Source: Verrucomicrobiota bacterium (GTDB lineage: Bacteria > Verrucomicrobiota > Verrucomicrobiia > Chthoniobacterales > UBA10450). Taken from it: DNA of 64,000 nucleotides. A model generated the notes under the pieces. It saw only the letters and a list, made by a program, of their open reading frames with translations. It was not told the origin of the DNA and searched no databases. Made by a program: the position numbers and the translations under genes. Location: assembly GCA_003218375.1 (NCBI GenBank), contig QHNH01000016.1, positions 83,979 to 147,978 of the forward strand. Direction: 5' to 3'. Positions 1-64,000 of this stretch are shown here, one piece after another; positions within the stretch are counted from its first letter, which is position 1, and each line of letters opens with the position of its first letter.

Positions 1-252
1 TGTTTGCAGAAGTGGGGCGCCGTCGTTGGTGGGGAGCAGCCATTGTTTCGAGTCGAGCATCTCGCGCGCGCCGCCGGCGAGCTGACCTTCGGCGCCGTCG
101 TAGAGATCGCCCCACGCTGCCGTGCCGATGTGGAGCATGGCGGTCAGGGCCAGAAGAAAAGCGAGGAGCGCGTGCCGGGTCGGCGGCGGGTGCAGGATTT
201 GGGGAGCGAGGAAAGTATCGTCGAGCGAAAGAGTCTGGGCGCCGGCGACCAT
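1..252 (-). CDS. ArnT-like membrane glycosyltransferase (GT83/PMT superfamily), N-terminal part
   Basis: Only the first 84 codons lie in the window; the frame stays open through base 1. The ATG at 252 follows the stop of the upstream thioesterase by six bases, so the two are probably co-transcribed. The protein starts with a short cytosolic stretch, then a hydrophobic segment (about residues 28-45). Next come acidic and Gly/Ala motifs (LYDGAEGQLAGGAREML and WLLPTNDGAPLLQ) typical of the first periplasmic loop of ArnT/dolichyl-phosphate mannosyltransferase-like enzymes. Such proteins move a sugar from a polyprenyl-phosphate carrier onto lipid A or another envelope acceptor. The donor and acceptor cannot be told from this fragment. 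Confidence 0.7.
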   Translation of the reverse strand, partial: MVAGAQTLSLDDTFLAPQILHPPPTRHALLAFLLALTAMLHIGTAAWGDLYDGAEGQLAGGAREMLDSKQWLLPTNDGAPLLQT

Positions 253-258
253 GTTTCC

Positions 259-681
259 TCAGGCAACATCGACGCGGTAGCGGTCCCAATCATCGGGGAC
301 GCGCAGCAGTTTCGCTTCCGGCATTTGGATAATCGCGAGCATCTGCCGGCATTCCGCGATCAGCGTTTCGTCGGCGGGACGAACAATTCTGAAAGCGCAC
401 CAGAAACGGACCCGCTCGAGACGATCGAGCCGGCCCTCGATCACAAGTTTGTCTCCCAGTTTCGCCGCGCGGCGATAATCGATCTCGGTGCGGACAACGA
501 CGGGATACCTTTTCGTTTCCGCCATTGCCGCAAGCCCGAGGCCGAGTTCTTCAGCGAGCAACGTGCGCGCGACTTCGATGAAACGCAGGTAAGCGATGTT
601 ATGGACGACGGCCGCGCAGTCCGTATCGAAAAACATCACCTGCACTTCGGTGCGGATCCGCGGCGCGTTTTCATTCAACAT
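259..681 (-). CDS. Acyl-CoA thioesterase, YbgC/4HBT hot-dog family
   Basis: A 140-residue single hot-dog domain protein, the usual length for the family. The N-terminal VQVMFFDTDCAAVVHNIAYL block matches the family signature, in which an Asp after the first strand and a following His/Asn-rich turn form the acyl-CoA thioesterase site. It probably hydrolyses an acyl-CoA or acyl-ACP; YbgC-type members associate with envelope and phospholipid metabolism. It is followed after six bases by the ArnT-like gene. The substrate is not predictable from sequence. Confidence 0.85.
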   Translation of the reverse strand: MLNENAPRIRTEVQVMFFDTDCAAVVHNIAYLRFIEVARTLLAEELGLGLAAMAETKRYPVVVRTEIDYRRAAKLGDKLVIEGRLDRLERVRFWCAFRIVRPADETLIAECRQMLAIIQMPEAKLLRVPDDWDRYRVDVA

Positions 682-790
682 CAGGAGGCAACTTAGCAGC
701 CGAGGATGGAGGATGGAAGATAGAGAATAGTGGCACGGGCATCTTGCCTATGGGGCCAGTGGGCGTCTCGCTCGTTTTCTTTTCCAACTT

Positions 791-1013
791 TTGGCGCTGA
801 GAGCGCGCTCTCATCCGAGCCTGGGGCATCGCCCCAGGAATTTGATTGTTTGATGAAGAAGCGCTGAAAGCGCGATTCAACGCATGGTTCGTCGTCGAGC
901 TCACAGCGTTGGGCGCTTGGATGAATCGCGCCTTCAGCGCTGATGGGTTTTGGTTGCTCGAATCCTGGGGCGTTGCCCCAGGCTGGCGATGAACGACGCG
1001 CCTTTGGCGCTAA
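791..1013. repeat. Nested paired-palindrome element in a 366-bp gene-free spacer
   Basis: The whole spacer 682-1047 has no credible gene. Its core is symmetric. Two copies of a CCTGGGGC..GCCCCAGG hairpin sit at 820-838 and 964-982. They flank an inner inverted pair: GCGCTGAAAGCGCGATTCA at 861-879 matches the reverse complement of 922-940 with one mismatch. The outer ends (791-807 and 997-1013) are a weaker inverted pair built on GGCGCT. It is a double-layered member of the paired inverted-repeat class seen in many spacers of this window. It could fold as one long stem or as several hairpins and may act as a bidirectional terminator between the converging transcripts. Function is inferred only. 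Confidence 0.7.
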
Positions 1014-1047
1014 TAAGAACCGGGCAAGTTGCCTGTGCGAGGAGATG

Positions 1048-2997
1048 TTAGTTCTCGGACGTGGCCGGATTGGAATGCGCGCGGGAAGTTTGCCACCGGT
1101 CGAGCTGCGCGGAAACAGCGGCGACAACTTCTTCGACGCTGACGGCTTTCATGCAGCGGAAATCGATGGGGCATTCGCGCAAGAAACAGGGACTGCATTC
1201 GACCTGATGCCGAAGAATGTCGTGACCAAGTCCCAGCGGCCCTGTTAGGCGCGGCTCGGTCGATCCGAAAACGGCGACAACCGGAACTCCGATGAGCGTG
1301 GCCAGGTGCATCGTGCCGGTGTCGTTCGTCAACAACAGCGCGCATTCACCGAGCTCGGCGGCGAGCTGGTCGAGAGTGGTTTGGCCGATTCGATTCAGGC
1401 AATGCGCGCCGAGGGTTGATTCAATGGCAGCACCTCGCTCCAAGTCGGCTGCTGTCCCGAAAAGGATCCATTGGATGGGGCGCTCCTCGGCGATCTTGAG
1501 CGCGACTTGCGCAAAGCGCTCGGGCAGCCAGCGCTTGGCCGGGCCGTATTCCGCACCGGGGCACAAACCCAGTTTCGCCGGCGCGCCGTTTGTTTTGATG
1601 CGCGGCAGAAACTTCCTGATTTCCGGCGCGGCGTCCGGCCCGCCGAGCTCGCGAGCCATGCGCAGATATCGGTAAACCTGATGCTGGATCGGGCCGCGCA
1701 CCGGTTCTTCGGTGACGATTTGATTCAGCAACCAGCGGCGGTGATGCCCGCGAAAACCGACGCGCCGTGGAATGCCGGCGAACCAGACTTCGAGGGCGGC
1801 GCGGAGCGAATTCGGAAAAAGGATCGCGACGTCGAACGGCTTCTCGCGCCGAATCGTCTGGACGACCGAAAAGAGCGAGCCCGGTTTCAGGGAAAGTACT
1901 TCATCGATATCAGGCACGAGCTTCCAGACGGAAGCGATTTTCTCCGGGGCCGCGATCGTGAGGTGGGCATCGGGCCGGCCCGCTTTGATCGCGCGCACCG
2001 CCGGCACCGTAATCACGCTGTCGCCGAGCCAGTTCGGAGCGCGGACGAGAATCCGGAACGGCTTCAAATTTTTCGCGGAGATTTCCGGCGGCACGTAGAC
2101 CCCGCGTTTGTAATGGGTGAGGAGAAAGTTCGGCCGCGGCGTTTTGAAACGATTGTGGACCCAGAGCCAATCCTCGGGTGCCCTCCGAATTTGCTGCTCG
2201 ATTATCGCATTTGCTTTCACGGTGATCGCGTTGACGGAGTCTCCCGGGGAATCAAGGCGCGGAGTAAAAACCATTCGCCACCGGGCCGGCCTCTCCGTGT
2301 GGATCGCCGCCGCCATGACTGTCGCGCCGGTTCGCTTCGCGAGCAGTCCAGGGAGCGCCGAGGTCGAGGCGAGCCTGCCGAAAAAAGGTGTCCAGAGGCC
2401 GTGATCGCCTGCGTGTTGGTCGGCAAAAATTCCAAGAACCCCGCCGGAGCGAAGCAACTCGATCGCCTTTTGAAATCCTTCGCTGCGATCAAATAACTCG
2501 GAGCCGGTCCGGGCTCGTCGTCGGCTGACATCCCGGTCGATGTAACGGTTTGCCAATCTCTGGTAAGGAGATCCAATCCGGCGGTAAGGCGCGTAATGAG
2601 GCACGAGCTGCGCAGCCAGTTCCCAGGTGCCAATGTGGTTGAGCAGCAGGACCACCGGTCGTCCGGCTTGCAGCTCGGTATGCAAAGCGTCGAGATTTTC
2701 GGCTTCGACATAGTGCGTGAGTTTTTCGAGCGGCATCGAAATCATCTTGAGGCTGGAAAGCAGGTTCGCGCTGAGGCATTGAAAATTCCGTCGGGCGATC
2801 CGACGCAATTCACGCGGCGACTTTTCATCGGCGAAGGCAATCTCCAGGTTGCGTCGCGCCAGACGGCGATATCGAGGCAGCAGCGCCCAGGCGCAAAAGC
2901 CGAGGAAATTTCCGATTGCGAACAAAGCGCGCACGGGAAGCGTGCTCGCGATGGCGGTGCCGGCGCGATACAAAAGATAAATGCAGAAGTCGAGCAT
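1048..2997 (-). CDS. Fused lipid A acyltransferase (LpxL/HtrB-like) and heptosyltransferase II (WaaF-like)
   Basis: One 649-residue frame holds two LPS enzymes. Residues 1-290 are an LpxL/LpxM-type acyltransferase with an N-terminal hydrophobic segment and the catalytic H-x4-E motif (NHIGTWE, H121/E126); this would add a secondary acyl chain to lipid A. Residues about 315-640 are a GT9 ADP-heptose:LPS heptosyltransferase. It opens with ILVRAPNWLGDSVITVPAVR and carries the donor-site block TNDTGTMHLATLIGVPVVAVFG and a Cys-rich C-terminal motif. The enzymes are normally separate proteins of about 300 and 350 residues, so this is a natural fusion that couples lipid A acylation to inner-core assembly at the inner membrane. 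No stop or frame change lies between the halves. Confidence 0.9.
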   Translation of the reverse strand: MLDFCIYLLYRAGTAIASTLPVRALFAIGNFLGFCAWALLPRYRRLARRNLEIAFADEKSPRELRRIARRNFQCLSANLLSSLKMISMPLEKLTHYVEAENLDALHTELQAGRPVVLLLNHIGTWELAAQLVPHYAPYRRIGSPYQRLANRYIDRDVSRRRARTGSELFDRSEGFQKAIELLRSGGVLGIFADQHAGDHGLWTPFFGRLASTSALPGLLAKRTGATVMAAAIHTERPARWRMVFTPRLDSPGDSVNAITVKANAIIEQQIRRAPEDWLWVHNRFKTPRPNFLLTHYKRGVYVPPEISAKNLKPFRILVRAPNWLGDSVITVPAVRAIKAGRPDAHLTIAAPEKIASVWKLVPDIDEVLSLKPGSLFSVVQTIRREKPFDVAILFPNSLRAALEVWFAGIPRRVGFRGHHRRWLLNQIVTEEPVRGPIQHQVYRYLRMARELGGPDAAPEIRKFLPRIKTNGAPAKLGLCPGAEYGPAKRWLPERFAQVALKIAEERPIQWILFGTAADLERGAAIESTLGAHCLNRIGQTTLDQLAAELGECALLLTNDTGTMHLATLIGVPVVAVFGSTEPRLTGPLGLGHDILRHQVECSPCFLRECPIDFRCMKAVSVEEVVAAVSAQLDRWQTSRAHSNPATSEN

Positions 2998-3066
2998 GCA
3001 GGAGCAGCGAGCCGGCGGATTCGCGCCGAAGCGTAAATTTGCCTGCGCCGCGCTTCAATCAATATA

Positions 3067-5496
3067 ATGTCGGGTGTGCTGCGGCCGCGCTCCCAATCTC
3101 TGCCATCCGGTTTCGCCCAATTAGTGGTCCAACGATTTGGGCGCGGCCCGTTCCTGGTCGTTGGCGTCGAACGCGATGAGCTGGAACGGCAGTTTCGCGC
3201 GGCCGAGACCACCGCGGCCGTATTCGTTTCCGTAAGCGACCTGCCGCCGGCTTCGTCGCAAAACGGAGTCACGGCGCGCGCCGGCCTGGCGATCTGGTTT
3301 TATCCGCGCGACAACGCGGGGGACGCGCACGCGGCCCAGGCGCTCGCCGCGGCGGCGGAAAACGTCCTGCTCGTGCCCGAGCCGGGGGTCGAGAGTGCGG
3401 TCCGGCGCCCGGAGCTGGTGCGCTGTTTTGCCGAAGCGGGTCTGCTCCCGGATTACGATTGCGACCTGGGTTCCCTGGAGCCAGGCGCGCTTCGACTTGT
3501 CCGGGCGGTCCCGGAGTCTGTGCAAGCGCTGGTGCCGGCTGTGGAATCGGCTTTTGCCCGGATCCAGCGGCAGGTCCACGGATTGGAGCGGAGCTTGCGC
3601 ACCCGAATGTCGGAACTGGAGGCGGCCGATCATCACATCTCGAAGTTGGAGGAGAAACTTCTCAAGCTGAAAGAAGCGAAACAGCAGCTCAAGCAGTTGA
3701 AGGCCGAGAAACAGGCGCTGCGCAAATCCCCGGAGCGCAAGGTCGGCCAGGTCCTGCTGGCACCCTATTTGTTGCCGAAGAGATTGGTGCGCGGAATCCG
3801 GAAACGATTTCCGAAAGGCGCGAAGTCCGCGCGCGGGTCGAAAACGCCGAGCGAATATCAGATCTGGTTCGAGACGCATCGCACCCCGGCCGCGGATTTC
3901 CCCCGGCTCCGCGAGCAAATGCGCGCTTTCGCTTACCGGCCGTGTGTCAGCATCATCACGCCGGTTTTCAACACGCCGTTGCCCTGGCTGGAAGAGTGCG
4001 TTCAATCCGTTCTGAATCAGGTTTACGACCAGTGGGAGTTGATCCTGATCGACGACAATTCCGACGACGCCGAATTATTAAAATTCCTTCCGGAACTGGC
4101 GGCGCGCGATCCGCGAATCGTCCTGGCCAGGATCGAAAAGAGAGGGGGCATTTCCGCGGCGTCGAACCGCGGGCTGGAATTGGCGAAAGGCGAGTGGATC
4201 GGCTTCCTCGATCATGACGACCTCCTCGAACCCGACGCTTTGTTTCAACACGTGAAATGGCTCCAGAATCATCACGACGCGGATTTGATTTACTCCGACG
4301 AAGACAAGCTCACCGAGGAAGGGCTCGACGCGCCGATCTTTAAACCTGATTGGTCGCCCGATTATTTTCTTTCCTGTAATTACATTTGCCACTTCACCCT
4401 GATCCGCGCGGAAGTGCTGCAGGAGGTCGGAGGGTTTCGCTCGGAATTCGATGGCGCCCAGGATTACGACCTTTTTTTGCGCGTGATCGAGCGCACCACG
4501 CGGATCGATCACATTCCGCGCATTCTTTATCACTGGCGCCGGAGCCGCGCTTCCACGGCCGATAACATCCGGCGCAAGCCGGGCTCACTCGAAACGGGAC
4601 GGCTCGCTTTGGAAGCGCATCTCGAGCGGCAGGCCGCGCGCGGACACGTGACGGTGGACTGGCGGACGCACGCTTACTGGATCAAACGCGATCTGGCCGA
4701 GCCGAAACCGATTTCGATCATCATTCCGGTGCGCGACCGGGTGGAGCTGCTGGCGCGTTGCCTGCAAAGCATCACCCGCGAGACCACCTATGCGCCGTAT
4801 GAGATCGTGATCGTCGACAACGACAGCCAGACCGAAGAGGCGCGCGCCTACTTGTCGGGACTCAAGCATCGCGTCCTGAATTACAGCGGTCCGTTTAATT
4901 ATTCCGCGATCAACAATTTTGCCGTCGAGCAAACCGACAGCCCGTGGCTCTTGTTCTTGAACAACCACACGGAAGTGATCGACGGCGACTGGCTCGCGAC
5001 CATGGCGGAGCATATCCAGCGGCCGGAAGTGGGCGCAGTCGGCCCGCGGCTGCTTTATCCGGACGACACCGTGCAACACGGCGGCATCGTCGTCGGCGTC
5101 GGTGGGATCGCGGAGCATGCCTTCCGCGGGTTTCCGGCGGAAGCGCCCGGGGTTTGCCGGCAACTTCAGGTAACGCGGAACTATAGCGCCGTCACGGGCG
5201 CGTGCCTGCTCACGCGGCGCGACGTGTTCAATAAAGTCCACGGCTTCGACGAGGAGCGGCTCCCAGTTACTTTCAGCGATGTCGATCTGTGCCTGAAGAT
5301 TCGCCGGGCCGGGTATCTCGTGGTTTACACGCCGTTCGCGCGGCTTTATCACCATGAATCGGGGACGCGCCGCCGCACGGTCGAGCCGATGGAAACCGGA
5401 GTGATGCGGGAACGCTGGGCCGCGGTGCTCGATGACGATCCGTATTACAACCCAAATCTTTCTCGTGAGCGCGCCGATTTCTCGTTAGGCAAATAA
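3067..5496 (+). CDS. Two-domain family 2 glycosyltransferase with N-terminal coiled coil
   Basis: An 809-residue protein divergent from the acyltransferase fusion. Residues 1-130 look like a worn-down methyltransferase-like region, and residues about 165-225 are a Lys/Leu/Glu-rich coiled coil. Two GT-A domains follow. The first (about 295-540) has VSIITPVFNT, an HDDLLEPDAL metal-binding segment, YSDEDKL and QDYDLFLR, all intact. The second (about 560-790) begins with ISIIIPVRDR, but its expected NND motif reads NNH (His634, codon CAC at 4966-4968). Such tandem GT2 proteins build surface polysaccharide or O-antigen. The second domain may be impaired or use another metal arrangement. The sugar specificity is unknown. 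Confidence 0.88.
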   Translation: MSGVLRPRSQSLPSGFAQLVVQRFGRGPFLVVGVERDELERQFRAAETTAAVFVSVSDLPPASSQNGVTARAGLAIWFYPRDNAGDAHAAQALAAAAENVLLVPEPGVESAVRRPELVRCFAEAGLLPDYDCDLGSLEPGALRLVRAVPESVQALVPAVESAFARIQRQVHGLERSLRTRMSELEAADHHISKLEEKLLKLKEAKQQLKQLKAEKQALRKSPERKVGQVLLAPYLLPKRLVRGIRKRFPKGAKSARGSKTPSEYQIWFETHRTPAADFPRLREQMRAFAYRPCVSIITPVFNTPLPWLEECVQSVLNQVYDQWELILIDDNSDDAELLKFLPELAARDPRIVLARIEKRGGISAASNRGLELAKGEWIGFLDHDDLLEPDALFQHVKWLQNHHDADLIYSDEDKLTEEGLDAPIFKPDWSPDYFLSCNYICHFTLIRAEVLQEVGGFRSEFDGAQDYDLFLRVIERTTRIDHIPRILYHWRRSRASTADNIRRKPGSLETGRLALEAHLERQAARGHVTVDWRTHAYWIKRDLAEPKPISIIIPVRDRVELLARCLQSITRETTYAPYEIVIVDNDSQTEEARAYLSGLKHRVLNYSGPFNYSAINNFAVEQTDSPWLLFLNNHTEVIDGDWLATMAEHIQRPEVGAVGPRLLYPDDTVQHGGIVVGVGGIAEHAFRGFPAEAPGVCRQLQVTRNYSAVTGACLLTRRDVFNKVHGFDEERLPVTFSDVDLCLKIRRAGYLVVYTPFARLYHHESGTRRRTVEPMETGVMRERWAAVLDDDPYYNPNLSRERADFSLGK

Positions 5497-5514
5497 GAGG
5501 CTAGATTTTTTTTC

Positions 5515-6258
5515 ATGGGAAAACAGGACAAGGAACTTTGGCAGGGACTAACCGCGGAAGCGCAAAAGGCCCTGGTCATGCGCGATTACGCGCCGCAATC
5601 TTTCGCGGACCGATTAGCCGGGGCCGGAATCGAAGCCGGCAAGCTCGCGTCCGCCGATCGCACTACTGCCGAGAACCGCGAAGTCTGGATTCCGGGCGTC
5701 GAGATTTTTCCGCGCCCGATTCATTTTCAACGGCATCGCGGCGTCTTCGGCGAATTCGTCCGGCGCGATGATGGGGTGCTCCAGCGCATCGGGTTTTGGC
5801 CGGCCCAATGGGCTAACGCGCGGATGTTCGCGCAGACCGCGAAAGGCTTTCACGTTCATCCCCCGAGCATCCCGGACGGAACGAAACCGGAAGATTGGAT
5901 GCGCCGCCTGTTCATCGATGAGCCGGAAAATTACGCGCTGCGGCGTTACGCCCACGAACAATGGGACGTGATGTTTTTCGTCCAGGGCGTCGCCGAGATG
6001 ATCCTGCGCGATGTGCGCGCCGGATTGCCCACGCGGACCATGCGCTTCTTTGTCGATGGCGATAATCATCCCGGCGCGAATAACGTCGGGATCGTGGTGC
6101 CGCCGGGGATCGCGCACGCCATTCGGGTCGAAGGTTCCGAGGACGTGATCATGGTTTACGGAACGAGCACCTCGTTTCACCCCGAGTTCGAAGGCCGCAT
6201 CGCGAGTGAAATTGAAACGGCCGCGCTGCCGGAATCGTGGCAAACGTTTTTGGATTAA
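5515..6258 (+). CDS. Cupin protein related to dTDP-4-dehydrorhamnose 3,5-epimerase
   Basis: A 247-residue protein starting 18 bases after the glycosyltransferase and probably in the same transcript. The central part resembles RmlC: GVFGEFVR, RIGFWPAQWANARMF, then KGFHVHPP with a catalytic-type His. A second beta-barrel stretch ends in PPGIAHAIRVEG. RmlC enzymes invert C3 and C5 of a keto-sugar nucleotide during rhamnose synthesis, which would suit its place beside a polysaccharide glycosyltransferase. Length and motifs differ enough from true RmlC (about 185 residues) that a related sugar-nucleotide isomerase role is safer than naming rhamnose synthesis. Confidence 0.75.
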   Translation: MGKQDKELWQGLTAEAQKALVMRDYAPQSFADRLAGAGIEAGKLASADRTTAENREVWIPGVEIFPRPIHFQRHRGVFGEFVRRDDGVLQRIGFWPAQWANARMFAQTAKGFHVHPPSIPDGTKPEDWMRRLFIDEPENYALRRYAHEQWDVMFFVQGVAEMILRDVRAGLPTRTMRFFVDGDNHPGANNVGIVVPPGIAHAIRVEGSEDVIMVYGTSTSFHPEFEGRIASEIETAALPESWQTFLD

Positions 6259-6342
6259 TCTGGAAACCAGGAAGCCAGAAAGAAGCGAAATTCTGATGCC
6301 ATTTTTTTGACTAGGTTTATTCCTGGGTTCATGGCTTCCAGA
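6259..6342. repeat. Paired inverted element, CCAGGAA-type arms
   Basis: The left arm (6259-6281, TCTGGAAACCAGGAAGCCAG) is built from short near-repeats. It is matched imperfectly in reverse complement by the right arm at 6320-6342, with about 38 bases of AT-rich spacer between. It sits directly after the stop of the cupin gene and before the methyltransferase. The right arm is followed by an eight-T run, so it could end transcription. Confidence 0.6.
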
Positions 6343-6362
6343 TTATTTTTTTTCGTGCTTCT

Positions 6363-7079
6363 ATGATCGGTCGTTCTATGAAGCGAAGCTTCAACCCGGC
6401 GGAACCAGAATTGATGGATCGACCGCAACCGGTCACTCCGGAATTGGAGAGCGACCTGCGAAACATCCGCCAGCTCAACCGCTATTTCGGCAGCTACCGG
6501 TTGATCGAGCATTTCCTGCGGCGCTGGATCCAACCGCGGAGTCGAATGCGAATTCTGGATTTGGCGACTGGTTCCGGCGATATTCCACGGCTGGTGGTTG
6601 ATTTTGCCCGAAGCGCCGGCGCGGAGATAACCGTGGACGCGGTCGATCAACAGCCATCCACTTTGGAAATCGCTCGAAGCCTGAGCGGCGAGTATCCCGA
6701 GATCGAATTCCTCGAAGGCGACGTCCTGTCGTTCGGAGAAGAAACGTATGATGTCGTGGTTTGTTCGCTCGCCCTCCATCATTTTGAGGAGAATGCAGCG
6801 GTGGAGTTGCTGAAGCGCTGCCGCACGCTTTCAAAAAGATACGTGCTCGTGTCCGACCTTCGTCGTGGGTTTCTTGCCACGATGGGCGCCTACTTACTGA
6901 CCGCTCTGGTGTTCCGCGAATCCATGACCCGGACCGACGCGCGCCTCTCCGCCGCACGCGCCTTTTCCTTTCGCGAATTTAGATCGCTCGCGGAACGCGC
7001 CGGCTGGAGAAATTTCGGCCACCGCAAATTCGCCTTCGCGCGCCAGGCCCTCTGGCTCGAGCCGGCATCGGTTGTCTGA
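6363..7079 (+). CDS. Class I SAM-dependent methyltransferase
   Basis: A 238-residue Rossmann-fold methyltransferase. Motif I is LDLATGSGD (residues 65-73), followed by an acidic DAVDQQP strand end that holds the SAM ribose. VVVCSLALHHF around residue 140 is motif IV, and the C-terminal part has the usual beta 6-7 strands. It resembles small-molecule or lipid methyltransferases of the UbiE/Methyltransf_25 type. Another ATG lies at 6378 and neither start has a clear ribosome-binding site. The substrate is unknown. It is the last gene of ordinary base composition before the AT-richer island. Confidence 0.78.
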   Translation: MIGRSMKRSFNPAEPELMDRPQPVTPELESDLRNIRQLNRYFGSYRLIEHFLRRWIQPRSRMRILDLATGSGDIPRLVVDFARSAGAEITVDAVDQQPSTLEIARSLSGEYPEIEFLEGDVLSFGEETYDVVVCSLALHHFEENAAVELLKRCRTLSKRYVLVSDLRRGFLATMGAYLLTALVFRESMTRTDARLSAARAFSFREFRSLAERAGWRNFGHRKFAFARQALWLEPASVV

Positions 7080-7361
7080 TTTCATCTCGGATCTCGGACC
7101 TTTTTCCTCTGGAAAAAGCTTCCTTCCCCAGCTAAGAACCACGCGTTCCCTTATGACGTCCTTTTTCAATCCGCCCTTCAACGACTCCGGCTGGTTCCGC
7201 AAAGGCGGGGCCGCGCGGTGGGAGTTTGGCCTTCCAGCCTGCCTTTGGTTCCCTTCTTGGGATAAAGGCGAACACGTCCTGCGTCGGCGGAGAGGATTGA
7301 GAAAGGTCTCGCCCCGATTTCGTCGAACGGAAGCGTTACTGCGTCTCCCTCCCGAAGAACT
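7080..7361. other. Gene-free spacer at the left edge of the defence island
   Basis: No ORF here has recognisable protein character. A frame from 7072 to 7368 encodes a Pro/Arg/Trp-rich product unlike any family I know. The first part is GC-rich like the flanking chromosome, and the AT-richer island begins with the methylase. I found no tRNA, integrase or clear direct repeat that would mark an attachment site. The promoter of the restriction operon must lie here but no strong -35/-10 pair is obvious. Confidence 0.5.
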
Positions 7362-8528
7362 ATGTTAGACGTTGAATTATTCGCCGGCGGAGGTGGAATG
7401 GCCGTTGGGCTACGGGCCGCGGGATTCTATCCAGCGACTCTGTATGAGCGCGATCAGCAATCATGCGCAACTCTGCGATATAACCTTGGTGCAGCAAAAC
7501 CGACATTGATCGGGACGGTTAACGAGCAGCACATTGAAAAATTTCTGTGGGACTCCTCGAGCGAAGAAGTTCGGTTGCTAGCAGCGGGAACGCCGTGTCA
7601 GCCATTTAGCTTGGGAGGGAGTCACAAGGCACATGACGATCCGCGGAATCTTTTTCCAGACTTGCTACGCGTCGCGCGGTTGACGAGACCGCGCGCTGTC
7701 TTGGTCGAGAACGTACGCGGTCTTATTAGACCGTTATTCCGTTCATATTTCGAATATGTGTTACGGCAACTCGAATGCCCTTCCATTGCACCACGCCCTG
7801 GCGAGCGATGGTTCAGTCACGACGTGCGAATCCGAGAATGCCAGGTGTCGCTAGGTTACGAGCCAGAGTACCGCGTAGAGTATCACTCGCTCGATGCAGC
7901 TGACTTCGGTGTTCCACAGCGCCGATTTCGTGTATTTATCGTTGCGCTGAGAAGAGAATTTGGCGCGTTCGACTTTCCAAAGCCGACTCACTCGCGAGTC
8001 GCGCTGGTTGCCAGCAAGCAAACCGGAGAATACTGGGATTTGCACGAGGTTCCAAAACGTCAGCGCGAGCACGTTGAAGCAGCTCTTCCACTCAACGGTA
8101 CATCTTCGACGGTGCCTTGGATCACCGTGCGACAAGCATTAAAGGACCTGCCTAAGCCAACCAACAAAGAAAGCAACGCGTGGATGAACCATTGGATTAT
8201 CGACGGCGCGCGTACGTACGGCGGCCACAGTGGCAGTTCGTTGGATTGGCCGTCGAAGACCATTAAGGCCGGTGTACATGGCGTTCCCGGGGGCGAAAAC
8301 ACACTGATCGACTCTACTGGAAGATTCCGCTATTACACGTTGCGAGAGGCTGCACGACTACAGACTTTTCCAGATAATCATTTTTTCTCTGGCGCTCGAA
8401 TCCACGTGACGCGGCAAATTGGGAACGCAGTTCCCTGTGTTCTAGCCACAATACTAGGTAGAGCTTTACATCCACTTATCAGTCGCAATCCAAAGGATAA
8501 CTATACGACCAATGCCAACACACACTAA
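7362..8528 (+). CDS. DNA cytosine-5 methyltransferase of a restriction system
   Basis: A 388-residue C5 methylase with the motifs in canonical order. Motif I is FAGGGGM (7-13), motif IV GTPCQPFS with catalytic Cys79, motif VI ENVRG (116-120), motif VIII QRRFR (186-190), motif IX YYTLREAARLQTFPD (324-338) and motif X QIGNAVP (352-358). The region between VIII and IX, about 130 residues, is the target-recognition domain. It would methylate cytosine to mark self DNA. It heads a tightly packed operon and its end overlaps the GHKL ATPase gene by 17 bases. Base use is AT-richer than the flanks, which suggests transfer. The recognition sequence is not predictable. Confidence 0.95.
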   Translation: MLDVELFAGGGGMAVGLRAAGFYPATLYERDQQSCATLRYNLGAAKPTLIGTVNEQHIEKFLWDSSSEEVRLLAAGTPCQPFSLGGSHKAHDDPRNLFPDLLRVARLTRPRAVLVENVRGLIRPLFRSYFEYVLRQLECPSIAPRPGERWFSHDVRIRECQVSLGYEPEYRVEYHSLDAADFGVPQRRFRVFIVALRREFGAFDFPKPTHSRVALVASKQTGEYWDLHEVPKRQREHVEAALPLNGTSSTVPWITVRQALKDLPKPTNKESNAWMNHWIIDGARTYGGHSGSSLDWPSKTIKAGVHGVPGGENTLIDSTGRFRYYTLREAARLQTFPDNHFFSGARIHVTRQIGNAVPCVLATILGRALHPLISRNPKDNYTTNANTH

Positions 8529-10860
8529 CGATTTTGATCTCAGCCCTCATCCTCGCATTTTGCCGATGCTTGGTGAAATCACTCTTGCACCTTGGCGGTG
8601 CCTTGCAGAGCTGATTGACAATTCTGTAGATGCTTTCTTATCGGCGCGACGTGCTGGTGCAGCACTAACTCATCCTGAAGTCAGCATTTCTATTCCGACG
8701 GCCGACGTCGCTAGCGCAAAGCTAACTCTTCGCGATAACGCGCCAGGCATGACGCTCGAACGACTGGAGAACGCGATGCGCGCAGGCTGGACCGGAAACG
8801 ATCCGATTAACAACTTGGGCATGTTTGGAATGGGATTCAATATAGCGACAGCACGGCTCGGAACACTTACGCGTGTCTGGTCCACGATCGCGGGAGATGG
8901 CGAATGGATAGGACTCGAAATCGACTTCGACACATTAATGCGCCAGCGACATTTCCGGACGCCAATCCTACATCGCGCTAAAGCAGATCCTTCGGAGCAC
9001 GGCACCGAAGTTTCCGTTGAACGCCTAAAACCCGAGCAAAGGCAATGGCTCACTCGAGCAGCGAATCTATCGAAGATACGACGCGACCTGGCGCAAGCGT
9101 ACTCCGCAATGCTTCGATCGAACGGAGTGCCGATTGCCTTTGGTTTGATGATTAATGGTCAAGCTGTCCGAAGTCGCGATCATTGTGTTTGGGGAGACGG
9201 TCCAGACGAACGCATTGTACACACAAACCGTTACGGACCAATAAATGCATTCCAACGAGTGGATGTCCGTCTCGATGATCGCCTTTTCTGTACGCGTTGC
9301 TGGCAATGGCTCGCTGCCCAAGAAGAATCCTGCCCAGCTTGCAACACCACTGAAGGTGTTGTCTCCCGTACACGACATGTGCATGGCTGGCTAGGTATTC
9401 AACGTTACGTGAGCGCCACTGAATACGGTATCGATCTAATTAGGCACGGTCGAAAAATCGAGTATGCCAGCCGGGATCTGTTCAAGTGGACGGGCGATAC
9501 AAGCGTAGAGGAAGAAGAATACCCAATTGATGATCCGCGACATCGAGGCCGCATCGTAGGTGAAATCCACATAGACCATTGCCGCGTTACATATACGAAA
9601 GACCGCTTCGATCGAAACGACCCGGCTTGGGAAGAGATGGTCTCGATTGTTCGTGGTGAAGGACCTCTGCGACCCGATAAAGCTGCGGGACTAGGCTTCG
9701 GCCAGAATAATTCACCGTTATCTCTCTTGTTCCAAGCATTTCGGCGATCGACGCCGAAACCCAAAGCGGCAGGCTGCTACGCGCGATTGCTGATCGTACC
9801 GGATAATGAACGCGCAGAGGAGATGGCGAAACGTTTCTATGCAGCTGACCCTGAGTACAGAACAGACGTAAAGTGGTGGGAACTAGTTCAGGAAGCGGAT
9901 CGAGAACTTCTTCAAAGCCAGCAACAGCCCGGAGGTGGAACTGGCGGAATTCCTGGACTCGTCGGCGGTCCAAGTGAGGACGACCAAGCTCAGCCGCCTG
10001 AACCGCCCGTCCCTGCTCCTACGCCGCCACCGGCACGAACGCCGCTGCAGGCGCTGTCGCGCGAGTATCGTGACGAGGTAACAAATCAGCGGTGGGAGGT
10101 GCAGGCGTTTGCCGTTGAAGCTTCGGATCCAATTCTATCCGAGCATTCGGTTCCTTGGCTACTCCGTGCAACGGCTGCGGGAGTACACGAGTTTTACGTC
10201 GACGCTCAACATGTGATCTTTGATTCGGCTACAATGACGCCTCTTGATGGACTGCTTGCGGAACTAAGTTGGGCCGCAATGGACTTCATCCGCGGTACTA
10301 ATACTCAAGCTCGCTTCGCCGGTATCTTGGCAGGGCTAAGAGACCGCTACGCAACCGCAACTAAGCTTGATGAAATCGCTTTGTCTGCGGACGCAGTTTC
10401 GACCCTATCTGATATTGCTCGCGCGGTCGCAAACGCGCTCTCGTCAGCAGATTCCGCTTCGCTTTTTGAAGAACTCCCGCTTGCAGACCGTGAAGCCATC
10501 TTGCAAAAAATGGCAAGTCGTGCCGTCAGTGAGCCGCAACGTGTTCTCGCTCAAGGCCGCTTTCTTGAGTTCGCGCCGCGAAGAGCGCTTCTAACGTTCT
10601 TCCAAAAACATCCAGAACTATTCTTCGACGGTAATTACTGGGATGAACAATATGCTGGCCTGGATTTTGGAAGTGCGTCGGCCACGGAAGAAGCACGGGC
10701 AAGGCTAGTCGCGTACTACTTTACATTGCTCGCTGATGCTGCATGGCTTGCTGAAAACGAGCCTGCGGATCTCGCCGATGCAAGCCGCGTTCGCTTATTG
10801 CGGGCTGCCCTTGCGCTGGACCTTCTGGCGCCGACCTCTCCCGCTATATCTACAACTTGA
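8512..10860 (+). CDS. MORC-type GHKL ATPase with inserted zinc ribbon
   Basis: A 782-residue protein with an N-terminal Bergerat-fold ATPase: N-box ELIDNSVDA (33-41, with catalytic Glu and Mg-binding Asn), G1 DNAPGM (75-80) and G2 lid NLGMFGMGFN (101-110). The pattern is MORC/MutL/Hsp90-like rather than histidine-kinase-like. Residues 260-277 form a C-x2-C-x10-C-x2-C zinc ribbon inside the following region. A Gly/Pro-rich linker (about 480-530) leads to a helical C-terminal domain I cannot name. Prokaryotic MORC/paraMORC proteins are known from comparative genomics to sit in restriction-modification loci with SF2 helicases and nucleases. This one is translationally coupled to a methylase and a helicase-nuclease. 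A role in ATP-driven DNA clamping or remodelling is inferred. Confidence 0.88.
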   Translation: MPTHTNDFDLSPHPRILPMLGEITLAPWRCLAELIDNSVDAFLSARRAGAALTHPEVSISIPTADVASAKLTLRDNAPGMTLERLENAMRAGWTGNDPINNLGMFGMGFNIATARLGTLTRVWSTIAGDGEWIGLEIDFDTLMRQRHFRTPILHRAKADPSEHGTEVSVERLKPEQRQWLTRAANLSKIRRDLAQAYSAMLRSNGVPIAFGLMINGQAVRSRDHCVWGDGPDERIVHTNRYGPINAFQRVDVRLDDRLFCTRCWQWLAAQEESCPACNTTEGVVSRTRHVHGWLGIQRYVSATEYGIDLIRHGRKIEYASRDLFKWTGDTSVEEEEYPIDDPRHRGRIVGEIHIDHCRVTYTKDRFDRNDPAWEEMVSIVRGEGPLRPDKAAGLGFGQNNSPLSLLFQAFRRSTPKPKAAGCYARLLIVPDNERAEEMAKRFYAADPEYRTDVKWWELVQEADRELLQSQQQPGGGTGGIPGLVGGPSEDDQAQPPEPPVPAPTPPPARTPLQALSREYRDEVTNQRWEVQAFAVEASDPILSEHSVPWLLRATAAGVHEFYVDAQHVIFDSATMTPLDGLLAELSWAAMDFIRGTNTQARFAGILAGLRDRYATATKLDEIALSADAVSTLSDIARAVANALSSADSASLFEELPLADREAILQKMASRAVSEPQRVLAQGRFLEFAPRRALLTFFQKHPELFFDGNYWDEQYAGLDFGSASATEEARARLVAYYFTLLADAAWLAENEPADLADASRVRLLRAALALDLLAPTSPAISTT

Positions 10861-12545
10861 TTAACTCCTCCTCAGGCTTTCTAGATCATCGGCGGTTGCT
10901 TCAAGGCCCGTGGCAAGCTTTTGAACGTGACGTCGCCCGGCTGCTCCTGGCGAATGGCTTTGATGATGTACGCATCGTTGCCGGAACCGGTGATCGAGGT
11001 GCGGACGTACTTGGCGTAAAGGCCGGCAAACTATGGATTTTTCAATGCAAGCACACGACGAGCACGCCGCCGCCATCCGCTGCTGTTCGAGAGGTTGTAG
11101 AAGCAGGAAAATTTTACGGCGCAGACCGTCTGGTGATCGCTTCGTCGCGTCCTGCCGGAGAGTCATTGCTTCGCGAAAAGACGCGCTACGAACGACTCGG
11201 CCTCACGATTGAGCTTGCACAACCGGAAGACCTACTAGTCATGATGCGCGCGACACCGGAATATTCGTTGCATCGGAGAACTTTGCGTCCATATCAGGAG
11301 GAGGCTTCATCTCGGGTCCGAGCTGCGCTTCTGGACACCGGTCGCGCGCAAGCCGTTCTCGCGACAGGTCTCGGTAAAACCATTATTATCGCAGAAGTGT
11401 GTGCAGACCTTCTCCGTGACGGTGTCGTTCCTCATGACAGAATTCTAGTCTTAGCCCATGTCAAAGAACTAGTTCATCAGCTTCAACAGAATTTTTGGTA
11501 TCAATTACCGAAGTGGGTACCAACGCATAGATTAGCGGAAGGCGAGATTCCAACGTACTGGGACGGCATCACCTTCGCTACAATACAGAGTGCTAAGTCG
11601 CGTCTAAATCAGCTTCCCGAGTTTGGGCTTATTCTTGTCGACGAAGCACACCACATCGGCGCCGAGAGTTTTCGCGAAGTCCTCACAGACCTAAACCCAC
11701 AACTCACCGGAGGAGTGACGGCGACTCCTTGGCGGGGCGATGGCTATGATATCGATGAATTAATTGGTCCCGCCGTAGTGAAGATCGGCATTGCGGAGGG
11801 TTTACAGCGCGGATTCCTTGCCGAGATCGACTATCGGTTGCTTGGAGACAATCTTGATTGGTCGTTTGTGCAAGAAGCTTCGCGTTTCGGTTACTCTCTT
11901 GCTCAGCTAAACCGAAAGCTGATCATTCCGACGCGCGACGAGCAAGCGGTCAGGATCGTTAAAGACGTTTTCGAAAACGAGCGCAGACACACTGCAATTG
12001 CTTACAGCCCAACGACAGTTCACGCGACAAGCTTTGCCGCTATGCTACGTCGGTACGGATTCAGAGCGGAAGTGATGTCCAACGAAACTCCGCCGCGCGA
12101 GCGAGATGTACTAATGTCTCGGTTCCGCGCCGGGCAATTAGATGTGCTGACGACGGTAGACCTCTTCAACGAAGGTGTGGATGTGCCAGATGTAGATCTC
12201 CTCATCTTTATGCGAGCGACACACAGCCGCCGCATTTTTGTTCAGCAGCTCGGCCGCGGGTTGCGCGTTCGTGCAGGAAAAGACAAAGTCGTCGTCCTTG
12301 ACTTCGTCACCGATCTTCGACGGATGGCCGAAGTCATTCAGCTCGACGCGGCAGTGCGTGGCGCGTCCGTGGAACAACTCGGTCTCGGGGGGCGCCTGAT
12401 TGAATTTAGCAATCGGTCGGCCGGAAGTTTCCTTCGTGAGTGGATTCTCGACCAAGCCTCACTGTTCGATCGTGAGGATGACGCAACATTGCGAATCCCG
12501 CACTTCGATTTTCCGGAGCCAGCACCTCCCGGCGGTGTGCAATGA
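10857..12545 (+). CDS. Mrr-like nuclease fused to SF2 helicase
   Basis: A 562-residue effector. Residues 1-130 form a PD-(D/E)XK domain of the Mrr type: GTGDRGADV with Asp50, then Q63-C-K65 as the catalytic QxK. Residues 140-500 are a superfamily II helicase with Walker A ATGLGKT (169-175), DEAH box (262-265), TATPW (288-292) and motif VI QQLGRGLR (463-470). The start is a TTG at 10857 overlapping the previous stop as TTGA; no other start precedes the nuclease domain. The organisation is that of a DNA-translocating restriction subunit cutting DNA that lacks the methylase mark. Cleavage chemistry is inferred from motifs. Confidence 0.93.
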   Translation: MINSSSGFLDHRRLLQGPWQAFERDVARLLLANGFDDVRIVAGTGDRGADVLGVKAGKLWIFQCKHTTSTPPPSAAVREVVEAGKFYGADRLVIASSRPAGESLLREKTRYERLGLTIELAQPEDLLVMMRATPEYSLHRRTLRPYQEEASSRVRAALLDTGRAQAVLATGLGKTIIIAEVCADLLRDGVVPHDRILVLAHVKELVHQLQQNFWYQLPKWVPTHRLAEGEIPTYWDGITFATIQSAKSRLNQLPEFGLILVDEAHHIGAESFREVLTDLNPQLTGGVTATPWRGDGYDIDELIGPAVVKIGIAEGLQRGFLAEIDYRLLGDNLDWSFVQEASRFGYSLAQLNRKLIIPTRDEQAVRIVKDVFENERRHTAIAYSPTTVHATSFAAMLRRYGFRAEVMSNETPPRERDVLMSRFRAGQLDVLTTVDLFNEGVDVPDVDLLIFMRATHSRRIFVQQLGRGLRVRAGKDKVVVLDFVTDLRRMAEVIQLDAAVRGASVEQLGLGGRLIEFSNRSAGSFLREWILDQASLFDREDDATLRIPHFDFPEPAPPGGVQ

Positions 12546-13069
12546 GTGTTCCAGACAATATTCGAGAGCAGCTGCGCTGTAGGCTCTATGAACTCGCCGA
12601 CGAGAAGAACTGGATGTCACTGTCTGTCGCGGAGAAGTCGGCCACGTATGATGCATGGACGCGCGATCCTGCTGTCGGAGGGGTTCTTTCCCGATTCATT
12701 CGAGTCAGCGATGTCCGACTTTACCTTAAGGATTCGCTCCTCAAAGACTATGCTCGTCAGAAGCAGGCCGATGACACACTAGTTAATCATGTGCTTGGAG
12801 TTGGTGGCGCGGAAGTCCTTCGTGCAGATATAAAACCACACGGCCGCGTATTAGCAGATGGGCGCGTATTTGCCTGGGGAAGAGCGAACGCTTGGAAAAC
12901 AATACTCATGGCAACGTACGAACGCGCGCACAATGAGCCAGGTGGAAAGGCGTTCGGCGTCGTTCTGACAAATGCTTTTGGTCAGTTTCATCAGCCTTCG
13001 GTTCGAACACTGATTGAAACAGCTGCGAGCAAGTTGGGGATTGAGCGCGTTGTATGGCTAGAGCGTTGA
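12542..13069 (+). CDS. Unrecognised protein of the restriction operon
   Basis: A 175-residue protein starting at an ATGA overlap with the helicase stop, so it is translated with the system. I do not recognise a family. The first 90 residues are predicted helical and charged, with no signal peptide or membrane segment. The last 80 residues have a beta/alpha look (GRVLADGRVFAWGRANAWKT and GKAFGVVLTNAFGQ). No catalytic signature of a nuclease, methylase or ATPase is evident. Its place between helicase-nuclease and Vsr suggests a specificity, regulatory or immunity role, but that is inference only. Confidence 0.8.
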   Translation: MSVPDNIREQLRCRLYELADEKNWMSLSVAEKSATYDAWTRDPAVGGVLSRFIRVSDVRLYLKDSLLKDYARQKQADDTLVNHVLGVGGAEVLRADIKPHGRVLADGRVFAWGRANAWKTILMATYERAHNEPGGKAFGVVLTNAFGQFHQPSVRTLIETAASKLGIERVVWLER

Positions 13070-13500
13070 TTCGACGTGATCCGCTCACAATCAGTGAAAG
13101 ATCGACGCGAATGTCACGCGTCCGGTCAACCGGCAATCGCTCGACCGAGATTATGGTCGAAACTCTCTTGCGGGCAGCGAAAATTGCCGGCTGGCGGAAG
13201 CATCCACAGGACATCCCGGGTCGGCCGGACTTCTACTTTCCCAAGAATAAACTCGCCGTCTTTGTCGACGGATGTTTTTGGCATGCGTGCCCCCGATGCG
13301 CGCGGCGGATACCGAGCACACGCCGCCAGTTTTGGAAGACAAAGCTGCTCGGGAATCAGCGACGTGACAATCGTCTACGCCGATTGCTTGTGCGTCGCGG
13401 CTTCAAAACAATGCGACTCTGGGAACACGAGTTACGCGGAGCTCACTGGCTGGGTCGATTACAGCGTCGGCTCGCGGAAGATCCGACAGTGATAGACTGA
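13054..13500 (+). CDS. vsr: Vsr-type DNA mismatch endonuclease
   Basis: A 148-residue Vsr-family nuclease. MSRVRSTGNRSTE (20-32) is the family's DNA-contact region. GRPDFYFP carries the catalytic Asp59. VDGCFWHACPRCARRIP (71-87) holds the FWH motif with His77 and zinc-binding Cys residues, and LRLWEHEL-type ends follow. In E. coli, Vsr nicks at T:G mismatches formed by deamination of 5-methylcytosine, so a Vsr beside a C5 methylase fits repair of its mutagenic footprint. In methylase-helicase-MORC loci it may instead be a second nuclease. It overlaps the preceding gene by 16 bases. Confidence 0.92.
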   Translation: MARALIRRDPLTISERSTRMSRVRSTGNRSTEIMVETLLRAAKIAGWRKHPQDIPGRPDFYFPKNKLAVFVDGCFWHACPRCARRIPSTRRQFWKTKLLGNQRRDNRLRRLLVRRGFKTMRLWEHELRGAHWLGRLQRRLAEDPTVID

Positions 13501-13504
13501 TCAA

Positions 13505-13906
13505 GTGCACATAACGCGAGAGGAGGAAATCGCCGTCTTGTACGCATTGCATTGCCATGGGGGAACGGCATCGAAATCGCAAGTAGTTGAACTAATCCTA
13601 CGCAACAAACTGCTTCAGCCGCGCGTGGACGACGAAGAAATCGTGGCTACCGGAGAGCGAAGAATCGTAAATCGAATTGCTTGGCTGCGTCAGAACTTAA
13701 AACAAAAAGGCGATCTAATGATGCCGCGTCGCGGCGTGTGGCAGTCGACACCAGCTGGCAGGCGACGGCTTTTTCGCCTCGCTGAACGGCTGCACAATGA
13801 TGCAGATGATGACTTGGGAATTCTCGATCAGGAGTTTTTTGAGCGCCTAACGCCCAATTTTCTAGCAAGGCTGCGCGCATTAGCACCGCAAGCTCCACAA
13901 ATCTAA
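13505..13906 (+). CDS. Stand-alone winged-helix protein resembling the Mrr N-terminal domain
   Basis: A 133-residue protein starting with GTG four bases after the vsr stop. The pattern NRIAWLRQNLKQKGDLMMP followed by RRGVWQSTPAGRRRL matches the Mrr_N winged helix, in which a basic helix and a GVW..T..G wing read DNA. Mrr enzymes normally join this domain to the PD-(D/E)XK nuclease. Here the nuclease sits in the helicase gene and the reader is a separate polypeptide. It could be the DNA- or methylation-sensing subunit of the system or its transcriptional regulator. It ends the operon. Confidence 0.72.
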   Translation: MHITREEEIAVLYALHCHGGTASKSQVVELILRNKLLQPRVDDEEIVATGERRIVNRIAWLRQNLKQKGDLMMPRRGVWQSTPAGRRRLFRLAERLHNDADDDLGILDQEFFERLTPNFLARLRALAPQAPQI

Positions 13907-14159
13907 CAGGACCTAGTTTCGGCGCGGATCGGCAGAGAGATCGACGAGCAGGGCAAATTCCGTTTCAAACTGCAGCGAGAGGATTTCATTGCTCCCTGCG
14001 GGCGAGATAGCCCATCGGCCTCCCGACGATTCGCCTAAGCAATTACCCTCTCCGCAGCTTTGATCCGTCGCTCCCTGATGGGCACAGATCGTTTGCTGAC
14101 CCGCATCGATGATTTCGCGATGGATGTGAATCGTTGGCCGACAAATATCTTCCGTGAAC

Positions 14160-14452
14160 TGGAAGATATGCATCACGCGACGATTCATGCCCATCGTGCT
14201 GAGATCTGTGCCTGTCTTTAGACGATTCGTATCTGGCGCGCGACGATTCGGGTCTGTCGCCGGACCAGTCATGATTATCGTTGAGCGATTGATGCCTCTC
14301 GTGGCGCGATTGGCAGCAATGGCTGGATGATTGGCCTCGATCGCTGAACGATCCGTATCAGTCATCCGACAATCTATTGATCTCAGCGCCGGAAGATGCC
14401 GGCAAAAAGGCGATTCATATCTGTCGCCGGATGATTGGCATCAATCGCGCGG
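14160..14452. repeat. Degenerate 21-bp tandem array in a 608-bp spacer
   Basis: From about 14160 to 14452 the DNA has a 21-base period. Units start at 14181, 14202, 14223, 14244, 14265, 14286, 14307, 14328, 14349 and 14370, then after a 20-base gap-like unit at 14411 and 14432. Most begin CGATT or TGATT and carry TCG near the middle, so the consensus is roughly CGATTC..ATCT.TCGC.GA. Units differ at many positions, which rules out recent expansion. On the minus strand the array reads as a seven-residue N-R-x5 repeat within an open frame, but that frame has no convincing gene features. The rest of 13907-14514 shows nothing I can name. Confidence 0.7.
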
Positions 14453-14500
14453 GGATTTCTGCGAAAACGTAAAGTTTTTTGCCACGTTTCCCGTTTTTTC

Positions 14501-14507
14501 AGGGAGG
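14501..14507 (+). promoter_or_regulatory. Strong ribosome-binding site deciding the start of the fn3-like gene
   Basis: AGGGAGG followed by a seven-base spacer before ATG 14515 is the best Shine-Dalgarno match near this gene. It favours that ATG over the in-frame TTG at 14479. Confidence 0.7.
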
Positions 14508-14514
14508 AAAGGGT

Positions 14515-15126
14515 ATGAGACAATTAAATAGCGGGTTTTCCGACCTCTCGGATGAGGAGTTAGCTACCAAGGTCGCGTTTGTCATCGCCCAGTTGACTGG
14601 CAACGCGAATTTCCCCACCACCAGTCCAACTCTCGCCGTGGTCCAAGCCCAGCTCGACCTCCTGGAGGCCGCGCTGATCATGCCTCCCGGGCAGGCGCGT
14701 GATGGCGCCATCGAGACGGCGCGCGGGCCGCTCGAACAGATGATGCAAAACCTGGCCGATAATCTCGAGCAGGCTGCCCCCGGCGACCTCGGGAAGCTGA
14801 GCACAACCGGTTTCGATATGCGTAAGGCTCCTACGGCCGGGGGAGCGCCGGACACGCCGGGCAATCTCCGGTTGAGAAATCTCGAGGCCAGCGGCGATGT
14901 GCAATTCCTCTTCAACGCCTCGGCTCGCGCGAAGACCTATCAATTCCAAACGACCGACGATCCGAATAACGGGCCGTGGAAGGATTACGATCCGGCTAGC
15001 AGCACGCGGAACGTCGTGGCGCATGGTCTGCCGCGGGCGAAAGACGTTTGGGGCCGGGTCCGCGCGATCGGACCGAACAATACCAAGAGCGCCTGGAGCG
15101 ATCCGGCGACGACGTTGGTGACGTAA
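14515..15126 (+). CDS. Fibronectin type III-like protein
   Basis: A 203-residue protein with no signal peptide. The first 110 residues are helical and rich in Glu, Ala and Leu. After a short GGAPDTPG linker, residues about 118-203 form a fibronectin type III-like beta sandwich (PGNLRLRNLEASGDVQFLF, then a Tyr/Trp-rich strand set and VWGRVRAIGPNNTKSAWSD). Verrucomicrobial genomes often carry small proteins of this plan. The role is unknown; a surface or protein-binding module is possible. The start is set by the strong AGGGAGG site. Confidence 0.75.
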   Translation: MRQLNSGFSDLSDEELATKVAFVIAQLTGNANFPTTSPTLAVVQAQLDLLEAALIMPPGQARDGAIETARGPLEQMMQNLADNLEQAAPGDLGKLSTTGFDMRKAPTAGGAPDTPGNLRLRNLEASGDVQFLFNASARAKTYQFQTTDDPNNGPWKDYDPASSTRNVVAHGLPRAKDVWGRVRAIGPNNTKSAWSDPATTLVT

Positions 15127-15134
15127 GTTCGAAC

Positions 15135-15250
15135 TGTAGCGGCGGTCTCCGGCCGTCGAAGTTGGATTTTATTGTAGCGTCGGCCTCTGGCCGTCGATCT
15201 ACGTTCCCTCAATTTTTAATCTCTTTCGACGGCCAGAGGCCGCCGCTACA
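15135..15250. repeat. Paired inverted element, TGTAGCGGCGGTC type, with an extra unit
   Basis: Two direct copies of a roughly 25-base unit (15135-15159 and 15173-15197, each TGTAGCG.CGG...GGCCGTCGA) are followed by one inverted copy (15226-15250). The second and third copies pair nearly perfectly. It lies between the convergent ends of the fn3-like and sigma-factor genes, where the long hairpin could terminate both transcripts. Confidence 0.75.
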
Positions 15251-15258
15251 GAAGAGAT

Positions 15259-16002
15259 TTAATCCGCGGCGAGGAGCCGGCAATAATCGCGCAGCAGCTC
15301 TTCGACATTCTCGTCGGGCGCTTGCGCGCGCAGTTCCGTCAGCACGAGCGCGCGATAACGGAAGCGCAAGCGCGCGACGTCGCTCCGGATTGTCGCGACC
15401 GGTCGGCCCAGCCGGCGCGCTGCGTCCTCATACGACCCCCGCTCTTTCTCTCCCGCGAGATGCGGCCGGAGCGTGTAATAAAGCTCCGCTTTCCCCATAG
15501 CCGCATACTCCTCGGCCATGCGATCCGCGACGCGGCGATGGATGGCTGCCGCCCATCGGCGATCAGAAGCGTGCGAAGAAACCGGAACGCCGCGACCGGC
15601 GCTCAGAGCCTCGGTTTCCCCGGTGATCACCTCATCCAGCGAGACGACGGCGGCGCCACCACCACGCTTTTGCGTTCTTTCATCCTGCCTGACGTGAGCC
15701 AGGAAATACTTCAGTGCGCCGAGAAGGTAGGAGCGGAACCGGCCTCTCGCGGGATCGGCCTGCGCGAAGCGCTCGCGCTCGATGAGGTGAAGGATAAAGC
15801 GCTGGGTAAGGTCCTGCGCGTCGTCATAGTCGTAGCCGGATGCGCGCACAAAGATATTGATTGGGCGCCAGTAGATTGCACAGATTCCATCGAGCATATC
15901 CCGGGCTTCCTCAGGATGAGACGCCTCCCGGAGCGCGAAGAGCAACGACCATGGGGTGGTGGGGAAGGAGCCGCTTCCAGCAGTGTTCCGGGGAGGAATC
16001 AT
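15259..16002 (-). CDS. ECF-type RNA polymerase sigma factor
   Basis: A 247-residue sigma-70 family member. The N-terminus FPTTPWSLLFALR matches the FxTTxWSxV signature of large ECF groups common in Verrucomicrobia and Planctomycetes. YDYDDAQDLTQRFILHLIER is region 2 with the core-binding helix, and the C-terminal part (SYEDAARRLGRPVATIRSDVARLR) is the region 4 helix-turn-helix that reads the -35 box. No anti-sigma gene is adjacent. It lies 45 bases downstream of the delta-60-repeat gene on the same strand and is probably co-transcribed with it. Its regulon is unknown. Confidence 0.87.
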   Translation of the reverse strand: MIPPRNTAGSGSFPTTPWSLLFALREASHPEEARDMLDGICAIYWRPINIFVRASGYDYDDAQDLTQRFILHLIERERFAQADPARGRFRSYLLGALKYFLAHVRQDERTQKRGGGAAVVSLDEVITGETEALSAGRGVPVSSHASDRRWAAAIHRRVADRMAEEYAAMGKAELYYTLRPHLAGEKERGSYEDAARRLGRPVATIRSDVARLRFRYRALVLTELRAQAPDENVEELLRDYCRLLAAD

Positions 16003-16047
16003 ACCGCAACCCGTGTTTTATCGGGGCGCGCGGCATTACGGCAAGGT

Positions 16048-19000
16048 CTATTGAATGAAGTAAACTTCAACAACGCCAATGCCCGAGGCATCACCCTTTC
16101 CGCGCACCTGCGCGGTGTATTGACCAGCGGGTATCGTCGCAATCAACGCGGCTTCCAAATCGTTTGACGGCTGGAGACCAAGGGATTCGAGTTCCTGTTT
16201 CTGGGTTGTTTTCCAATCATCGTTCTCCAGAACGATCCCGCCATTCTGGTCCCTTAGCTGAAGGGTCGTGTCTGGGAGGGCGTTGGAAATCCCAAAAGCA
16301 GTCAAGGAAGGGCCGATCGCGCGAATCACCGCTGTAACCGGGTGACTCTGGACAATGAAACCGGCGATCATGAGTTTGTCGCCTGGCTGAATTAATCCCC
16401 TCGTTGCGAAATTGGCCAGCCGGGCGGGCGATCCGGAGCTGAGGTCATACGCATCCACCAATCCCGTCCCGGTGGTGTCGTTCACTCCGCGCACAACCGC
16501 GGTATACGCGCCCGGCGCCAGGCTCGCGATAATGGCGGATTCGAGATCGTTGGTGGGCGCGAGCTGACTTGCGGCAATTTCCCCGGATTGGTCGCCACTG
16601 ATGAGACCGCCTACCTGAGTGATTTTCCAGTCGTTGTTTGTCGCCACCGTTGCGTTGTTGGCATCATGGATCTCGAGCGTCGGATTCGCCAGGGCGTCAC
16701 CGATGCCAAAAGCGGCGAGCGATGGACCAATGGCGCGGACCATGATTTTCTTAGTCGAGCCGGCCGGACCAGCGACGATAAAGCCCTCGATCAAAACATT
16801 CTCGCCGGTGCCCACCGGAAGGCGGGTAGATAGATTCCCGACCGTTGTCGTATCGAGCAAACGAATGAGCGATGGAGAAGCTATTCCGGTAGAACTGTAG
16901 GGGCCGCTCAACAGGAATGAGCCGTCAGGCTGGCGGGCGAGGCCCGCCGAGACCCGCGAATACTTGTCGCGAGTTGCAGGAGCGACGAAGGAAGTATCGA
17001 CCGAGCCGTTGGGGTTTACGGTGGTCAGGCCGGGCGCTGGGGTTCCGTTGAATGCCTCAAAGGTTCCCGAAACTAGAAGCTTCCCGTCGGCCTGCAACGC
17101 GATGTGATCGATGGTGGGAAAAAATACGGAGCTCTCCGTGGTTTGGGTCCATTGCGCGCCGCCGCCCGTGTTGAAGGTGTTATCAACCGTGCCGTCCGCC
17201 TGCAATCGGACAAGCCCCCGCGCCGGGGTTCCTTTGTAGGAAGTGAACTGGCCGGCTAGCACGATACGGCCATCGGGCTGAATCTGCGCATCAAGCACCG
17301 GGAAGCTGGCGGTCCATACGCCATCCGGGGGTTGAAGGGTCGAATTCTTCACCGGGTCATAGACGACGGGGAAGCTCTCGGTCAAATCGAATGGATCGAA
17401 AGTGGTTTCCGAAAAAGTGCCGTCGAACGAGCCATCGGCATTCAATCGAACGAGATGAAAGGTGCCGGAAGATACAAAATACTCGAACAGAATCTTGCCA
17501 TCCGGCTGCACGGCCAGGAGACGACTGCCGACATACATTTGGATCAGAAATCCCTGGGAATCGCGGATCACTTGCCCATCGCGAATGGAAGGGGGCACAC
17601 CGAAGGAGTCGACTTGACCATTTGCCAGGAGGCGTCCGAGGGAAGTGCCCAAGAGAGAATTGCCGTAGAGAGTCATCTGGGGATCCGTGCCGACGCAAAG
17701 GTAGACTTTTCCGTCGGGAGCGACCGCGGCTGTTTGGAATGGGAACGCGTGATTGGTGGCAAACGTGGTGTCCTCGGCCCCGTTTGGCTGCACCTTGCCA
17801 TAAACAGGGTTACCGTTGGCGTCCGTCCCATACACGAAAAAGTTGCCGTCGGGCAAACGCTCGAGCCCGTGAGCCGCGAAACCGTTGGTTAGGAACCGGC
17901 TTGGATCGGAACTCGAGAGGGTAAAAGTCGAATCGAGCGAGCCGTTGGGAAGGAGTCGCCCGAGGTTATAACTGATCGGAGGATGGACGATGTCGGCGAA
18001 GGTGACGAGAGTTGAGCCGTCGGCGAGCCGGGCGAAGGAGCTCGGCGCGGTCTCCATTCCAGTCCGATGGCTCGTGACGAAGGCGGAATCCAGGGTGCCG
18101 TCAGAGTTGATTCTCGCGACTCCGTAATGGGCATTAGTCGCAGCGCCCGGCGGATCGACGTCCGTGAATATGCCACCTACGAGAAGACGGCCATCGGAAT
18201 AGAGCTGCAGTGTTACAGGTGTTCCGGCTATCGCTGGAGTAAAGGTGGCGTCCAGGATGGAGGGCTGGCGAAAGCTGGTGTCTTTCGAGCCGTTGGTGTT
18301 TAAGCGGTAAATCGAATTGTTGATCACCGCGACAATTTTGCCGTCCGGCTGAAGCACTAGCTCACGCCCTGTGCTGATGCTTGTTACCACGCCCGCTGAG
18401 CTGAATGTGGAATCGACACTTCCATTGGTATTCAGCCGGAGCACGGCCATCCGCGGCGCGGCGCCTCCTGTTCCCACCCGGAAGTTTCCCGAGAGGATAA
18501 TCAGTCCGTCATTCTGGACAGCGATCGCCCGAACCCGAGTGCCAGAACTGTTCCGGGTAAAGCCTGTAGCCTGGAAAGAAGAATCGAGCGATCCATTCGC
18601 GTTGAGACGCGCCACTCCGGGATTGGCCACGCCATTAACACTGGTCAATGTGCCGCCGATCAAGACCTTTCCGTCCGACTGGATCGCGGCAGAATACACG
18701 AAGCCGTTAACAGTGACGGGCGCAAACGTCGCATCGACGGTCCCATCACTCATGAGCCGAACGATCCCATCGCGCGCATCGTTCCCGGCGAAGGTGGTAA
18801 AGTTGCCGGCGACGAGCACCTTTGCGTCGGGCTGGACCAGGATTTGATACACATCCGGAAAAGAATCGAAACCGCCAACAGTTTCCGGAGTGAAGCTGGA
18901 GTCGATAGACCCGTCTGGGTTCAGCCGAAGAATCTGTTCCGCGTCTTTGAAACCATAAAGATAGCGCGTGGCAGCGACGTAGAGCTTTCCACCCCCCGCG

Positions 19001-19308
19001 GGAGCGGCCGCGGTAACCGTCTTGTAAACGGGGTTGAAATTGAACGAGGTGTCCAGCGTGCCATCCGCGAAAAATCTGGTGATCGCACCAGTGTGCTGAT
19101 CTGTCAGGGTGTTGGGATCGAAATAGAGAAGATACTTTCCATCCGGAAGCAAAAGCGCGCGTTCCGGAAGGAAGGATTTGGCAAAGGATGGCGCATGAAA
19201 GTTTGGGTCGGGCGAAAGACCCGCGGCCTTGGCGGAGCCAGACGCTGCGAGGCCGCCGATTAAGGCAAGCACGAACTGAAGAAGGATCGGCGATTTTATG
19301 TTCATCAT
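16048..19308 (-). CDS. Secreted delta-60-repeat protein with two C-terminal beta domains
   Basis: A 1086-residue exported protein. Residues 1-28 are a signal peptide ending ASGSAKA. Residues about 35-830 contain roughly a dozen delta-60 repeats (VQPDGKVLVAGNFT...RLNxDGSxDxxF), which build a beta-propeller-like structure. Two homologous domains of about 110 residues follow, each with IMVRAIGPSLAAFGI or VIRAIGPSLTAFGI, a ND-W strand and a YTAVVRG/YTAQVRG strand. This plan is typical of large secreted Verrucomicrobial proteins. The function is unknown; adhesion or polymer binding is possible. Confidence 0.88.
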   Translation of the reverse strand: MMNIKSPILLQFVLALIGGLAASGSAKAAGLSPDPNFHAPSFAKSFLPERALLLPDGKYLLYFDPNTLTDQHTGAITRFFADGTLDTSFNFNPVYKTVTAAAPAGGGKLYVAATRYLYGFKDAEQILRLNPDGSIDSSFTPETVGGFDSFPDVYQILVQPDAKVLVAGNFTTFAGNDARDGIVRLMSDGTVDATFAPVTVNGFVYSAAIQSDGKVLIGGTLTSVNGVANPGVARLNANGSLDSSFQATGFTRNSSGTRVRAIAVQNDGLIILSGNFRVGTGGAAPRMAVLRLNTNGSVDSTFSSAGVVTSISTGRELVLQPDGKIVAVINNSIYRLNTNGSKDTSFRQPSILDATFTPAIAGTPVTLQLYSDGRLLVGGIFTDVDPPGAATNAHYGVARINSDGTLDSAFVTSHRTGMETAPSSFARLADGSTLVTFADIVHPPISYNLGRLLPNGSLDSTFTLSSSDPSRFLTNGFAAHGLERLPDGNFFVYGTDANGNPVYGKVQPNGAEDTTFATNHAFPFQTAAVAPDGKVYLCVGTDPQMTLYGNSLLGTSLGRLLANGQVDSFGVPPSIRDGQVIRDSQGFLIQMYVGSRLLAVQPDGKILFEYFVSSGTFHLVRLNADGSFDGTFSETTFDPFDLTESFPVVYDPVKNSTLQPPDGVWTASFPVLDAQIQPDGRIVLAGQFTSYKGTPARGLVRLQADGTVDNTFNTGGGAQWTQTTESSVFFPTIDHIALQADGKLLVSGTFEAFNGTPAPGLTTVNPNGSVDTSFVAPATRDKYSRVSAGLARQPDGSFLLSGPYSSTGIASPSLIRLLDTTTVGNLSTRLPVGTGENVLIEGFIVAGPAGSTKKIMVRAIGPSLAAFGIGDALANPTLEIHDANNATVATNNDWKITQVGGLISGDQSGEIAASQLAPTNDLESAIIASLAPGAYTAVVRGVNDTTGTGLVDAYDLSSGSPARLANFATRGLIQPGDKLMIAGFIVQSHPVTAVIRAIGPSLTAFGISNALPDTTLQLRDQNGGIVLENDDWKTTQKQELESLGLQPSNDLEAALIATIPAGQYTAQVRGKGDASGIGVVEVYFIQ

Positions 19309-19540
19309 TGGGGCTTCCTTATTGAAGTAATCACGAGGGGCGTGATCCGATGCTTGACAAGAGGGATTCGTATTTCGGGGGGATCAAGAGGGGACTGAAG
19401 GTCGATTTTCTAACATCGCTTTACGCGGAGTCAAAGGTTTTTTACGGATTGCAAATAATTTTGAAATCCGGAGGTCCGAGCTTGTCACCGATTCTTGGAT
19501 TGACTGGCGGATCGAGTGGCGCTGCGTAATCATTGCGACC

Positions 19541-20383
19541 GTGCAAGTTGTGCCATGTGTTGCGGACGCTGTTGCGGAGGCACGCAAGAAGGCGAAGCGA
19601 CGTGTCCTCGTGCCGACTATGGGGGCACTTCATCGCGGCCATGGCGAATTGATCCGGATCGCGCGTGACGCGGCCGGGCCGACCGGCGAAGTGGCGGTCA
19701 GCATTTTCGTTAATCCGCTGCAATTTGCGCCGGGTGGCGATTACGAGAAATATCCGCGGCCGGAAGAGATCGACGACGAGTTTTGCCGGAACGCCGGCGT
19801 GGATATTTTGTTTCGGCCGTCGGTCGAGGAGATGTACGCCGCCGATTTCTCCATTTCGGTCGAGGAGAATTCGCTCGCGAACATGCTGGAAGGCAAGTCG
19901 CGGCCCGGACATTTCCGCGGCGTCTGCACGGTGGTGACGAAGTTGTTTCATTTGCTTTCGCCCGATGCTGCTGTCTTCGGCGAGAAAGATTTTCAACAGC
20001 TGGCCATCATTCGCCGAATGGTGCGCGACTTGAATTTTCCAGTCGAAATCATCGGGGCGCCGACCGTGCGCGAGGCGGATGGACTGGCCTGTAGCTCTCG
20101 CAATCAGTACCTGACCGCAGTCGAACGCGAACAGGCGCCAGTGCTGCAACGAGCTTTGCAGGCTGCTCGGAATTTGATGGCGCAGGGCGAGCGATCCTCG
20201 GAGAAGATCCTGGCCGCGACGCGCGAGGTCATCGCGGCGGCGCCGCTGGCGCGGATCGATTACCTCGAAATCGTGAATGCGGAGACGCTCCAGCCGGCGA
20301 ATGAAGCCGGCCCCGATTCGCTCATCGCGGTGGCGGCGTTTTTCGGGAAGACTCGGCTGATCGATAACCTGCGCCTTTCGTGA
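19541..20383 (+). CDS. panC: Pantothenate synthetase
   Basis: A 280-residue enzyme of normal length that condenses pantoate with beta-alanine using ATP, the last step to pantothenate and so CoA. Landmarks are PTMGALHRGH with the HxGH nucleotide motif, VSIFVNPLQFAPGGDYEKYPR, GEKDFQQLAIIRRM and the KMSKS-like SSRNQYL. The start is a GTG at 19541. The stop overlaps the start of nadB as GTGA, so the two genes are translationally coupled. Both enzymes draw on aspartate-derived precursors. Confidence 0.96.
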   Translation: MQVVPCVADAVAEARKKAKRRVLVPTMGALHRGHGELIRIARDAAGPTGEVAVSIFVNPLQFAPGGDYEKYPRPEEIDDEFCRNAGVDILFRPSVEEMYAADFSISVEENSLANMLEGKSRPGHFRGVCTVVTKLFHLLSPDAAVFGEKDFQQLAIIRRMVRDLNFPVEIIGAPTVREADGLACSSRNQYLTAVEREQAPVLQRALQAARNLMAQGERSSEKILAATREVIAAAPLARIDYLEIVNAETLQPANEAGPDSLIAVAAFFGKTRLIDNLRLS

Positions 20384-21978
20384 AGCAATACGATTTCGTC
20401 GTGATCGGCAGCGGCATCGCCGGACTGACGTTTGCCTTGAAAGCGGCGAAGCACGGTTCTGTCGCCGTCATCACGAAACGGAAGGGAGTCGATTCGAACA
20501 CGGCGTGGGCGCAGGGCGGTATCGCTTGCGTGACCAGCGACGAAGATTCATTCGAGCTGCACGTGGCCGATACGCTCGAAGCCGGGGCCGGCCTGTGTGA
20601 TGAAGCAGCGGTGCGGACAATCGTGATGGAAGGACCGACGCGGGTCCGCGAACTCATCGAGCTTGGCTTGCATTTCGACGACCGCGAAATCGGCGGGCAT
20701 CGCGAGCCCGATCTCGGCCGTGAGGGCGGCCACTCGAAGCGGCGCGTTTTGCATGTCCAGGACGTGACCGGTTTGGAAATTGAAAAAACGCTGCTGCGCG
20801 AGCTGGAGCGCGCGCCGCAGGTGGAGCTGCTCGAAAACCACATGGCCGTCGATCTGATCACGGCGGGCAAACTCGGCTTTGCGACCGTAGATCGTTGTCT
20901 CGGCGTTTACGTGCTCGATGAACGAAGCGGTGAAGTAGAAACGATCCGGACCGATCGGCTCGTCCTGGCTACTGGCGGTTGCGGGAAAGTTTATCTCTAC
21001 ACAACGAATCCCGACATCGCGACGGGTGATGGCGTGGCGATGGCCTGGAGGGCCGGCGCGGTCATCGCGAACATGGAATTCATCCAGTTCCATCCCACCT
21101 GCCTTTTCCATCCGCTCGCGAAATCGTTCCTGATCTCCGAGGCGGTCCGGGGCGAGGGAGGCATTCTGCGGAACGACCGGGGCGAAGATTTCATGGAACG
21201 CTATCACCCCCAGCGCTCGCTCGCGCCCCGCGATATCGTCGCGCGCGCGATCGATGCCGAGATGAAGCGCTCCGGATCGAAGTGCGTCTTTCTGGATATC
21301 ACCCATCGTTCGCCGGAATTTTTGAAGGAGCGCTTCCCGCATATTTACGAGACCTGCCTGCGGTTCGGAGTCGATATGGCGAAACAACCGATCCCGGTCG
21401 TGCCAGCGGCCCATTATCAATGTGGCGGGGTCAAGACCGACGTAAACGGCGCGACGACGTTGCCGGGATTGTATGCGATCGGCGAGGTGGCCTCGACGGG
21501 TCTGCACGGGGCAAATCGGCTCGCCAGTAATTCGCTTCTGGAGGGATTGGTGATAGCGCATCGGGCCTGCGACGCGCTGCTGCGCGAACAGCCCACCTCA
21601 CACGCCGCGCGCGCGATCGCGCTGCCGGAATGGGAATCGGGCGATGTCCAGAACGTCGACGAGCTGGTGGTGATCTATCACAACTGGGACGAAATCCGGC
21701 GCCTGATGTGGGATTACGTCGGAATCGTCCGGACCGAGAAACGTCTCCAGCGAGCGAGCGCCCGATTACGCAATCTCCAGCGGGAAATCCGCGAGTTTTA
21801 CTGGAATTTCAAGGTCTCCGTCGACTTGCTGGAGCTGCGCAACCTGGCCACGGTCGCGGCCCTGATCGTCGATTCCGCGCTGAGCCGGAAAGAAAGCCGC
21901 GGTCTCCATTTCACCCTCGATTATCCGGAGCTGGCGGACGCGCGCTTCAAGCGCGACACCGTGATTAGCCGCAACTGA
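20380..21978 (+). CDS. nadB: L-aspartate oxidase
   Basis: A 532-residue flavoprotein that oxidises aspartate to iminoaspartate, the first step of bacterial NAD synthesis. The N-terminus has the FAD-binding GSGIAGL. The succinate dehydrogenase/fumarate reductase-like core includes TAWAQGGIA, EFIQFHPTCL, HYQCGGVKTDVNG and GEVASTGLHGANRLASNSLLE. The helical C-terminal domain is complete. The start is a GTG overlapping the panC stop by four bases. nadA and nadC are not in the window. Confidence 0.96.
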   Translation: MKQYDFVVIGSGIAGLTFALKAAKHGSVAVITKRKGVDSNTAWAQGGIACVTSDEDSFELHVADTLEAGAGLCDEAAVRTIVMEGPTRVRELIELGLHFDDREIGGHREPDLGREGGHSKRRVLHVQDVTGLEIEKTLLRELERAPQVELLENHMAVDLITAGKLGFATVDRCLGVYVLDERSGEVETIRTDRLVLATGGCGKVYLYTTNPDIATGDGVAMAWRAGAVIANMEFIQFHPTCLFHPLAKSFLISEAVRGEGGILRNDRGEDFMERYHPQRSLAPRDIVARAIDAEMKRSGSKCVFLDITHRSPEFLKERFPHIYETCLRFGVDMAKQPIPVVPAAHYQCGGVKTDVNGATTLPGLYAIGEVASTGLHGANRLASNSLLEGLVIAHRACDALLREQPTSHAARAIALPEWESGDVQNVDELVVIYHNWDEIRRLMWDYVGIVRTEKRLQRASARLRNLQREIREFYWNFKVSVDLLELRNLATVAALIVDSALSRKESRGLHFTLDYPELADARFKRDTVISRN

Positions 21979-22095
21979 GGCTGGCCTGCTTGTTGCTAAA
22001 GAATAGGCGCGGAAAAAGAACCGGTCGGCGGGAGCTCGGGAAAAGGCTTGCCGAACCGCGACTTTTCGCCTAAAACTCCTGCGCCAATTGTCTCA

Positions 22096-22923
22096 ATGAG
22101 AAGGTTTTTCGCTCTCCTGCCCCTCGTCCTGATCGCCGCGTGGTCGGTTCGCGCCCAGTCGCCTTACGAGAGCAGCGCGGACTTTGCCAAATACGCGATG
22201 AAGCTCCGGGAGCAGGCGCTCCTGAAAGTGGAGCCGCAGGTTTTCGTTCCCACCACCTCGCGCACGAGCATGACGCGCTTCGCCTGGAAGGCTAACATCG
22301 TCACCACCGTTTTCTGGATTGGCGAAGCGGCCGGCGGCAACAACCCGGTGCCGAATGTGAAAAGTTCGTGGGACGCCAACTGGACCTCGAATTACGGCGG
22401 GTTCGATACGCCCGAGGCCGGCTCGCGGAAGAACTACATCCCGGTCTCGTTCGTCCCGCGGCAGAATCCATTTTATTGCGCGCTGCCTTACAACGACGTG
22501 ACTCACGGCCAGTTCAAACCGGAAGCGGCGCTGGTGATTCCCTGGTTCAAGCAAGCCTACTCCGAGCCGGGCCGATCGGTTTGCAAAGACCGCTGGCTCG
22601 CGATCCGCAAGGGTAACCGGACCGCCTACGCGCAATGGGAAGATTGCGGCCCGTTCCGCACCGACCATTTCCAGTACGTCTTCCAGAACGAACGGCCAAA
22701 GCCGAACCTGAACCGCGGCGCCGGCCTCGATGTTTCGCCGGCGGTGCGCGATTACCTTGGCCTTTCACCCACGGACGTGACCGATTGGCAGTTCGTGGAA
22801 GTGCGCGATGTGCCGCCCGGACCGTGGCGGAACTTCGGCGACAACAATCATTTCGTCATCGCCAAGCGCCAGGCCGAGCAACGCATCGTCCAGGAAGCGA
22901 CCGACAAGAAAAAGAAAGAGTAG
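22096..22923 (+). CDS. Exported protein of unknown function, possible double-psi beta-barrel
   Basis: A 275-residue protein from the ATG at 22096, which begins a clean signal peptide (MRRFFALLPLVLIAAWSVRA, then QSPYES). The mature part has several aromatic-rich strands. Its best motif is WEDCGPF...GLDVSPAVRDYLGL..TDVTDWQFV (about residues 193-245), which recalls the Asp-Cys-Gly-Pro and fold-closing strands of RlpA-like double-psi barrels, although I cannot confirm the fold. A Lys-rich tail ends the protein. It stands alone between nadB and a convergent GTPase gene. Confidence 0.65.
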   Translation: MRRFFALLPLVLIAAWSVRAQSPYESSADFAKYAMKLREQALLKVEPQVFVPTTSRTSMTRFAWKANIVTTVFWIGEAAGGNNPVPNVKSSWDANWTSNYGGFDTPEAGSRKNYIPVSFVPRQNPFYCALPYNDVTHGQFKPEAALVIPWFKQAYSEPGRSVCKDRWLAIRKGNRTAYAQWEDCGPFRTDHFQYVFQNERPKPNLNRGAGLDVSPAVRDYLGLSPTDVTDWQFVEVRDVPPGPWRNFGDNNHFVIAKRQAEQRIVQEATDKKKKE

Positions 22924-22926
22924 TTC

Positions 22927-22994
22927 CTCAAGGAGCGGCGGTCTCCAGTCCGCCGAACCCATACAACGGCGGTTTGTAAACCGCCGCTCCTTGA
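22927..22994. repeat. Paired inverted element, GGAGCGGCGGT type
   Basis: The left end TCAAGGAGCGGCGGT (22927-22941) is the exact inverse of the right end (22980-22994). Each arm also contains its own small hairpin, CGGCGG...CCGCCG. It fills the spacer between two convergent genes and is a plausible bidirectional terminator. Confidence 0.75.
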
Positions 22995-22997
22995 AAA

Positions 22998-24725
22998 TCA
23001 GCTAGCTACTCCAAGCCGTCGGCGCAATCCGCCGAGCAGTTCCTTTAGCCCGTCGGCCTGCTCCACCAACGGCTCGTAACGCTTCCGTTCCGTAATGCAG
23101 AATGCGGCCAGCGGTTCGAACGCGACCGCGGTCTCTTTGTAGAACAGATCGATCGTGTGCCGCATCTGTTGCTCGATCGCGTTGACCAGATCGTCGCGTT
23201 TCTTTTCCATCTCTCTCTCGTAGGCCGCCAGGATTTTCCGCCGCTGGGCGAACGCCACGATCGTTCCGAAGATCGCGGCGGACGCGGCGAGCACGCCGGT
23301 TACATCGGCTACCGAAGCGCTGCTCATCGCCACGATTACCGTTATGATTCCGCCCGCTGCCGCGATTCCCGCGGGCAGGCGCAGCCACGCCGCGGTCTGC
23401 CGGAACATTTGCGCCAGTTGTTCCTCGATTGCCTTACCCGCCACGCGCTCGACCAGCGTCAGCTGGATCGATTGCAAGAGCTCGCGGCGCTGGCGTGCGA
23501 AATCGGGGATTGTCTTGCGCACCCGGGTTTTCCCTTCGGAAGCAAACTGCGCCTCGATCGCGTCCTGGAGCTGCGGCCAAAGGCTGCGCAGGTCCGTCTC
23601 GAGTAATTGGACCGCGTTCTCCACCTGCGGCTCGACCGTTTGCCGCAGCTTCGCTTCCACTTCGGTTTGGAAATCGTGTTGCCATTGGGTGCGGCTCCAA
23701 ACCAGCCGCCAAGTTTTCCAGAAGCTGAGCTTTTCCTCGAGCACGCGCGTTCCCTGCCGCGCGCATTCGCGGCAGGCCTGCTCAACGCCGCGCAAAAACC
23801 CGGCCACTTGCCGCAGGGTCTGGTCTTTCCGCACCTGCAGAAACTCGTTCACGCGCCCGAGATGTTTTTCGTCGCGCGCGATCGTCTCCATCGAGCCGTG
23901 AATTTCGTCCGCTACCTCGTCTAGAATTATGCCCGCGGTCGAAGCGGTCGATTGCAGTTTGACAAAACGCACGCCCGACTCGGTGACCATCCGGTTGATC
24001 TGTTCTTCGAGTGGTCCGAATCCGCTCTCGCGCCAGAGCTCTTCCTTGGCGACAGCGGTTGTCTTTGCAAGGAGGGCCTTGCGCGCCGACACCGAAAAGA
24101 TCGGCGGCGCGAACCCGAGCTTTCGCATCGCCGTGTCCTGGAGATGGCGATGAATGACTTCGATCTCGGAGCTATCCCGGAGATCGGCCTGCTGCAATAC
24201 GAACACGACATTCTTCAGCCACTTTTTCTGGACGAGATCGAGCAACTGCCAGCCCGATTGCGACCACGGATTGGTGACAGAAAAAACGAAAAGAACGATG
24301 TCGGCGCGCGGGACGAAGCTCTCGGTGATCGTCTGGTGCTCCGGCACCATCGTGTTGGTTCCGGGCGTATCGACGACGTTGAAGTCCTGCAGGAACCGAA
24401 TCGGCAGATAGCGCTCCGTGAGTTGTGCCGAAACGTCGACCGACTTTTCCTCCGTGCCGTGGCGAAAAATGTAAACCCGGTCCGTCGCCGGGAGCACATC
24501 GACCTTCGCGAACTCCTGGCCGAAAAGCGCATTCAAGAGCGACGATTTTCCCGCCTTCACCTCGCCGACGACGACGAACAGCAACGGCTCGCGAATGTCG
24601 GTCAGCAAGCCATGCAGGGTATCGAGCGTGGCCGGATCGCGTCGCATCTCCGAGTTAAGCCGCAACAGTTTACCGAGCGCAGTTTCGAGCTCGGTCCGAA
24701 GCTGCAGATAATTATCGGCGATCAT
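22998..24725 (-). CDS. Bacterial dynamin-like GTPase
   Basis: A 575-residue large GTPase. G1 is GEVKAGKSS (54-62), switch I has the LPATD Thr around residue 81 and G3 is DTPGTN (119-124). A VLQQAD segment stands where G4 is expected, so guanine specificity is unusual. Long helices (about 260-430 and 485-575) form the stalk. Two adjacent hydrophobic stretches (about 435-480) would insert in the membrane. Such proteins remodel or tether membranes. Its partner gene, often found beside it, is not present here. Confidence 0.85.
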   Translation of the reverse strand: MIADNYLQLRTELETALGKLLRLNSEMRRDPATLDTLHGLLTDIREPLLFVVVGEVKAGKSSLLNALFGQEFAKVDVLPATDRVYIFRHGTEEKSVDVSAQLTERYLPIRFLQDFNVVDTPGTNTMVPEHQTITESFVPRADIVLFVFSVTNPWSQSGWQLLDLVQKKWLKNVVFVLQQADLRDSSEIEVIHRHLQDTAMRKLGFAPPIFSVSARKALLAKTTAVAKEELWRESGFGPLEEQINRMVTESGVRFVKLQSTASTAGIILDEVADEIHGSMETIARDEKHLGRVNEFLQVRKDQTLRQVAGFLRGVEQACRECARQGTRVLEEKLSFWKTWRLVWSRTQWQHDFQTEVEAKLRQTVEPQVENAVQLLETDLRSLWPQLQDAIEAQFASEGKTRVRKTIPDFARQRRELLQSIQLTLVERVAGKAIEEQLAQMFRQTAAWLRLPAGIAAAGGIITVIVAMSSASVADVTGVLAASAAIFGTIVAFAQRRKILAAYEREMEKKRDDLVNAIEQQMRHTIDLFYKETAVAFEPLAAFCITERKRYEPLVEQADGLKELLGGLRRRLGVAS

Positions 24726-24740
24726 GCCGGTCGCCTGACT

Positions 24741-25571
24741 TCAAGGCGTAATCGTTGTGTCGGGCGGCGATGCGCTCGCTGTCGGGCTCGCCGCGGGCAG
24801 CGCGCGCGTCGCGGAAGGGGAGGGCGTCGGTTTCGGCGGAATCGGAGTCGCCATGCTGAGTAATTCCGTAACCGTGACCGACTTGAATCCCTTCTTCATC
24901 AGCTGATCAAACGTTGCCGGCATCGCCTCGATCGTCGGCGGATGGATGTCGTGAGATAATACAATTGAGCCGGCCTTCGTTTCCTTGAGAATACGCGCAG
25001 TCACCACGCTCGGTCCGGGCCGCTTCCAATCGAGCGGATCCACGTCCCAGAGGATGATGCGGTAGCCAAACTCATCATGGATCCACTTTTTTTGGCGGGC
25101 CGTAATCGATCCGTAGGGCGGACGCATTAGCGTAGGTTTTTTTCCAGTGGCAGCCACGATGGCGTCTTCGGTCTTTTGCAGTTCGCGACGCACTCCTTCA
25201 TCCGACATCTTGCCGAAATTCGGATGCGACCAGGAATGATTTCCAATCTCGTGTCCTTCGCGGACGGCCCGCTTCAAGACGTCGGGATGGTCTGCGGCAT
25301 TTTGGCCGACGACGAAAAACGTGGCCTTGAGATGCCGCGCCGCGAGGAGATCGAGCAACTTCGGAGTCAGAGTGGCATTCGGGCCGTCATCGAAAGTCAG
25401 CGCGATGAAAGGCCCATCGACATGGACGGAATTGAAAGTGATTGCCGGTTCGGCAGGGGTCGGCGATGCCTTTGGTTTAGTCGGGACCGCGGGCTTCGTT
25501 TCCTCCGCGAAGGAGACTTGCGCGAGCAACAAAACAAGCGCGCCAAGTGCGATGAATTTTCGAAAAAACAT
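24741..25571 (-). CDS. Polysaccharide deacetylase (NodB family), exported
   Basis: A 276-residue protein with an N-terminal signal peptide (FIALGALVLLLAQVSFA) and a Pro/Thr-rich linker. The NodB domain has all five motifs: TFDDGP with the metal Asp, HEIGNHSWSHPNF with the two metal His residues, RPPYGS, DVDPLDW and LSHDIHP. It removes acetyl groups from an N-acetylated glycan, most likely peptidoglycan or an exopolysaccharide. A low-complexity Pro/Ser tail ends it. It lies upstream of the dynamin gene with a 15-base spacer. Confidence 0.92.
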   Translation of the reverse strand: MFFRKFIALGALVLLLAQVSFAEETKPAVPTKPKASPTPAEPAITFNSVHVDGPFIALTFDDGPNATLTPKLLDLLAARHLKATFFVVGQNAADHPDVLKRAVREGHEIGNHSWSHPNFGKMSDEGVRRELQKTEDAIVAATGKKPTLMRPPYGSITARQKKWIHDEFGYRIILWDVDPLDWKRPGPSVVTARILKETKAGSIVLSHDIHPPTIEAMPATFDQLMKKGFKSVTVTELLSMATPIPPKPTPSPSATRALPAASPTASASPPDTTITP

Positions 25572-25828
25572 GGAGACGATAGGCGAGAGCGGAAAACTTG
25601 GGTCTATCTAGCAGAGCCGACCTGCAACGCAAGCCACCGCGCGGATGCGCCGCGGGGAGGGCCAAAATCCATCGCGCAAACGAATCTCAAACCAAGCAAT
25701 GTTTCCCGACATAATCCGCAATCGTGGCAGTTATCCTGCTGAAACTAAGTCATGACTCACTCCGCCTGAGCGAAGTGGCGCCGGTGCGCGGGTGAGGCCG
25801 GCGCCCACGTCGGTTTGGCTTCTCCTGA

Positions 25829-27724
25829 ATGAAAATTTTGCTCGTCGAAGATCATCCCGGCAGCCGCCGCAATTTGCAGCGGCTCATCGCCAGGCGCGGT
25901 CATGAAGTGACCGCCGTGGGCAGCGCCGAGGAAGCTGAAGCCGCACTCGCGGCGGAGACCTACCCGTTCCTAATCCTTGACTGGATGTTGCCCGGCAAGA
26001 GCGGGGTCGAGCTTTGCCGCGAATTGCGTGCCCAACCGAATGGCGACGCCATGTTTATCCTGCTGGTGACCGCGAAAGCCGACACGGAAGACCTCGAACA
26101 GGCGCTGGAAGCGGGCGCGAACGATTATCTCACCAAGCCGCTCGATGTGGGTTTGCTGGACGTTCGAATTACCGTGGCCGAGCGCCAGATTCGCGAGCTC
26201 GCGGAGCGTAATCAAGCCCGCGCGGCCTTGCTGGAATCCGCTCGCACGATGACGAACATTCTCGAGAAGACCACGGACGGATTCCTTGCGGTCGATTCCG
26301 AGTGGAAACTGACCTACGTCAATGCAGCCGCCGAAGTGATGGTCGGCCGGAAACGGGACCAATTACTCGGCGGCCTTCTCTGGGAAAAATTTCCGGAACT
26401 CGTCGGCTCGGTCTTCCAGTCTAACTACGAGAGGGTGATGGCGGAGAAAGTGGCCATCGAATTTGAGGCGAGCGATCCCAGCGGCAAGACCTGGTACGAT
26501 GTCCACGCCTATCGGAGCAACGGCGGCGTCTCGGTTTTTTTCCGCGACATCAGCGAACGCAAGAAATCGGAAACGGAACGGCTCACCACCAGCAAGCTCG
26601 AATCGCTAGGCACGCTGGCCGGCGGAATCGCGCACGATTTGAACAACATCCTTACCGTCATTTCCGGGAACATCGGGCTCGCCCAGCTCGAAGCGCCGGT
26701 GGATTCCGGCAGTCTCCTCGGTTTCCTCTCGAAGGCGGGCCAGGCCGCGCAACACGCCGCCCATCTTTCCAGTCAGCTGCTCACGTTTTCCAAAGGCGGC
26801 GCGCCTTTGAAGAAAGTAGTTTCGATGGGTGAGCTAATCGAGCATTCGGCCGAGTTCGCGCTCTACGGATCGAATTTGCGCGCGGACTTCGACATCGCGG
26901 TCGATCTCTGGAAGGCGGAAGTCGACGCGGGCCAGATCGAGCAGGTGGTCAATGCGCTGATGCTTAACGCACGCGAAGCCATGCCGCAAGGAGGCACCGT
27001 TCGAGTTCGCGCGCGCAACATTGTTTTCGAAGAGAACACGAGCGCGCCGTTGCCTTGCGGCCGTTACATCAAGGTCACGATTTCCGATCGCGGCCCTGGC
27101 ATCTCCGAGGAGCTGCGCACCAAAATCTTCGATCCGTATTTCACGACCAAGCCGACTGGCACCGGGCTGGGCCTCGCGATCAGTTATTCCGTCGTCAAGA
27201 AACATGGCGGCCTGCTCGTGCTCGAGAATTCGTCCGCGGCAGGCTCTGTTTTCGCGTTCTATCTGCGCGCGAGTGAAAGTGCGGCGAATGCCGGTCCAGA
27301 ATCGCGCGCCGGCGGCCGGCCTTTTCATTACAATCACCAGCGGATTCTGGTGATGGACGACGAAGAGGCGATCCGCGAATTGACTTCGCAGCTTCTCGGC
27401 ACGCTCGGCTACGAAGTGACGGCCGTTCCCGACGGTCTCGAGGCGGTGCGACTCTACGAGCGCGCTCTGCGAAAAGGCGAACATTTCCAAGCCGTCATTC
27501 TCGACGCAACGGTCCGCGGCGGCATGGGCGGCGTGGCCACCATCGAACGTCTGCGCTCGATGGACCCGAAAGTGAACGCGATTATTTGCAGCGGCTATTC
27601 GGATGAAGCAGCGCTCTCGGAATTTCTCGCCTACGGATTTCGCGGCGCGCTCCCCAAGCCGTTCACTCGCTCCGAGCTGGCGGACGCGCTCCAGCGCGCT
27701 TTCGAAACGGCTAACGCCAACTGA
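25829..27724 (+). CDS. Hybrid sensor histidine kinase with receivers at both ends
   Basis: A 631-residue cytosolic protein. The N-terminal receiver (1-120) has LVEDHPG, phosphoacceptor Asp in LILDWMLPGKSG and the TKPLD Lys. A PAS domain follows (about 145-250), then a kinase core with ESLGTLAGGIAHDLNN as the phospho-His box. The ATPase domain has N-box LNAREAMPQGG, DRGPGI and a GTGLGLAIS lid. The C-terminal receiver (about 508-631) has MDDEEAIRE, Asp in VILDATVRGGMGG and LPKPF. No dedicated output regulator lies beside it. Confidence 0.92.
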   Translation: MKILLVEDHPGSRRNLQRLIARRGHEVTAVGSAEEAEAALAAETYPFLILDWMLPGKSGVELCRELRAQPNGDAMFILLVTAKADTEDLEQALEAGANDYLTKPLDVGLLDVRITVAERQIRELAERNQARAALLESARTMTNILEKTTDGFLAVDSEWKLTYVNAAAEVMVGRKRDQLLGGLLWEKFPELVGSVFQSNYERVMAEKVAIEFEASDPSGKTWYDVHAYRSNGGVSVFFRDISERKKSETERLTTSKLESLGTLAGGIAHDLNNILTVISGNIGLAQLEAPVDSGSLLGFLSKAGQAAQHAAHLSSQLLTFSKGGAPLKKVVSMGELIEHSAEFALYGSNLRADFDIAVDLWKAEVDAGQIEQVVNALMLNAREAMPQGGTVRVRARNIVFEENTSAPLPCGRYIKVTISDRGPGISEELRTKIFDPYFTTKPTGTGLGLAISYSVVKKHGGLLVLENSSAAGSVFAFYLRASESAANAGPESRAGGRPFHYNHQRILVMDDEEAIRELTSQLLGTLGYEVTAVPDGLEAVRLYERALRKGEHFQAVILDATVRGGMGGVATIERLRSMDPKVNAIICSGYSDEAALSEFLAYGFRGALPKPFTRSELADALQRAFETANAN

Positions 27725-28216
27725 TCAGCCTTTGCGCAGTTTTTCGAGCTGCGCGATAAAGGCCTGCGGGCCGCCCTGCTGGTAGCCGAGCGCTCCAAGC
27801 GGTTTTCCGTTGCTGTCGAACACGACCACGGTCGGGAATCCCTGGATCCCGTATTTCAGGGCCAGTTGCTCATTCTGTTTCGCTGTTTCCGGGGGCATCC
27901 GTTTCGCACGCGGAAAATCCAGCTCCAGGAGCACGAGGTTTTTGCTCGCATATTCTTTGAATTCCGGTTTCGAAAAAACTTCCTTGTCGAGCATGATGCA
28001 CCAGCCGCACCAGTCCGACCCGGTGAAATCCATCAGGAGCAAGCGGTGACTCGCTTGGGCTTCTTTCTGCGCCTGTTCATAACTGGTCAGCCAGCCCGGC
28101 TTGGCTGAGAGCGACGGAGTCGGTGAAACTTCCGCCGTGGCAACAGGCTCCGCCTTTTTCGAGCAGGAAGCGATCAGAAGCACGGCAGCCAAGGAGAACA
28201 GTCGCCAAGGTTTCAC
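27725..28216 (-). CDS. Thioredoxin-fold lipoprotein
   Basis: A 163-residue protein if it starts at the GTG at 28216, which gives a compact lipoprotein signal (LFSLAAVLLIASC, lipidated Cys18). An in-frame ATG at 28288 would add 24 residues of Pro-rich leader and is less likely. A Ser/Thr/Pro linker joins the anchor to a thioredoxin domain with WCGWC (Cys70, Cys73) and the cis-Pro segment GFPTVVV. It probably reduces or exchanges disulfides in the periplasm, like DsbD-gamma or thiol-disulfide interchange proteins. Its stop abuts the kinase stop on the other strand. Confidence 0.85.
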   Translation of the reverse strand: MKPWRLFSLAAVLLIASCSKKAEPVATAEVSPTPSLSAKPGWLTSYEQAQKEAQASHRLLLMDFTGSDWCGWCIMLDKEVFSKPEFKEYASKNLVLLELDFPRAKRMPPETAKQNEQLALKYGIQGFPTVVVFDSNGKPLGALGYQQGGPQAFIAQLEKLRKG

Positions 28217-28321
28217 GGGCGAAGTTTCCGGCAGCTTGCCATTCTCCGCAAGCCGTGGCGGCTCCGGTACAAAGCTAGCCCGGCGCATTCACGCCGGGCT
28301 AAAAAAACTTAACCGAAAGAT

Positions 28322-28609
28322 TTATTTGAGGTGTCCGGAGACGAGTTTGGTCATCTCGAACATGCTGACCTGGCTCTTGCCGTTGAAGACGGGCTTGAGC
28401 GCATCGTCCGCATTGATCATGGTCCGCTTTTTCTTATCCTGGCATCCGTTCTTCTTGATGTAGTCCCAGAGTTTCTTGGTGAGCTCGGAACGTGGGATCG
28501 GTTTCGAACCGACGACTGCGGAGAGTTTTTCGTCGGGCTGCACCGGTCTCATGAAGGCGGCGTTCGGTTTACGTTTTGAAGGAGTCTTTTTGGCTTTGGT
28601 TTTCGGCAT
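28322..28609 (-). CDS. SWIB/MDM2 domain protein
   Basis: A 95-residue protein with a basic Lys-rich tail (residues 1-15) followed by one SWIB domain: LSAVVGSKPIPRSELTKKLW, then YIKKNGCQDKKKR and VSMFEMTKLVSGHL. The domain is best known from eukaryotic chromatin remodelling factors. In bacteria it occurs as small stand-alone proteins or fused to topoisomerase I in the PVC group and others. The basic tail suggests DNA or chromosome association; no partner is evident. Confidence 0.9.
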   Translation of the reverse strand: MPKTKAKKTPSKRKPNAAFMRPVQPDEKLSAVVGSKPIPRSELTKKLWDYIKKNGCQDKKKRTMINADDALKPVFNGKSQVSMFEMTKLVSGHLK

Positions 28610-28679
28610 AGAGGCTGATTAATCCTTCACTCGTGAGAGGGCAATAATAAATTTATCGATTCGAAAGATTTCTCGGGAG

Positions 28680-29846
28680 TCAATGTGCCCGCCGGACCGC
28701 GATCGCGGCCACATCGTCGGGCGGGACTTTCCCGTTGTCGTTGATCGCGGCCCGGTCGAGGACGCGATCGAGTAACACCTGTGCGTTTTCCGCCAGCGGT
28801 TGCAGCATTTCCGCCAACCGGCTCGAGGAAAGCCGCGGATTCTCTTCGTGGCCCGACCCGTAAATGCCATCGGTGTAGAGAAAAAATGCATCGCCCGGTC
28901 CGAGGTCCACGCTCGTCTCGATAAACTCCGAGCGTTCCAGCAATCCAAGCGGCGGGGCGGAGGAAGGAATGGATTCCGTGCGCCCTTCGGTGCGCGCCAC
29001 GAGCAACGGTGGATGTCCCGCCCCCACCACGCTCGCCCGGCCGGTCGTCGCATCGAGCGCCACGCACATCGCCGTCATGAACGAGCGCGCGCCGAAGATG
29101 CTCCGGAAATCGTTGTTCACCGCCTCCATGATTTCCGCCGGTTGATTGTTCTCCGCGGTCCCGTGGTGGAACAGGAGTTTCGCCAGAGTCGTCAGGAGCG
29201 CGGCCGACGCACCGTGGCCAGTCGCGTCCGCGATCCAGAAGAGGGTGCGGCCGTCCGCCATTCGCAGCCAGCCATAGATATCGCCGCCCACCTGGATCAC
29301 CGGCCGATAGCAGGCGGCGATTTCCCAACCCGGCAGGACCGGCGGTTTTTGCGGGATGAGCGATTGCTGAGTCAGGCGCGCTGCTTCCAGGTCGCGCTCC
29401 AGATTTCGCCGCCACGCCTCGAGCTCGTCATTCTGCTCCTGCAACTGGCTCCGCATCGAACGCAGGCGCAATTGGGTGTCGATCCGCGCCCGCAGGACGG
29501 CGTCGTTGATCGGTTTCGTCACGAAATCGTCCGCGCCGGCTTCGAGACATAACACTTCGCTTTCCTCGCCACCGTGACCGGTCAGCATGATCGCGGGGAT
29601 TTGCGCCACGGCGGCGTTCCCATCCCGCCGCAATTGCTTGAGCACTTCCGCGCCATCCATGCCCGGCATGTCGTAGTCCAGCAGCAGCAACGATGGCGGA
29701 TCGGCCTGGAGCAGATTCAGCGCTTCGATCCCGTCGGGCGCTTCCGTGCAATCGAAACCTGCCCGGGTCAGGATGCGCGTGAGCAACTTGCGGCTCGTCG
29801 CATCATCATCCGCCACCAGGATTCGCTCGCCGGATTTTTTCGCCAT
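28680..29846 (-). CDS. Receiver-PP2C (RsbU/SpoIIE-type) phosphatase
   Basis: A 388-residue response regulator. The receiver (about 8-125) has VADDD, Asp in LLLDYDMPGMDG and TKPIN. A coiled coil (about 130-165) joins it to a PP2C phosphatase domain with GGDIYGW, DATGHGASAALL and GAGHPPLL; the C-terminal metal-binding PPDDVAAIAV is intact. Such proteins dephosphorylate an anti-sigma antagonist on receiving a phosphate from a kinase. The hybrid kinase and the STAS protein elsewhere in the window are possible partners, which is inference. Confidence 0.92.
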   Translation of the reverse strand: MAKKSGERILVADDDATSRKLLTRILTRAGFDCTEAPDGIEALNLLQADPPSLLLLDYDMPGMDGAEVLKQLRRDGNAAVAQIPAIMLTGHGGEESEVLCLEAGADDFVTKPINDAVLRARIDTQLRLRSMRSQLQEQNDELEAWRRNLERDLEAARLTQQSLIPQKPPVLPGWEIAACYRPVIQVGGDIYGWLRMADGRTLFWIADATGHGASAALLTTLAKLLFHHGTAENNQPAEIMEAVNNDFRSIFGARSFMTAMCVALDATTGRASVVGAGHPPLLVARTEGRTESIPSSAPPLGLLERSEFIETSVDLGPGDAFFLYTDGIYGSGHEENPRLSSSRLAEMLQPLAENAQVLLDRVLDRAAINDNGKVPPDDVAAIAVRRAH

Positions 29847-29994
29847 GGTTTTTCCTTTGATTCGAAATGAATTGCTGGTGGAACTGTATTTTTCTCAACC
29901 GGGTTAGTCCGCGCGCACGGGCCGGCCTTGCATTTTGCGATTGTCAGCGGCTCGACAATGAATTACAACGCATACAATGTCGTCGAAACCGCTT

Positions 29995-30384
29995 ATGAAA
30001 CTTTCGCTCTCGCTGTCGCTGCTCGGTGCTTTTGCTTTGCTTACCGCCTGCGAGGACGAGCCGCCCGTTCGCCCGACCCGGCATCCGTCGCGCTATCCGT
30101 CCGCGACTCCGTCTCCTTATCCGCCGTCACCGCAGACCTTCGATCCAAACGCCGGCCCGCCGCCTCCGGTGAGTAACCCGCCGGAAGCTACACCGCAGCC
30201 GACCGCTGCGACCGTGAACAAGCCGACGAAAGGCGACCTGCCCTACGGGATTCCCGTTCCGAACAAGCCCGGTTTTGTGACGAGCCCTTACGCGCCGAAT
30301 TCCGGTTACGTAGATGTCCGCGGTTTCCCGCCGGGGACCGAAGTCAAGGACCCGTACACACAGAAAATCTTCCTCGTTCCTTAA
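29995..30384 (+). CDS. Small Pro-rich lipoprotein
   Basis: A 129-residue protein from ATG 29995. The signal ends LLTACEDE, a lipobox with Cys at about residue 19. The mature part is a Pro/Ser/Thr-rich disordered linker followed by a short conserved-looking end ([18 protein letters not shown] and [17 protein letters not shown]). The end motif, a [11 protein letters not shown] run, suggests that the C-terminus is the functional part. I do not recognise a family. It lies divergent from the phosphatase gene. Confidence 0.7.
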
Positions 30385-30516
30385 GCCATCCTGGTTGTGG
30401 CTCATTGAGCGTAGCGGCGCTGGACAAGCCTCCGAATTGTCTCGATGCTGAGCGTCGCCCGTCGCCCGTTTGACGCGAGCACGAAGGCTGGGCGCGAACC
30501 GAATAATTAGAGTCAC

Positions 30517-31869
30517 ATGGAATTTCGCATTAAGCGCGCCCCGCGCATCGAAGCCGAAATCGCTGTTCCCGGCGACAAGAGCATTTCGCATCGCGCGGTC
30601 ATCCTCGGCGCGTTGACGAACGGCGTCTGCGTCCTGCGCGGCTTTCTTCCCAGCGACGATTGCCTGCGCACCGTGCAGGCGATGCGCGCGCTCGGCATCA
30701 AGATCGAGCATCCCGAGCCGGACATGCTCATCGTTCACGGAAAAAAAAGACTGCTCACCGCGCCGGCTGCTGAGATCGATTGCGGCAACTCGGGCACCAC
30801 CATGCGGCTGCTGGCCGGACTTCTCGCCGGCCAAAGTTTCGACAGCGTCCTCGTAGGTGGCGCAACGCTTTCCGCGCGTCCGATGGACCGCGTGATCGTG
30901 CCGCTCCGCAAGATGGGGGCGAACATCGTTGCCCAGGGGCCTAACGAGACCGCGCCGGTCAAAATCCATGGCGTGAAACTGCGGGGCGCCCGGCACGACT
31001 CGCCGATCGCCAGTGCGCAGGTGAAAAGCGCGCTTCTTTTGGCCGGGCTTTTCGCGAAAGGCAAGACGACCGTGCACGAGCCATTCATCAGCCGGAACCA
31101 CACGGAGCTGATGTTGAACTATTTTCTGGTCCGGACCATGCGCGAGGAAGATGACGCGATCAGCATTTTCGGCGACCAGGTTCCAGAGTCCCGTGATTTC
31201 CGGATCCCGGGAGATATTTCCTCCGCTGCTTTCTGGCTCGTCGCGGCCGCCGCTCAGCCGGGTGGTCATTTGCTCGTGCGTGATGTGGGATTGAACGACA
31301 CGCGGACCGCCGTGCTGGGTGTGCTGGTGCGGATGGGCGCCCAGGTGCGTGAAGCGGTTGACGACGTCGATCAGGTCGAGCCAAGCGGAACCGTGGAGGT
31401 AACGGGCGCGCCGCTCAAAGGCACGGTGATCCAGGGCAAGGAAATCCCACAGCTCATCGACGAGTTGCCGATCCTCGCTGTTGCCGGGGCGCTCGCGAGC
31501 GGCACGACAATTATTCGCCAGGCCCAGGAGTTGCGCGTCAAGGAGACCGACCGGATCGCCGCGATCGCGCATAATTTGCGGGCGATGGGAGTGGAAGTCA
31601 TCGAGCAGCAGGACGGCCTCGAAATCCACGGCCGCGGGGAGCTGAAGGGCGCGCGCGTCGCGAGCTTCGGCGATCACCGGATCGCGATGGCGTTTGCGAT
31701 CGCCGGCATGTTCGCGGATGGCGAAACCGTTGTTCAGGATGTGGAATGCGTCCGCGAATCGTATCCCGGCTTCGAAAAAGCGCTGGATGAATTCGTGAGC
31801 GCGAAACGAGTCCGCGTCACCACGCCGGTCATCAGCTCGCTGACGCCGGCCAAAGTCGAGGAAGAATGA
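30517..31869 (+). CDS. aroA: 3-phosphoshikimate 1-carboxyvinyltransferase (EPSP synthase)
   Basis: A 450-residue enzyme of the shikimate pathway that joins shikimate-3-phosphate and phosphoenolpyruvate. GDKSISHRA at the start binds substrate, NSGTTMRLLAGLL is the central phosphate-binding motif and RVKETDRIAAIA carries catalytic residues. Both inside-out alpha/beta domains are complete. It starts a three-gene operon, and its stop overlaps the cmk start as ATGA. This aroA-cmk linkage is common in bacteria. Confidence 0.97.
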   Translation: MEFRIKRAPRIEAEIAVPGDKSISHRAVILGALTNGVCVLRGFLPSDDCLRTVQAMRALGIKIEHPEPDMLIVHGKKRLLTAPAAEIDCGNSGTTMRLLAGLLAGQSFDSVLVGGATLSARPMDRVIVPLRKMGANIVAQGPNETAPVKIHGVKLRGARHDSPIASAQVKSALLLAGLFAKGKTTVHEPFISRNHTELMLNYFLVRTMREEDDAISIFGDQVPESRDFRIPGDISSAAFWLVAAAAQPGGHLLVRDVGLNDTRTAVLGVLVRMGAQVREAVDDVDQVEPSGTVEVTGAPLKGTVIQGKEIPQLIDELPILAVAGALASGTTIIRQAQELRVKETDRIAAIAHNLRAMGVEVIEQQDGLEIHGRGELKGARVASFGDHRIAMAFAIAGMFADGETVVQDVECVRESYPGFEKALDEFVSAKRVRVTTPVISSLTPAKVEEE

Positions 31870-32528
31870 GCGCGCGCGAAAGCGCTCATCGCGTGGTCGC
31901 CATCGACGGGCCGGCCGCGTCCGGAAAAAGCAGCGTGGCCCGGGCGCTCGCGAAGCAGGTCGGCTTCAACTACGTGAACTCCGGCGCGATGTATCGCGCG
32001 GTCACCTGGTATGTCTTGAAAAACAACGTCGCTCCCGGCGATGCGGCCGCGATTGTGCGTTTGCTGAATAACACCCGCATCGATTGCACGCTCGCCGACA
32101 AGGGCTCGCGCATTCTGATCGATGACGTCGATCCGACAGCGCATCTCTGCGACGATCGCGTGAACGAAGAAGTCTCGCTCGTGAGCAGCGTGCCGCGGGT
32201 GCGCGAAATTCTCGTGGAAAAAATGCGCGTCCTCGCGCGCGATCAGGATGTGGTCATGGAAGGTCGCGACATCGGCTCCGTCGTTTTCCCCGACACGCCC
32301 TACAAGTTCTACATCGATGCCTCGCCCGATGTGCGGCTGCGCCGCCGCCAGGCCCAGGGCCTGCGCGATCAGATCGCCGCCCGGGACCGGGCGGATTCTT
32401 CGCGCCGGGCGTCTCCGCTCATCATCGCCGAAGACGCCCACGTCATCGACAGCTCGAATCTCACGATCGAAGGTGTGGTCGGCGAGATCATCGGGCGGTT
32501 AAAGATGAAAGGGATGGAAATCAGTTAA
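31866..32528 (+). CDS. cmk: Cytidylate kinase
   Basis: A 220-residue kinase that phosphorylates CMP and dCMP. The P-loop GPAASGKSSVA lies at about residues 17-27. NSGAMYRAV and the family's GRDIGSVVFP segment are present, followed by the LID region with RLRRRQ and RDRADSSR. It starts four bases inside aroA and is followed by plsC after five bases, so the three genes are translated as one operon. Confidence 0.96.
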   Translation: MSARESAHRVVAIDGPAASGKSSVARALAKQVGFNYVNSGAMYRAVTWYVLKNNVAPGDAAAIVRLLNNTRIDCTLADKGSRILIDDVDPTAHLCDDRVNEEVSLVSSVPRVREILVEKMRVLARDQDVVMEGRDIGSVVFPDTPYKFYIDASPDVRLRRRQAQGLRDQIAARDRADSSRRASPLIIAEDAHVIDSSNLTIEGVVGEIIGRLKMKGMEIS

Positions 32529-32533
32529 CGGTT

Positions 32534-33151
32534 TTGAATCCGTACTACTGGGTTTGTTATCATCTCATCAAACTGATCGGCCGGATTTTTTTCCGGCTCC
32601 GGGTGATGCATCGCGAACGGCTAATCAATCACGGTCCCGTCATCCTCGCGGCGAACCACCAGAGCTTTCTTGATCCGCCGTTTGCCGGTAGCGCTTCGGA
32701 CCGCGCCATTTATTTTCTTGCCCGCCGGAGCCTTCTCGATGGCGCCTTTTTCGGATGGCTCTTGCCCAAGCTAAACGTCATTCCGGTTGATTCCGAAGGC
32801 GGAAAAGATCGCACGGCGCTCAAGGCGTTGATCCGGATCCTGAGGGCGGGCGAGGGGACTTTGGTTTTTCCCGAGGGCCAGCGCTCGCCGGACGGGAAAC
32901 TGCAGCCGGCCTTGCCGGGTCTTGGTCTCGTCATCGCCAAAACGTTGGCGCCGGTCGTGCCGATGCGAATCTTCGGCGCGTTCGAGGCGTGGCCGTTGCA
33001 CGAAAAATGGCCGCGCCCTGGCCGGGTCACGGTGGTGGTGGGCGAGCCGATTTATTTCACGGAGCAGGATCTAGAGCCGGCGGGCAAGGACCTTTACCTG
33101 CGATTGAGCCAGCGCGTGATGGATGCGATTTCCGCGCTGACGCTGGAATGA
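32534..33151 (+). CDS. plsC: 1-acyl-sn-glycerol-3-phosphate acyltransferase family protein
   Basis: A 205-residue membrane-associated acyltransferase. NHQSFLD is the catalytic H-x4-D motif, FPEGQRSPDG is the acceptor phosphate-binding block and VVPMRIFG follows as expected. An N-terminal hydrophobic segment anchors it. It probably adds the second acyl chain in phosphatidic acid synthesis. The start is a TTG at 32534, five bases after the cmk stop, and no better start fits the N-terminal domain. cmk-plsC linkage is common. Confidence 0.92.
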   Translation: MNPYYWVCYHLIKLIGRIFFRLRVMHRERLINHGPVILAANHQSFLDPPFAGSASDRAIYFLARRSLLDGAFFGWLLPKLNVIPVDSEGGKDRTALKALIRILRAGEGTLVFPEGQRSPDGKLQPALPGLGLVIAKTLAPVVPMRIFGAFEAWPLHEKWPRPGRVTVVVGEPIYFTEQDLEPAGKDLYLRLSQRVMDAISALTLE

Positions 33152-33190
33152 CGCGCTTGCGTTGCCCGGTCCCGCGGGAGACGCTGCGCC

Positions 33191-33397
33191 GTGCCACCCG
33201 CCGACGCGCCACCCAAACCTGCCGATTCTTCCCGGGCGCCCCGCGCGGGCTTGATCTTGATGATCGTTATCGTCGCCGGCACGGCCCTGATCGCTCTTTA
33301 CGCGAATGTGCAGAAGGTGCGCCGCGACAAGATCGAAAAAGTAACCATCATTCCGGTCACGACGGTTCCATCCGCTTCGCCGGGTCCGAAAGATTAA
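33191..33397 (+). CDS. Small single-pass membrane protein
   Basis: A 68-residue frame starting with GTG at 33191. It has a Pro/Ala-rich cytosolic head, one clear membrane segment (about residues 21-41, LILMIVIVAGTALIALYANV) and a short tail with Arg/Lys on the far side. I recognise no family. Its place 39 bases after plsC makes it a possible fourth gene of the aroA operon. Composition and the clean membrane segment support a real gene, but it could be a chance frame. Confidence 0.5.
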   Translation: MPPADAPPKPADSSRAPRAGLILMIVIVAGTALIALYANVQKVRRDKIEKVTIIPVTTVPSASPGPKD

Positions 33398-33438
33398 CCC
33401 GGAGTCATTTAATCCGTTCGAATAAGCAGGCCCTATCA

Positions 33439-35541
33439 ATGTCTAACCAAACCATGAAGAAGTTTTCCGTTTTCCCGCTGATCGCCGCCCTGGCGTTTTT
33501 CGTCTCCTGCCAGAAACAGCAAACCGAAGAGGAACGAAAGGCCGAGGTCGAGCGGCAGGTGCAGGATCGCCTCGCGGCGGAACGCGTGGATGCGGAGAAG
33601 CAGCGTCTCGCGCAGGAACAGGCCAATCTCGAGGCGCGCGAAAAAGCGGTCGCGGATCGCGAAGCTGCTGCTGCTGCTACGACAACCCCGGCCGAGGAAC
33701 CGGCCGCCACGCCACAGAGATCGGCCGTTACCGAACGAACTGAAACCCGCACCGAAAAACGATCCACGGCCACTTACGGAATGTTTTATCAGAAACTCGA
33801 TCCCTACGGCGAATGGCGCGAAACGAATGACTACGGTTACGTCTGGCAACCGCGCGAGGCGGAACAATCGCGCGAATGGCGGCCCTACACGGAAGGTCGC
33901 TGGGTTTATAGCGACGCCGGTTGGACCTGGGTTTCCGACGAGCCGTTCGGCTGGGCGACTTATCATTACGGGCGGTGGCTGCGATTGAAACGCGTCGGCT
34001 GGGTCTGGGTGCCGGGCGATGAATGGGCGCCGGCCTAGGTTTCGTGGCGCACGAGCAAGGATTACGTCGGTTGGGCGCCGTTGCCACCCGAAGCGCGGTT
34101 CGATCGGCGGAGCGGCATCCACAACTGGGCCGATAGCTATTACGACATCGGCCCGGACCAGTATTCGTTTGTCTCGTGCAATGAATTCGGCGCCGAACAT
34201 GTCCGGCGCGCTGTCGTCCCGGCCGAACGCAACATCTCGATCGTGATCGAAACCACCAACGTCACCCGGATCACATTCGCGAACACGACGATCATGAACG
34301 AAGGGCCCAGCTACGAGGAATTGCGATCGCGCAGCCAGCGGCCGATCGAGCGCTACCGATTGCGCCGGGAGCGGAATCTGGAAGTGCAGGCCAGAGTGCG
34401 CGGCGATGAACTGGAAATTTCCGTCCCCGTCATCACTGAGGTCCGCGACATGCCGCGCCCTCGCCGGATAAAGGAACGCGTGATCGAGGTGAACATCGAT
34501 AACGGCTGGACCATCGCGGATCGTTCCGCGGCGGAGCGCGCGCGAACCAAGATTCGAGCGGAAGCGACACCTCCTCCGAACGCGCCTCCGAAGAATTTCG
34601 TGAAGCCGGAGGAAAGCGCCACTTCTTCAGCGACACCGGCGGCCACGGCCGCGACCACGCCAGGTCCGACGACACCTAGCGCAACACCGGCTGCCACTAA
34701 ACCGAGTCCGTCGCCAACCGTGGCAACCAGCGCAACGCCTGCCACCAGCGCGGCGAGTCCCACGCCAACTGCGGCGGCGTCCACCCCGAGTGCGACCGCA
34801 GCGGCGGCAGCGACTGGCACTCCGGCGGCCACGCCCAGAACGCGCCCAAGATTTACTCCGAGCCCGACACCTGCCGCCAACGCGGCGAGTCCCACACCGG
34901 CGGCGACGACGACAGCGACGGCAACACCAACTCCCGCCGCATCCGCTTCGGTCAGGGTTCGCCCTTCACCATCGCTCCGGCCCCGGCCAACTCCATCCAT
35001 CCCACCCGCCGTTTCTCCGCCTGCAACAGCTACGCCCGCTGCGGCTGCCACCGCGCCTGCCGCGACGCCGACGCTGGCCCCAGCGGCTTCACACGTGATT
35101 CGAAACCGGCCTTCACCGCCGTCGATCTCGCCGACGATGACTCCGGAAGTCCGGCGAAAAATTCCACCGCCCCCAATCAACACTCCTGCGCCCACGGCGA
35201 CTGTCTCCGCTGCGACTGAGCCGGCGTCGAAGCCAGTGCCGACTTTCACACCCGTGCGCCGCGTGACTCCTCCGCCGCGAACCGTCTTGCCGACGCCGAC
35301 GATACGACCAGAAGCCGACACCACAGTCCCGCCGGTTCAGCAGAATGGTCCGAAGCGAATCATGCCGCAACGCATCTCGCCTCCCCCCGCCGCGACGACA
35401 CCTCCTCCCGCCGCAACGCCGAGTGTCGCGCCTTCATCACCGGCCCCGACGAACGATCGCGCGAAAAACCGGAGACCCAAGCCACCCGGCCAGACTGAAA
35501 CCGGAACGCCGACCCCGTCGCCGTCGAATCCACCGAATTAG
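33439..35541 (+). pseudogene. DUF6600-type repeat lipoprotein interrupted by an amber codon
   Basis: One continuous 701-codon frame is broken only by TAG at codon 200 (34036-34038). The first part (33439-34038) encodes a signal peptide with Cys in AFFVSCQ, a charged coiled coil and YDPYGEW..GYVWQP...W..PGDEWAPA-type repeats. The second (34081-35541, or from just after the TAG) resumes with VSWRTSKDYVGWAPLPPEARF, exactly the expected continuation. DUF6600 proteins normally read APAWVSWR here, so the TAG replaces TGG. The last 300 residues are Pro/Ala/Thr low-complexity. It is a recent nonsense mutation, an assembly error or, less likely, read-through. An alternative start is 33454. Confidence 0.8.
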
Positions 35542-38277
35542 TTATTTGCTAGCGCGCTCGTTCATGAGCGAGCGCGCGTAAGCCACCGTGTCGATGGCAT
35601 CGACAGTTTTGTCGTGTCGAATGGCTTTGATGCGCGGAAAGCGCAGCGCGAGACCGCTCTCGTGGCGCGCGCTTGGCTGGATCGAGTCGAACGCGATCTC
35701 GAGCACGGTATCCGGTTTTACTTCGCGATAACGCCCGTGGTTCGAGATCGTCTGCTTTTTGAAATGCTTCGTTAATTCTGCAATCTCAACGTCGGTCAAT
35801 CCGCTGTAGGCTTTCCCGATCGTGAGCAGCTCGCCGCTCGTTTCGTCGCGCACCGCGAAGGTGTAATCGCTCAAAACATGGTTGCGCTTGCCGTGCCCGA
35901 GCTCAGCCGCGACGACGACGACATCGAGCGTGGCCAACTCCTTCTTTAGTTTGAACCAGAACATTCCCCGGCGGCCCGGCGAATAAATGCTCTCAGGATT
36001 TTTCACCATCAGGCCTTCGTTGAAACGGCGTCGCGCCTGTTGAAATGCCGTCTCGATCTCGTCCGCCGAATGAGCGGGATAAACTTCCGCGATTTGAAAA
36101 CCCGGAGGCGGCTTCAGACTTCGCAAGGCTTCACGGCGTTCGCGTAACGGACGCCGCAGGTACGATTCGCCGTTTTTCCACAGCAAATCGAACGCGACGA
36201 AGACGACTGGCACATCGGCAGAGGCCGTCGCAAACAAATCCGCGCCTTCATTTTTCCGGCCGAGCCGCTTTTGCAGATCGAAAAACGTCAGCTTTTTCCC
36301 GTACTCGAACGCCATGATCTCGCCATCGAGAATGATCTCATCCTGGAACTGACGCGCTCGATCAGTCAGCTCCGAAAACTGGACCGTCATCCGGCGCAGA
36401 TCGCGCGAATAGATTTCGACGCGGCCCGCTCCGCGATGAAGCTGCGCCCGGATCCCATCGAATTTGTCCTCGACGTAAACCACCGACGGTGTCGTGGCGG
36501 GTGTCTCACCCGCAACGCTGGAGACAGCCGCCGCTACATTCCCAAAGCGAGCCCAGATCGCTTCCGCCGTCGGCTCGGGACTGGCCAGCATGGATTTGAT
36601 GGGACGGAACAAGGACAGCTCCGCGCTTTGCAGTTGTCCTTTGAAGGCGAGGACGGCGGCCTGGCCGAGATCGCCCAGGAGCATGTTCGCCTCTTTGACT
36701 TCATCGAGCGGCGCGGAAAACGCGGCCGCAATCGCTTCTTCCACCAGCCCCTCACGCAACCCGATTCGGAGATCGCCCGTCAGGATCTTGACGATGTACT
36801 GGCCCTCGCGTGCCGACAATGTCGCGAGACATTTTTGCAAAAGTTCCGTCTTGCCCAGCGGGCCTCGGGTCTTGTGCAACGTATCGAAAAGCTCGCGCGA
36901 TTCGGCGAGCGTGAATGGTTCGGAAAAGGTCCGTCCGTCTAATGCTTCCAGCGCCGTCTTGCCGGCATCTCCATGCGATGTCGCGATCCGCCGGAATTCT
37001 GGTTCCGTCAGTTTTGCCGCGCTCATCAGTGCGCGATGAATCACAGCCCATCCCGCCTGGATCGTGCGCAGATCGCTTTGCGGAAACGGCTTTCCCGTGA
37101 AATAAACCGCGGCGATCGCGAGCTGGTTCGGATTCAGCGTTCGCAAATATTCCGCCAGCAACCGGACCTTCTCCAGCTTCGCCGGAGTCGCCGCGATCGT
37201 TTCACCGACACTGGCGAACGCGTGGAATTCAGATCCTGTAGCCGCGGTCCTGTGGGCCGCGTTCGGTTGGACCGCGGGTGAGACAGCCGCCACGACAGTT
37301 TTCCCGAGCGTAAGTTCCATTTGGTTTTCCTCGCTCAATGCCCACGCGTCGATCCCGCGCTCGCGCAAATCGCGCGCAAATTCCGCGGCGAATCCGTGCA
37401 GTGTCAACACGCGCTGAGGTTTCACCAGATCGACATAACGCACCAGATCTGTGTAATCCGCGTGGTCGGAGAGGGGGAACGCGGCATCGACCTGGTAACG
37501 ATAAATCGCGCTCGGCTCCACCGCCCAACCGCTGATCATCGCCACTCGTTTTTCCCGGATTTTTTCCAGCATCCGCGACCGGTTCACACTCGGCGGACAA
37601 ATCAGGACTTTGCCGGCGACATTGGTCGCGTTGTAGCGCTCGTAATCGCAAAATGATTGCCCGAACTGCTCGTAGATTCGCGTCATCCGATGGACCGTGC
37701 CGTGCAGCATCGGCTTGAGACCGGCGCCGGCGAGCGCGCACAGAATTTCCTGGGCTTTGCCTAACGAGTAGCCGAGCAGCACCGGCACCGCGCCCGTTTC
37801 CAGCGCGTCGCGGCAGAAGGCCACGATCTGCCCGATCACTTCTTCGGTGGGCGGAAAACGATAACGCGGCAGACCGAACGTGGTCTCCATGATGAGGGTC
37901 TCGGCGTGGCGCCATTCCGCCGGCTCCGCGGACCGACCCGGGCGCAACTTGAAATCGCCGCTATAAAGGAGCGAGCCGCTCTCCGTTTCCAGGAAAAACT
38001 GGGCCGACCCGATGATGTGCCCGGCCGGAATCAGCGTGACATCGAATCCGCGGACGTTGGTCTTCTCGCCGAAGTTCAGGACGTGCTCGTTCCGTTCCCC
38101 CGGCAATCGCGCCTGCATCAGCCGCGCCGTCCGTTCCGAAACGATGATCTCATCATGCGGCGCGATATGATCGCTGTGGGCGTGCGAGACGAACGCGAAC
38201 GGCTTCGCGTCCCAGGGATCGAGCCAGATGTTTTCGTTCGGCAGATAAACACCGCGATCGTATCGGACTTCAATCAC
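35542..38277 (-). CDS. Metallo-beta-lactamase exonuclease fused to ATP-dependent DNA ligase
   Basis: A 911-residue fusion. Residues 1-330 form a CPSF/SNM1-like metallo-beta-lactamase domain: SHAHSDH (about 31-37), PAGHIIGSAQF, YSGDF, the beta-CASP stretch and SDHADY. This is the 'ligase-associated exonuclease' type. Residues about 390-905 are an ATP-dependent DNA ligase: an N-terminal DNA-binding domain, nucleotidyl Lys605 in VEDKFDGIRAQ, LDGEIMAF, VFVAFDLLW, EGLMVKNPES and the OB-fold end FWFKLKK. The two are usually neighbouring genes in a repair cluster. Here one polypeptide could trim and seal DNA ends. Its stop abuts the broken lipoprotein gene on the other strand. Confidence 0.92.
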   Translation of the reverse strand: MIEVRYDRGVYLPNENIWLDPWDAKPFAFVSHAHSDHIAPHDEIIVSERTARLMQARLPGERNEHVLNFGEKTNVRGFDVTLIPAGHIIGSAQFFLETESGSLLYSGDFKLRPGRSAEPAEWRHAETLIMETTFGLPRYRFPPTEEVIGQIVAFCRDALETGAVPVLLGYSLGKAQEILCALAGAGLKPMLHGTVHRMTRIYEQFGQSFCDYERYNATNVAGKVLICPPSVNRSRMLEKIREKRVAMISGWAVEPSAIYRYQVDAAFPLSDHADYTDLVRYVDLVKPQRVLTLHGFAAEFARDLRERGIDAWALSEENQMELTLGKTVVAAVSPAVQPNAAHRTAATGSEFHAFASVGETIAATPAKLEKVRLLAEYLRTLNPNQLAIAAVYFTGKPFPQSDLRTIQAGWAVIHRALMSAAKLTEPEFRRIATSHGDAGKTALEALDGRTFSEPFTLAESRELFDTLHKTRGPLGKTELLQKCLATLSAREGQYIVKILTGDLRIGLREGLVEEAIAAAFSAPLDEVKEANMLLGDLGQAAVLAFKGQLQSAELSLFRPIKSMLASPEPTAEAIWARFGNVAAAVSSVAGETPATTPSVVYVEDKFDGIRAQLHRGAGRVEIYSRDLRRMTVQFSELTDRARQFQDEIILDGEIMAFEYGKKLTFFDLQKRLGRKNEGADLFATASADVPVVFVAFDLLWKNGESYLRRPLRERREALRSLKPPPGFQIAEVYPAHSADEIETAFQQARRRFNEGLMVKNPESIYSPGRRGMFWFKLKKELATLDVVVVAAELGHGKRNHVLSDYTFAVRDETSGELLTIGKAYSGLTDVEIAELTKHFKKQTISNHGRYREVKPDTVLEIAFDSIQPSARHESGLALRFPRIKAIRHDKTVDAIDTVAYARSLMNERASK

Positions 38278-38350
38278 GCGCAGAATCTACGCTGTTCGCT
38301 GTGGTGCGAAAACCGCCGCGATATAAGTACCGGATCGAACAAGGATATTC

Positions 38351-38489
38351 CTCTCCCTGTGGGAGAGGGCAGGGTGAGGGTGCCTTTGAAACGGTGATCG
38401 CGCGGAGACTTCGTTGCTTATCCCACGGTCCGACGAAACAGGCCTACTCTGCTGACCCTCATCCTAACCTTCTCCCTCAGGGAGAAGGA
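38351..38489. repeat. Paired inverted element, CTCTCCCT..GGGAGAGGG type
   Basis: The left arm 38351-38382 (CTCTCCCTGTGGGAGAGGGC, then AGGGTGAGGGTG) is matched inversely by 38455-38488 (CCCTCATCCTAACCTTCTCC, then CTCAGGGAGAAGG). Each arm is itself a hairpin. Sequences of this CCCTCACCCTAACCCTCTCCC kind occur in many bacterial phyla. It occupies the divergent spacer between the ligase and the next gene. Confidence 0.75.
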
Positions 38490-38546
38490 ACTGCTTCACC
38501 AATTGGTCGAATTGACACAACCAGGCTCTTCCCGTTTCATTAGCGT

Positions 38547-39110
38547 GTGAAATCGGCGGCTATTTTTCTCCTCGCGGCTCTCGTGGCCGCGAACCTCTGG
38601 GCGGCGAGCCAGGTGAAAATCGTGACGAAGGTCGAACCGTTGCCGGTTGCCCTCAGCGACGATTTCCAGTTTCGCAAAACGAAGCTGTTCTACCTGACCG
38701 AGAATCCGCCCAAGGCGAAGAAATCCCTTTCCTCATCGCTCTCGACCAATCCGAATAATCCCACGGCGGGAATCGCGGAAGCATCGCTCGGTTTCGAGCG
38801 GACCTATCGCCTTTACGGCGCCATTACCGCCGCAGACAAAAACCAGCGCTATGGCAATTACTTCGATTTCTTTTGGCGGGTGAAACGCCCGGCAAACGTG
38901 ACCGTGCGCCTCGAGTACCGGCAGGAGAAGCTGCGCTCATTCATCCAGGCACGCGAGATTTCCTACCCGAACGCGAAGGGGAATCTCAAGACGGAGTTTG
39001 CCATCATCGGTGACGATTATTTCCAGGACGGGCGCGTCACCGCCTGGCGTTGTTTGTTGATCGAGAACGGACACATCGTTGCGGAGAACCGGTCGTATCT
39101 TTGGGAATGA
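38547..39110 (+). CDS. Exported protein of unknown function
   Basis: A 187-residue protein starting at GTG 38547 with a signal peptide (KSAAIFLLAALVAANLWAAS). The mature part is a beta-rich domain with conserved-looking blocks (LPVALSDDFQFRKTKLF, FDFFWRVKRPANVTVRLEYR and FAIIGDDYFQDGRVTAWRC). I do not recognise a family. A single-domain periplasmic protein is likely. It is alone, with a repeat-filled spacer upstream and 86 bases to the STAS gene. Confidence 0.65.
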   Translation: MKSAAIFLLAALVAANLWAASQVKIVTKVEPLPVALSDDFQFRKTKLFYLTENPPKAKKSLSSSLSTNPNNPTAGIAEASLGFERTYRLYGAITAADKNQRYGNYFDFFWRVKRPANVTVRLEYRQEKLRSFIQAREISYPNAKGNLKTEFAIIGDDYFQDGRVTAWRCLLIENGHIVAENRSYLWE

Positions 39111-39196
39111 ATGGGTTACGCTGCCGGCCGGTCCCGGGCAGCCGGTCTGCCCTTAGGTTGACAGTCCCCCCTGCGAGCCTGTAATTTTACCCAGCA

Positions 39197-39712
39197 GTGC
39201 AGTCGTCAATCCAAGTCGGGGTAAACGGCGATGCCGTTTGGGTGAAGGTCGAGGGTAAGGGTAGCTTCCTCAACAGCGGCAACCTCAAGGAATTTACTCG
39301 CGAAATGGTAAACCGCGGTTACCGCGAGTTTGTCGTGGACCTCGAGAATTGCGCGATGATGGATTCCACTTTCATGGGCACAATGGCGGGCGTCGCTTTG
39401 CGGTTAAAGGAACTTGGGCACGGCCATCTCCACGTCGTCCATTGCGGCGAGCGCAGCCGCAGTCTTCTCACTGGCCTCGGGCTCGACCAGATCTTCGACA
39501 TCCACTCGAATGGGACGGCCGCGCCGCAATGCGACCTGCTCAAACGCGAAAAGGCCAATGGCTCGTCGACCGAGCAAAAGAAGCAGGTCAGTGCCGACAT
39601 GCTCGATGCCCACCAGGCGCTTTGCGAGGCCGCCCCGCAGAATTTTTCGCGGTTCAAAGACGTCCTCGATTATCTAAAACAGGATCTCCACCACGAGACG
39701 CCGTCGAACTGA
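39197..39712 (+). CDS. STAS-domain anti-sigma factor antagonist-like protein
   Basis: A 171-residue protein beginning with GTG. Residues 1-110 form a STAS domain whose VDLENCAMMDSTFMGTMAGV holds the Ser/Thr (in DST) that partner kinases phosphorylate in SpoIIAA/RsbV. The C-terminal 60 residues are charged and helical with no named domain. It lies 15 bases before a membrane-anchored PP2C phosphatase that would act on it. The two form a partner-switching unit; its anti-sigma kinase is not in the window. Confidence 0.87.
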   Translation: MQSSIQVGVNGDAVWVKVEGKGSFLNSGNLKEFTREMVNRGYREFVVDLENCAMMDSTFMGTMAGVALRLKELGHGHLHVVHCGERSRSLLTGLGLDQIFDIHSNGTAAPQCDLLKREKANGSSTEQKKQVSADMLDAHQALCEAAPQNFSRFKDVLDYLKQDLHHETPSN

Positions 39713-39727
39713 TCCAGCACGCGGCGC

Positions 39728-41164
39728 ATGTGGCCAATCGTCTTCCTCGGCCTCCTCATCGCCTCGCTCGCGGGCTGGCTCTTCACCTGGTGGGGGCAGC
39801 GGGTTCGCATTCGCCAGCTCGAGCGCTCGAAGGAAGAAATCCAAATCGAGGAGACGCTCGTCTTCGATTTTCTCCACGGCCTCGGGGAAGCGTTTACGGA
39901 AACGATCCGCGCGGCCGATCTGCACCGGCTGATCGTGGAAGGCGCGGCGCGTGTCCTCGACGCACAGGGCGGCGCGCTCTACATGATGGAACGCGCGGGC
40001 GGGAAGCTGGCGCCCGCGTTCATCTCGAAAGGCTGCCCGCCGTTCATCGACGTGCCGACCCACATTCTCCAGCAGGCAGCTTCCAATCCCACGGCGCTCG
40101 AAAGTTATCTGCGCCTCCAGGCCATTCCGCCGGGTGAAGGAATCATCGGGCGCGTCTGGCAAACGCGCGAACCGGTTCTCCTCACCGATTTGGCGAACGC
40201 GCCGGAGCTGGCCGGCCTCCGCGGCACTTCGCTCGGCGCCGCCTCCGTAATGGTGATGCCCCTGCTCTACGGAAAACAAAACATGGGCGTGCTCGCCTTG
40301 GGGAACGGTCCGTCGAGCCCGTCGTTTACCCAGAGCGATTTCATTGTCTTCAAATCGATCGCGGAACAATCGGCCTTCGCCCTTTACAACGCCATCATCT
40401 ACTCAGAAGCGAATGAGAAGAAGCGCCTCGATCACGACCTGGAAATCGCGCGCGACATCCAACGGATCCTGTTGCCAAGCGAGGCGCCGGTCATTCCGGG
40501 ATTCGAGATCGCTGGCATCAACATTCCGGCGCGCCACGTGAGCGGAGATTATTTCGATTACCTGACGGTCGATGACGAGAAGCTCGGCGTCGCGATCGCG
40601 GATGTTTCCGGAAAGGGCGTGCCGGCGTCGATCATCATGGCGATTTGTCGCAGCGTCTTGCGCAGCCAGGCCGCGGGCAATCCTTCGCCGTCCGATGTGT
40701 TGCAGAAGGTCAACCGCCAGCTTTATCCCGACATCAAGGAGGACATGTTCATCAGCATGGCCTACGTAATTCTCGATCATGTCCAAGGCGCCGTGATGCT
40801 CTCGCGCGCCGGCCACGACGCGCCGATTCTTTTCAACCACGCGACCGGCACGGCCGCGCCGGTGAAGCCGCCGGGAATGGTCCTCGGAATTGACAGTGGG
40901 AGCGTGTTCGATAGGATAACGGTCGACTTCGTTCTCTCGCTCAACCGCGATGATTGCCTGCTCCTCTACACGGACGGCGTCACCGAAGCGCTCGACGTAA
41001 ACGGAGACGAATTTGGGCCCGAGCGGATGATGGAATGCGTTCGCGCCAGCGCGCCCGAGGGAGCACCGGCCATGATCAGCCGGTTGATCGACGAACTGCG
41101 AAGCTTCGTCGGGTCGCAGCCGCAAAATGACGATATAACTTTGATTGCCATTCGCAAAACATGA
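39728..41164 (+). CDS. Membrane-anchored GAF-PP2C (SpoIIE-type) phosphatase
   Basis: A 478-residue protein. One N-terminal membrane segment (WPIVFLGLLIASLAGWLF) is followed by a coiled coil, a GAF sensor (about 45-225) and a PP2C domain. The PP2C domain has SGDYFDYL, DVSGKGVPASIIM, SRAGHDAPIL and PQNDDITLIAI with its metal Asp residues. It probably dephosphorylates the STAS protein encoded just upstream. The last base pair of the stop overlaps the grpE start as ATGA, so translation of the chaperone gene is coupled to this sensor. Confidence 0.93.
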   Translation: MWPIVFLGLLIASLAGWLFTWWGQRVRIRQLERSKEEIQIEETLVFDFLHGLGEAFTETIRAADLHRLIVEGAARVLDAQGGALYMMERAGGKLAPAFISKGCPPFIDVPTHILQQAASNPTALESYLRLQAIPPGEGIIGRVWQTREPVLLTDLANAPELAGLRGTSLGAASVMVMPLLYGKQNMGVLALGNGPSSPSFTQSDFIVFKSIAEQSAFALYNAIIYSEANEKKRLDHDLEIARDIQRILLPSEAPVIPGFEIAGINIPARHVSGDYFDYLTVDDEKLGVAIADVSGKGVPASIIMAICRSVLRSQAAGNPSPSDVLQKVNRQLYPDIKEDMFISMAYVILDHVQGAVMLSRAGHDAPILFNHATGTAAPVKPPGMVLGIDSGSVFDRITVDFVLSLNRDDCLLLYTDGVTEALDVNGDEFGPERMMECVRASAPEGAPAMISRLIDELRSFVGSQPQNDDITLIAIRKT

Positions 41165-41721
41165 GAAAAATTCCAGTGACTGAACCAGCGATGGAAGAAA
41201 AAGAGGCGACATTGAAGAACGATGCATCCTCGGCCGGTGCGCCATCCGCGGAGACAGCGCCGCCGGAGGATGATTCCGATGGTCTCCAGGCGGACCTGGA
41301 TCGGTTCCGCGATCTCGCGCTCCGCAGCCAGGCCGATTTCGAGAATTACAAAAAGCGTTCCGCGCGCGAGAAAGAGGAGGCAATCAAATACGCCAACAGC
41401 TCTCTGCTCGAGAAGCTGATCGCGATCGTGGACAACTTCGAGCTCGGTCTCGAAGCCGCGCGCGCCGAGGGTGAGAAGTCGCCGGTCTTTTCCGGCATGA
41501 GCATGGTCTTGAAGCAGCTCATGGATTTTCTCGCCGAGAGCGGCCTTCAACCGATCGACGCGACCGGCCAGAAATTCGATCCAAACCTGCATGAAGCCAT
41601 TGCCCACGAACCAAGCGATGAATTTCCCGAGGGGACTGTGGTGCGCCAGACCCGCCGTGGTTACAAGATGAAGGATCGTTTGCTTCGCCCGTCGAGTGTC
41701 GTGGTCTCGAGCGGCCCATAG
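41161..41721 (+). CDS. grpE: GrpE nucleotide exchange factor
   Basis: A 186-residue co-chaperone that releases ADP from DnaK. A Glu/Pro-rich N-terminal tail leads into the long dimerising helix ([20 protein letters not shown] and [20 protein letters not shown]). The compact beta domain ends with [22 protein letters not shown]. The start overlaps the phosphatase stop; an in-frame ATG at 41191 is an alternative. dnaJ follows after 23 bases. dnaK is not adjacent, which is less usual than grpE-dnaK-dnaJ. Confidence 0.95.
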
Positions 41722-41744
41722 GTCACATACGACCTATCCGACCC

Positions 41745-42884
41745 ATGCCGACGGAGAAACGCGATTATTACGAGGTGCTGGCTGTCTCCCGCAGCGCGAC
41801 GGAGGAGGAAGTGAAGCGCGCCTACCGCAAGCTCGCGGTGAAATATCACCCGGACAAAAATCCCGACGACCCGCACGCCGAAGAAAAATTCAAAGAGCTG
41901 GGCGAAGCCTACGACGTCCTGATGGATGCCGATAAACGCGCGGCCTACGATCGCTATGGCCACGCTGCTTTTGCTCAAGGCATGGCGGGGCGGGGGTTCC
42001 ACGATCCATTCGATATTTTCCGGCAAGAATTCGGCGGCGCCGGCGGCATGGTCGATGCAATTTTCGAAACCTTTTTCCGCGGTGGTGCCACGACCGACCA
42101 CGAAGGACTCCACCGCGGATCCGATTTGCGCTACGACATGCAGATCACGCTCGAAGAGGCGGCGTTTGGCATGGATACCGAAATCGAGGTTCGCAAACTC
42201 GACACCTGCGCCGAATGCCGCGGCTCGGGGGCTGAGCCCGGCTCCCGCACCATTAATTGTCCGACGTGCGGCGGTCGCGGCCAAGTCATGAGCGGGGGCG
42301 GCATTATCCGGTTTTCGCGAACATGTCCCCGATGCCGCGGAATGGGCCAAGTAATGGAACGTCCGTGCAAGGTGTGTAAGGGAGACGGTCGCTTCGAAAA
42401 CACGAGCCAAATCAAATTGAAAATCCCCGCCGGTATCGCGGACGGATCGCGCCTCCGTTCATCCGGCAATGGCGAGGCGGGCATTCGCGGCGGCGGCGCC
42501 GGCGATCTCTACGTCGTCATCCACATCAAAGAGCACCCGATTTTCCAGCGCGAAGAGGACAACCTCTACTGCGAAGTGCCGATCTCGTTCACCCTCGCTT
42601 CCCTCGGCGGCGAAATCGCGGTGCCGACCTTGGAAGGCAAAGCAAATCTCAAAGTTCCCGCGGGAACCCAAAGCGGCCAGGTCTTCAAGCTTCGCGGAAA
42701 AGGGGTCGTGAATGTGAATGCGCGCGATCGCGGCGACCTGCTCGCCCGGTTGCTGGTGGAAGTGCCGACGCGTTTGAACTCCGAGCAACGCCAGAAGCTG
42801 GAAGAATTCGCCGCTCTCTGCGGTGAAGAAAATACGCCGCTCCACAAAAGCTTCTTCGATCGCGCCAAGGATTTTTTCCGCTAG
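41745..42884 (+). CDS. dnaJ: Chaperone DnaJ
   Basis: A 379-residue type I DnaJ of standard length. The J domain has the HPD motif (KYHPDKNPD). A Gly/Phe segment (about 78-110) is followed by four zinc-binding repeats [24 protein letters not shown] and CKVCKGDG, all eight Cys present. The C-terminal substrate-binding domains are complete. It works with DnaK and the GrpE encoded immediately upstream. Confidence 0.97.
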
Positions 42885-42896
42885 CGCTTTCTCTTT

Positions 42897-42935
42897 GTCA
42901 TCCCGAGTCCGGCAGCTGCCGGATCGAGGGACCTC
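42897..42935. repeat. Short palindromic intergenic motif
   Basis: Between dnaJ and rsmE lies GTCATCCCGAG, then CCGGCAGCTGCCGG, then GAGGGACCTC. A related GTCATCCCGAG start is seen at 60892 near queD. This resembles an intergenic repeat but only these two partial copies are in the window. Confidence 0.4.
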
Positions 42936-42946
42936 TAACTTTTCTG

Positions 42947-43626
42947 ATGCATCGCTTCTATCTCGCGCCCGAACATTGGCAGTCTCATGCACTTCAGCTC
43001 ACCGGCGCCGAAGCGCACCACTGCCGCAACGTTCTCCGCCTCGAATCCGGCGATAAAGTCGTTCTCTTCGACGGCCGCGGCCACGAACTCACTGCCGAAA
43101 TAGCTTCGGCAGATTCATCCGAAATCTCCCTGCGCAAATTGCACGAAGCGCAAACGCCGCCTCTTCGTTGTCAGATGGCGCGGCCGAGATCGCGCCGATT
43201 CTGTCCGATCGCACGGTCGTGCGCCTCGATGAAGAAAGCGCCGCCTCGAAACAGGCGAAGTGGCAAACGGTAGCGATCGAGGCGGCCAAACAATGCGGCC
43301 AGAACTGGCTGCCCCGCGTCCACGTGCCGCAAACCATGGCGCAATTCTTCCAGCAGCCTCGCCGCTTTGATCTCCAGCTCATCGGTTCGCTTCAATCCGA
43401 TGCCGTCCATCTGAAGAAAATCCTCGCGGAATATTCCGCCGAGCACGGTGACCGCCCGACGAGTGTCCTCATGCTGGTCGGCCCCGAAGGCGATTTCACG
43501 CCGGCCGAGCTTTCCCTAGCGCGCAGCCACGGCTGCCGGCCGATTACCCTGGGCCCGATCGTCCTGCGGGTTGAGACCGCGTCGATTTATTGCCTGAGTG
43601 TGTTGTCGTACGAGTTATTGGTCTAA
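42947..43626 (+). pseudogene. rsmE: Broken rsmE, 16S rRNA m3U1498 methyltransferase
   Basis: The N-terminal frame (42947 to about 43174) encodes a normal RsmE PUA-like domain (MHRFYLAPEHW, LTGAEAHHCRNVLRLESGD) and reaches PPLRCQ. The rest continues one frame over from about 43175 (GAAEIAPILSDRTVVRLDEE, then LMLVGPEGDFT with the SPOUT knot, and LGPIVLRVETASI). Between them the segment that normally reads like ITLAQAIPKGxxMExIVQKATELG, about 23 residues, is absent. The simplest reading is a roughly 70-base deletion causing a frameshift. Either the gene is dead or the assembly has collapsed. Confidence 0.85.
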
Positions 43627-43709
43627 TGGAGACGGCACGCCCTCGTGCCGGAGACGAAAAATGTAGCTGCCCTTCCCCCCAACGGCCTGAGGGCAGGCCG
43701 TCTCCATTA
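43625..43709. repeat. Paired inverted element, TGGAGACGGC type
   Basis: The left arm begins AATGGAGACGGCACGCCC (43625) and pairs with the right arm ending GGCCGTCTCCATTA (43709). Each arm has an internal hairpin (GGCACGCCCTCGTGCC and GGCCTGAGGGCAGGCC). It overlaps the last base of rsmE and supplies the stop codon of the convergent dehydrogenase gene. Confidence 0.75.
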
Positions 43710-45092
43710 TTTTCCGTAGCTCACCCGCCAGATTGTTTTGTTCGCGTCTTCGCTGAAGAGCAGGCTGCCATCTTTAGCCACGGTGATACCGACCGGGCGC
43801 CCCCACACATTTCCTTCCGGCGTCACGAACCCGGTCACGAAATCTTCGTAATCGCCGCGCGCTTTCCCGGTCGCTTTGTCGAAAGGGACGCGCACGATTT
43901 TGTATCCGGTGCGCCGCTCGCGGTTCCAGGAACCGTGGAACGCGGCGAAAATGTCGCCTTTGTATTCCGCGGGAAACTGCGCGCCGTCGTAGAAGCAAAG
44001 ATTCAACGTCGCGGAATGACTTTGCACGAGCACGTCCGGCACGAGGACCTTTGATGCGAGCTCGGGATGCTTGTCTTTGTGCCGCGGGTCCTGGTGATTC
44101 CCGAGGTAGAACCACGGCCAGCCGTAAAACCCGCCGCGCTGGACGCTGCTGATGTAATCCGGCACGAGGTCTTCGCCCAGCTCGTCCCGCTCATTCGTGC
44201 TCATCCAAAGGTCGTTGGTCCCAGGCCGGAACTTGATGCCGACCGCGTTCCGGATTCCCCAGGCGAAAACATTTTGGCCGGTGCCGTCGGGATTGAACTC
44301 GAAGATGCGGGCGCGATCGGCTTCGGCGGCGTTGTCCGAAGCATTCGAGAGCGAGCCGATCGAGACATACATTTTTTTCCCGGCCCGCGAGAACGCGATG
44401 TCGCGTGTCCAATGCCCGCCGCCGCGCAGAAGTCCACCACCGGAAAGCTCGGCACTCAATTTCTCCGCGGGCCCGCGCGCCTTCGTGTCGCCGTTCCGGT
44501 AGGGAAACCGAACGATGCCGTTGGTGTTCGCCACGTAGAGGAATTCCGGCTCGGCGCCCGGCGGATAAAACGCGATCCCAAACGGTTTGTTCATCCCGCT
44601 GTTGGCGAACGTTTCCGTCAGGTCGGGTTTCCCGTCGCCGTTGGTATCGCGCAAAACCTTTACGCTATTTTCATTGCTCTCGGTCACGAAGATGTCGCCG
44701 TTCGGGGCGGTGAGGAGATAGCGCGGGTAAGAAAACCCGCTCGCATATTGCTCGACCTTAAAACCGGCCGGCACCCGCAGCTCCGCCCCCGCCGGCCGGC
44801 GCACTTCTCGCGGACTGTTCGACGTTGATTTCGTCGCGTACGGCGCTGGCAGATCCTGAAGGGTAATTTTGTGGCGAACGCCGGGAGCGTCTTGATGCCA
44901 GTCGGCGTCAGGTGGAGCAAGAGGCGCTTCGGCAAAAAGTGAGCTTGCAGCAATGAGGGCTATGAATGCCGAAGCACGAATGACGAATGACGAAGGAATG
45001 AACAAATGACGAATGACAAATCGAGCAGCCGCTTTTCGGGTTTCGGGCTTCGTCATTGTTTCGGCATTCGTCATTCGTGCTTCGGCATTCAA
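43707..45092 (-). CDS. PQQ-dependent sugar dehydrogenase (sorbosone dehydrogenase-like), exported
   Basis: A 461-residue six-bladed beta-propeller enzyme. Landmarks are VPAGFKVEQYASGFSYPRYL, NGDIFVTESN, DTNGDGKPDLTETFAN, GGHWTRDIAF, FAWGIRNAVGI and FAAFHGSWNR; these fit soluble glucose/sorbosone dehydrogenases that use PQQ. The N-terminus is odd: codons 1-43 come from the repeat element at 44963-45090, whose translation (FVIRHLFIPSSFVIRASAF) joins AFIALIAASSLFA to form the signal peptide. Possible starts are TTG 45092, ATG 45074 and ATG 45056, all inside the element. The substrate is not established. Confidence 0.85.
   Translation of the reverse strand: MNAEARMTNAETMTKPETRKAAARFVIRHLFIPSSFVIRASAFIALIAASSLFAEAPLAPPDADWHQDAPGVRHKITLQDLPAPYATKSTSNSPREVRRPAGAELRVPAGFKVEQYASGFSYPRYLLTAPNGDIFVTESNENSVKVLRDTNGDGKPDLTETFANSGMNKPFGIAFYPPGAEPEFLYVANTNGIVRFPYRNGDTKARGPAEKLSAELSGGGLLRGGGHWTRDIAFSRAGKKMYVSIGSLSNASDNAAEADRARIFEFNPDGTGQNVFAWGIRNAVGIKFRPGTNDLWMSTNERDELGEDLVPDYISSVQRGGFYGWPWFYLGNHQDPRHKDKHPELASKVLVPDVLVQSHSATLNLCFYDGAQFPAEYKGDIFAAFHGSWNRERRTGYKIVRVPFDKATGKARGDYEDFVTGFVTPEGNVWGRPVGITVAKDGSLLFSEDANKTIWRVSYGK
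44963..45090. repeat. Paired inverted element, CGAATGACGAATG type, inside a coding region
   Basis: The first 26 bases (GAATGCCGAAGCACGAATGA, then CGAATG) are an exact inverse of the last 26. The arms continue with variations of the same six- to eight-base words. The element runs through the first 43 codons of the sugar dehydrogenase and ends where the yraN stop begins. Its amino-acid reading, FVIRH..SSFVIRASAF, is a recurring intergenic translation in Verrucomicrobial genomes as far as I recall. Confidence 0.8.
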
Positions 45093-45541
45093 TAAATGTA
45101 CGGCTCGGGCAGCGAGAATGCGTTCTGAATAAGCTCAAATCGCGGCTCGGTTCCTTCCGCGATAATCACCTCGACGACATCGAAGCGGAACAGGATATCG
45201 GGGTCATCGAGGAGACGCAGCCAGGCCAGGCCACCGCGCGAAATGCGTTTCCGTTTGTCGCGATCGATCGCCTCGAAAGGCCGGCCGAAATCTTCGCGCG
45301 TCCGCGTTTTTACCTCGACGAAAACGAGAGTGTCGCGCTCGCGGCAGACGACATCGATTTCGCCGCCGGTGCGTCCGCGGAAATTACGATACAGGATTTT
45401 GTAACCGTTCCTCCGCAGGAACCGGCAGGCCAGGTTCTCCCCTCGCGTCCCAAGCCGCAGATGCCGGGGAGGCGAACTCGAAGAGCGGTTGCGCCACCGG
45501 TTCGAAAGATCGGCGATGAATCGGACAAGGTCCGTGCTCAT
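45089..45541 (-). CDS. yraN: YraN/UPF0102 family endonuclease-like protein
   Basis: A 150-residue protein of the YraN family, predicted to have a PD-(D/E)XK nuclease fold: GTRGENLACRFLRRNGY, NFRGRTGGEIDVVCRE and LVFVEVKTR with the catalytic Asp, Glu, Lys. The biochemical role is unknown. Its ATG at 45541 lies 158 bases inside the upstream rnhB gene in another frame. A shorter start is possible because the family core begins near residue 26. rplS-rnhB-yraN order is widespread in bacteria. Confidence 0.88.
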   Translation of the reverse strand: MSTDLVRFIADLSNRWRNRSSSSPPRHLRLGTRGENLACRFLRRNGYKILYRNFRGRTGGEIDVVCRERDTLVFVEVKTRTREDFGRPFEAIDRDKRKRISRGGLAWLRLLDDPDILFRFDVVEVIIAEGTEPRFELIQNAFSLPEPYIY

Positions 45542-46094
45542 GCAGTTTTATCAGGTGCAATTCCGTGCCGTAGCCTTTGTGCTGGCTGAAACAATATTCC
45601 GGGAAACGCGCGCAGAAGTCGCGCATAATCGCGTCGCGGGTGACTTTCGCGATGACGCTCGCGGCGGCGATGGTGAGGCTGTAGCAATCGCCGTCGATGA
45701 TCGCGGTCTGCGGCAGCGGAAAGGGAAAGACCGGCAGGCCGTCGATGAGAACGTGCTGCGGCTGAAGAGCGAGACCGGCGATGGCCGCGCGCATCGCCTT
45801 GTGGGTCGCGCGCAGGATGTTGATCGTGTCGATCTCGACCGAATCGACGACGCCCACCGCCCATGCGATGCCGCTGTTCGCGACGAGATCGTTGTAGATT
45901 TCTTCGCGTTTCTCCGGCAGCAGTTGCTTGGAATCGTTCAGCTTCCGGTGCCGGAATTTCTCCGGAAGAATAACCGCGGCTGCTACCACCGGCCCCGCGA
46001 GCGCGCCGCGCCCCGCTTCGTCGATGCCGGCGATAGTGGAAATACCGAGCGCGCGCAGTTTGCGTTCATGCCGAAAACCACAGCGCCGGTACAT
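45384..46094 (-). CDS. rnhB: Ribonuclease HII
   Basis: A 236-residue enzyme that cuts the RNA strand of DNA-RNA hybrids and removes ribonucleotides from DNA. GIDEAGRGALAGPVVAAAV holds the first catalytic Asp and Glu; LNDSKQL, IDG and DGDCYSLTIAAASVIAKVTRD give the rest of the active site and the GRG/KVTRD substrate clamp. RRSFEPV ends the normal domain. The last 30 residues are a Pro/Ala-rich extension that overlaps the start of yraN by 158 bases. Confidence 0.94.
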   Translation of the reverse strand: MYRRCGFRHERKLRALGISTIAGIDEAGRGALAGPVVAAAVILPEKFRHRKLNDSKQLLPEKREEIYNDLVANSGIAWAVGVVDSVEIDTINILRATHKAMRAAIAGLALQPQHVLIDGLPVFPFPLPQTAIIDGDCYSLTIAAASVIAKVTRDAIMRDFCARFPEYCFSQHKGYGTELHLIKLHEHGPCPIHRRSFEPVAQPLFEFASPASAAWDARGEPGLPVPAEERLQNPVS

Positions 46095-46105
46095 GGGGGG
46101 AAAAT

Positions 46106-46217
46106 ACTGAAAAGCTGAAAAACTGAAATCCTGAAATCAGAGTTGCGTTCGGAACCGTCGACACGCGCGAATTGCTGAAATGATTTCAGCGTTTCAGAAT
46201 TTCAGCTTTTCAGCGTT
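46106..46217. repeat. Paired inverted element, CTGAAA type
   Basis: The left arm (46106-46140) is a run of ACTGAAA/GCTGAAA/CCTGAAA words. The right arm (46174-46217) is the same words inverted (TTTCAGC, TTTCAGAATTTCAGC). A 33-base unique centre separates them. It sits between rnhB and rplS, in an otherwise conserved gene order. Confidence 0.75.
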
Positions 46218-46221
46218 TTCC

Positions 46222-46563
46222 TTACTCTCGCACTGCGGTCGCTTCCTTGCCCTTTCGGGTACGGAGATAGTTCAGCTTCGCGCGGCGAGCGCGGCCTTCC
46301 TTTTCCACTTCCACTTTCGCGATCCGAGGCGAATGGAGCGGAAATACCCGCTCGACTCCTTCGCCGTAGGAAATGCGGCGGACAGTGAAAGTCTCGTTCA
46401 TTCCGCGGCCTTTGCGGCCGATAACGATGCCGGCAAAAATCTGGATCCGCTCCTTGTCGCCCTCCACGACCCGGGTGTGGACGCGAACGCCGTCGCCAAT
46501 CTTGAATTTGGTGGCGTCGGTCTTGAACTGTTCTTTTTCGATAGCGTCAATAATCCTGTTCAT
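46222..46563 (-). CDS. rplS: 50S ribosomal protein L19
   Basis: A 113-residue ribosomal protein. [55 protein letters not shown] and the C-terminal [16 protein letters not shown] are family hallmarks. L19 sits at the 30S-50S interface. Upstream is an AT-poor spacer that lies next to the tRNA gene on the other strand; trmD is not adjacent in the window. Confidence 0.97.
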
Positions 46564-46684
46564 AATGATCCTCCCGGGGGCGCTGGCGGGGCGGACATTT
46601 TCAATCGGGGGAGGGGAAAATGCAAATGGGTATTCCCGCCCCGGTTGTGCTTTAACGGTCGGCCGCTATAATCGCCCTCACACT

Positions 46685-46758
46685 GCGCCCGTAGCTCAAC
46701 TGGATAGAGTGACAGCCTCCGAAGCTGTAGGTTGCGCGTTCGAGCCGCGCCGGGCGCA
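46685..46758 (+). tRNA. tRNA-Arg (anticodon CCG)
   Basis: The sequence folds as a tRNA: acceptor GCGCCCG pairs with CGGGCGC, and the D arm is GCTC...GAGT. The anticodon stem ACAGC/GCTGT encloses loop CTCCGAA (anticodon CCG, reading CGG). The T arm GCGCG-TTCGAGC-CGCGC is perfect. The discriminator is A and CCA is not encoded. Confidence 0.93.
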
Positions 46759-46767
46759 CTTTCTTCC

Positions 46768-47097
46768 TTAGGCCAGCGCCTCGAGCCGACCGAGCAAATC
46801 CTTCTTGCTCGTCATGCCGATGACCTGGTCGCGGAGCTGGCCGTTCTTGAAAAAGAGGAGCGCCGGGATCGCGCGGACGTTGTACTTCATCGAGAGGCTC
46901 TGGTTCTCGTCGACATTCACTTTCGCCACTTTCACTGAGCCCGCTTTTTCCTTTGCGATCTCGTCGATGAGCGGCGCGATCATTTTGCACGGGCCGCACC
47001 ATTCGGCCCAGAAATCGACCAGCACGGGCTGCGCGCTTTGAGTTACTTCCTTGTCAAAATTTGAATCGTCCAGCGTGACTGCAACCGAGTTTTCCAT
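46768..47097 (-). CDS. trxA: Thioredoxin
   Basis: A 109-residue cytosolic thioredoxin. Active site WCGPC (Cys34, Cys37), buried Asp in LVDFW, cis-Pro in VRAIPALLFF and the GQLRDQVIG turn are all present. It reduces disulfides of metabolic enzymes using thioredoxin reductase. It starts three bases after the stop of the membrane protein gene upstream and is probably co-transcribed. It ends ten bases from the convergent tRNA. Confidence 0.96.
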   Translation of the reverse strand: MENSVAVTLDDSNFDKEVTQSAQPVLVDFWAEWCGPCKMIAPLIDEIAKEKAGSVKVAKVNVDENQSLSMKYNVRAIPALLFFKNGQLRDQVIGMTSKKDLLGRLEALA

Positions 47098-47100
47098 CCC

Positions 47101-47706
47101 TTACGATACGACGTAATTCCAAATTTGAATCAGAAAAATCACGGCGGAAATGGCGAGCAATCCCCAGGCGAGCGAGCGCGGGATGGCGTCGACTCGGGCG
47201 ACTGGTTTCGATGTGATGACTACCGGCGCCACCGGTGTGCTTCCCGTCGGATGAATCAGCAGCGGCTGTGTTTTGGTCATGTTAATTGCCGGCGCCGCGA
47301 CGGGCGTGGGGCGGGGCAAAACGCTGATGCGCGCAGTTTCCTTTTTCGGGCCGCGATTAACCGACGGCGCGCCTATCACGCTTTCGTCTCGGGCCGGCGG
47401 GACAGGCCGAATCGCCGCGCCCGGGTCTGTCTCCATCCCCGGTGGTTTCGGTAACGGTTGCAACAGCGGCGAAGCGGCGGGCGTTTCAGGCGGACGCCGC
47501 GGCAAGATGCTCGGTGCTTCCGCGGCCGTTTCAGAAGAAGGCAGCGGCGTGATTGTCGGCGGCAACCGGCGGATCGTGGTGACGGGAGTTCGCGAGGGCA
47601 GAACGATTCGCGCGGTATCGCGTTTCGCGATGCTCGGAGCAGAAGCAGCCTGCTCGGGCCGTGGGGGCAGCGCGATGCGAACGGTTTCCTTTTTTGGTTC
47701 GGCCAT
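47101..47706 (-). CDS. Pro-rich tail-anchored membrane protein
   Basis: A 201-residue protein from the ATG at 47706; the reading frame extends further up but that part has no protein character and runs antisense through rimO. The protein is a long disordered stretch with recurring KKETxRIxLPPRP-type motifs (residues 4-17, 30-41, 137-148), ending in one membrane segment (LAWGLLAISAVIFLIQIWNYV) at the C-terminus. The tail anchor means the Pro-rich part is cytosolic. I recognise no family. The repeated Lys-Glu-Thr motif may be a docking site. Confidence 0.7.
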   Translation of the reverse strand: MAEPKKETVRIALPPRPEQAASAPSIAKRDTARIVLPSRTPVTTIRRLPPTITPLPSSETAAEAPSILPRRPPETPAASPLLQPLPKPPGMETDPGAAIRPVPPARDESVIGAPSVNRGPKKETARISVLPRPTPVAAPAINMTKTQPLLIHPTGSTPVAPVVITSKPVARVDAIPRSLAWGLLAISAVIFLIQIWNYVVS

Positions 47707-47771
47707 GGCAATCAGCGTGCGATTACAAAATCGCACAAACCGGTGTCCACTGTCACTTGTTAAATTGATTT

Positions 47772-47842
47772 TGTAGCCGGGATCGATGATCCCGGTGGGG
47801 GAAACGCGCGCAACCCGGCCGGGATCAACGATCCCGGCTACA
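47772..47842. repeat. Paired inverted element, TGTAGCCGGGATC type
   Basis: The left arm TGTAGCCGGGATCGATGATC (47772) pairs with the right arm GATCAACGATCCCGGCTACA (ending 47842). Both arms contain a GGGATC..GATCCC hairpin. The right arm supplies the TAG stop codon of rimO. Confidence 0.78.
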
Positions 47843-49301
47843 ACGCGAGCAGATCGTAGCCGCGGCTGCCCGTGATGCGGCGGGTCGTGAACTCGCCGAC
47901 GGTCGCAGGCTCCGAAAGAATTACTCGCGTGTCTACGTCCGGCGCATCCGCTTCGGTGCGCGCGACGAGCGGCTGGTCGACGAGCAGACGCAGTTCGCGC
48001 CCGACCTTTTCCGACGCCATCTCGCGAGCAATCCGTTGTTGCACCGTCATCGCTCGCCGATACCGCTCGTTCTTGATCGACGCCGTGAGTTGCCCCGGCA
48101 TCTTCGCGGCGCGCGAGCCGTCCTCCTGCGAATATTTGAAAACGCCGAGCCGTTCGAACCGCGTCCGCTCGATGAATTCCAGCAGCGACGCGAACGCCTC
48201 CTCCGTTTCGCCGGGAAAACCGACGATGAATGTCGTGCGCAAAGCTACGCCTGGAATTCCCGCGCGCAGTCGGTGAATCAGCTCTTCGATATGCGCCCGG
48301 CTGGTCTCGCGCCGCATCCGCGCGAGCATTCCTTCCTCGATGTGCTGGAGCGGCATGTCGATGTAGCGCGCGACCTTGCGGCATCCCGCGATGGTCTCGA
48401 TCAGCTCGTCGCTCCAGTGCGCCGGATGCGTGTAAAGGAGGCGCACCCAGAAATCACCTTCGATCTTTTCGATCTCGCGCAGCAGCGCGGAGAGCGTGGG
48501 ACCGCGCGACGAATCCACCGGCTGCCGCGGCCCCGCTTTCTCGGGCCACAAATCCATTCCGTAATAGGTCGTGTCCTGGCTGATCAGGTTGATCTCCTTC
48601 ACTCCCTCCGCCACGAGCGCGCGAATTTCCGACAACACCGAAGCAGGCGTCCGGCTGCGATGGCGTCCGCGCATTTGCGGGATCACGCAGAAGCTGCAGG
48701 GATGATTGCATCCCTCCGCGATCTTCAAATAGGCGCTATGCGCCGGTGTCAGGCGAAAACGCGGAGTGTCGTAGTTCGGAATGTAGGTGGGCCGCTCCGT
48801 GACGAAGGAGTGTCCGCGATCGTTTTCCGTGTTCAGCACTCGCGCCACGATCGCTCCCATCTCGCCGACTTGGTCCAGCCCGACGAACGCATCCACCTCC
48901 GGCAGCGACTCGCGCAACTCTCTTGAAAACCGTTGCGACATGCAGCCGCTCACGATCAATTTTTGCCCCGGCTTCTTGCCGAGCCCGCGCTGCTGATGCG
49001 CCTCGAGAATCGCCTCGATCGATTCTTCCTTTGCCGAATCGATGAACGCGCAGGTGTTCACCACGAGTACGTCCGCTTCGTCGGCATCGGCGGTGACTTG
49101 CATCCCGCTTTGCAAAACGCTGCCGAGCATGATCTCGGCATCGACCAGGTTCTTGGCGCACCCGAGGCTGATCATGCCGACTTTTGTCTTCGTTTCTGCC
49201 TGTAGCGGCGGTCTAGGACCGCCGATGGGCCTATCTCCAAGCGCTGCAGTTCGGCGGTCATAGACCGCCGCTACAGAAGACGATTCCGTTTCGCGGCTCA
49301 T
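47838..49301 (-). CDS. rimO: Ribosomal protein S12 methylthiotransferase RimO, with repeat-encoded N-terminal insertion
   Basis: A 487-residue radical SAM enzyme that adds a methylthio group to Asp of ribosomal protein S12. The UPF0004 domain starts VGMISLGCAKNLVDAE; CNHPCSFC is the radical SAM cluster, and the TRAM domain is C-terminal. RimO is normally about 440 residues. Residues 9-33 (SVAAVYDRRTAALGD, then RPIGGPRPPLQ) are encoded by the paired inverted element at 49201-49275. The ATG at 49301 lies 16 bases after the rodZ-like stop and no start codon lies between the element and the conserved domain, so the element must be translated. Confidence 0.93.
   Translation of the reverse strand: MSRETESSSVAAVYDRRTAALGDRPIGGPRPPLQAETKTKVGMISLGCAKNLVDAEIMLGSVLQSGMQVTADADEADVLVVNTCAFIDSAKEESIEAILEAHQQRGLGKKPGQKLIVSGCMSQRFSRELRESLPEVDAFVGLDQVGEMGAIVARVLNTENDRGHSFVTERPTYIPNYDTPRFRLTPAHSAYLKIAEGCNHPCSFCVIPQMRGRHRSRTPASVLSEIRALVAEGVKEINLISQDTTYYGMDLWPEKAGPRQPVDSSRGPTLSALLREIEKIEGDFWVRLLYTHPAHWSDELIETIAGCRKVARYIDMPLQHIEEGMLARMRRETSRAHIEELIHRLRAGIPGVALRTTFIVGFPGETEEAFASLLEFIERTRFERLGVFKYSQEDGSRAAKMPGQLTASIKNERYRRAMTVQQRIAREMASEKVGRELRLLVDQPLVARTEADAPDVDTRVILSEPATVGEFTTRRITGSRGYDLLAL
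49201..49275. repeat. Paired inverted element, TGTAGCGGCGGTC type, within rimO
   Basis: The left arm (49201-49225) and right arm (49251-49275) are inverse copies with one mismatch in 25 bases; each has an inner GGCGGTC..GACCGCC hairpin. The sequence is close to the element at 15135-15250. It is inside the rimO reading frame and keeps it open. Confidence 0.82.
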
Positions 49302-49317
49302 GGTAACATCCGATTAC

Positions 49318-50082
49318 TTAACGCGGCCGGACCGTGGCGCTCACGCTTGGCCGTGGTGAGGGCGTTGGGCGTGGCGGGCGCGGAGATCTTTTGGGTGAGG
49401 GCGTTGGAGTAGGAATCGTCGCCGCATCCTGCGGGTGGACCGGCTCGGCGCGACGGACTTCCGGTTCGGCCGCTGCCGGCGCCGGCACTACAGGAGCGAT
49501 GCTCGGGGCGGCCGTCGCGGTGGGTGTTGGCAAAGCGGGAGTCGTGGTCGCCGGCGGCGCGGTGGTTTCCGCAGGCTGGGCGTGCGGTGCGATAACGTTG
49601 CCGGAAACGGTGGCGGTCGCGATGGGGGAAGTTCCGGGCGCCGGCGTGGGTCTCGGATTGAGCCGCTGCATTTGGAGGAACCATTTCATCACCGTGAATC
49701 CGATGACCAGAACGAGAACCCCGATGATCAACGGCATGAGCGAGCTGCGATTCCCGCTGCCCGGGCTGCTGCTTCGTCTTCGCACCTTTACCGGCCGGAC
49801 AGGCTCCGGGTCGGGGGCGTCTTGCAGGTAGGAGTAGCCGTCAACGGTGACGCTTTCCGAGGTCTCGAATGCCTCCAGGTACGGCGACACGTCGACTTCG
49901 AGAAACTTTCCGTAAATCAACACCGCCGCTTTCGAGTAGGTCAGGCTGTCGAAGAGCGAGAAATCTTCGTTCTCAATCGCCTCGAGACGATTGGGACGGA
50001 TCTTCGTCATGCGGTAGGCATCATCGAGCGTGAGGCCGCGCGCGAGGCGGGCTTCCTTTAATTTTTTTCCAAGACCTTCCAT
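49318..50082 (-). CDS. RodZ-like helix-turn-helix membrane protein
   Basis: A 254-residue protein. Residues 4-70 form a Cro/RodZ-type helix-turn-helix (GLGKKLKEARLARGLTLDDA, then YRMTKIRPNRLEAIE, then YGKFLEVD). After a linker comes one membrane segment (about 115-135, LMPLIIGVLVLVIGFTVMKW). The periplasmic part is Pro/Ala/Thr low complexity, without the beta domain of classical RodZ. RodZ links MreB to the cell wall machinery. Its place between ftsK and rimO matches many genomes. Confidence 0.85.
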   Translation of the reverse strand: MEGLGKKLKEARLARGLTLDDAYRMTKIRPNRLEAIENEDFSLFDSLTYSKAAVLIYGKFLEVDVSPYLEAFETSESVTVDGYSYLQDAPDPEPVRPVKVRRRSSSPGSGNRSSLMPLIIGVLVLVIGFTVMKWFLQMQRLNPRPTPAPGTSPIATATVSGNVIAPHAQPAETTAPPATTTPALPTPTATAAPSIAPVVPAPAAAEPEVRRAEPVHPQDAATIPTPTPSPKRSPRPPRPTPSPRPSVSATVRPR

Positions 50083-50106
50083 GAGAAAATGCGTGGGTGG
50101 CGCCGG

Positions 50107-52500
50107 CTAAACCGCGGCGTCGAGATCGACGAGAATCTCGCGCGGCTTCGCGCCCTCGCCAGGGCCCAATATGCCGCGCTGTTCCAAAATATCAACGATC
50201 CGCGCGGCCCGCGTGTATCCAAGCCGGAGCCGGCGCTGGAGCAATGAAGTCGACGCGCGTTTTTCCTGCCGGATAATTTCGAGGCATTTCTCGACCAGCT
50301 CCTCGTCTTCCTCGGTCACGTCCTCGGCCGGCGCGCTCGCCAGTTCCAGCTTGTCCTGCATCGTGACATCGAACGTCGGCGGACTTTGCGCGGAAACGAA
50401 TTCGACCAGGCGATGAATTTCTTCGTCGGTCACGAGAACGCCCTGGGCGCGGATGAGGCGCGACGTGCTCGGCGGCAGATAGAGCATGTCGCCCTGGCCT
50501 AACAAACGGTCGGCCCCGTTCTCATCGAGGATCACGCGGCTGTCGATCTTCGACGCGACCTGGAACGCGATCCGGCTCGGGATGTTCGCCTTGATCACGC
50601 CGGTGATGACATCGGCCCGCGGCGTTTGCGTTGCGACAATGAGATGAATGCCCGCCGCCCGCGCCATCTGGGTGATGCGCGCGATCGCGCTTTCCACATC
50701 GGCCGGCGCCGTCTGCATCAAGTCCGCCAGCTCGTCGATGATGATCACGATATAGGGCATCCGCTCCGGGATCACCAGTTCGTCCTCGCGCGGCACTTTG
50801 ATTTCATTGGAGGGGCGAGCTCCCGCGAGCCCGGCGTCGTGCGTTTTCTTCGCCGGGCGTCCGTTAAAACTGGTGATATTCCGGACGCCGGCCTGCGCGA
50901 AGATCTTGTAACGCTTCTCCATTTCATCGATCACCCAGCGCAAGGCGAGGAGCACCTTCTTCGGATCGGTCACGACCGGAAATGCCAGGTGCGGCAACGC
51001 ATTGTACATCTGCATCTCGACCACTTTCGGATCGATCATGATGAAGCGGAGCTCTTCCGGCGTGAACCGGAAGATCATGCTGGCGACAAGCGCGTTGATG
51101 CAAACGCTCTTGCCGCTGCCGGTCGTCCCGGCGACAAGCAGGTGCGGCATTTGCGCGAGATCGGCAATGATCGTTTTCCCGTAAACGTCTTTGCCGAGCG
51201 CGAGCGGCAGTTTGGATTTCGCCCGCGCTTCCTCCCAATCCTGCGATTGCAGCAGCTCGCGCAACGTCACCTTCACCTTGCGCGTGTTCGCCAGCTCGAT
51301 GCCGACCGTATCCTTGCCGGGAATCGGCGCGAGAATGTTGATTCGTTCCGCGCGGGTCGCTCGGGCGAGATCGCGTTCGAGCGCGACGATCTTATCCACT
51401 CGCACGCCTTTGGCTGGGTAAACTTCGTAGCGGGTAATCGTCGGGCCTTTCGTGATGTCACCCGCCGCGACCGCGATTCCGAACTGGCCGAGCGTTTCGA
51501 TGAGCACTTGCTGAATTTGCTCGAGCTCCGCGGGATCGACCGCGGTCCGCCCTTCCGTGTCGTGCACGTCGAGGAGATCGATTCCGGGCAGGGTGTAATT
51601 CTCCGCGTCCCAGGTTTTACTCGTTAGGCCGGCCGGCGATTTCGTTTTCGTCTCCGCGCCGCGCAGTTCCGCGAGCGACGGTTTCTTCTTCGCCGGCTCG
51701 CTTGGCAGCGCGGTGGTATCGACCACCTTCGGCTTGGGCCGGTTCGCCAATTCCTCCGGTGGAATAACTGCGGCCGCCGGTTCCGGAACGGCCGCGCCTT
51801 TTTTCTTCAACTGCTTTTCGATGACGCGCTGCTGTTTCGCGAGTTCCTGCTGGCTGATCTCCAGCCGCCCTTTCAAATCCGACTTGCGCAACCGGCGTTT
51901 CAATTGCCATTCCCGCAGGGCCACGATTCCACGACGGATCCCGGCCACGGTTTGCCGGACGAGGTGGATCGGGCGCAGCCCGGTCAGCAGGATCAGGCTC
52001 GTGACATAAACGACTAACAGTAAAAGGCCCGAGCCCACGCGACGGATCGCGAGCGCTTTGGTCAGGAACTTGTTGCCGACGGTGTCGCCGATCCATCCGC
52101 CGGGGCCGGCGTTGAATTGGTAATGCATCCATCTCACTGAACCGGGATAGAGCTGGAGGAGCGACGCCCCGGCGACGATCAGGACCAGGGCCCAGAGCAA
52201 CCGTTTCTGAATGGAAGATTTCGGAACGAACAATTTCGCCGCGCCGAGACCGAGCAGCACAGCCGCCACGAGAAAGGAAGCGGCGCCGATGCAGAAGAAA
52301 AGAAAGCCGGCCACGATCGCTCCCGGCAATCCCATGATGTTCTTCGTATCGGAGGGAACCGTGGAAGAGCTGAAAAGAAAATGGGCCGGGACCTGCCGGA
52401 CATCGTAAGAAATCAAAGCGAAGAAAAGCAGGGTGCCGACGCCGAGAAGGATCAGAGCGAAGACTTCGTTCCAGGCATTGCTTTTTACCGAGCGGGCCAC
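50107..52500 (-). CDS. ftsK: DNA translocase FtsK/SpoIIIE
   Basis: A 797-residue divisome motor. Four membrane helices occupy residues 1-190. A charged linker follows, then the RecA-like motor with Walker A GTTGSGKSVCINAL, Walker B YIVIIIDELADLM and the FtsK/SpoIIIE domain. The C-terminal gamma winged helix (TSLLQRRLRLGYTRAARIVD) reads the KOPS-type sequence. It pumps chromosome termini across the septum. It heads a group with the rodZ-like gene and rimO on the same strand. Confidence 0.96.
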   Translation of the reverse strand: MARSVKSNAWNEVFALILLGVGTLLFFALISYDVRQVPAHFLFSSSTVPSDTKNIMGLPGAIVAGFLFFCIGAASFLVAAVLLGLGAAKLFVPKSSIQKRLLWALVLIVAGASLLQLYPGSVRWMHYQFNAGPGGWIGDTVGNKFLTKALAIRRVGSGLLLLVVYVTSLILLTGLRPIHLVRQTVAGIRRGIVALREWQLKRRLRKSDLKGRLEISQQELAKQQRVIEKQLKKKGAAVPEPAAAVIPPEELANRPKPKVVDTTALPSEPAKKKPSLAELRGAETKTKSPAGLTSKTWDAENYTLPGIDLLDVHDTEGRTAVDPAELEQIQQVLIETLGQFGIAVAAGDITKGPTITRYEVYPAKGVRVDKIVALERDLARATRAERINILAPIPGKDTVGIELANTRKVKVTLRELLQSQDWEEARAKSKLPLALGKDVYGKTIIADLAQMPHLLVAGTTGSGKSVCINALVASMIFRFTPEELRFIMIDPKVVEMQMYNALPHLAFPVVTDPKKVLLALRWVIDEMEKRYKIFAQAGVRNITSFNGRPAKKTHDAGLAGARPSNEIKVPREDELVIPERMPYIVIIIDELADLMQTAPADVESAIARITQMARAAGIHLIVATQTPRADVITGVIKANIPSRIAFQVASKIDSRVILDENGADRLLGQGDMLYLPPSTSRLIRAQGVLVTDEEIHRLVEFVSAQSPPTFDVTMQDKLELASAPAEDVTEEDEELVEKCLEIIRQEKRASTSLLQRRLRLGYTRAARIVDILEQRGILGPGEGAKPREILVDLDAAV

Positions 52501-52544
52501 TGGCGCTCATAGTAATCCGGCGAGAGGGCCTTTCAATTTGCATT

Positions 52545-52629
52545 TCGGAGGGACGTGCTTCTGCGCGTCCCAAATATCTTGTCGTGCGCGTTCTAAATGA
52601 ATGGGACGTGCAGAAGCACGTCCCTCCGA
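52545..52629. repeat. Paired inverted element, GGAGGGACGTGC type
   Basis: The arms 52545-52572 and 52602-52629 are inverse copies over 28 bases with one mismatch. Each holds a GGGACGTGC..GCACGTCCC-like hairpin. It lies in the divergent spacer between ftsK and a small lipoprotein. Its forward reading gives GRAEARPS. Confidence 0.8.
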
Positions 52630-52678
52630 CAGTTCGCTCTTGCGCCCCGCAACGCCCGGCGCTTATGTGCGAAACCTT

Positions 52679-52900
52679 ATGCGATCATTTCTTCGCAAAG
52701 CCGGCCTTGTTCTCGCTCTCGGCTCGTTAGTCTTCTTTCTCTCCTGCGAGCGCCATCGGGTTGACGAACTTCCAATCGAACCGCAGGCAAAAGCGCCCGC
52801 CGAGAAACACGCGTCGATGACTCACGAGTCGCACGCTTCTCCATCGCCCGCCGCTCGCTCCACGCCGGCGAATTTTTTCCCGGATAAACCGAAACCGTAG
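52679..52900 (+). CDS. Small lipoprotein
   Basis: A 73-residue protein from ATG 52679. The signal MRSFLRKAGLVLALG, SLVFFLSC ends in a lipobox with Cys at residue 23. The mature part is a short Pro/Lys/His/Ser-rich tail with no domain. The open frame extends upstream into the inverted element but that part has no start of its own. It precedes the peptide transporter by 20 bases. Function unknown. Confidence 0.6.
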   Translation: MRSFLRKAGLVLALGSLVFFLSCERHRVDELPIEPQAKAPAEKHASMTHESHASPSPAARSTPANFFPDKPKP

Positions 52901-52920
52901 TCAGTCAGGCAAAGGGAAGC

Positions 52921-54351
52921 ATGGCTAAACCCGAATACGCGACATCGCCTCCCAACATTACCGGCATGCCGCCGGGCGTGCCTTACATCATCGGCAACGA
53001 AGGCGCCGAGCGGTTCAGCTTTTACGGGATGCGGACCATCCTCATCATGTTCATGACCCAGTACATGGTCAACAAATCCGGCGTGCTCGAGGGGATGCCG
53101 CAGAACGAAGCTCAGGGCTGGTTCCACCAATTCGTCTCGTCGGTTTACTGGATGCCCATAATCGGGGCGCTGCTTTCGGATGGGTGGCTCGGAAAATACC
53201 GGACCATCTTCTATCTCTCGATCGTTTACTGCCTCGGCCACTTCACGCTCGCGTTCATGGACACCGCGGCTGGAATCGCGTTTGGGCAGAAATGGATCTT
53301 GGCGATCGGACTCATTTTGATTGCGTTGGGCGCGGGCGGGATCAAGCCCTGCGTCTCAGCCAACGTCGGCGACCAGTTTGGCGAATCGAACAAGCATCTG
53401 CTCTCGAAAATTTTTGGCTGGTTCTATTTCTCGATCAATCTCGGCTCGTCCTTCTCGATTTACCTTTGCCCTATCCTGCTGCACGAAGCGAATTGGGGAC
53501 CGCGCTGGGCCTTTGGCCTGCCCGGCATCTTGATGTTTATCGCCACCGTGATTTTCTGGCTCGGCCGCAACAAGATGGTGCACGTGCCGCCCGGTGGCCT
53601 CGGATTTCTCCGCGATATGGTGAGTAAAGAAGGGCGCGGTGTCCTCCTGCGCGTTTGGACGATCTTCGTGTTCACCATGATTTTCTGGGCGCTCTGGGAT
53701 CAAAGCAGCGGTGGTGAATGGACCATCCAATGCCAGAACATGGATCTGTATCTGAATCTCGGATTCTTCGGTTTCACCCTGCTGCCCGAACAGGTCAACG
53801 TGGTGAACGGCATCTTCATTCTCGCGATGATCCCGTTCTTTAACTACAAGCTTTATCCGTGGATCAGCCGTGTCTTCCCGCTGACCGAATTGCGGAAGAT
53901 CGGCCTCGGCTTATTTCTCACCGCGCTGTCGTTCGTCGTGATCTGGATGATTCAGCTGAACATCGACCACGGCGGCCGTCCGACCGTATGGTGGCAATTC
54001 CTCGCCTACGTCATTCTCTCCGCGGGCGAGGTGATGGTGTCGATCACCGGACTTGAGTTCGCTTATACGCAGGCGCCGAACCGGATGAAGAGCCTGCTCA
54101 TGGCGATGTGGCTGCTGTCGATCTCGCTCGGCAACCAGATTCCGTCGATCATTAGCTTCCTCATTCCGAAACTGAAATCGATGGGAATGAATCTCGAAGG
54201 CGCAAATTACTTCCGGTTCTTCACCTACCTGATGTTCGCGACCTCGATCATCTACATTTTCGTCTCGCGCCATTACAAAGAACGCACCTACCTGCAATCG
54301 CAGGAGCCGCATCCGGAAGAACCGATGCTCGCGGCCGGCGCTCCAACCTAA
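52921..54351 (+). CDS. POT-family proton-dependent peptide transporter
   Basis: A 476-residue major facilitator protein with about 12 membrane segments. NEGAERFSFYGMRTILIMFM is the ExxERFxYYG POT signature; GAGGIKPCVSANVGDQFGE and FYFSINLGS are the other family motifs. It would bring di- and tripeptides into the cell with protons. Its neighbour, a DUF885 peptidase starting six bases after its stop, may process the peptides; this is inference. Confidence 0.95.
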   Translation: MAKPEYATSPPNITGMPPGVPYIIGNEGAERFSFYGMRTILIMFMTQYMVNKSGVLEGMPQNEAQGWFHQFVSSVYWMPIIGALLSDGWLGKYRTIFYLSIVYCLGHFTLAFMDTAAGIAFGQKWILAIGLILIALGAGGIKPCVSANVGDQFGESNKHLLSKIFGWFYFSINLGSSFSIYLCPILLHEANWGPRWAFGLPGILMFIATVIFWLGRNKMVHVPPGGLGFLRDMVSKEGRGVLLRVWTIFVFTMIFWALWDQSSGGEWTIQCQNMDLYLNLGFFGFTLLPEQVNVVNGIFILAMIPFFNYKLYPWISRVFPLTELRKIGLGLFLTALSFVVIWMIQLNIDHGGRPTVWWQFLAYVILSAGEVMVSITGLEFAYTQAPNRMKSLLMAMWLLSISLGNQIPSIISFLIPKLKSMGMNLEGANYFRFFTYLMFATSIIYIFVSRHYKERTYLQSQEPHPEEPMLAAGAPT

Positions 54352-54357
54352 CCAACC

Positions 54358-56091
54358 ATGAAACTCGTTACCTTTTCTCTCGCAGTTGCAGTGTCCTTAT
54401 TCGCCACGAATTTGTTCGCCACGCCGGAAGACGATCGCTTCCAGAAACTGGCGAAGGATTACATCGAAGGGTTGCTGCAATCGAATCCGGAATACGCGAC
54501 GGAGCTGGGCGACCATCGGTTTGATGACCGGCTTACCGATTACTCCGACGACGCGGTGGCCAAGGAACTCGCTCGCGCCAAGGACGTCCGCCAGCAGCTC
54601 GAGCAATTCAACGATCTCACGAAGCTGACCGGTCCGAACCGGGTCGATGTCCGATTGCTGAAGGATAATATCGATAACGAGATCTTCGGGATTGAGGAGT
54701 TGAAGGAGCGCGAATGGAATCCGCTTCTCTACAACCAGAGCCTGGCCAACAGCCTCTATCTTCTCGTCGCTCGCGATTTCGCGCCGGCTGAACAACGCGC
54801 GGCCAGTATCCGCGCCCGGCTGGAAAAGATTCCCGCCGTTATCGCGCAAGCGAAAGCGAACCTGAAAAACCCGCCGCAGGTTTACACCGAGACCGCGATC
54901 GATCAAACCCAGGGCGCGATCGCGCTCGTCAAGGAAGGGCTCAACGAGACGCTCGACAAAGCCCCGAAAGCCAAAGTCGATCTCGCGCCGGCCCAGGAGA
55001 AAGCAATCGCCGCTCTGACCGATTACAAAACGTGGCTCCAAAAAGATCTGCTCCCGCGTTCGACCGGTGATTTCCGGATCGGCGTGGACAAGTTCCGAAA
55101 AAAACTTCGGTTCGCCCTTGCCTCCGACATGTCGATGGAAGATCTCATGAAGGCGGCACGCGCCGATCTCGAGCAAACGCAAAAGGCCATCTACGAAACC
55201 GCGCTGCCGCTCTACAAGAAACAGTTCCCCAACGCGGATGCGGCGACGTTGAGCGATCGCAAGAAAGTCACGACCGCCGTGCTCGACAAGCTGGCGGAGG
55301 AGCGGCCTAACGACAAGACGATCGTCGATTATTCGAAAACGGTCCTGAAAGAGGCGACTGACTTTGTGAAATCGAAGAATCTGGTGACCGTGCCCACTAC
55401 GCCGATCGACATTATCGTCATGCCGGAATTCAAGCGCGGCCAGGCGATCGCCTACTGCGATTCGGCCGGGCCACTGGAGAAAAACGGCAAAACCTTTTTC
55501 GCCGTCGCGCCTACGCCTGACGATTGGAACCAGCAGCGCAAAGATTCCTTCTTCCGCGAGTACAACAACTGCATGGTGCGCGACCTGACCGTGCACGAAG
55601 CGATGCCGGGACATTACCTGCAGCTCGCGCACTCGAATGAATTCAAGGCGCCGACCCTCGTCCGCGCGATTTTCCAGAGCGGAACCTTCATCGAGGGATG
55701 GGCCGTTTACACCGAGCAGGTTATGGCCGAGACGGGTTATGGCGGGCCGGAAGTGAAAATGCAGCAGCTCAAAATGCGGCTCCGCGTAATCTGCAACGCG
55801 ATCATCGATCAATCGATCCACGCCGGGAACATGAGCGAACAGGAAGCGCTCGACGTGATGATGAAAGAAGGATTCCAGCAGGAAGGCGAAGCAGTCGCGA
55901 AATGGAAACGCGCCAGGCTGAGCTCATCCCAGCTCTCGACTTATTTCGTTGGCGTGACCGAGCACCTCGCGCTGCGCGAACAGGCGAAAGCGCGCGACGG
56001 CGCGAAGTTCGATCTCAAGAAATATAACGACACCGTAATTTCCTTCGGCAGCCCGCCCGTGAAGTACGTGCGGGAGATGATGGGGCTGTAG
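54358..56091 (+). CDS. DUF885-family zinc peptidase, exported
   Basis: A 577-residue protein with a signal peptide (LVTFSLAVAVSLFATNLFA). DUF885 proteins are mostly helical and carry an HExxxxH zinc motif, seen here as HEAMPGH (His413, Glu414, His419); a downstream Glu (FIEGWAVYTEQ) completes the site. This fits a gluzincin-type carboxypeptidase. It starts six bases after the peptide transporter, suggesting a shared role in peptide use. Substrate is unknown. Confidence 0.87.
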   Translation: MKLVTFSLAVAVSLFATNLFATPEDDRFQKLAKDYIEGLLQSNPEYATELGDHRFDDRLTDYSDDAVAKELARAKDVRQQLEQFNDLTKLTGPNRVDVRLLKDNIDNEIFGIEELKEREWNPLLYNQSLANSLYLLVARDFAPAEQRAASIRARLEKIPAVIAQAKANLKNPPQVYTETAIDQTQGAIALVKEGLNETLDKAPKAKVDLAPAQEKAIAALTDYKTWLQKDLLPRSTGDFRIGVDKFRKKLRFALASDMSMEDLMKAARADLEQTQKAIYETALPLYKKQFPNADAATLSDRKKVTTAVLDKLAEERPNDKTIVDYSKTVLKEATDFVKSKNLVTVPTTPIDIIVMPEFKRGQAIAYCDSAGPLEKNGKTFFAVAPTPDDWNQQRKDSFFREYNNCMVRDLTVHEAMPGHYLQLAHSNEFKAPTLVRAIFQSGTFIEGWAVYTEQVMAETGYGGPEVKMQQLKMRLRVICNAIIDQSIHAGNMSEQEALDVMMKEGFQQEGEAVAKWKRARLSSSQLSTYFVGVTEHLALREQAKARDGAKFDLKKYNDTVISFGSPPVKYVREMMGL

Positions 56092-56108
56092 CGCTGTATG
56101 GGATGTCT

Positions 56109-56195
56109 TCTGTAGCCGCTTCGCTGTGCGAAGCGCGATGGTGGCCCTCGAATCGACATCCATACCCACGCCGCCCACAGGGCGGCGGCTACAGA
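56109..56195. repeat. Paired inverted element, TCTGTAGCCGC type
   Basis: The left arm begins TCTGTAGCCGCTTCGCTG (56109) and the right arm ends GGCGGCGGCTACAGA (56195). The outer 11-13 bases pair. Each arm has its own inner hairpin, CGCTTCGCTGTGCGAAGCG on the left and CCGCCCACAGGGCGG on the right, so the arms differ inside. It separates the convergent peptidase and ligase-like genes. Confidence 0.72.
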
Positions 56196-56202
56196 AACGC
56201 CG

Positions 56203-57417
56203 TCAGCGGCGAGCTTTCTTCGCCGCCATCAATTTCGCCAGGCGATCCAGATTGAAGATCCGGCGCTCGCCCGTCTTCGCTTCGCGGAACATCACTTCGT
56301 ACCAGCCTTGCATTCGCTCCGCGACGTAACGTTTGCCGCGGATCAGAATCGGTTGCCGCGCGATTACGCGGTGAATCACTTTCTCGTAAGCCGAGCGCGG
56401 CCAGTGCCGTATCCGGCGGCGGTTCCAATTCCATTCCTGGCCGGCGTCGTCATAGTCTTCGGGTCGCTCCGGGAAGTCGAGCAGCGAACGCGCGTTGCCG
56501 TCGAAGACTGCTTCGATGTGTCGCAACGTTTCGAGATCGGCGACCCGGCGAATGCTGGCACGAAACGGCTGGAGCGTTTCGTGCGCGATGGCGCGCAGAC
56601 TCAGTTCCCGGCCATCGCGCAATTTCCAGATCGGGGCGTTCACGTTGGAAGTAAAAGGATTCCGCGCCAGCGATTGCTTCGTCACTCGCCAGCCCTGGCG
56701 CGACGAATGTTTCCGAAGCCGGAACGGCGCAAACCGCGGAATGTCATTCGCCTCGAGCTGGGCCAGATCGTAATCAGCCCACGCGCTCACGACTTGCGCG
56801 GTCCCGGCAATGAACGCGCACGTGGCCAGCATGAGAGCGGCGTCCGGAGTGAAATCCGCCGTCACTTCCAGCCGCTTCCCGCGCGGTCGCACACCTACGG
56901 CGGTGCTCTTGCGATTAGCCGCCAGCAGCATCACGGGAGCAGGAAGAATGTGGGCCAGCAAATGGCCGAGCCGTTTCGCATCGCGCTCGGGCGAGGCGTG
57001 CTCGGTTTGGAACGAGAAATTGTAATGCGTGCTGAAGCCTTGCAGGCGGGCCCGGCATTTCTGACGCCGGGCCCAGCGTCGCAGCTCCGACCCGACATAA
57101 TGGATTTGCTCCCACAAGAGTCGCGTCGCGCGATAACAACAGCCCGGCTCCAGTTCCACGATCGGCGTCGCCACTTCGATCACACCGGTGTCGAAATAAA
57201 TCGCGCCGCCGGATGGGAGCTGGAAGGAACGCCCGGTGCGCGGAAGCATCTTCCGGCGAATCAGCCGTTGCGGCGTTCCGAAAATCTTTTCGGGCCGTTG
57301 CCTGACGTCATCGATGATGAGGCTGAATTCCGCCTCGAGGCCGATGACCGCGCGCGGCGGCGGAAGATAAATGTGCCCGCCGGCCTTGGATCGATCTTCT
57401 TTCACGATTCGCTGCAT
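56203..57417 (-). CDS. Putative amidoligase (GCS2-like COOH-NH2 ligase)
   Basis: A 404-residue protein resembling the glutamate-cysteine ligase fold: VIGLEAEFSLIIDD is the first Glu-containing strand, LPSGGAIYFDTGVIEVATPI the second metal and substrate strand, and RLQGFSTHYNFSF the third. These match amidoligase families that join a carboxylate to an amine with ATP. Its start overlaps the M15-like peptidase by 16 bases, in a cluster with a beta-lactamase-fold protein and a C26 amidotransferase. A role in making or recycling an amide-linked peptide, perhaps of the wall, is inference. Confidence 0.65.
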   Translation of the reverse strand: MQRIVKEDRSKAGGHIYLPPPRAVIGLEAEFSLIIDDVRQRPEKIFGTPQRLIRRKMLPRTGRSFQLPSGGAIYFDTGVIEVATPIVELEPGCCYRATRLLWEQIHYVGSELRRWARRQKCRARLQGFSTHYNFSFQTEHASPERDAKRLGHLLAHILPAPVMLLAANRKSTAVGVRPRGKRLEVTADFTPDAALMLATCAFIAGTAQVVSAWADYDLAQLEANDIPRFAPFRLRKHSSRQGWRVTKQSLARNPFTSNVNAPIWKLRDGRELSLRAIAHETLQPFRASIRRVADLETLRHIEAVFDGNARSLLDFPERPEDYDDAGQEWNWNRRRIRHWPRSAYEKVIHRVIARQPILIRGKRYVAERMQGWYEVMFREAKTGERRIFNLDRLAKLMAAKKARR

Positions 57418-58013
57418 TCCCGTGGCACCAGTGTGAGATAACCCAGATCGACCTGGAGATGATCGTCCCCGTCCTTATAAGATCGGACAAAAACTTCAGC
57501 GCCGAGCGAAGCGGCGATGCCGGCGTAACGCGCGATCGATTTCTCGTGGTCGAGGTAAGTGTCTCCGACGCGATAAATGTCAGCGGCTGTGCCCCAACTG
57601 TGGAGGGAGACAGCTTTGTTGGCGCGATGCGTGGGTGAGCGGTAGCCGCCGTTGGCGCTGATGAAAACCGCCGCGTCCACTTCGCGGCGAAAATCCTCGA
57701 GATAACGCGCAAGTGCCAGGATCGCGCACGGCACGTAATGAGGAAACGTGCGCAAGAGCAGGTCCGTTTCGCGCGAATCAACGGTGATCAATTCCGACAA
57801 AGTGAAATGGGTCGCGACGCGCAACGAGCGCGCTTCCTCCCAAGTCGGTACCTCGAAAAAAAATCGCGGCAAATGATGGAGCGTTCCGTTTTCATCTGCG
57901 ACCGCTTCTCCCGGCCGCAGGGCCACGCGATGTTCGGCGGAGAGTTTCAACCCATCGACCGCTTTCAGTTCTTCTGGACCAGTCATGCTTTGACCTCCAC
58001 TCCGGTCAGACAT
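57402..58013 (-). CDS. M15-like D,D-carboxypeptidase family protein
   Basis: A 203-residue protein with no signal peptide. ISANGGYRSPTHRANK, SLHSWGTAADIYRVG and DGDDHLQVDLGYL give the metal site of the DUF882/M15 fold (His, Asp, His). M15 enzymes cut D-Ala-containing peptides. The ATG at 58013 overlaps the upstream gene by 31 bases; an ATG at 57986 would reduce the overlap to four bases and is plausible. Its cytosolic location is unusual for a wall enzyme. Confidence 0.75.
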   Translation of the reverse strand: MSDRSGGQSMTGPEELKAVDGLKLSAEHRVALRPGEAVADENGTLHHLPRFFFEVPTWEEARSLRVATHFTLSELITVDSRETDLLLRTFPHYVPCAILALARYLEDFRREVDAAVFISANGGYRSPTHRANKAVSLHSWGTAADIYRVGDTYLDHEKSIARYAGIAASLGAEVFVRSYKDGDDHLQVDLGYLTLVPRECSES

Positions 58014-58828
58014 TGAAACACGGCCTCGGATATTTTGGCGATGGCTTCACGGCGGCCGTTCGTTTCCGAGAAAACTTCGGTCAGGACAACCAGAATGTAG
58101 GGCTCGCGCTCGGGAAGATAGACGATCCCGGCATCGTGGCAGGCGGTGGAAATTTCGCCGGTCTTGTGGGCGACGCTGGCGTGCGCGGGCAGCGGAGCGG
58201 GGATCATGGAATTGAATCGCTGCTGGAGCAGGATGTTGATGGCTCGGTCGCGGCTGGCCTTCGAGAGAAAATCGCCGCGGAGAGTCGCGAAAAGATCGAG
58301 TAACCCTGAGGCCGTCGTTTCGTTATTGAAGTTTTGGTCGTGCGCCTTTTTATCGTCAACGCCGCGCCGAAGGTCGACGCCGCTTACGCCCGCCTCGCGC
58401 AGGACGCGCTGCCCTTCTCCGACCGTGATGTAATCGAGGAGCAAATTCGTCGCGAGGTTGCTGCTGGAAACGATCATCCATTCCGCGAGGTCAGAGATTT
58501 TCGCCGTCCAGCCCACCAAACGGTGCAGCTGCGGATAGCCGTCCGATTCCGGGTCGATCCGGAATGGCGTGCGATCGATCGCGCTCAGGAAGCGGTTCCG
58601 GACATGCAACGTGTCCTCGGGGCGGATTCGCTCGTCGTCGATGGCTTTGCCGATCGCGAGCAGGATGGCGACCTTGATCGTGCTGGCGGCGTGGAAGCGG
58701 CGATCGGCATGGATCGCGAAACGGAAATCCGTCTCGTAATCCCGGAGGGCGACCGCGTAGGCGACGGCTTTACTTTCGCTCATGATGCGTTCGCAGGCCT
58801 GTCGCAGCGCTTCGGTCCGGTCTTCCAT
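57983..58828 (-). CDS. Serine beta-lactamase-fold hydrolase (class A-like)
   Basis: A 281-residue penicillin-binding-fold protein without a signal peptide. S49-T-I-K52 is the catalytic SxxK, S122-S-N124 is the SxN motif and K222-T-G224 is the KTG box. The class A Glu166 omega loop is not clear; NNETTASG (168-175) stands near that place. It could be a peptidase or a cytosolic amidase rather than an antibiotic-degrading enzyme. It heads the minus-strand group. Its start codon overlaps a possible start of the divergent amidotransferase, though the preferred start there is further in. Confidence 0.8.
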   Translation of the reverse strand: MEDRTEALRQACERIMSESKAVAYAVALRDYETDFRFAIHADRRFHAASTIKVAILLAIGKAIDDERIRPEDTLHVRNRFLSAIDRTPFRIDPESDGYPQLHRLVGWTAKISDLAEWMIVSSSNLATNLLLDYITVGEGQRVLREAGVSGVDLRRGVDDKKAHDQNFNNETTASGLLDLFATLRGDFLSKASRDRAINILLQQRFNSMIPAPLPAHASVAHKTGEISTACHDAGIVYLPEREPYILVVLTEVFSETNGRREAIAKISEAVFQCLTGVEVKA

Positions 58829-58880
58829 GATAGGGCGGGCTGCTATTTACAACGGAGATGAAGGGTCGCAAAGTCCGGCC

Positions 58881-59522
58881 ATGCCGCACGTGGCCACCTG
58901 GATTCGAGCAAAGGACGAGAAATGGTTTCGTCGCGCTTTCGCGAAACACCCGAACGTGCGGCTCTGGAACGCGCGCACCCAGCAGGTGCCATTGGAAAAA
59001 ATGCAGGGCCTGCTTTTGAGCGGCGGGGCCGATGTCGCGGAAGAATTTCTCCACCAGCCGGTGCCGGATCCTTCCATTCTCGACCAGGACGTCGAACCGG
59101 AGCGGGATCGTTGGGAATTTGAAGCGACGAAAGCTGCGCTCGAACGGCGGCTGCCGATCTTTGCGATTTGCAAAGGCATGCAGCTTTTCAACGTCGCCCT
59201 CGGCGGCACCCTGCGCCTCGATATCCCCGGGCATAACGCGCCGGAAATGAAGGAACATAATATTCAGCCGTTACGGACCGACCGCTCCGCGACCCACCGG
59301 CTCGACTGCGTCAACAGCTCGCATCACCAGGCCGTCGATCGGCTCGGTGAAGGCCTGGAAGTGGAAGCCTGGTGCAAGACTGACGACATCATCGAGCAGA
59401 TGCGCCTCCGCGATTATCCGTTTGCCCTCGCGGTTCAATATCACCCCGAGCGCGGGGAAGGTTACGAAGCGCTCTTCGCGGACTTCGTCGCCCACCTCGG
59501 GAACTCTCAGAAAAAAATTTAG
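58881..59522 (+). CDS. Class I glutamine amidotransferase-like (peptidase C26) protein
   Basis: A 213-residue protein from ATG 58881, which fits the family start (MPHVATWIRAKDEKWFRRAF). An in-frame ATG at 58827 is possible. GLLLSGGADV, AICKGMQLFNVALGG with Cys97 as nucleophile, SSHHQAVD and AVQYHPERGEG form the PuuD-like gamma-glutamyl hydrolase core. C26 enzymes cut gamma-glutamyl amides. It is divergent from the beta-lactamase/peptidase/amidoligase group and may act on their product. Confidence 0.85.
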   Translation: MPHVATWIRAKDEKWFRRAFAKHPNVRLWNARTQQVPLEKMQGLLLSGGADVAEEFLHQPVPDPSILDQDVEPERDRWEFEATKAALERRLPIFAICKGMQLFNVALGGTLRLDIPGHNAPEMKEHNIQPLRTDRSATHRLDCVNSSHHQAVDRLGEGLEVEAWCKTDDIIEQMRLRDYPFALAVQYHPERGEGYEALFADFVAHLGNSQKKI

Positions 59523-59590
59523 ACAGGACTAACAGGATTGACGGGATTACTCAGAAGAAAAAATCCTGTTAAATCCTGTTAATCCTGTCT
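59521..59590. repeat. Paired inverted element, AACAGGATT type
   Basis: The left arm AGACAGGACTAACAGGATTG (59521-59540, continuing) is met by the right arm, three copies of AATCCTGTT ending AATCCTGTCT (59562-59590). Arms are made of nine- to ten-base words. It starts at the amidotransferase stop. Confidence 0.75.
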
Positions 59591-59613
59591 GTTTCATTTC
59601 ACATTCATTCCCT

Positions 59614-60405
59614 GTGTCCACGCCGCAAAATACCATCGCGATCGTTTACGATTACGACCAGACGCTGAGTCCGAGCTACATGCAGGACGAGACGGTTTTT
59701 CCGGCGTTTGGGATTAACTCGGAAAGTTTCTGGCGGCGTTGCTCCGAGCTGGTGCGGGACGACGGCTACGACAACGAGCTGGCTTACATGAAAGTGCTGC
59801 TCGACACCCTCGGGATGGACCGGCCGACGAACGCGGATCTCAAGTCGTTAGGCGAGAAGCTCAATTTTTACAAAGGCATCCCCGAGATGTTCGAGGAATT
59901 TCGGACCGGCCTCCTCAACGAGGAACACCTGGCCCACGGCATCACCGTCGAGCATTACGTCATTTCATCGGGCCTGAAAGTGTTGATCGATGGCAGCCGT
60001 CTTCGGCCGTATGTGCGCGCGGTTTTCGGCTGCGAATTCGACGTCGACGAGCAGGACCGAATCACTTTCCCCAAGCGCGTGATCAGCCACACCCAGAAGA
60101 CCCAGTATCTTTTCCGGATCAATAAAGGCCTGCTCGATATGTCGCAGGACGTGAACGATCACATGGACGCCGAGATCCGGCCCATCCCGTTTCCGAACAT
60201 GATTTACCTCGGGGATGGTCCGACCGATGTGCCCTGCTTCACCGTCATGAAAAAAAATGGCGGCGAAGCGATCGCGGTTTATAACCCCGACGACCCGGCG
60301 CGGCGGATGTTGCTGGAAGAGATGGTGGAAGAAATCGCCGACCGGATCGTGGCCCAGCGAAAGTCAGCCGCCGAAGCCGGCACCGTCCGCGCGCCGAAGC
60401 ACTAA
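59614..60405 (+). CDS. HAD-family phosphatase
   Basis: A 263-residue haloacid dehalogenase superfamily protein. Motif I is DYDQT (Asp13 nucleophile, Asp15), motif II the SSG around residue 117, and motif IV YLGDGPTDVPCF carries the metal Asp residues. The helical cap between motifs I and II has family-specific features (FYKGIPEMFEEF). The start is a GTG at 59614. It probably dephosphorylates a small metabolite; the substrate is unknown. It stands alone between two repeat elements. Confidence 0.87.
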   Translation: MSTPQNTIAIVYDYDQTLSPSYMQDETVFPAFGINSESFWRRCSELVRDDGYDNELAYMKVLLDTLGMDRPTNADLKSLGEKLNFYKGIPEMFEEFRTGLLNEEHLAHGITVEHYVISSGLKVLIDGSRLRPYVRAVFGCEFDVDEQDRITFPKRVISHTQKTQYLFRINKGLLDMSQDVNDHMDAEIRPIPFPNMIYLGDGPTDVPCFTVMKKNGGEAIAVYNPDDPARRMLLEEMVEEIADRIVAQRKSAAEAGTVRAPKH

Positions 60406-60406
60406 T

Positions 60407-60485
60407 TCTGTAGCAGCCGCCCTGCGGGCGGCTCGGGGCAAGGCGTCGCTCGATCTCTCGCTTCGCATAGTGAAGCGGCTACAGA
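60407..60485. repeat. Paired inverted element, TCTGTAGC type
   Basis: The left arm TCTGTAGCAGCCGCCCTGCG (60407) and the right arm ending TGAAGCGGCTACAGA (60485) share the outer TCTGTAGC. Each arm contains a different inner hairpin: GCCGCCCTGCGGGCGGC on the left and CGCTTCGCATAGTGAAGCG on the right. It fills the convergent spacer between the HAD and queD genes. Confidence 0.7.
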
Positions 60486-60495
60486 AGCGAAGCGG

Positions 60496-60858
60496 CTAGA
60501 GTCCGCGATACACGCAGCGCGCCGTCGGCGTTTCGTGGACGACGATTTCGCAGAGGCCGGGGCAGAGCGGTTCCAGTTTTTTCCAGAACCACGCCGCCAT
60601 GTTTTCGATCGTCGGATTTTCCAGCCCGGCGATTTCGTTGAGATAGGAATGATCGAGCTGCTGGATCAGCGGCTTCATCGCGTTGCCAATTTCGGCATGA
60701 TCGTAAACCCAACCCGTTTCCGGATCGGTTTCGCCTTCAACGGAAATCTCGACCTTGAAACTGTGGCCATGCATCCGCCGGCACTTGTGTCCCTCGGGCG
60801 CGTTCGGAAGAGTTTGCGCCGCTTCAAATTGAAAATCCTTGGTCAGGCGCGCACGCAT
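60496..60858 (-). CDS. queD: 6-carboxy-5,6,7,8-tetrahydropterin synthase
   Basis: A 120-residue enzyme of the queuosine/deazapurine pathway from ATG 60858 (a GTG at 60876 is an alternative). CRRMHGHSF holds the catalytic Cys and two zinc His residues. The third zinc ligand is usually His in FxAAH; here the residue is Gln (FEAAQTLPNAPEGHKC). YDHAEIG, LDHSYLNEI and PTIENMAAWFW are intact. queE lies upstream on the same strand, separated by a long repeat. Confidence 0.9.
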   Translation of the reverse strand: MRARLTKDFQFEAAQTLPNAPEGHKCRRMHGHSFKVEISVEGETDPETGWVYDHAEIGNAMKPLIQQLDHSYLNEIAGLENPTIENMAAWFWKKLEPLCPGLCEIVVHETPTARCVYRGL

Positions 60859-60923
60859 CGCTGGGGAACTTTGCACTGCTCGTTGAGTGTGTCATCCCGA
60901 GCCGCGCAGGCCGAGTCACTCTC

Positions 60924-61055
60924 AAAGCTCCAAATTCCAAGCACCAAGCTCCAGAGAAATCCCAAGCTCCAATATTCAAAAGGGCGCCGCGCAACGCACT
61001 TGATGTTTGGTTCTTGGAGCTTCTCTGGTGCTTGGATGTTGGTGCTTGGAGCTTT
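60924..61055. repeat. Paired inverted element, AAGCTCCAA type
   Basis: The left arm (60924-60972) is built from AAGCTCCAAATTCCAAGCAC-like words and the right arm (61007-61055) repeats them inverted (TTGGAGCTTCTCTGGTGCTT, then GGATGTTGGTGCTTGGAGC). It lies between queE and queD, two genes that are normally closely linked. Confidence 0.75.
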
Positions 61056-61060
61056 CGGCA

Positions 61061-61720
61061 TCACACGCCCCGCTGTGTCGGCGTCCAGATGAACTTGTGC
61101 ATCTGCAACTGAAAGCGGACCGGCAGACGGTCGGCCAGGATCCACTCGACGATTTCGCGCGGATCGATCCGCCCAAAGATCGGCGAGAACAAAGCCGCGC
61201 GGCAGCGCTGTGACAGGCCGAGACGCGTGACCTGTTCCCGTGACCATTCGTAATCTTCACGCGAACCAATCACGAACTTCACTTCATCGCGTTGGGTAAG
61301 GTGCTCGATGTTGGAAAAAAGGTTCCGGTCGCACTCGCCGCTTCCCGGTGTTTTCAAATCCATGATTCGATGGACGCGCGGATCGACCGCCGAGATATCG
61401 TGCGCGCCGCTGGTCTCGAGCAGCACGGTGTGGCCCGCGTCAGCCAGCATCTTCATGAGCGGCAGCACATTTTTCTGCAGGAGTGGCTCGCCTCCGGTGA
61501 TCTCGACCAGCGGACATCCGAACGCCGCCACCGCCGCCACGATTTCATCGAGCGACTGCTTTTTCCCTTCGTAAAAGGCGTATTCCGTGTCGCAATAATT
61601 GCAGCGCAGATCGCAGAAAGTCAGCCGCACGAAGACGCAAGGCTCGCCCGCCCAGGTGCTCTCCCCCTGAATGGAATGGTAAATCTCATTTAGGGTCAGT
61701 GTCTTTTCCTTTTCAAACAT
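61061..61720 (-). CDS. queE: 7-carboxy-7-deazaguanine synthase
   Basis: A 219-residue radical SAM enzyme that forms the deazaguanine ring from the QueD product. LTFCDLRCNYCDT is the CxxxCxxC cluster motif, IYHSIQGESTWAGEP the family's substrate region and VEITGGEPLLQ the SAM-binding GGE. The C-terminal PTQRGV is shorter than in some relatives. It precedes queD on the minus strand, with a repeat element between. Confidence 0.94.
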   Translation of the reverse strand: MFEKEKTLTLNEIYHSIQGESTWAGEPCVFVRLTFCDLRCNYCDTEYAFYEGKKQSLDEIVAAVAAFGCPLVEITGGEPLLQKNVLPLMKMLADAGHTVLLETSGAHDISAVDPRVHRIMDLKTPGSGECDRNLFSNIEHLTQRDEVKFVIGSREDYEWSREQVTRLGLSQRCRAALFSPIFGRIDPREIVEWILADRLPVRFQLQMHKFIWTPTQRGV

Positions 61721-61864
61721 TGCGCCTTACATGTGGGTCGCCTGCCACGCCGTAGCGTTGGCGAAGGCGGATCAGCTTTTCGGCAGAATCATTCATGATC
61801 GATTGTTCACAAAACCGTTTGTGGCTCGGCGAAACCGCGCGAAAGCGAGGCAAAGTCACCTCGG

Positions 61865-64000
61865 CTAACGAGGCCCGCGGCTAATGTTTGGTAGCGAAGT
61901 GCCAAACCCGACTTCCCCTTTTGGGCCGACGGCCAGCGTTTCTTTTAATTTTGGTTGACTCAGCTCCACTTCAAGGCCGGCAAGTTTTAACCGGATCAAT
62001 GCCGGCAGCAAAAATGAAACTACAATCAGGCCAAGTAAGATAGGGGTCAGTGTGATTAGCATTGCTGGGGTAATATGGTCGCCTTTGCCCTGCTCAGGAA
62101 AATAACCCGGATGATAAAAGCCCCACCAAAGAACCGCCAGTACCGCGAATGAAACAATGCAGAGAGAAATTCCGCCAACGCGGGTCCATTTCGTAACTTT
62201 CTGTTTTTCCTCTTTTAGCCCGGACTTGATTCGTTCGATGTTACGCTCTGCGATAAAATTATTTTTATCGATCCGCAGGCAACGTTCGAAACTCCGGATT
62301 GCGGCTCTGTATTCACCACATTTGTTACGAATCATTCCCGCTTGGAAGTGTGGTTCGGACTCGTCGTCCTTTAATGCGACAGTCTTGTTAATTTCGCTAA
62401 GAGCTTCCACATAGAATCGTTGGTCTTCGGTTTCGTCGCCGCGTTTTTCGAGCAGCTGCCCCAGGGTAAGATGGAGCGACCAGCGTTTGCTTTTATCCAT
62501 TCGGCGGATTGCGTCGCGCAAGATCTTCTCTGCTTCGTCCAAAGCACCCTTCCCGGAGTGAATCAATGTTAGAGCAAGCGCTCGTTGTGCACCTTCACTG
62601 TTAGGGTCGATCCCCGTCGCTTGTCGAAATTCGCGAATCGCTTCCTTTGTCTTCTCGTTCTGGAGCAAAAGGTTGCCGCGCTCGATATGAGCCAAAACGT
62701 CGTTGCGATCGAGTTCGAGTGCTGTTTTGAGTTGGGATTCGGCATCTTCGTAGCGGGCCATTTTAACATATAGTGCGGCAAGGTCGACGTAACTACCTTT
62801 GCGTTTGCTCGCGCGAATTGATTGGAGAAAATGATCTTCCGATTCGCGTAACCGCCCCCTCTTGAACGCAATTACACCGAGACATCCGAAGGCGTTGGCA
62901 TAATTAGGGTCAAGCTCTAGCGCTTTTTGGCAGCATTGTTCCGCCTCAGCGAGCCGGTCTATGGGTTTTTCTTTCGATCTTGAAGAACTGCTCTCGTCGC
63001 CAAGAGATTCTACTTGCTGTTGTCGCGCCAAAGACCACGCAAGGTTCCCGCGCCATACAGGCTCGTATGGTTGGAGCGCAACAACTTCGCGGAATTGCTC
63101 CTCGGCTTTTTCGTAATCCTCCTGGGCGAACGAAATAGCGCCAAGACCATTGAGCGCGGCAACGTTCTTACTAGCGCGTGCGAGAACCGCCTCAAACTCC
63201 TTTCGGGCGCTCAACGGATCGTTGCGTTGGTTGTAAATCCAGCCCAGTGTATTTCGCACGTTCAAATCATTTGGCAAAGTTTCCAGTCTGTTGCGAAGCA
63301 GTCTGACCGCTTCATCGCTCCGATTTTGACGCATGAAAGTCTCGGCGCGTCCCAGCAGGGAAGGGCTATCCGCTGGCACGATCGCGCCGGCCTCTAAAAA
63401 AACATTCTCAGCCCCATCCCAAGCCTCTCGATCTAGGTACAGCCAGCCGAGTTGCACGCGCAAATCGACGCTCATGGGAAACTGCGGCATTAATCCTTCG
63501 AGAAACTTGATTGCATCATCAGTTTTTTGCTGCGCGCCCAACGAATTAGTTTTCCACTTTACCGCTTCTTCATTTTTGGAATCAAATGCGATAGCCTGAT
63601 TAAGAAAATCAATTGCCCGGCCATACTGGCGCTGATCGAAACAGATAAGAGCTCGCTCAGTTAACAGAGTCGGTTCGCTTGGCAGCAAGCCGATTGCCGT
63701 TTCGGCTTCCTTGTCTGCCTCCATGAAACGCCGTAGTCTTCGCAGCGAGGCAGCCCGCCATCTTAGCGCATCGGGATTTCTCGAATCGTGCTTGAGCGCG
63801 ACAGCAAAGAATTCCATTGCCTTCTCGAATTGTTGCTGGTCATACGAGACATATCCGCGCTCGATAAGTAACAAAACATTGTTCGGCAAGAGCTTAAGGG
63901 CATCTTCGGCGATGGTTTCGGCTTCTGGGAAACGCTGAAGAGTCCGCAGGGAAGTGATTCTCCATTTCAGCGCATCTGCGTTCTTCGGTTCGTGTCGGAG
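61865..64000 (-). CDS. TPR-repeat membrane protein, N-terminal part missing
   Basis: At least 711 residues in an open frame that runs off the right edge of the window. The frame stays open from 63889 to base 64000 and continues the tetratricopeptide pattern (NADALKWRITSLRTLQRFPE), so the in-frame TTG at 63889 is not a true start. About 14 TPR units (A-x3-F-x4-ALxxDPxN-like) precede a linker, two membrane segments (about 55-105 residues from the end) and a short soluble tail. TPR domains are protein scaffolds. The gene is AT-richer than its neighbours, like the restriction island. Function unknown. Confidence 0.85.
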   Translation of the reverse strand, partial: LRHEPKNADALKWRITSLRTLQRFPEAETIAEDALKLLPNNVLLLIERGYVSYDQQQFEKAMEFFAVALKHDSRNPDALRWRAASLRRLRRFMEADKEAETAIGLLPSEPTLLTERALICFDQRQYGRAIDFLNQAIAFDSKNEEAVKWKTNSLGAQQKTDDAIKFLEGLMPQFPMSVDLRVQLGWLYLDREAWDGAENVFLEAGAIVPADSPSLLGRAETFMRQNRSDEAVRLLRNRLETLPNDLNVRNTLGWIYNQRNDPLSARKEFEAVLARASKNVAALNGLGAISFAQEDYEKAEEQFREVVALQPYEPVWRGNLAWSLARQQQVESLGDESSSSRSKEKPIDRLAEAEQCCQKALELDPNYANAFGCLGVIAFKRGRLRESEDHFLQSIRASKRKGSYVDLAALYVKMARYEDAESQLKTALELDRNDVLAHIERGNLLLQNEKTKEAIREFRQATGIDPNSEGAQRALALTLIHSGKGALDEAEKILRDAIRRMDKSKRWSLHLTLGQLLEKRGDETEDQRFYVEALSEINKTVALKDDESEPHFQAGMIRNKCGEYRAAIRSFERCLRIDKNNFIAERNIERIKSGLKEEKQKVTKWTRVGGISLCIVSFAVLAVLWWGFYHPGYFPEQGKGDHITPAMLITLTPILLGLIVVSFLLPALIRLKLAGLEVELSQPKLKETLAVGPKGEVGFGTSLPNISRGPR

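Follow-up and report, generated by a model that had tools for sequence, protein, structure and literature searches.

REP and REPIN elements are short stem-loops of 20-40 bp with one end bearing an unpaired tag, GTAG or CGTC, and repeats lying at the N-termini of proteins are often dismissed as misannotated starts. Such elements are present in bacterial genomes in high copy, are palindromic, mostly intergenic and placed between co-directional genes near the upstream stop, and sometimes provide the stop codon itself. REP-type repeats have also been described at the N-termini of ORFs, where many are suspected to be non-coding, with translation possibly starting downstream, and N-termini of Rickettsia proteins decorated with the element RPE-1 have been reported to be expressed in vivo (PMC3733652). 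In-frame fusions of RPEs, palindromes of about 150 bp, have been reviewed, as have bacterial MITEs, short non-autonomous inverted repeats that are able to create in-frame fusions (PMC10969869). The literature searched on palindromic repeats, start codons and signal peptides of Verrucomicrobia yielded no description of the element reported here.

The window, i.e. the whole stretch of 64,000 nt that was analyzed (G000:C42:83979-147978), belongs to the genome, G000 (3.96 Mb in 52 contigs), of an uncultured soil bacterium of the Verrucomicrobiota, whose relatives are Chthoniobacterales/Spartobacteria metagenome bins. It includes a gene of the glucose/sorbosone dehydrogenase (GSDH) family, here called gsdh, which follows yraN and is separated from it by a palindromic repeat. 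It is likely that this repeat now provides the start codon and the front of the signal peptide of gsdh, as it would in at least four other genes of the same genome, all for exported or membrane proteins.

The yraN-gsdh junction in the window and in relatives

The repeat copy fills the yraN/gsdh junction (Table 1), with 39-nt arms that are 92% complementary and spaced 51 nt apart. It is predicted to fold very stably, as RNA (-73.9 kcal/mol, z = -7.3 vs. dinucleotide shuffles) as well as DNA (z -9.3), and an Rfam search at the junction gave no match. Its core 18-mer has five occurrences in the window with at most three mismatches, against 0.1 expected. The yraN stop is in its native position and the repeat begins immediately after it. 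Translation of the repeat, RFVIRHLFIPSSFVIRASAF, continues in frame into IALIAASSLFAEAP, as the initial annotation had noted in describing an element whose hydrophobic translation merges with a native segment. The open frame taken alone is weak evidence and was dropped as proof of selection, because this copy is open in two of its three sense frames and shuffling gives an open frame in 12% of trials.

Table 1 Features of the yraN-gsdh junction and repeat copies that provide the sole usable starts of four other genes
Feature	Position	Strand	Remarks
yraN (YraN/UPF0102), gene upstream of gsdh	45089..45541	-	stop (..EPYIY*) positioned as in relatives
gsdh, GSDH-family gene, longest reading, 461 codons	43707..45092	-	Pfam PF07995, 49 bits vs. 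cut-off 25
Dispersed palindromic repeat, 129 bp, full-length member of the heptamer-armed family	44963..45091	-	repeat search, ~45 genomic loci, consensus alignment
First-transcribed arm	45053..45091	-	initial three bases are the yraN stop codon
Inter-arm region	45002..45052	-	centre is the most variable part among copies (consensus alignment)
Second arm	44963..45001	-	stop-free in all sense frames here; gsdh frame reads PSSFVIRASAF
Candidate start TTG 45092	45090..45092	-	one base outside the repeat; overlaps yraN TGA (TTGA); 54-residue leader
Candidate start ATG 45074	45072..45074	-	codon 7; 48-residue leader
Candidate start ATG 45056	45054..45056	-	codon 13 (MTKPETRK...); 42-residue leader; n-region net charge +5
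Candidate start TTG 45005	45003..45005	-	codon 30 (MFIPSSFVIR...); 25-residue leader; between main arms
Native-derived signal-peptide tail IALIAASSLFA	44931..44963	-	predicted cleavage before EAP; aligns with G001 FIALTCAAPLWA^EPT tail
Copy at BamE-like lipoprotein gene	L111:9820-9936		sole usable starts
Copy at T2SS-G pseudopilin gene	L126:2980-3062		sole usable starts
Copy at PstA-like permease gene	L127:3006-3108		sole usable starts
Copy at GH26 lipoprotein gene	L129:3030-3162		sole usable starts

The Pfam match of the gsdh product covers residues 221-384 and exceeds the curated cut-off, which places it with the glucose/sorbosone dehydrogenases. Comparison with PDB gave weak similarity to PQQ-dependent sugar dehydrogenases (best E 1e-6, a putative oxidoreductase), and the designation "sugar dehydrogenase" used initially appears to hold only as a family-level name.

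Adjacency of yraN and gsdh on the same strand is kept in several independent genomes of the same genus and family. In G002, G003, G004, G013, G021 and others, gsdh lies close behind yraN and has its own start and signal peptide (e.g. TACTAGCATGGCACTC in G002 and TACTGATGAGATTG in G013). The junctions of G002, G003, G004, G013 and others are without this repeat and gsdh retains a native ATG there, which in the clearest orthologues stands 0-6 nt past the yraN stop. The segment that follows the repeat in the window aligns with FIALTCAAPLWAEPT of G001 and with the tail of MKLRSVALLVSGSASLLLAAEP of G006. By this alignment gsdh of the window lacks its native start together with about five codons of the n-region, a figure estimated from G006, and its h-region and cleavage site are native. 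The initial suggestion that an intergenic repeat replaced the original start agrees with the orthologues, but the site is an operon junction of nearly zero length and not a long intergenic region.

In G001 a different palindrome (GGAGCGGCGGTTTG...CAAACCGCCACTCC, with NN in the middle) occupies the same yraN/gsdh junction (G001:C32, L137 ~5898-5936; L032), and gsdh of that genome is without an obvious ATG, only a TTG being in frame. This palindrome may represent a second insertion there that took place independently. No gsdh was detected in the congeners G005 and G007, and members of the genus may thus be able to do without the gene.

A family of heptamer-armed repeats

In the whole genome 195 matches to the core 18-mer were counted with at most two mismatches, the reversed control giving none, and about 45 related loci were recognized in G000 by whole-element search and motif scan, the copies being surveyed from fetched stretches of the genome. 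The consensus of 18 full-length copies, about 120-135 bp long and fully paired, starts with AATGACGAA and ends with TTCGTCATT; it consists of AATGACGAAGCACGAATGACGAATGACGAA..AATGACGAAGCCCGAA, a variable centre and the matching second arm. The arms are made of GAATGAC/GTCATTC heptamers. In a perfect (GAATGAC)3 array each frame contains a TGA, but (TTCGTCA)3 has no stop and reads FVIRHSS, SSFVIRH or RHSSFVI, so that the repeat tends to stop an incoming reading and to be open to an outgoing one, on either strand.

Within the genus the distribution of the repeat is patchy, a related 18-mer being counted 123 times in G000, 77 in G005, 24 in G004, 21 in G006 and 7 in G002, with none in G001, G003 and G007. 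Of the 38 copies scored in G000 on approximate, codon-usage based gene calls, 32 have co-directional neighbours, 3 have divergent and 0 convergent ones, with 3 unplaced; the respective numbers in G005 are 18, 1, 5 and 2. In G000 and G005 alike the upstream stop precedes the repeat by a median of 3 nt, and the next in-frame start (or stop) downstream follows it by a median of 10 and 7 nt, respectively. At most copies the downstream gene retains its start a few bases past the repeat, and in about a dozen (offset -6) the upstream gene is apparently ended by the first GAATGA of the repeat itself. Nearly all copies in G000 and G005 sit at very short junctions between tandem genes, where they often seem to provide the upstream TGA. 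No conserved insertion target was obvious by eye in the flanks of the copies.

Another genome of the order, G080, gave 354 matches to the reversed, non-complemented control pattern, which suggests that it harbours another family of repeats with heptamer arms (CTTACTG-like). Three IMG/VR contigs (L295, L296 and L297) match the repeat exactly over a 25-mer; they may be bacterial fragments classed as viral.

Candidate start codons and probable repeat-derived leaders

Four in-frame starts are available to gsdh at the repeat (Table 1), and the next ones are GTG 44804 (codon 97) and GTG 44774 (codon 107). The initial claim that all plausible starts lie in the paired element is thereby confirmed, with TTG 45092 protruding by one base. 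Codons 66-96, which precede GTG 44804, have pS values of 0.67-0.81 and pN values of 0.14-0.21 in comparison with G001, G006, G002 and G003, and judging by these values this segment is under purifying selection. Because these codons are conserved and no in-frame ATG, GTG or TTG is found between the repeat and codon 97, translation of gsdh very probably begins inside the repeat.

Because the native start of gsdh adjoins the yraN stop, translational coupling to yraN is likely, and it would favour TTG 45092, ATG 45074 or ATG 45056. The three longer leaders, of 42-54 residues, exceed the usual length of a Sec signal peptide; TTG 45005, between the main arms, would give the most typical length. No Shine-Dalgarno sequence was obvious by eye, and the hairpin, whose first-transcribed arm holds two of the candidates, is very stable.

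Assessed by hand, the gsdh leader has the features of a Sec signal peptide: a basic n-region, with a charge of +1 to +5 depending on the start chosen, an h-region with a mean hydropathy of 2.28 (vs. 1.70-2.72 in orthologues) and a predicted cleavage site, SLFA^EAP, that aligns with LWA^EPT of G001. The repeat appears to supply the start, the n-region and at most the first residues of the h-region, while IALIAASSLFA^EAP, comprising the h-region and cleavage site of native origin, survives. The earlier proposal that the repeat became part of a signal peptide can thus be narrowed to the front of that peptide, the h-region tail and cleavage motif being native.

Four further genes of G000 have no usable start outside a copy of the repeat, encoding a BamE-like lipoprotein (fusion reading ..SFVIRHSSFVICLLALIFALAAC), a GH26 lipoprotein (..SFVILHSSFVILAVSCLAIVAC), a T2SS-G pseudopilin (..MTKRECSSFVIRHSSFRAASA/FTLVELL) and a PstA-like permease. 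The starts of the GH26 gene are only GTG and TTG, one TTG lying at the very edge of the repeat. Repeat-free orthologues have native starts, such as the pilin MAKHRTHSAFTVVELL in G002 and BamE MTHLLKHAARFLSLVTIVTVLACAVTAC in G001. The BamE-like fusion is common to G000 and G005, with a remnant, MSSFVIFLLA, in G006, and the GH26 fusion is common to G000, G005 and G004; among the genomes compared, the pseudopilin and permease fusions occur in G000 only. The two shared fusions are not brand-new, since the coding bodies of G000 and G005 differ by a dS of 0.67 (BamE) and 1.26 (GH26).

In post hoc classes of small size, an in-frame ATG lies within the repeat in four of the five start-lost copies, the BamE copy having been classed by hand and added, vs. 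4 of the 28 copies whose downstream gene kept its start (Fisher p = 0.008). With the same reservation, the products of all five start-lost genes, classed by family and orthologues, are exported or membrane proteins, vs. 10 of 30 others (p = 0.009); this enrichment is only suggestive, since an automatic hydropathy threshold gives p = 0.07-0.21.

Could the insertion instead have silenced gsdh, with loss of the native start, an accidental reading across the repeat and a gene that became a pseudogene only very recently? The two open sense frames may be fortuitous, the hairpin could block translation, and the failure to detect the gene in the close relatives G005 and G007 would fit a dispensable function. 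We nevertheless regard silencing as unlikely, considering that all 461 codons of the ORF are intact and the whole gene has a pairwise omega of about 0.05-0.09 in comparisons with G000, that the 8% divergence of the arms fits an insertion that is not brand-new, and that like fusions persist across species. Nor does the G000 branch carry an excess of nonsynonymous changes: polarised synonymous and nonsynonymous changes number 62:14 in G000, resembling 67:17 in G001, so no relaxed selection is visible, and the insertion could be too recent for relaxation to show.

Initiation downstream of the repeat, at GTG 44804 or at a rare start such as an ATT in the h-region, would leave the repeat outside the protein, as is thought for many N-terminal REPs elsewhere, where shorter homologues start downstream (PMC3733652). 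It is highly improbable for gsdh, given the lack of an ordinary start before codon 97; beginning there would forfeit the signal peptide together with the selected codons 66-96, and the ATT would leave no n-region. Least credible of all is an artefact of the metagenome bin, joined through a high-copy repeat. The assembly does consist of 52 contigs, the repeat is multicopy and G001 has an NN gap inside its own palindrome at this junction, yet the repeat is only ~129 bp long, and a chance misjoin is hard to reconcile with a gene order that several independent genomes share. A real fusion appears to be the best reading, on account of the orthologues with native starts, the absence of another start, the selection on codons just downstream and the four parallel genes.

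Proposed origin and relation to known repeats

We propose that a mobile or once-mobile palindromic repeat inserted between yraN and gsdh, at an operon junction of almost no length, and either took the place of the native gsdh start and a few n-region codons or displaced them. The gene would have been kept in use because the leaving arm is stop-free in the sense frames and encodes a basic-hydrophobic FVIRHSS-like string, and because the repeat offers in-frame ATG and TTG codons. Initiation would then occur inside the repeat, probably by re-initiation past the yraN stop, for which ATG 45074, ATG 45056 and the overlapping TTG are candidates, or else at TTG 45005, and the repeat-encoded n-region would join the surviving native h-region and cleavage site to form a chimeric Sec signal peptide.

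More tentatively, the heptamer palindrome may be a recurrent, portable donor of start codons and leaders, whose start-destroying insertions are tolerated mainly in genes of exported and membrane proteins because the N-termini of these can absorb a basic-hydrophobic string. If this were true, signal-peptide n-regions would have been repeatedly replaced in this lineage. For the rebuilding of export signals from dispersed repeats, gsdh offers a concrete case that is open to test, and annotation pipelines and signal-peptide predictors should treat starts of this kind with caution in genomes of Chthoniobacterales.

In its placement the repeat resembles REP and REPIN elements, being of high copy, intergenic and rarely found between divergent genes. 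It differs from them in its greater length of about 100-135 bp, in its 7-bp units and in being tight on the downstream start as well. Identity with tagged REP/REPIN elements was rejected, as the consensus is too long and its fully paired ends are without an unpaired GTAG or CGTC. Y1_Tnp (RAYT-like) genes give 12 matches in G000 and are also carried by repeat-free genomes. No repeat copy was found beside Y1_Tnp/RAYT genes at the loci inspected in G000 and relatives (L086, L134 and L135 among them), and among those of the 12 that were inspected a link to a RAYT transposase found no support. Terminal inverted repeats are shared with MITEs; no autonomous partner or transposase of the repeat was found, and a target-site duplication was not identified, no available empty site being close enough in sequence to define one.

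A close parallel is RPE/RPE-1 of Rickettsia, dispersed palindromes read in frame into unrelated proteins, and sequence comparison supports such a reading for five genes here. The Rickettsia elements belong to another lineage, the heptamer-armed sequence is unrelated to them, and RPEs are inserted within existing coding sequence, whereas the present repeat lies at operon junctions and would give the start codon and n-region. Palindromic repeats at N-termini are known from RPE-1, and what appears to be new is the recurrent donation of a start and a leader n-region, by an element that would behave as coding repeats of the RPE type do, with the difference that it acts on the start codon.
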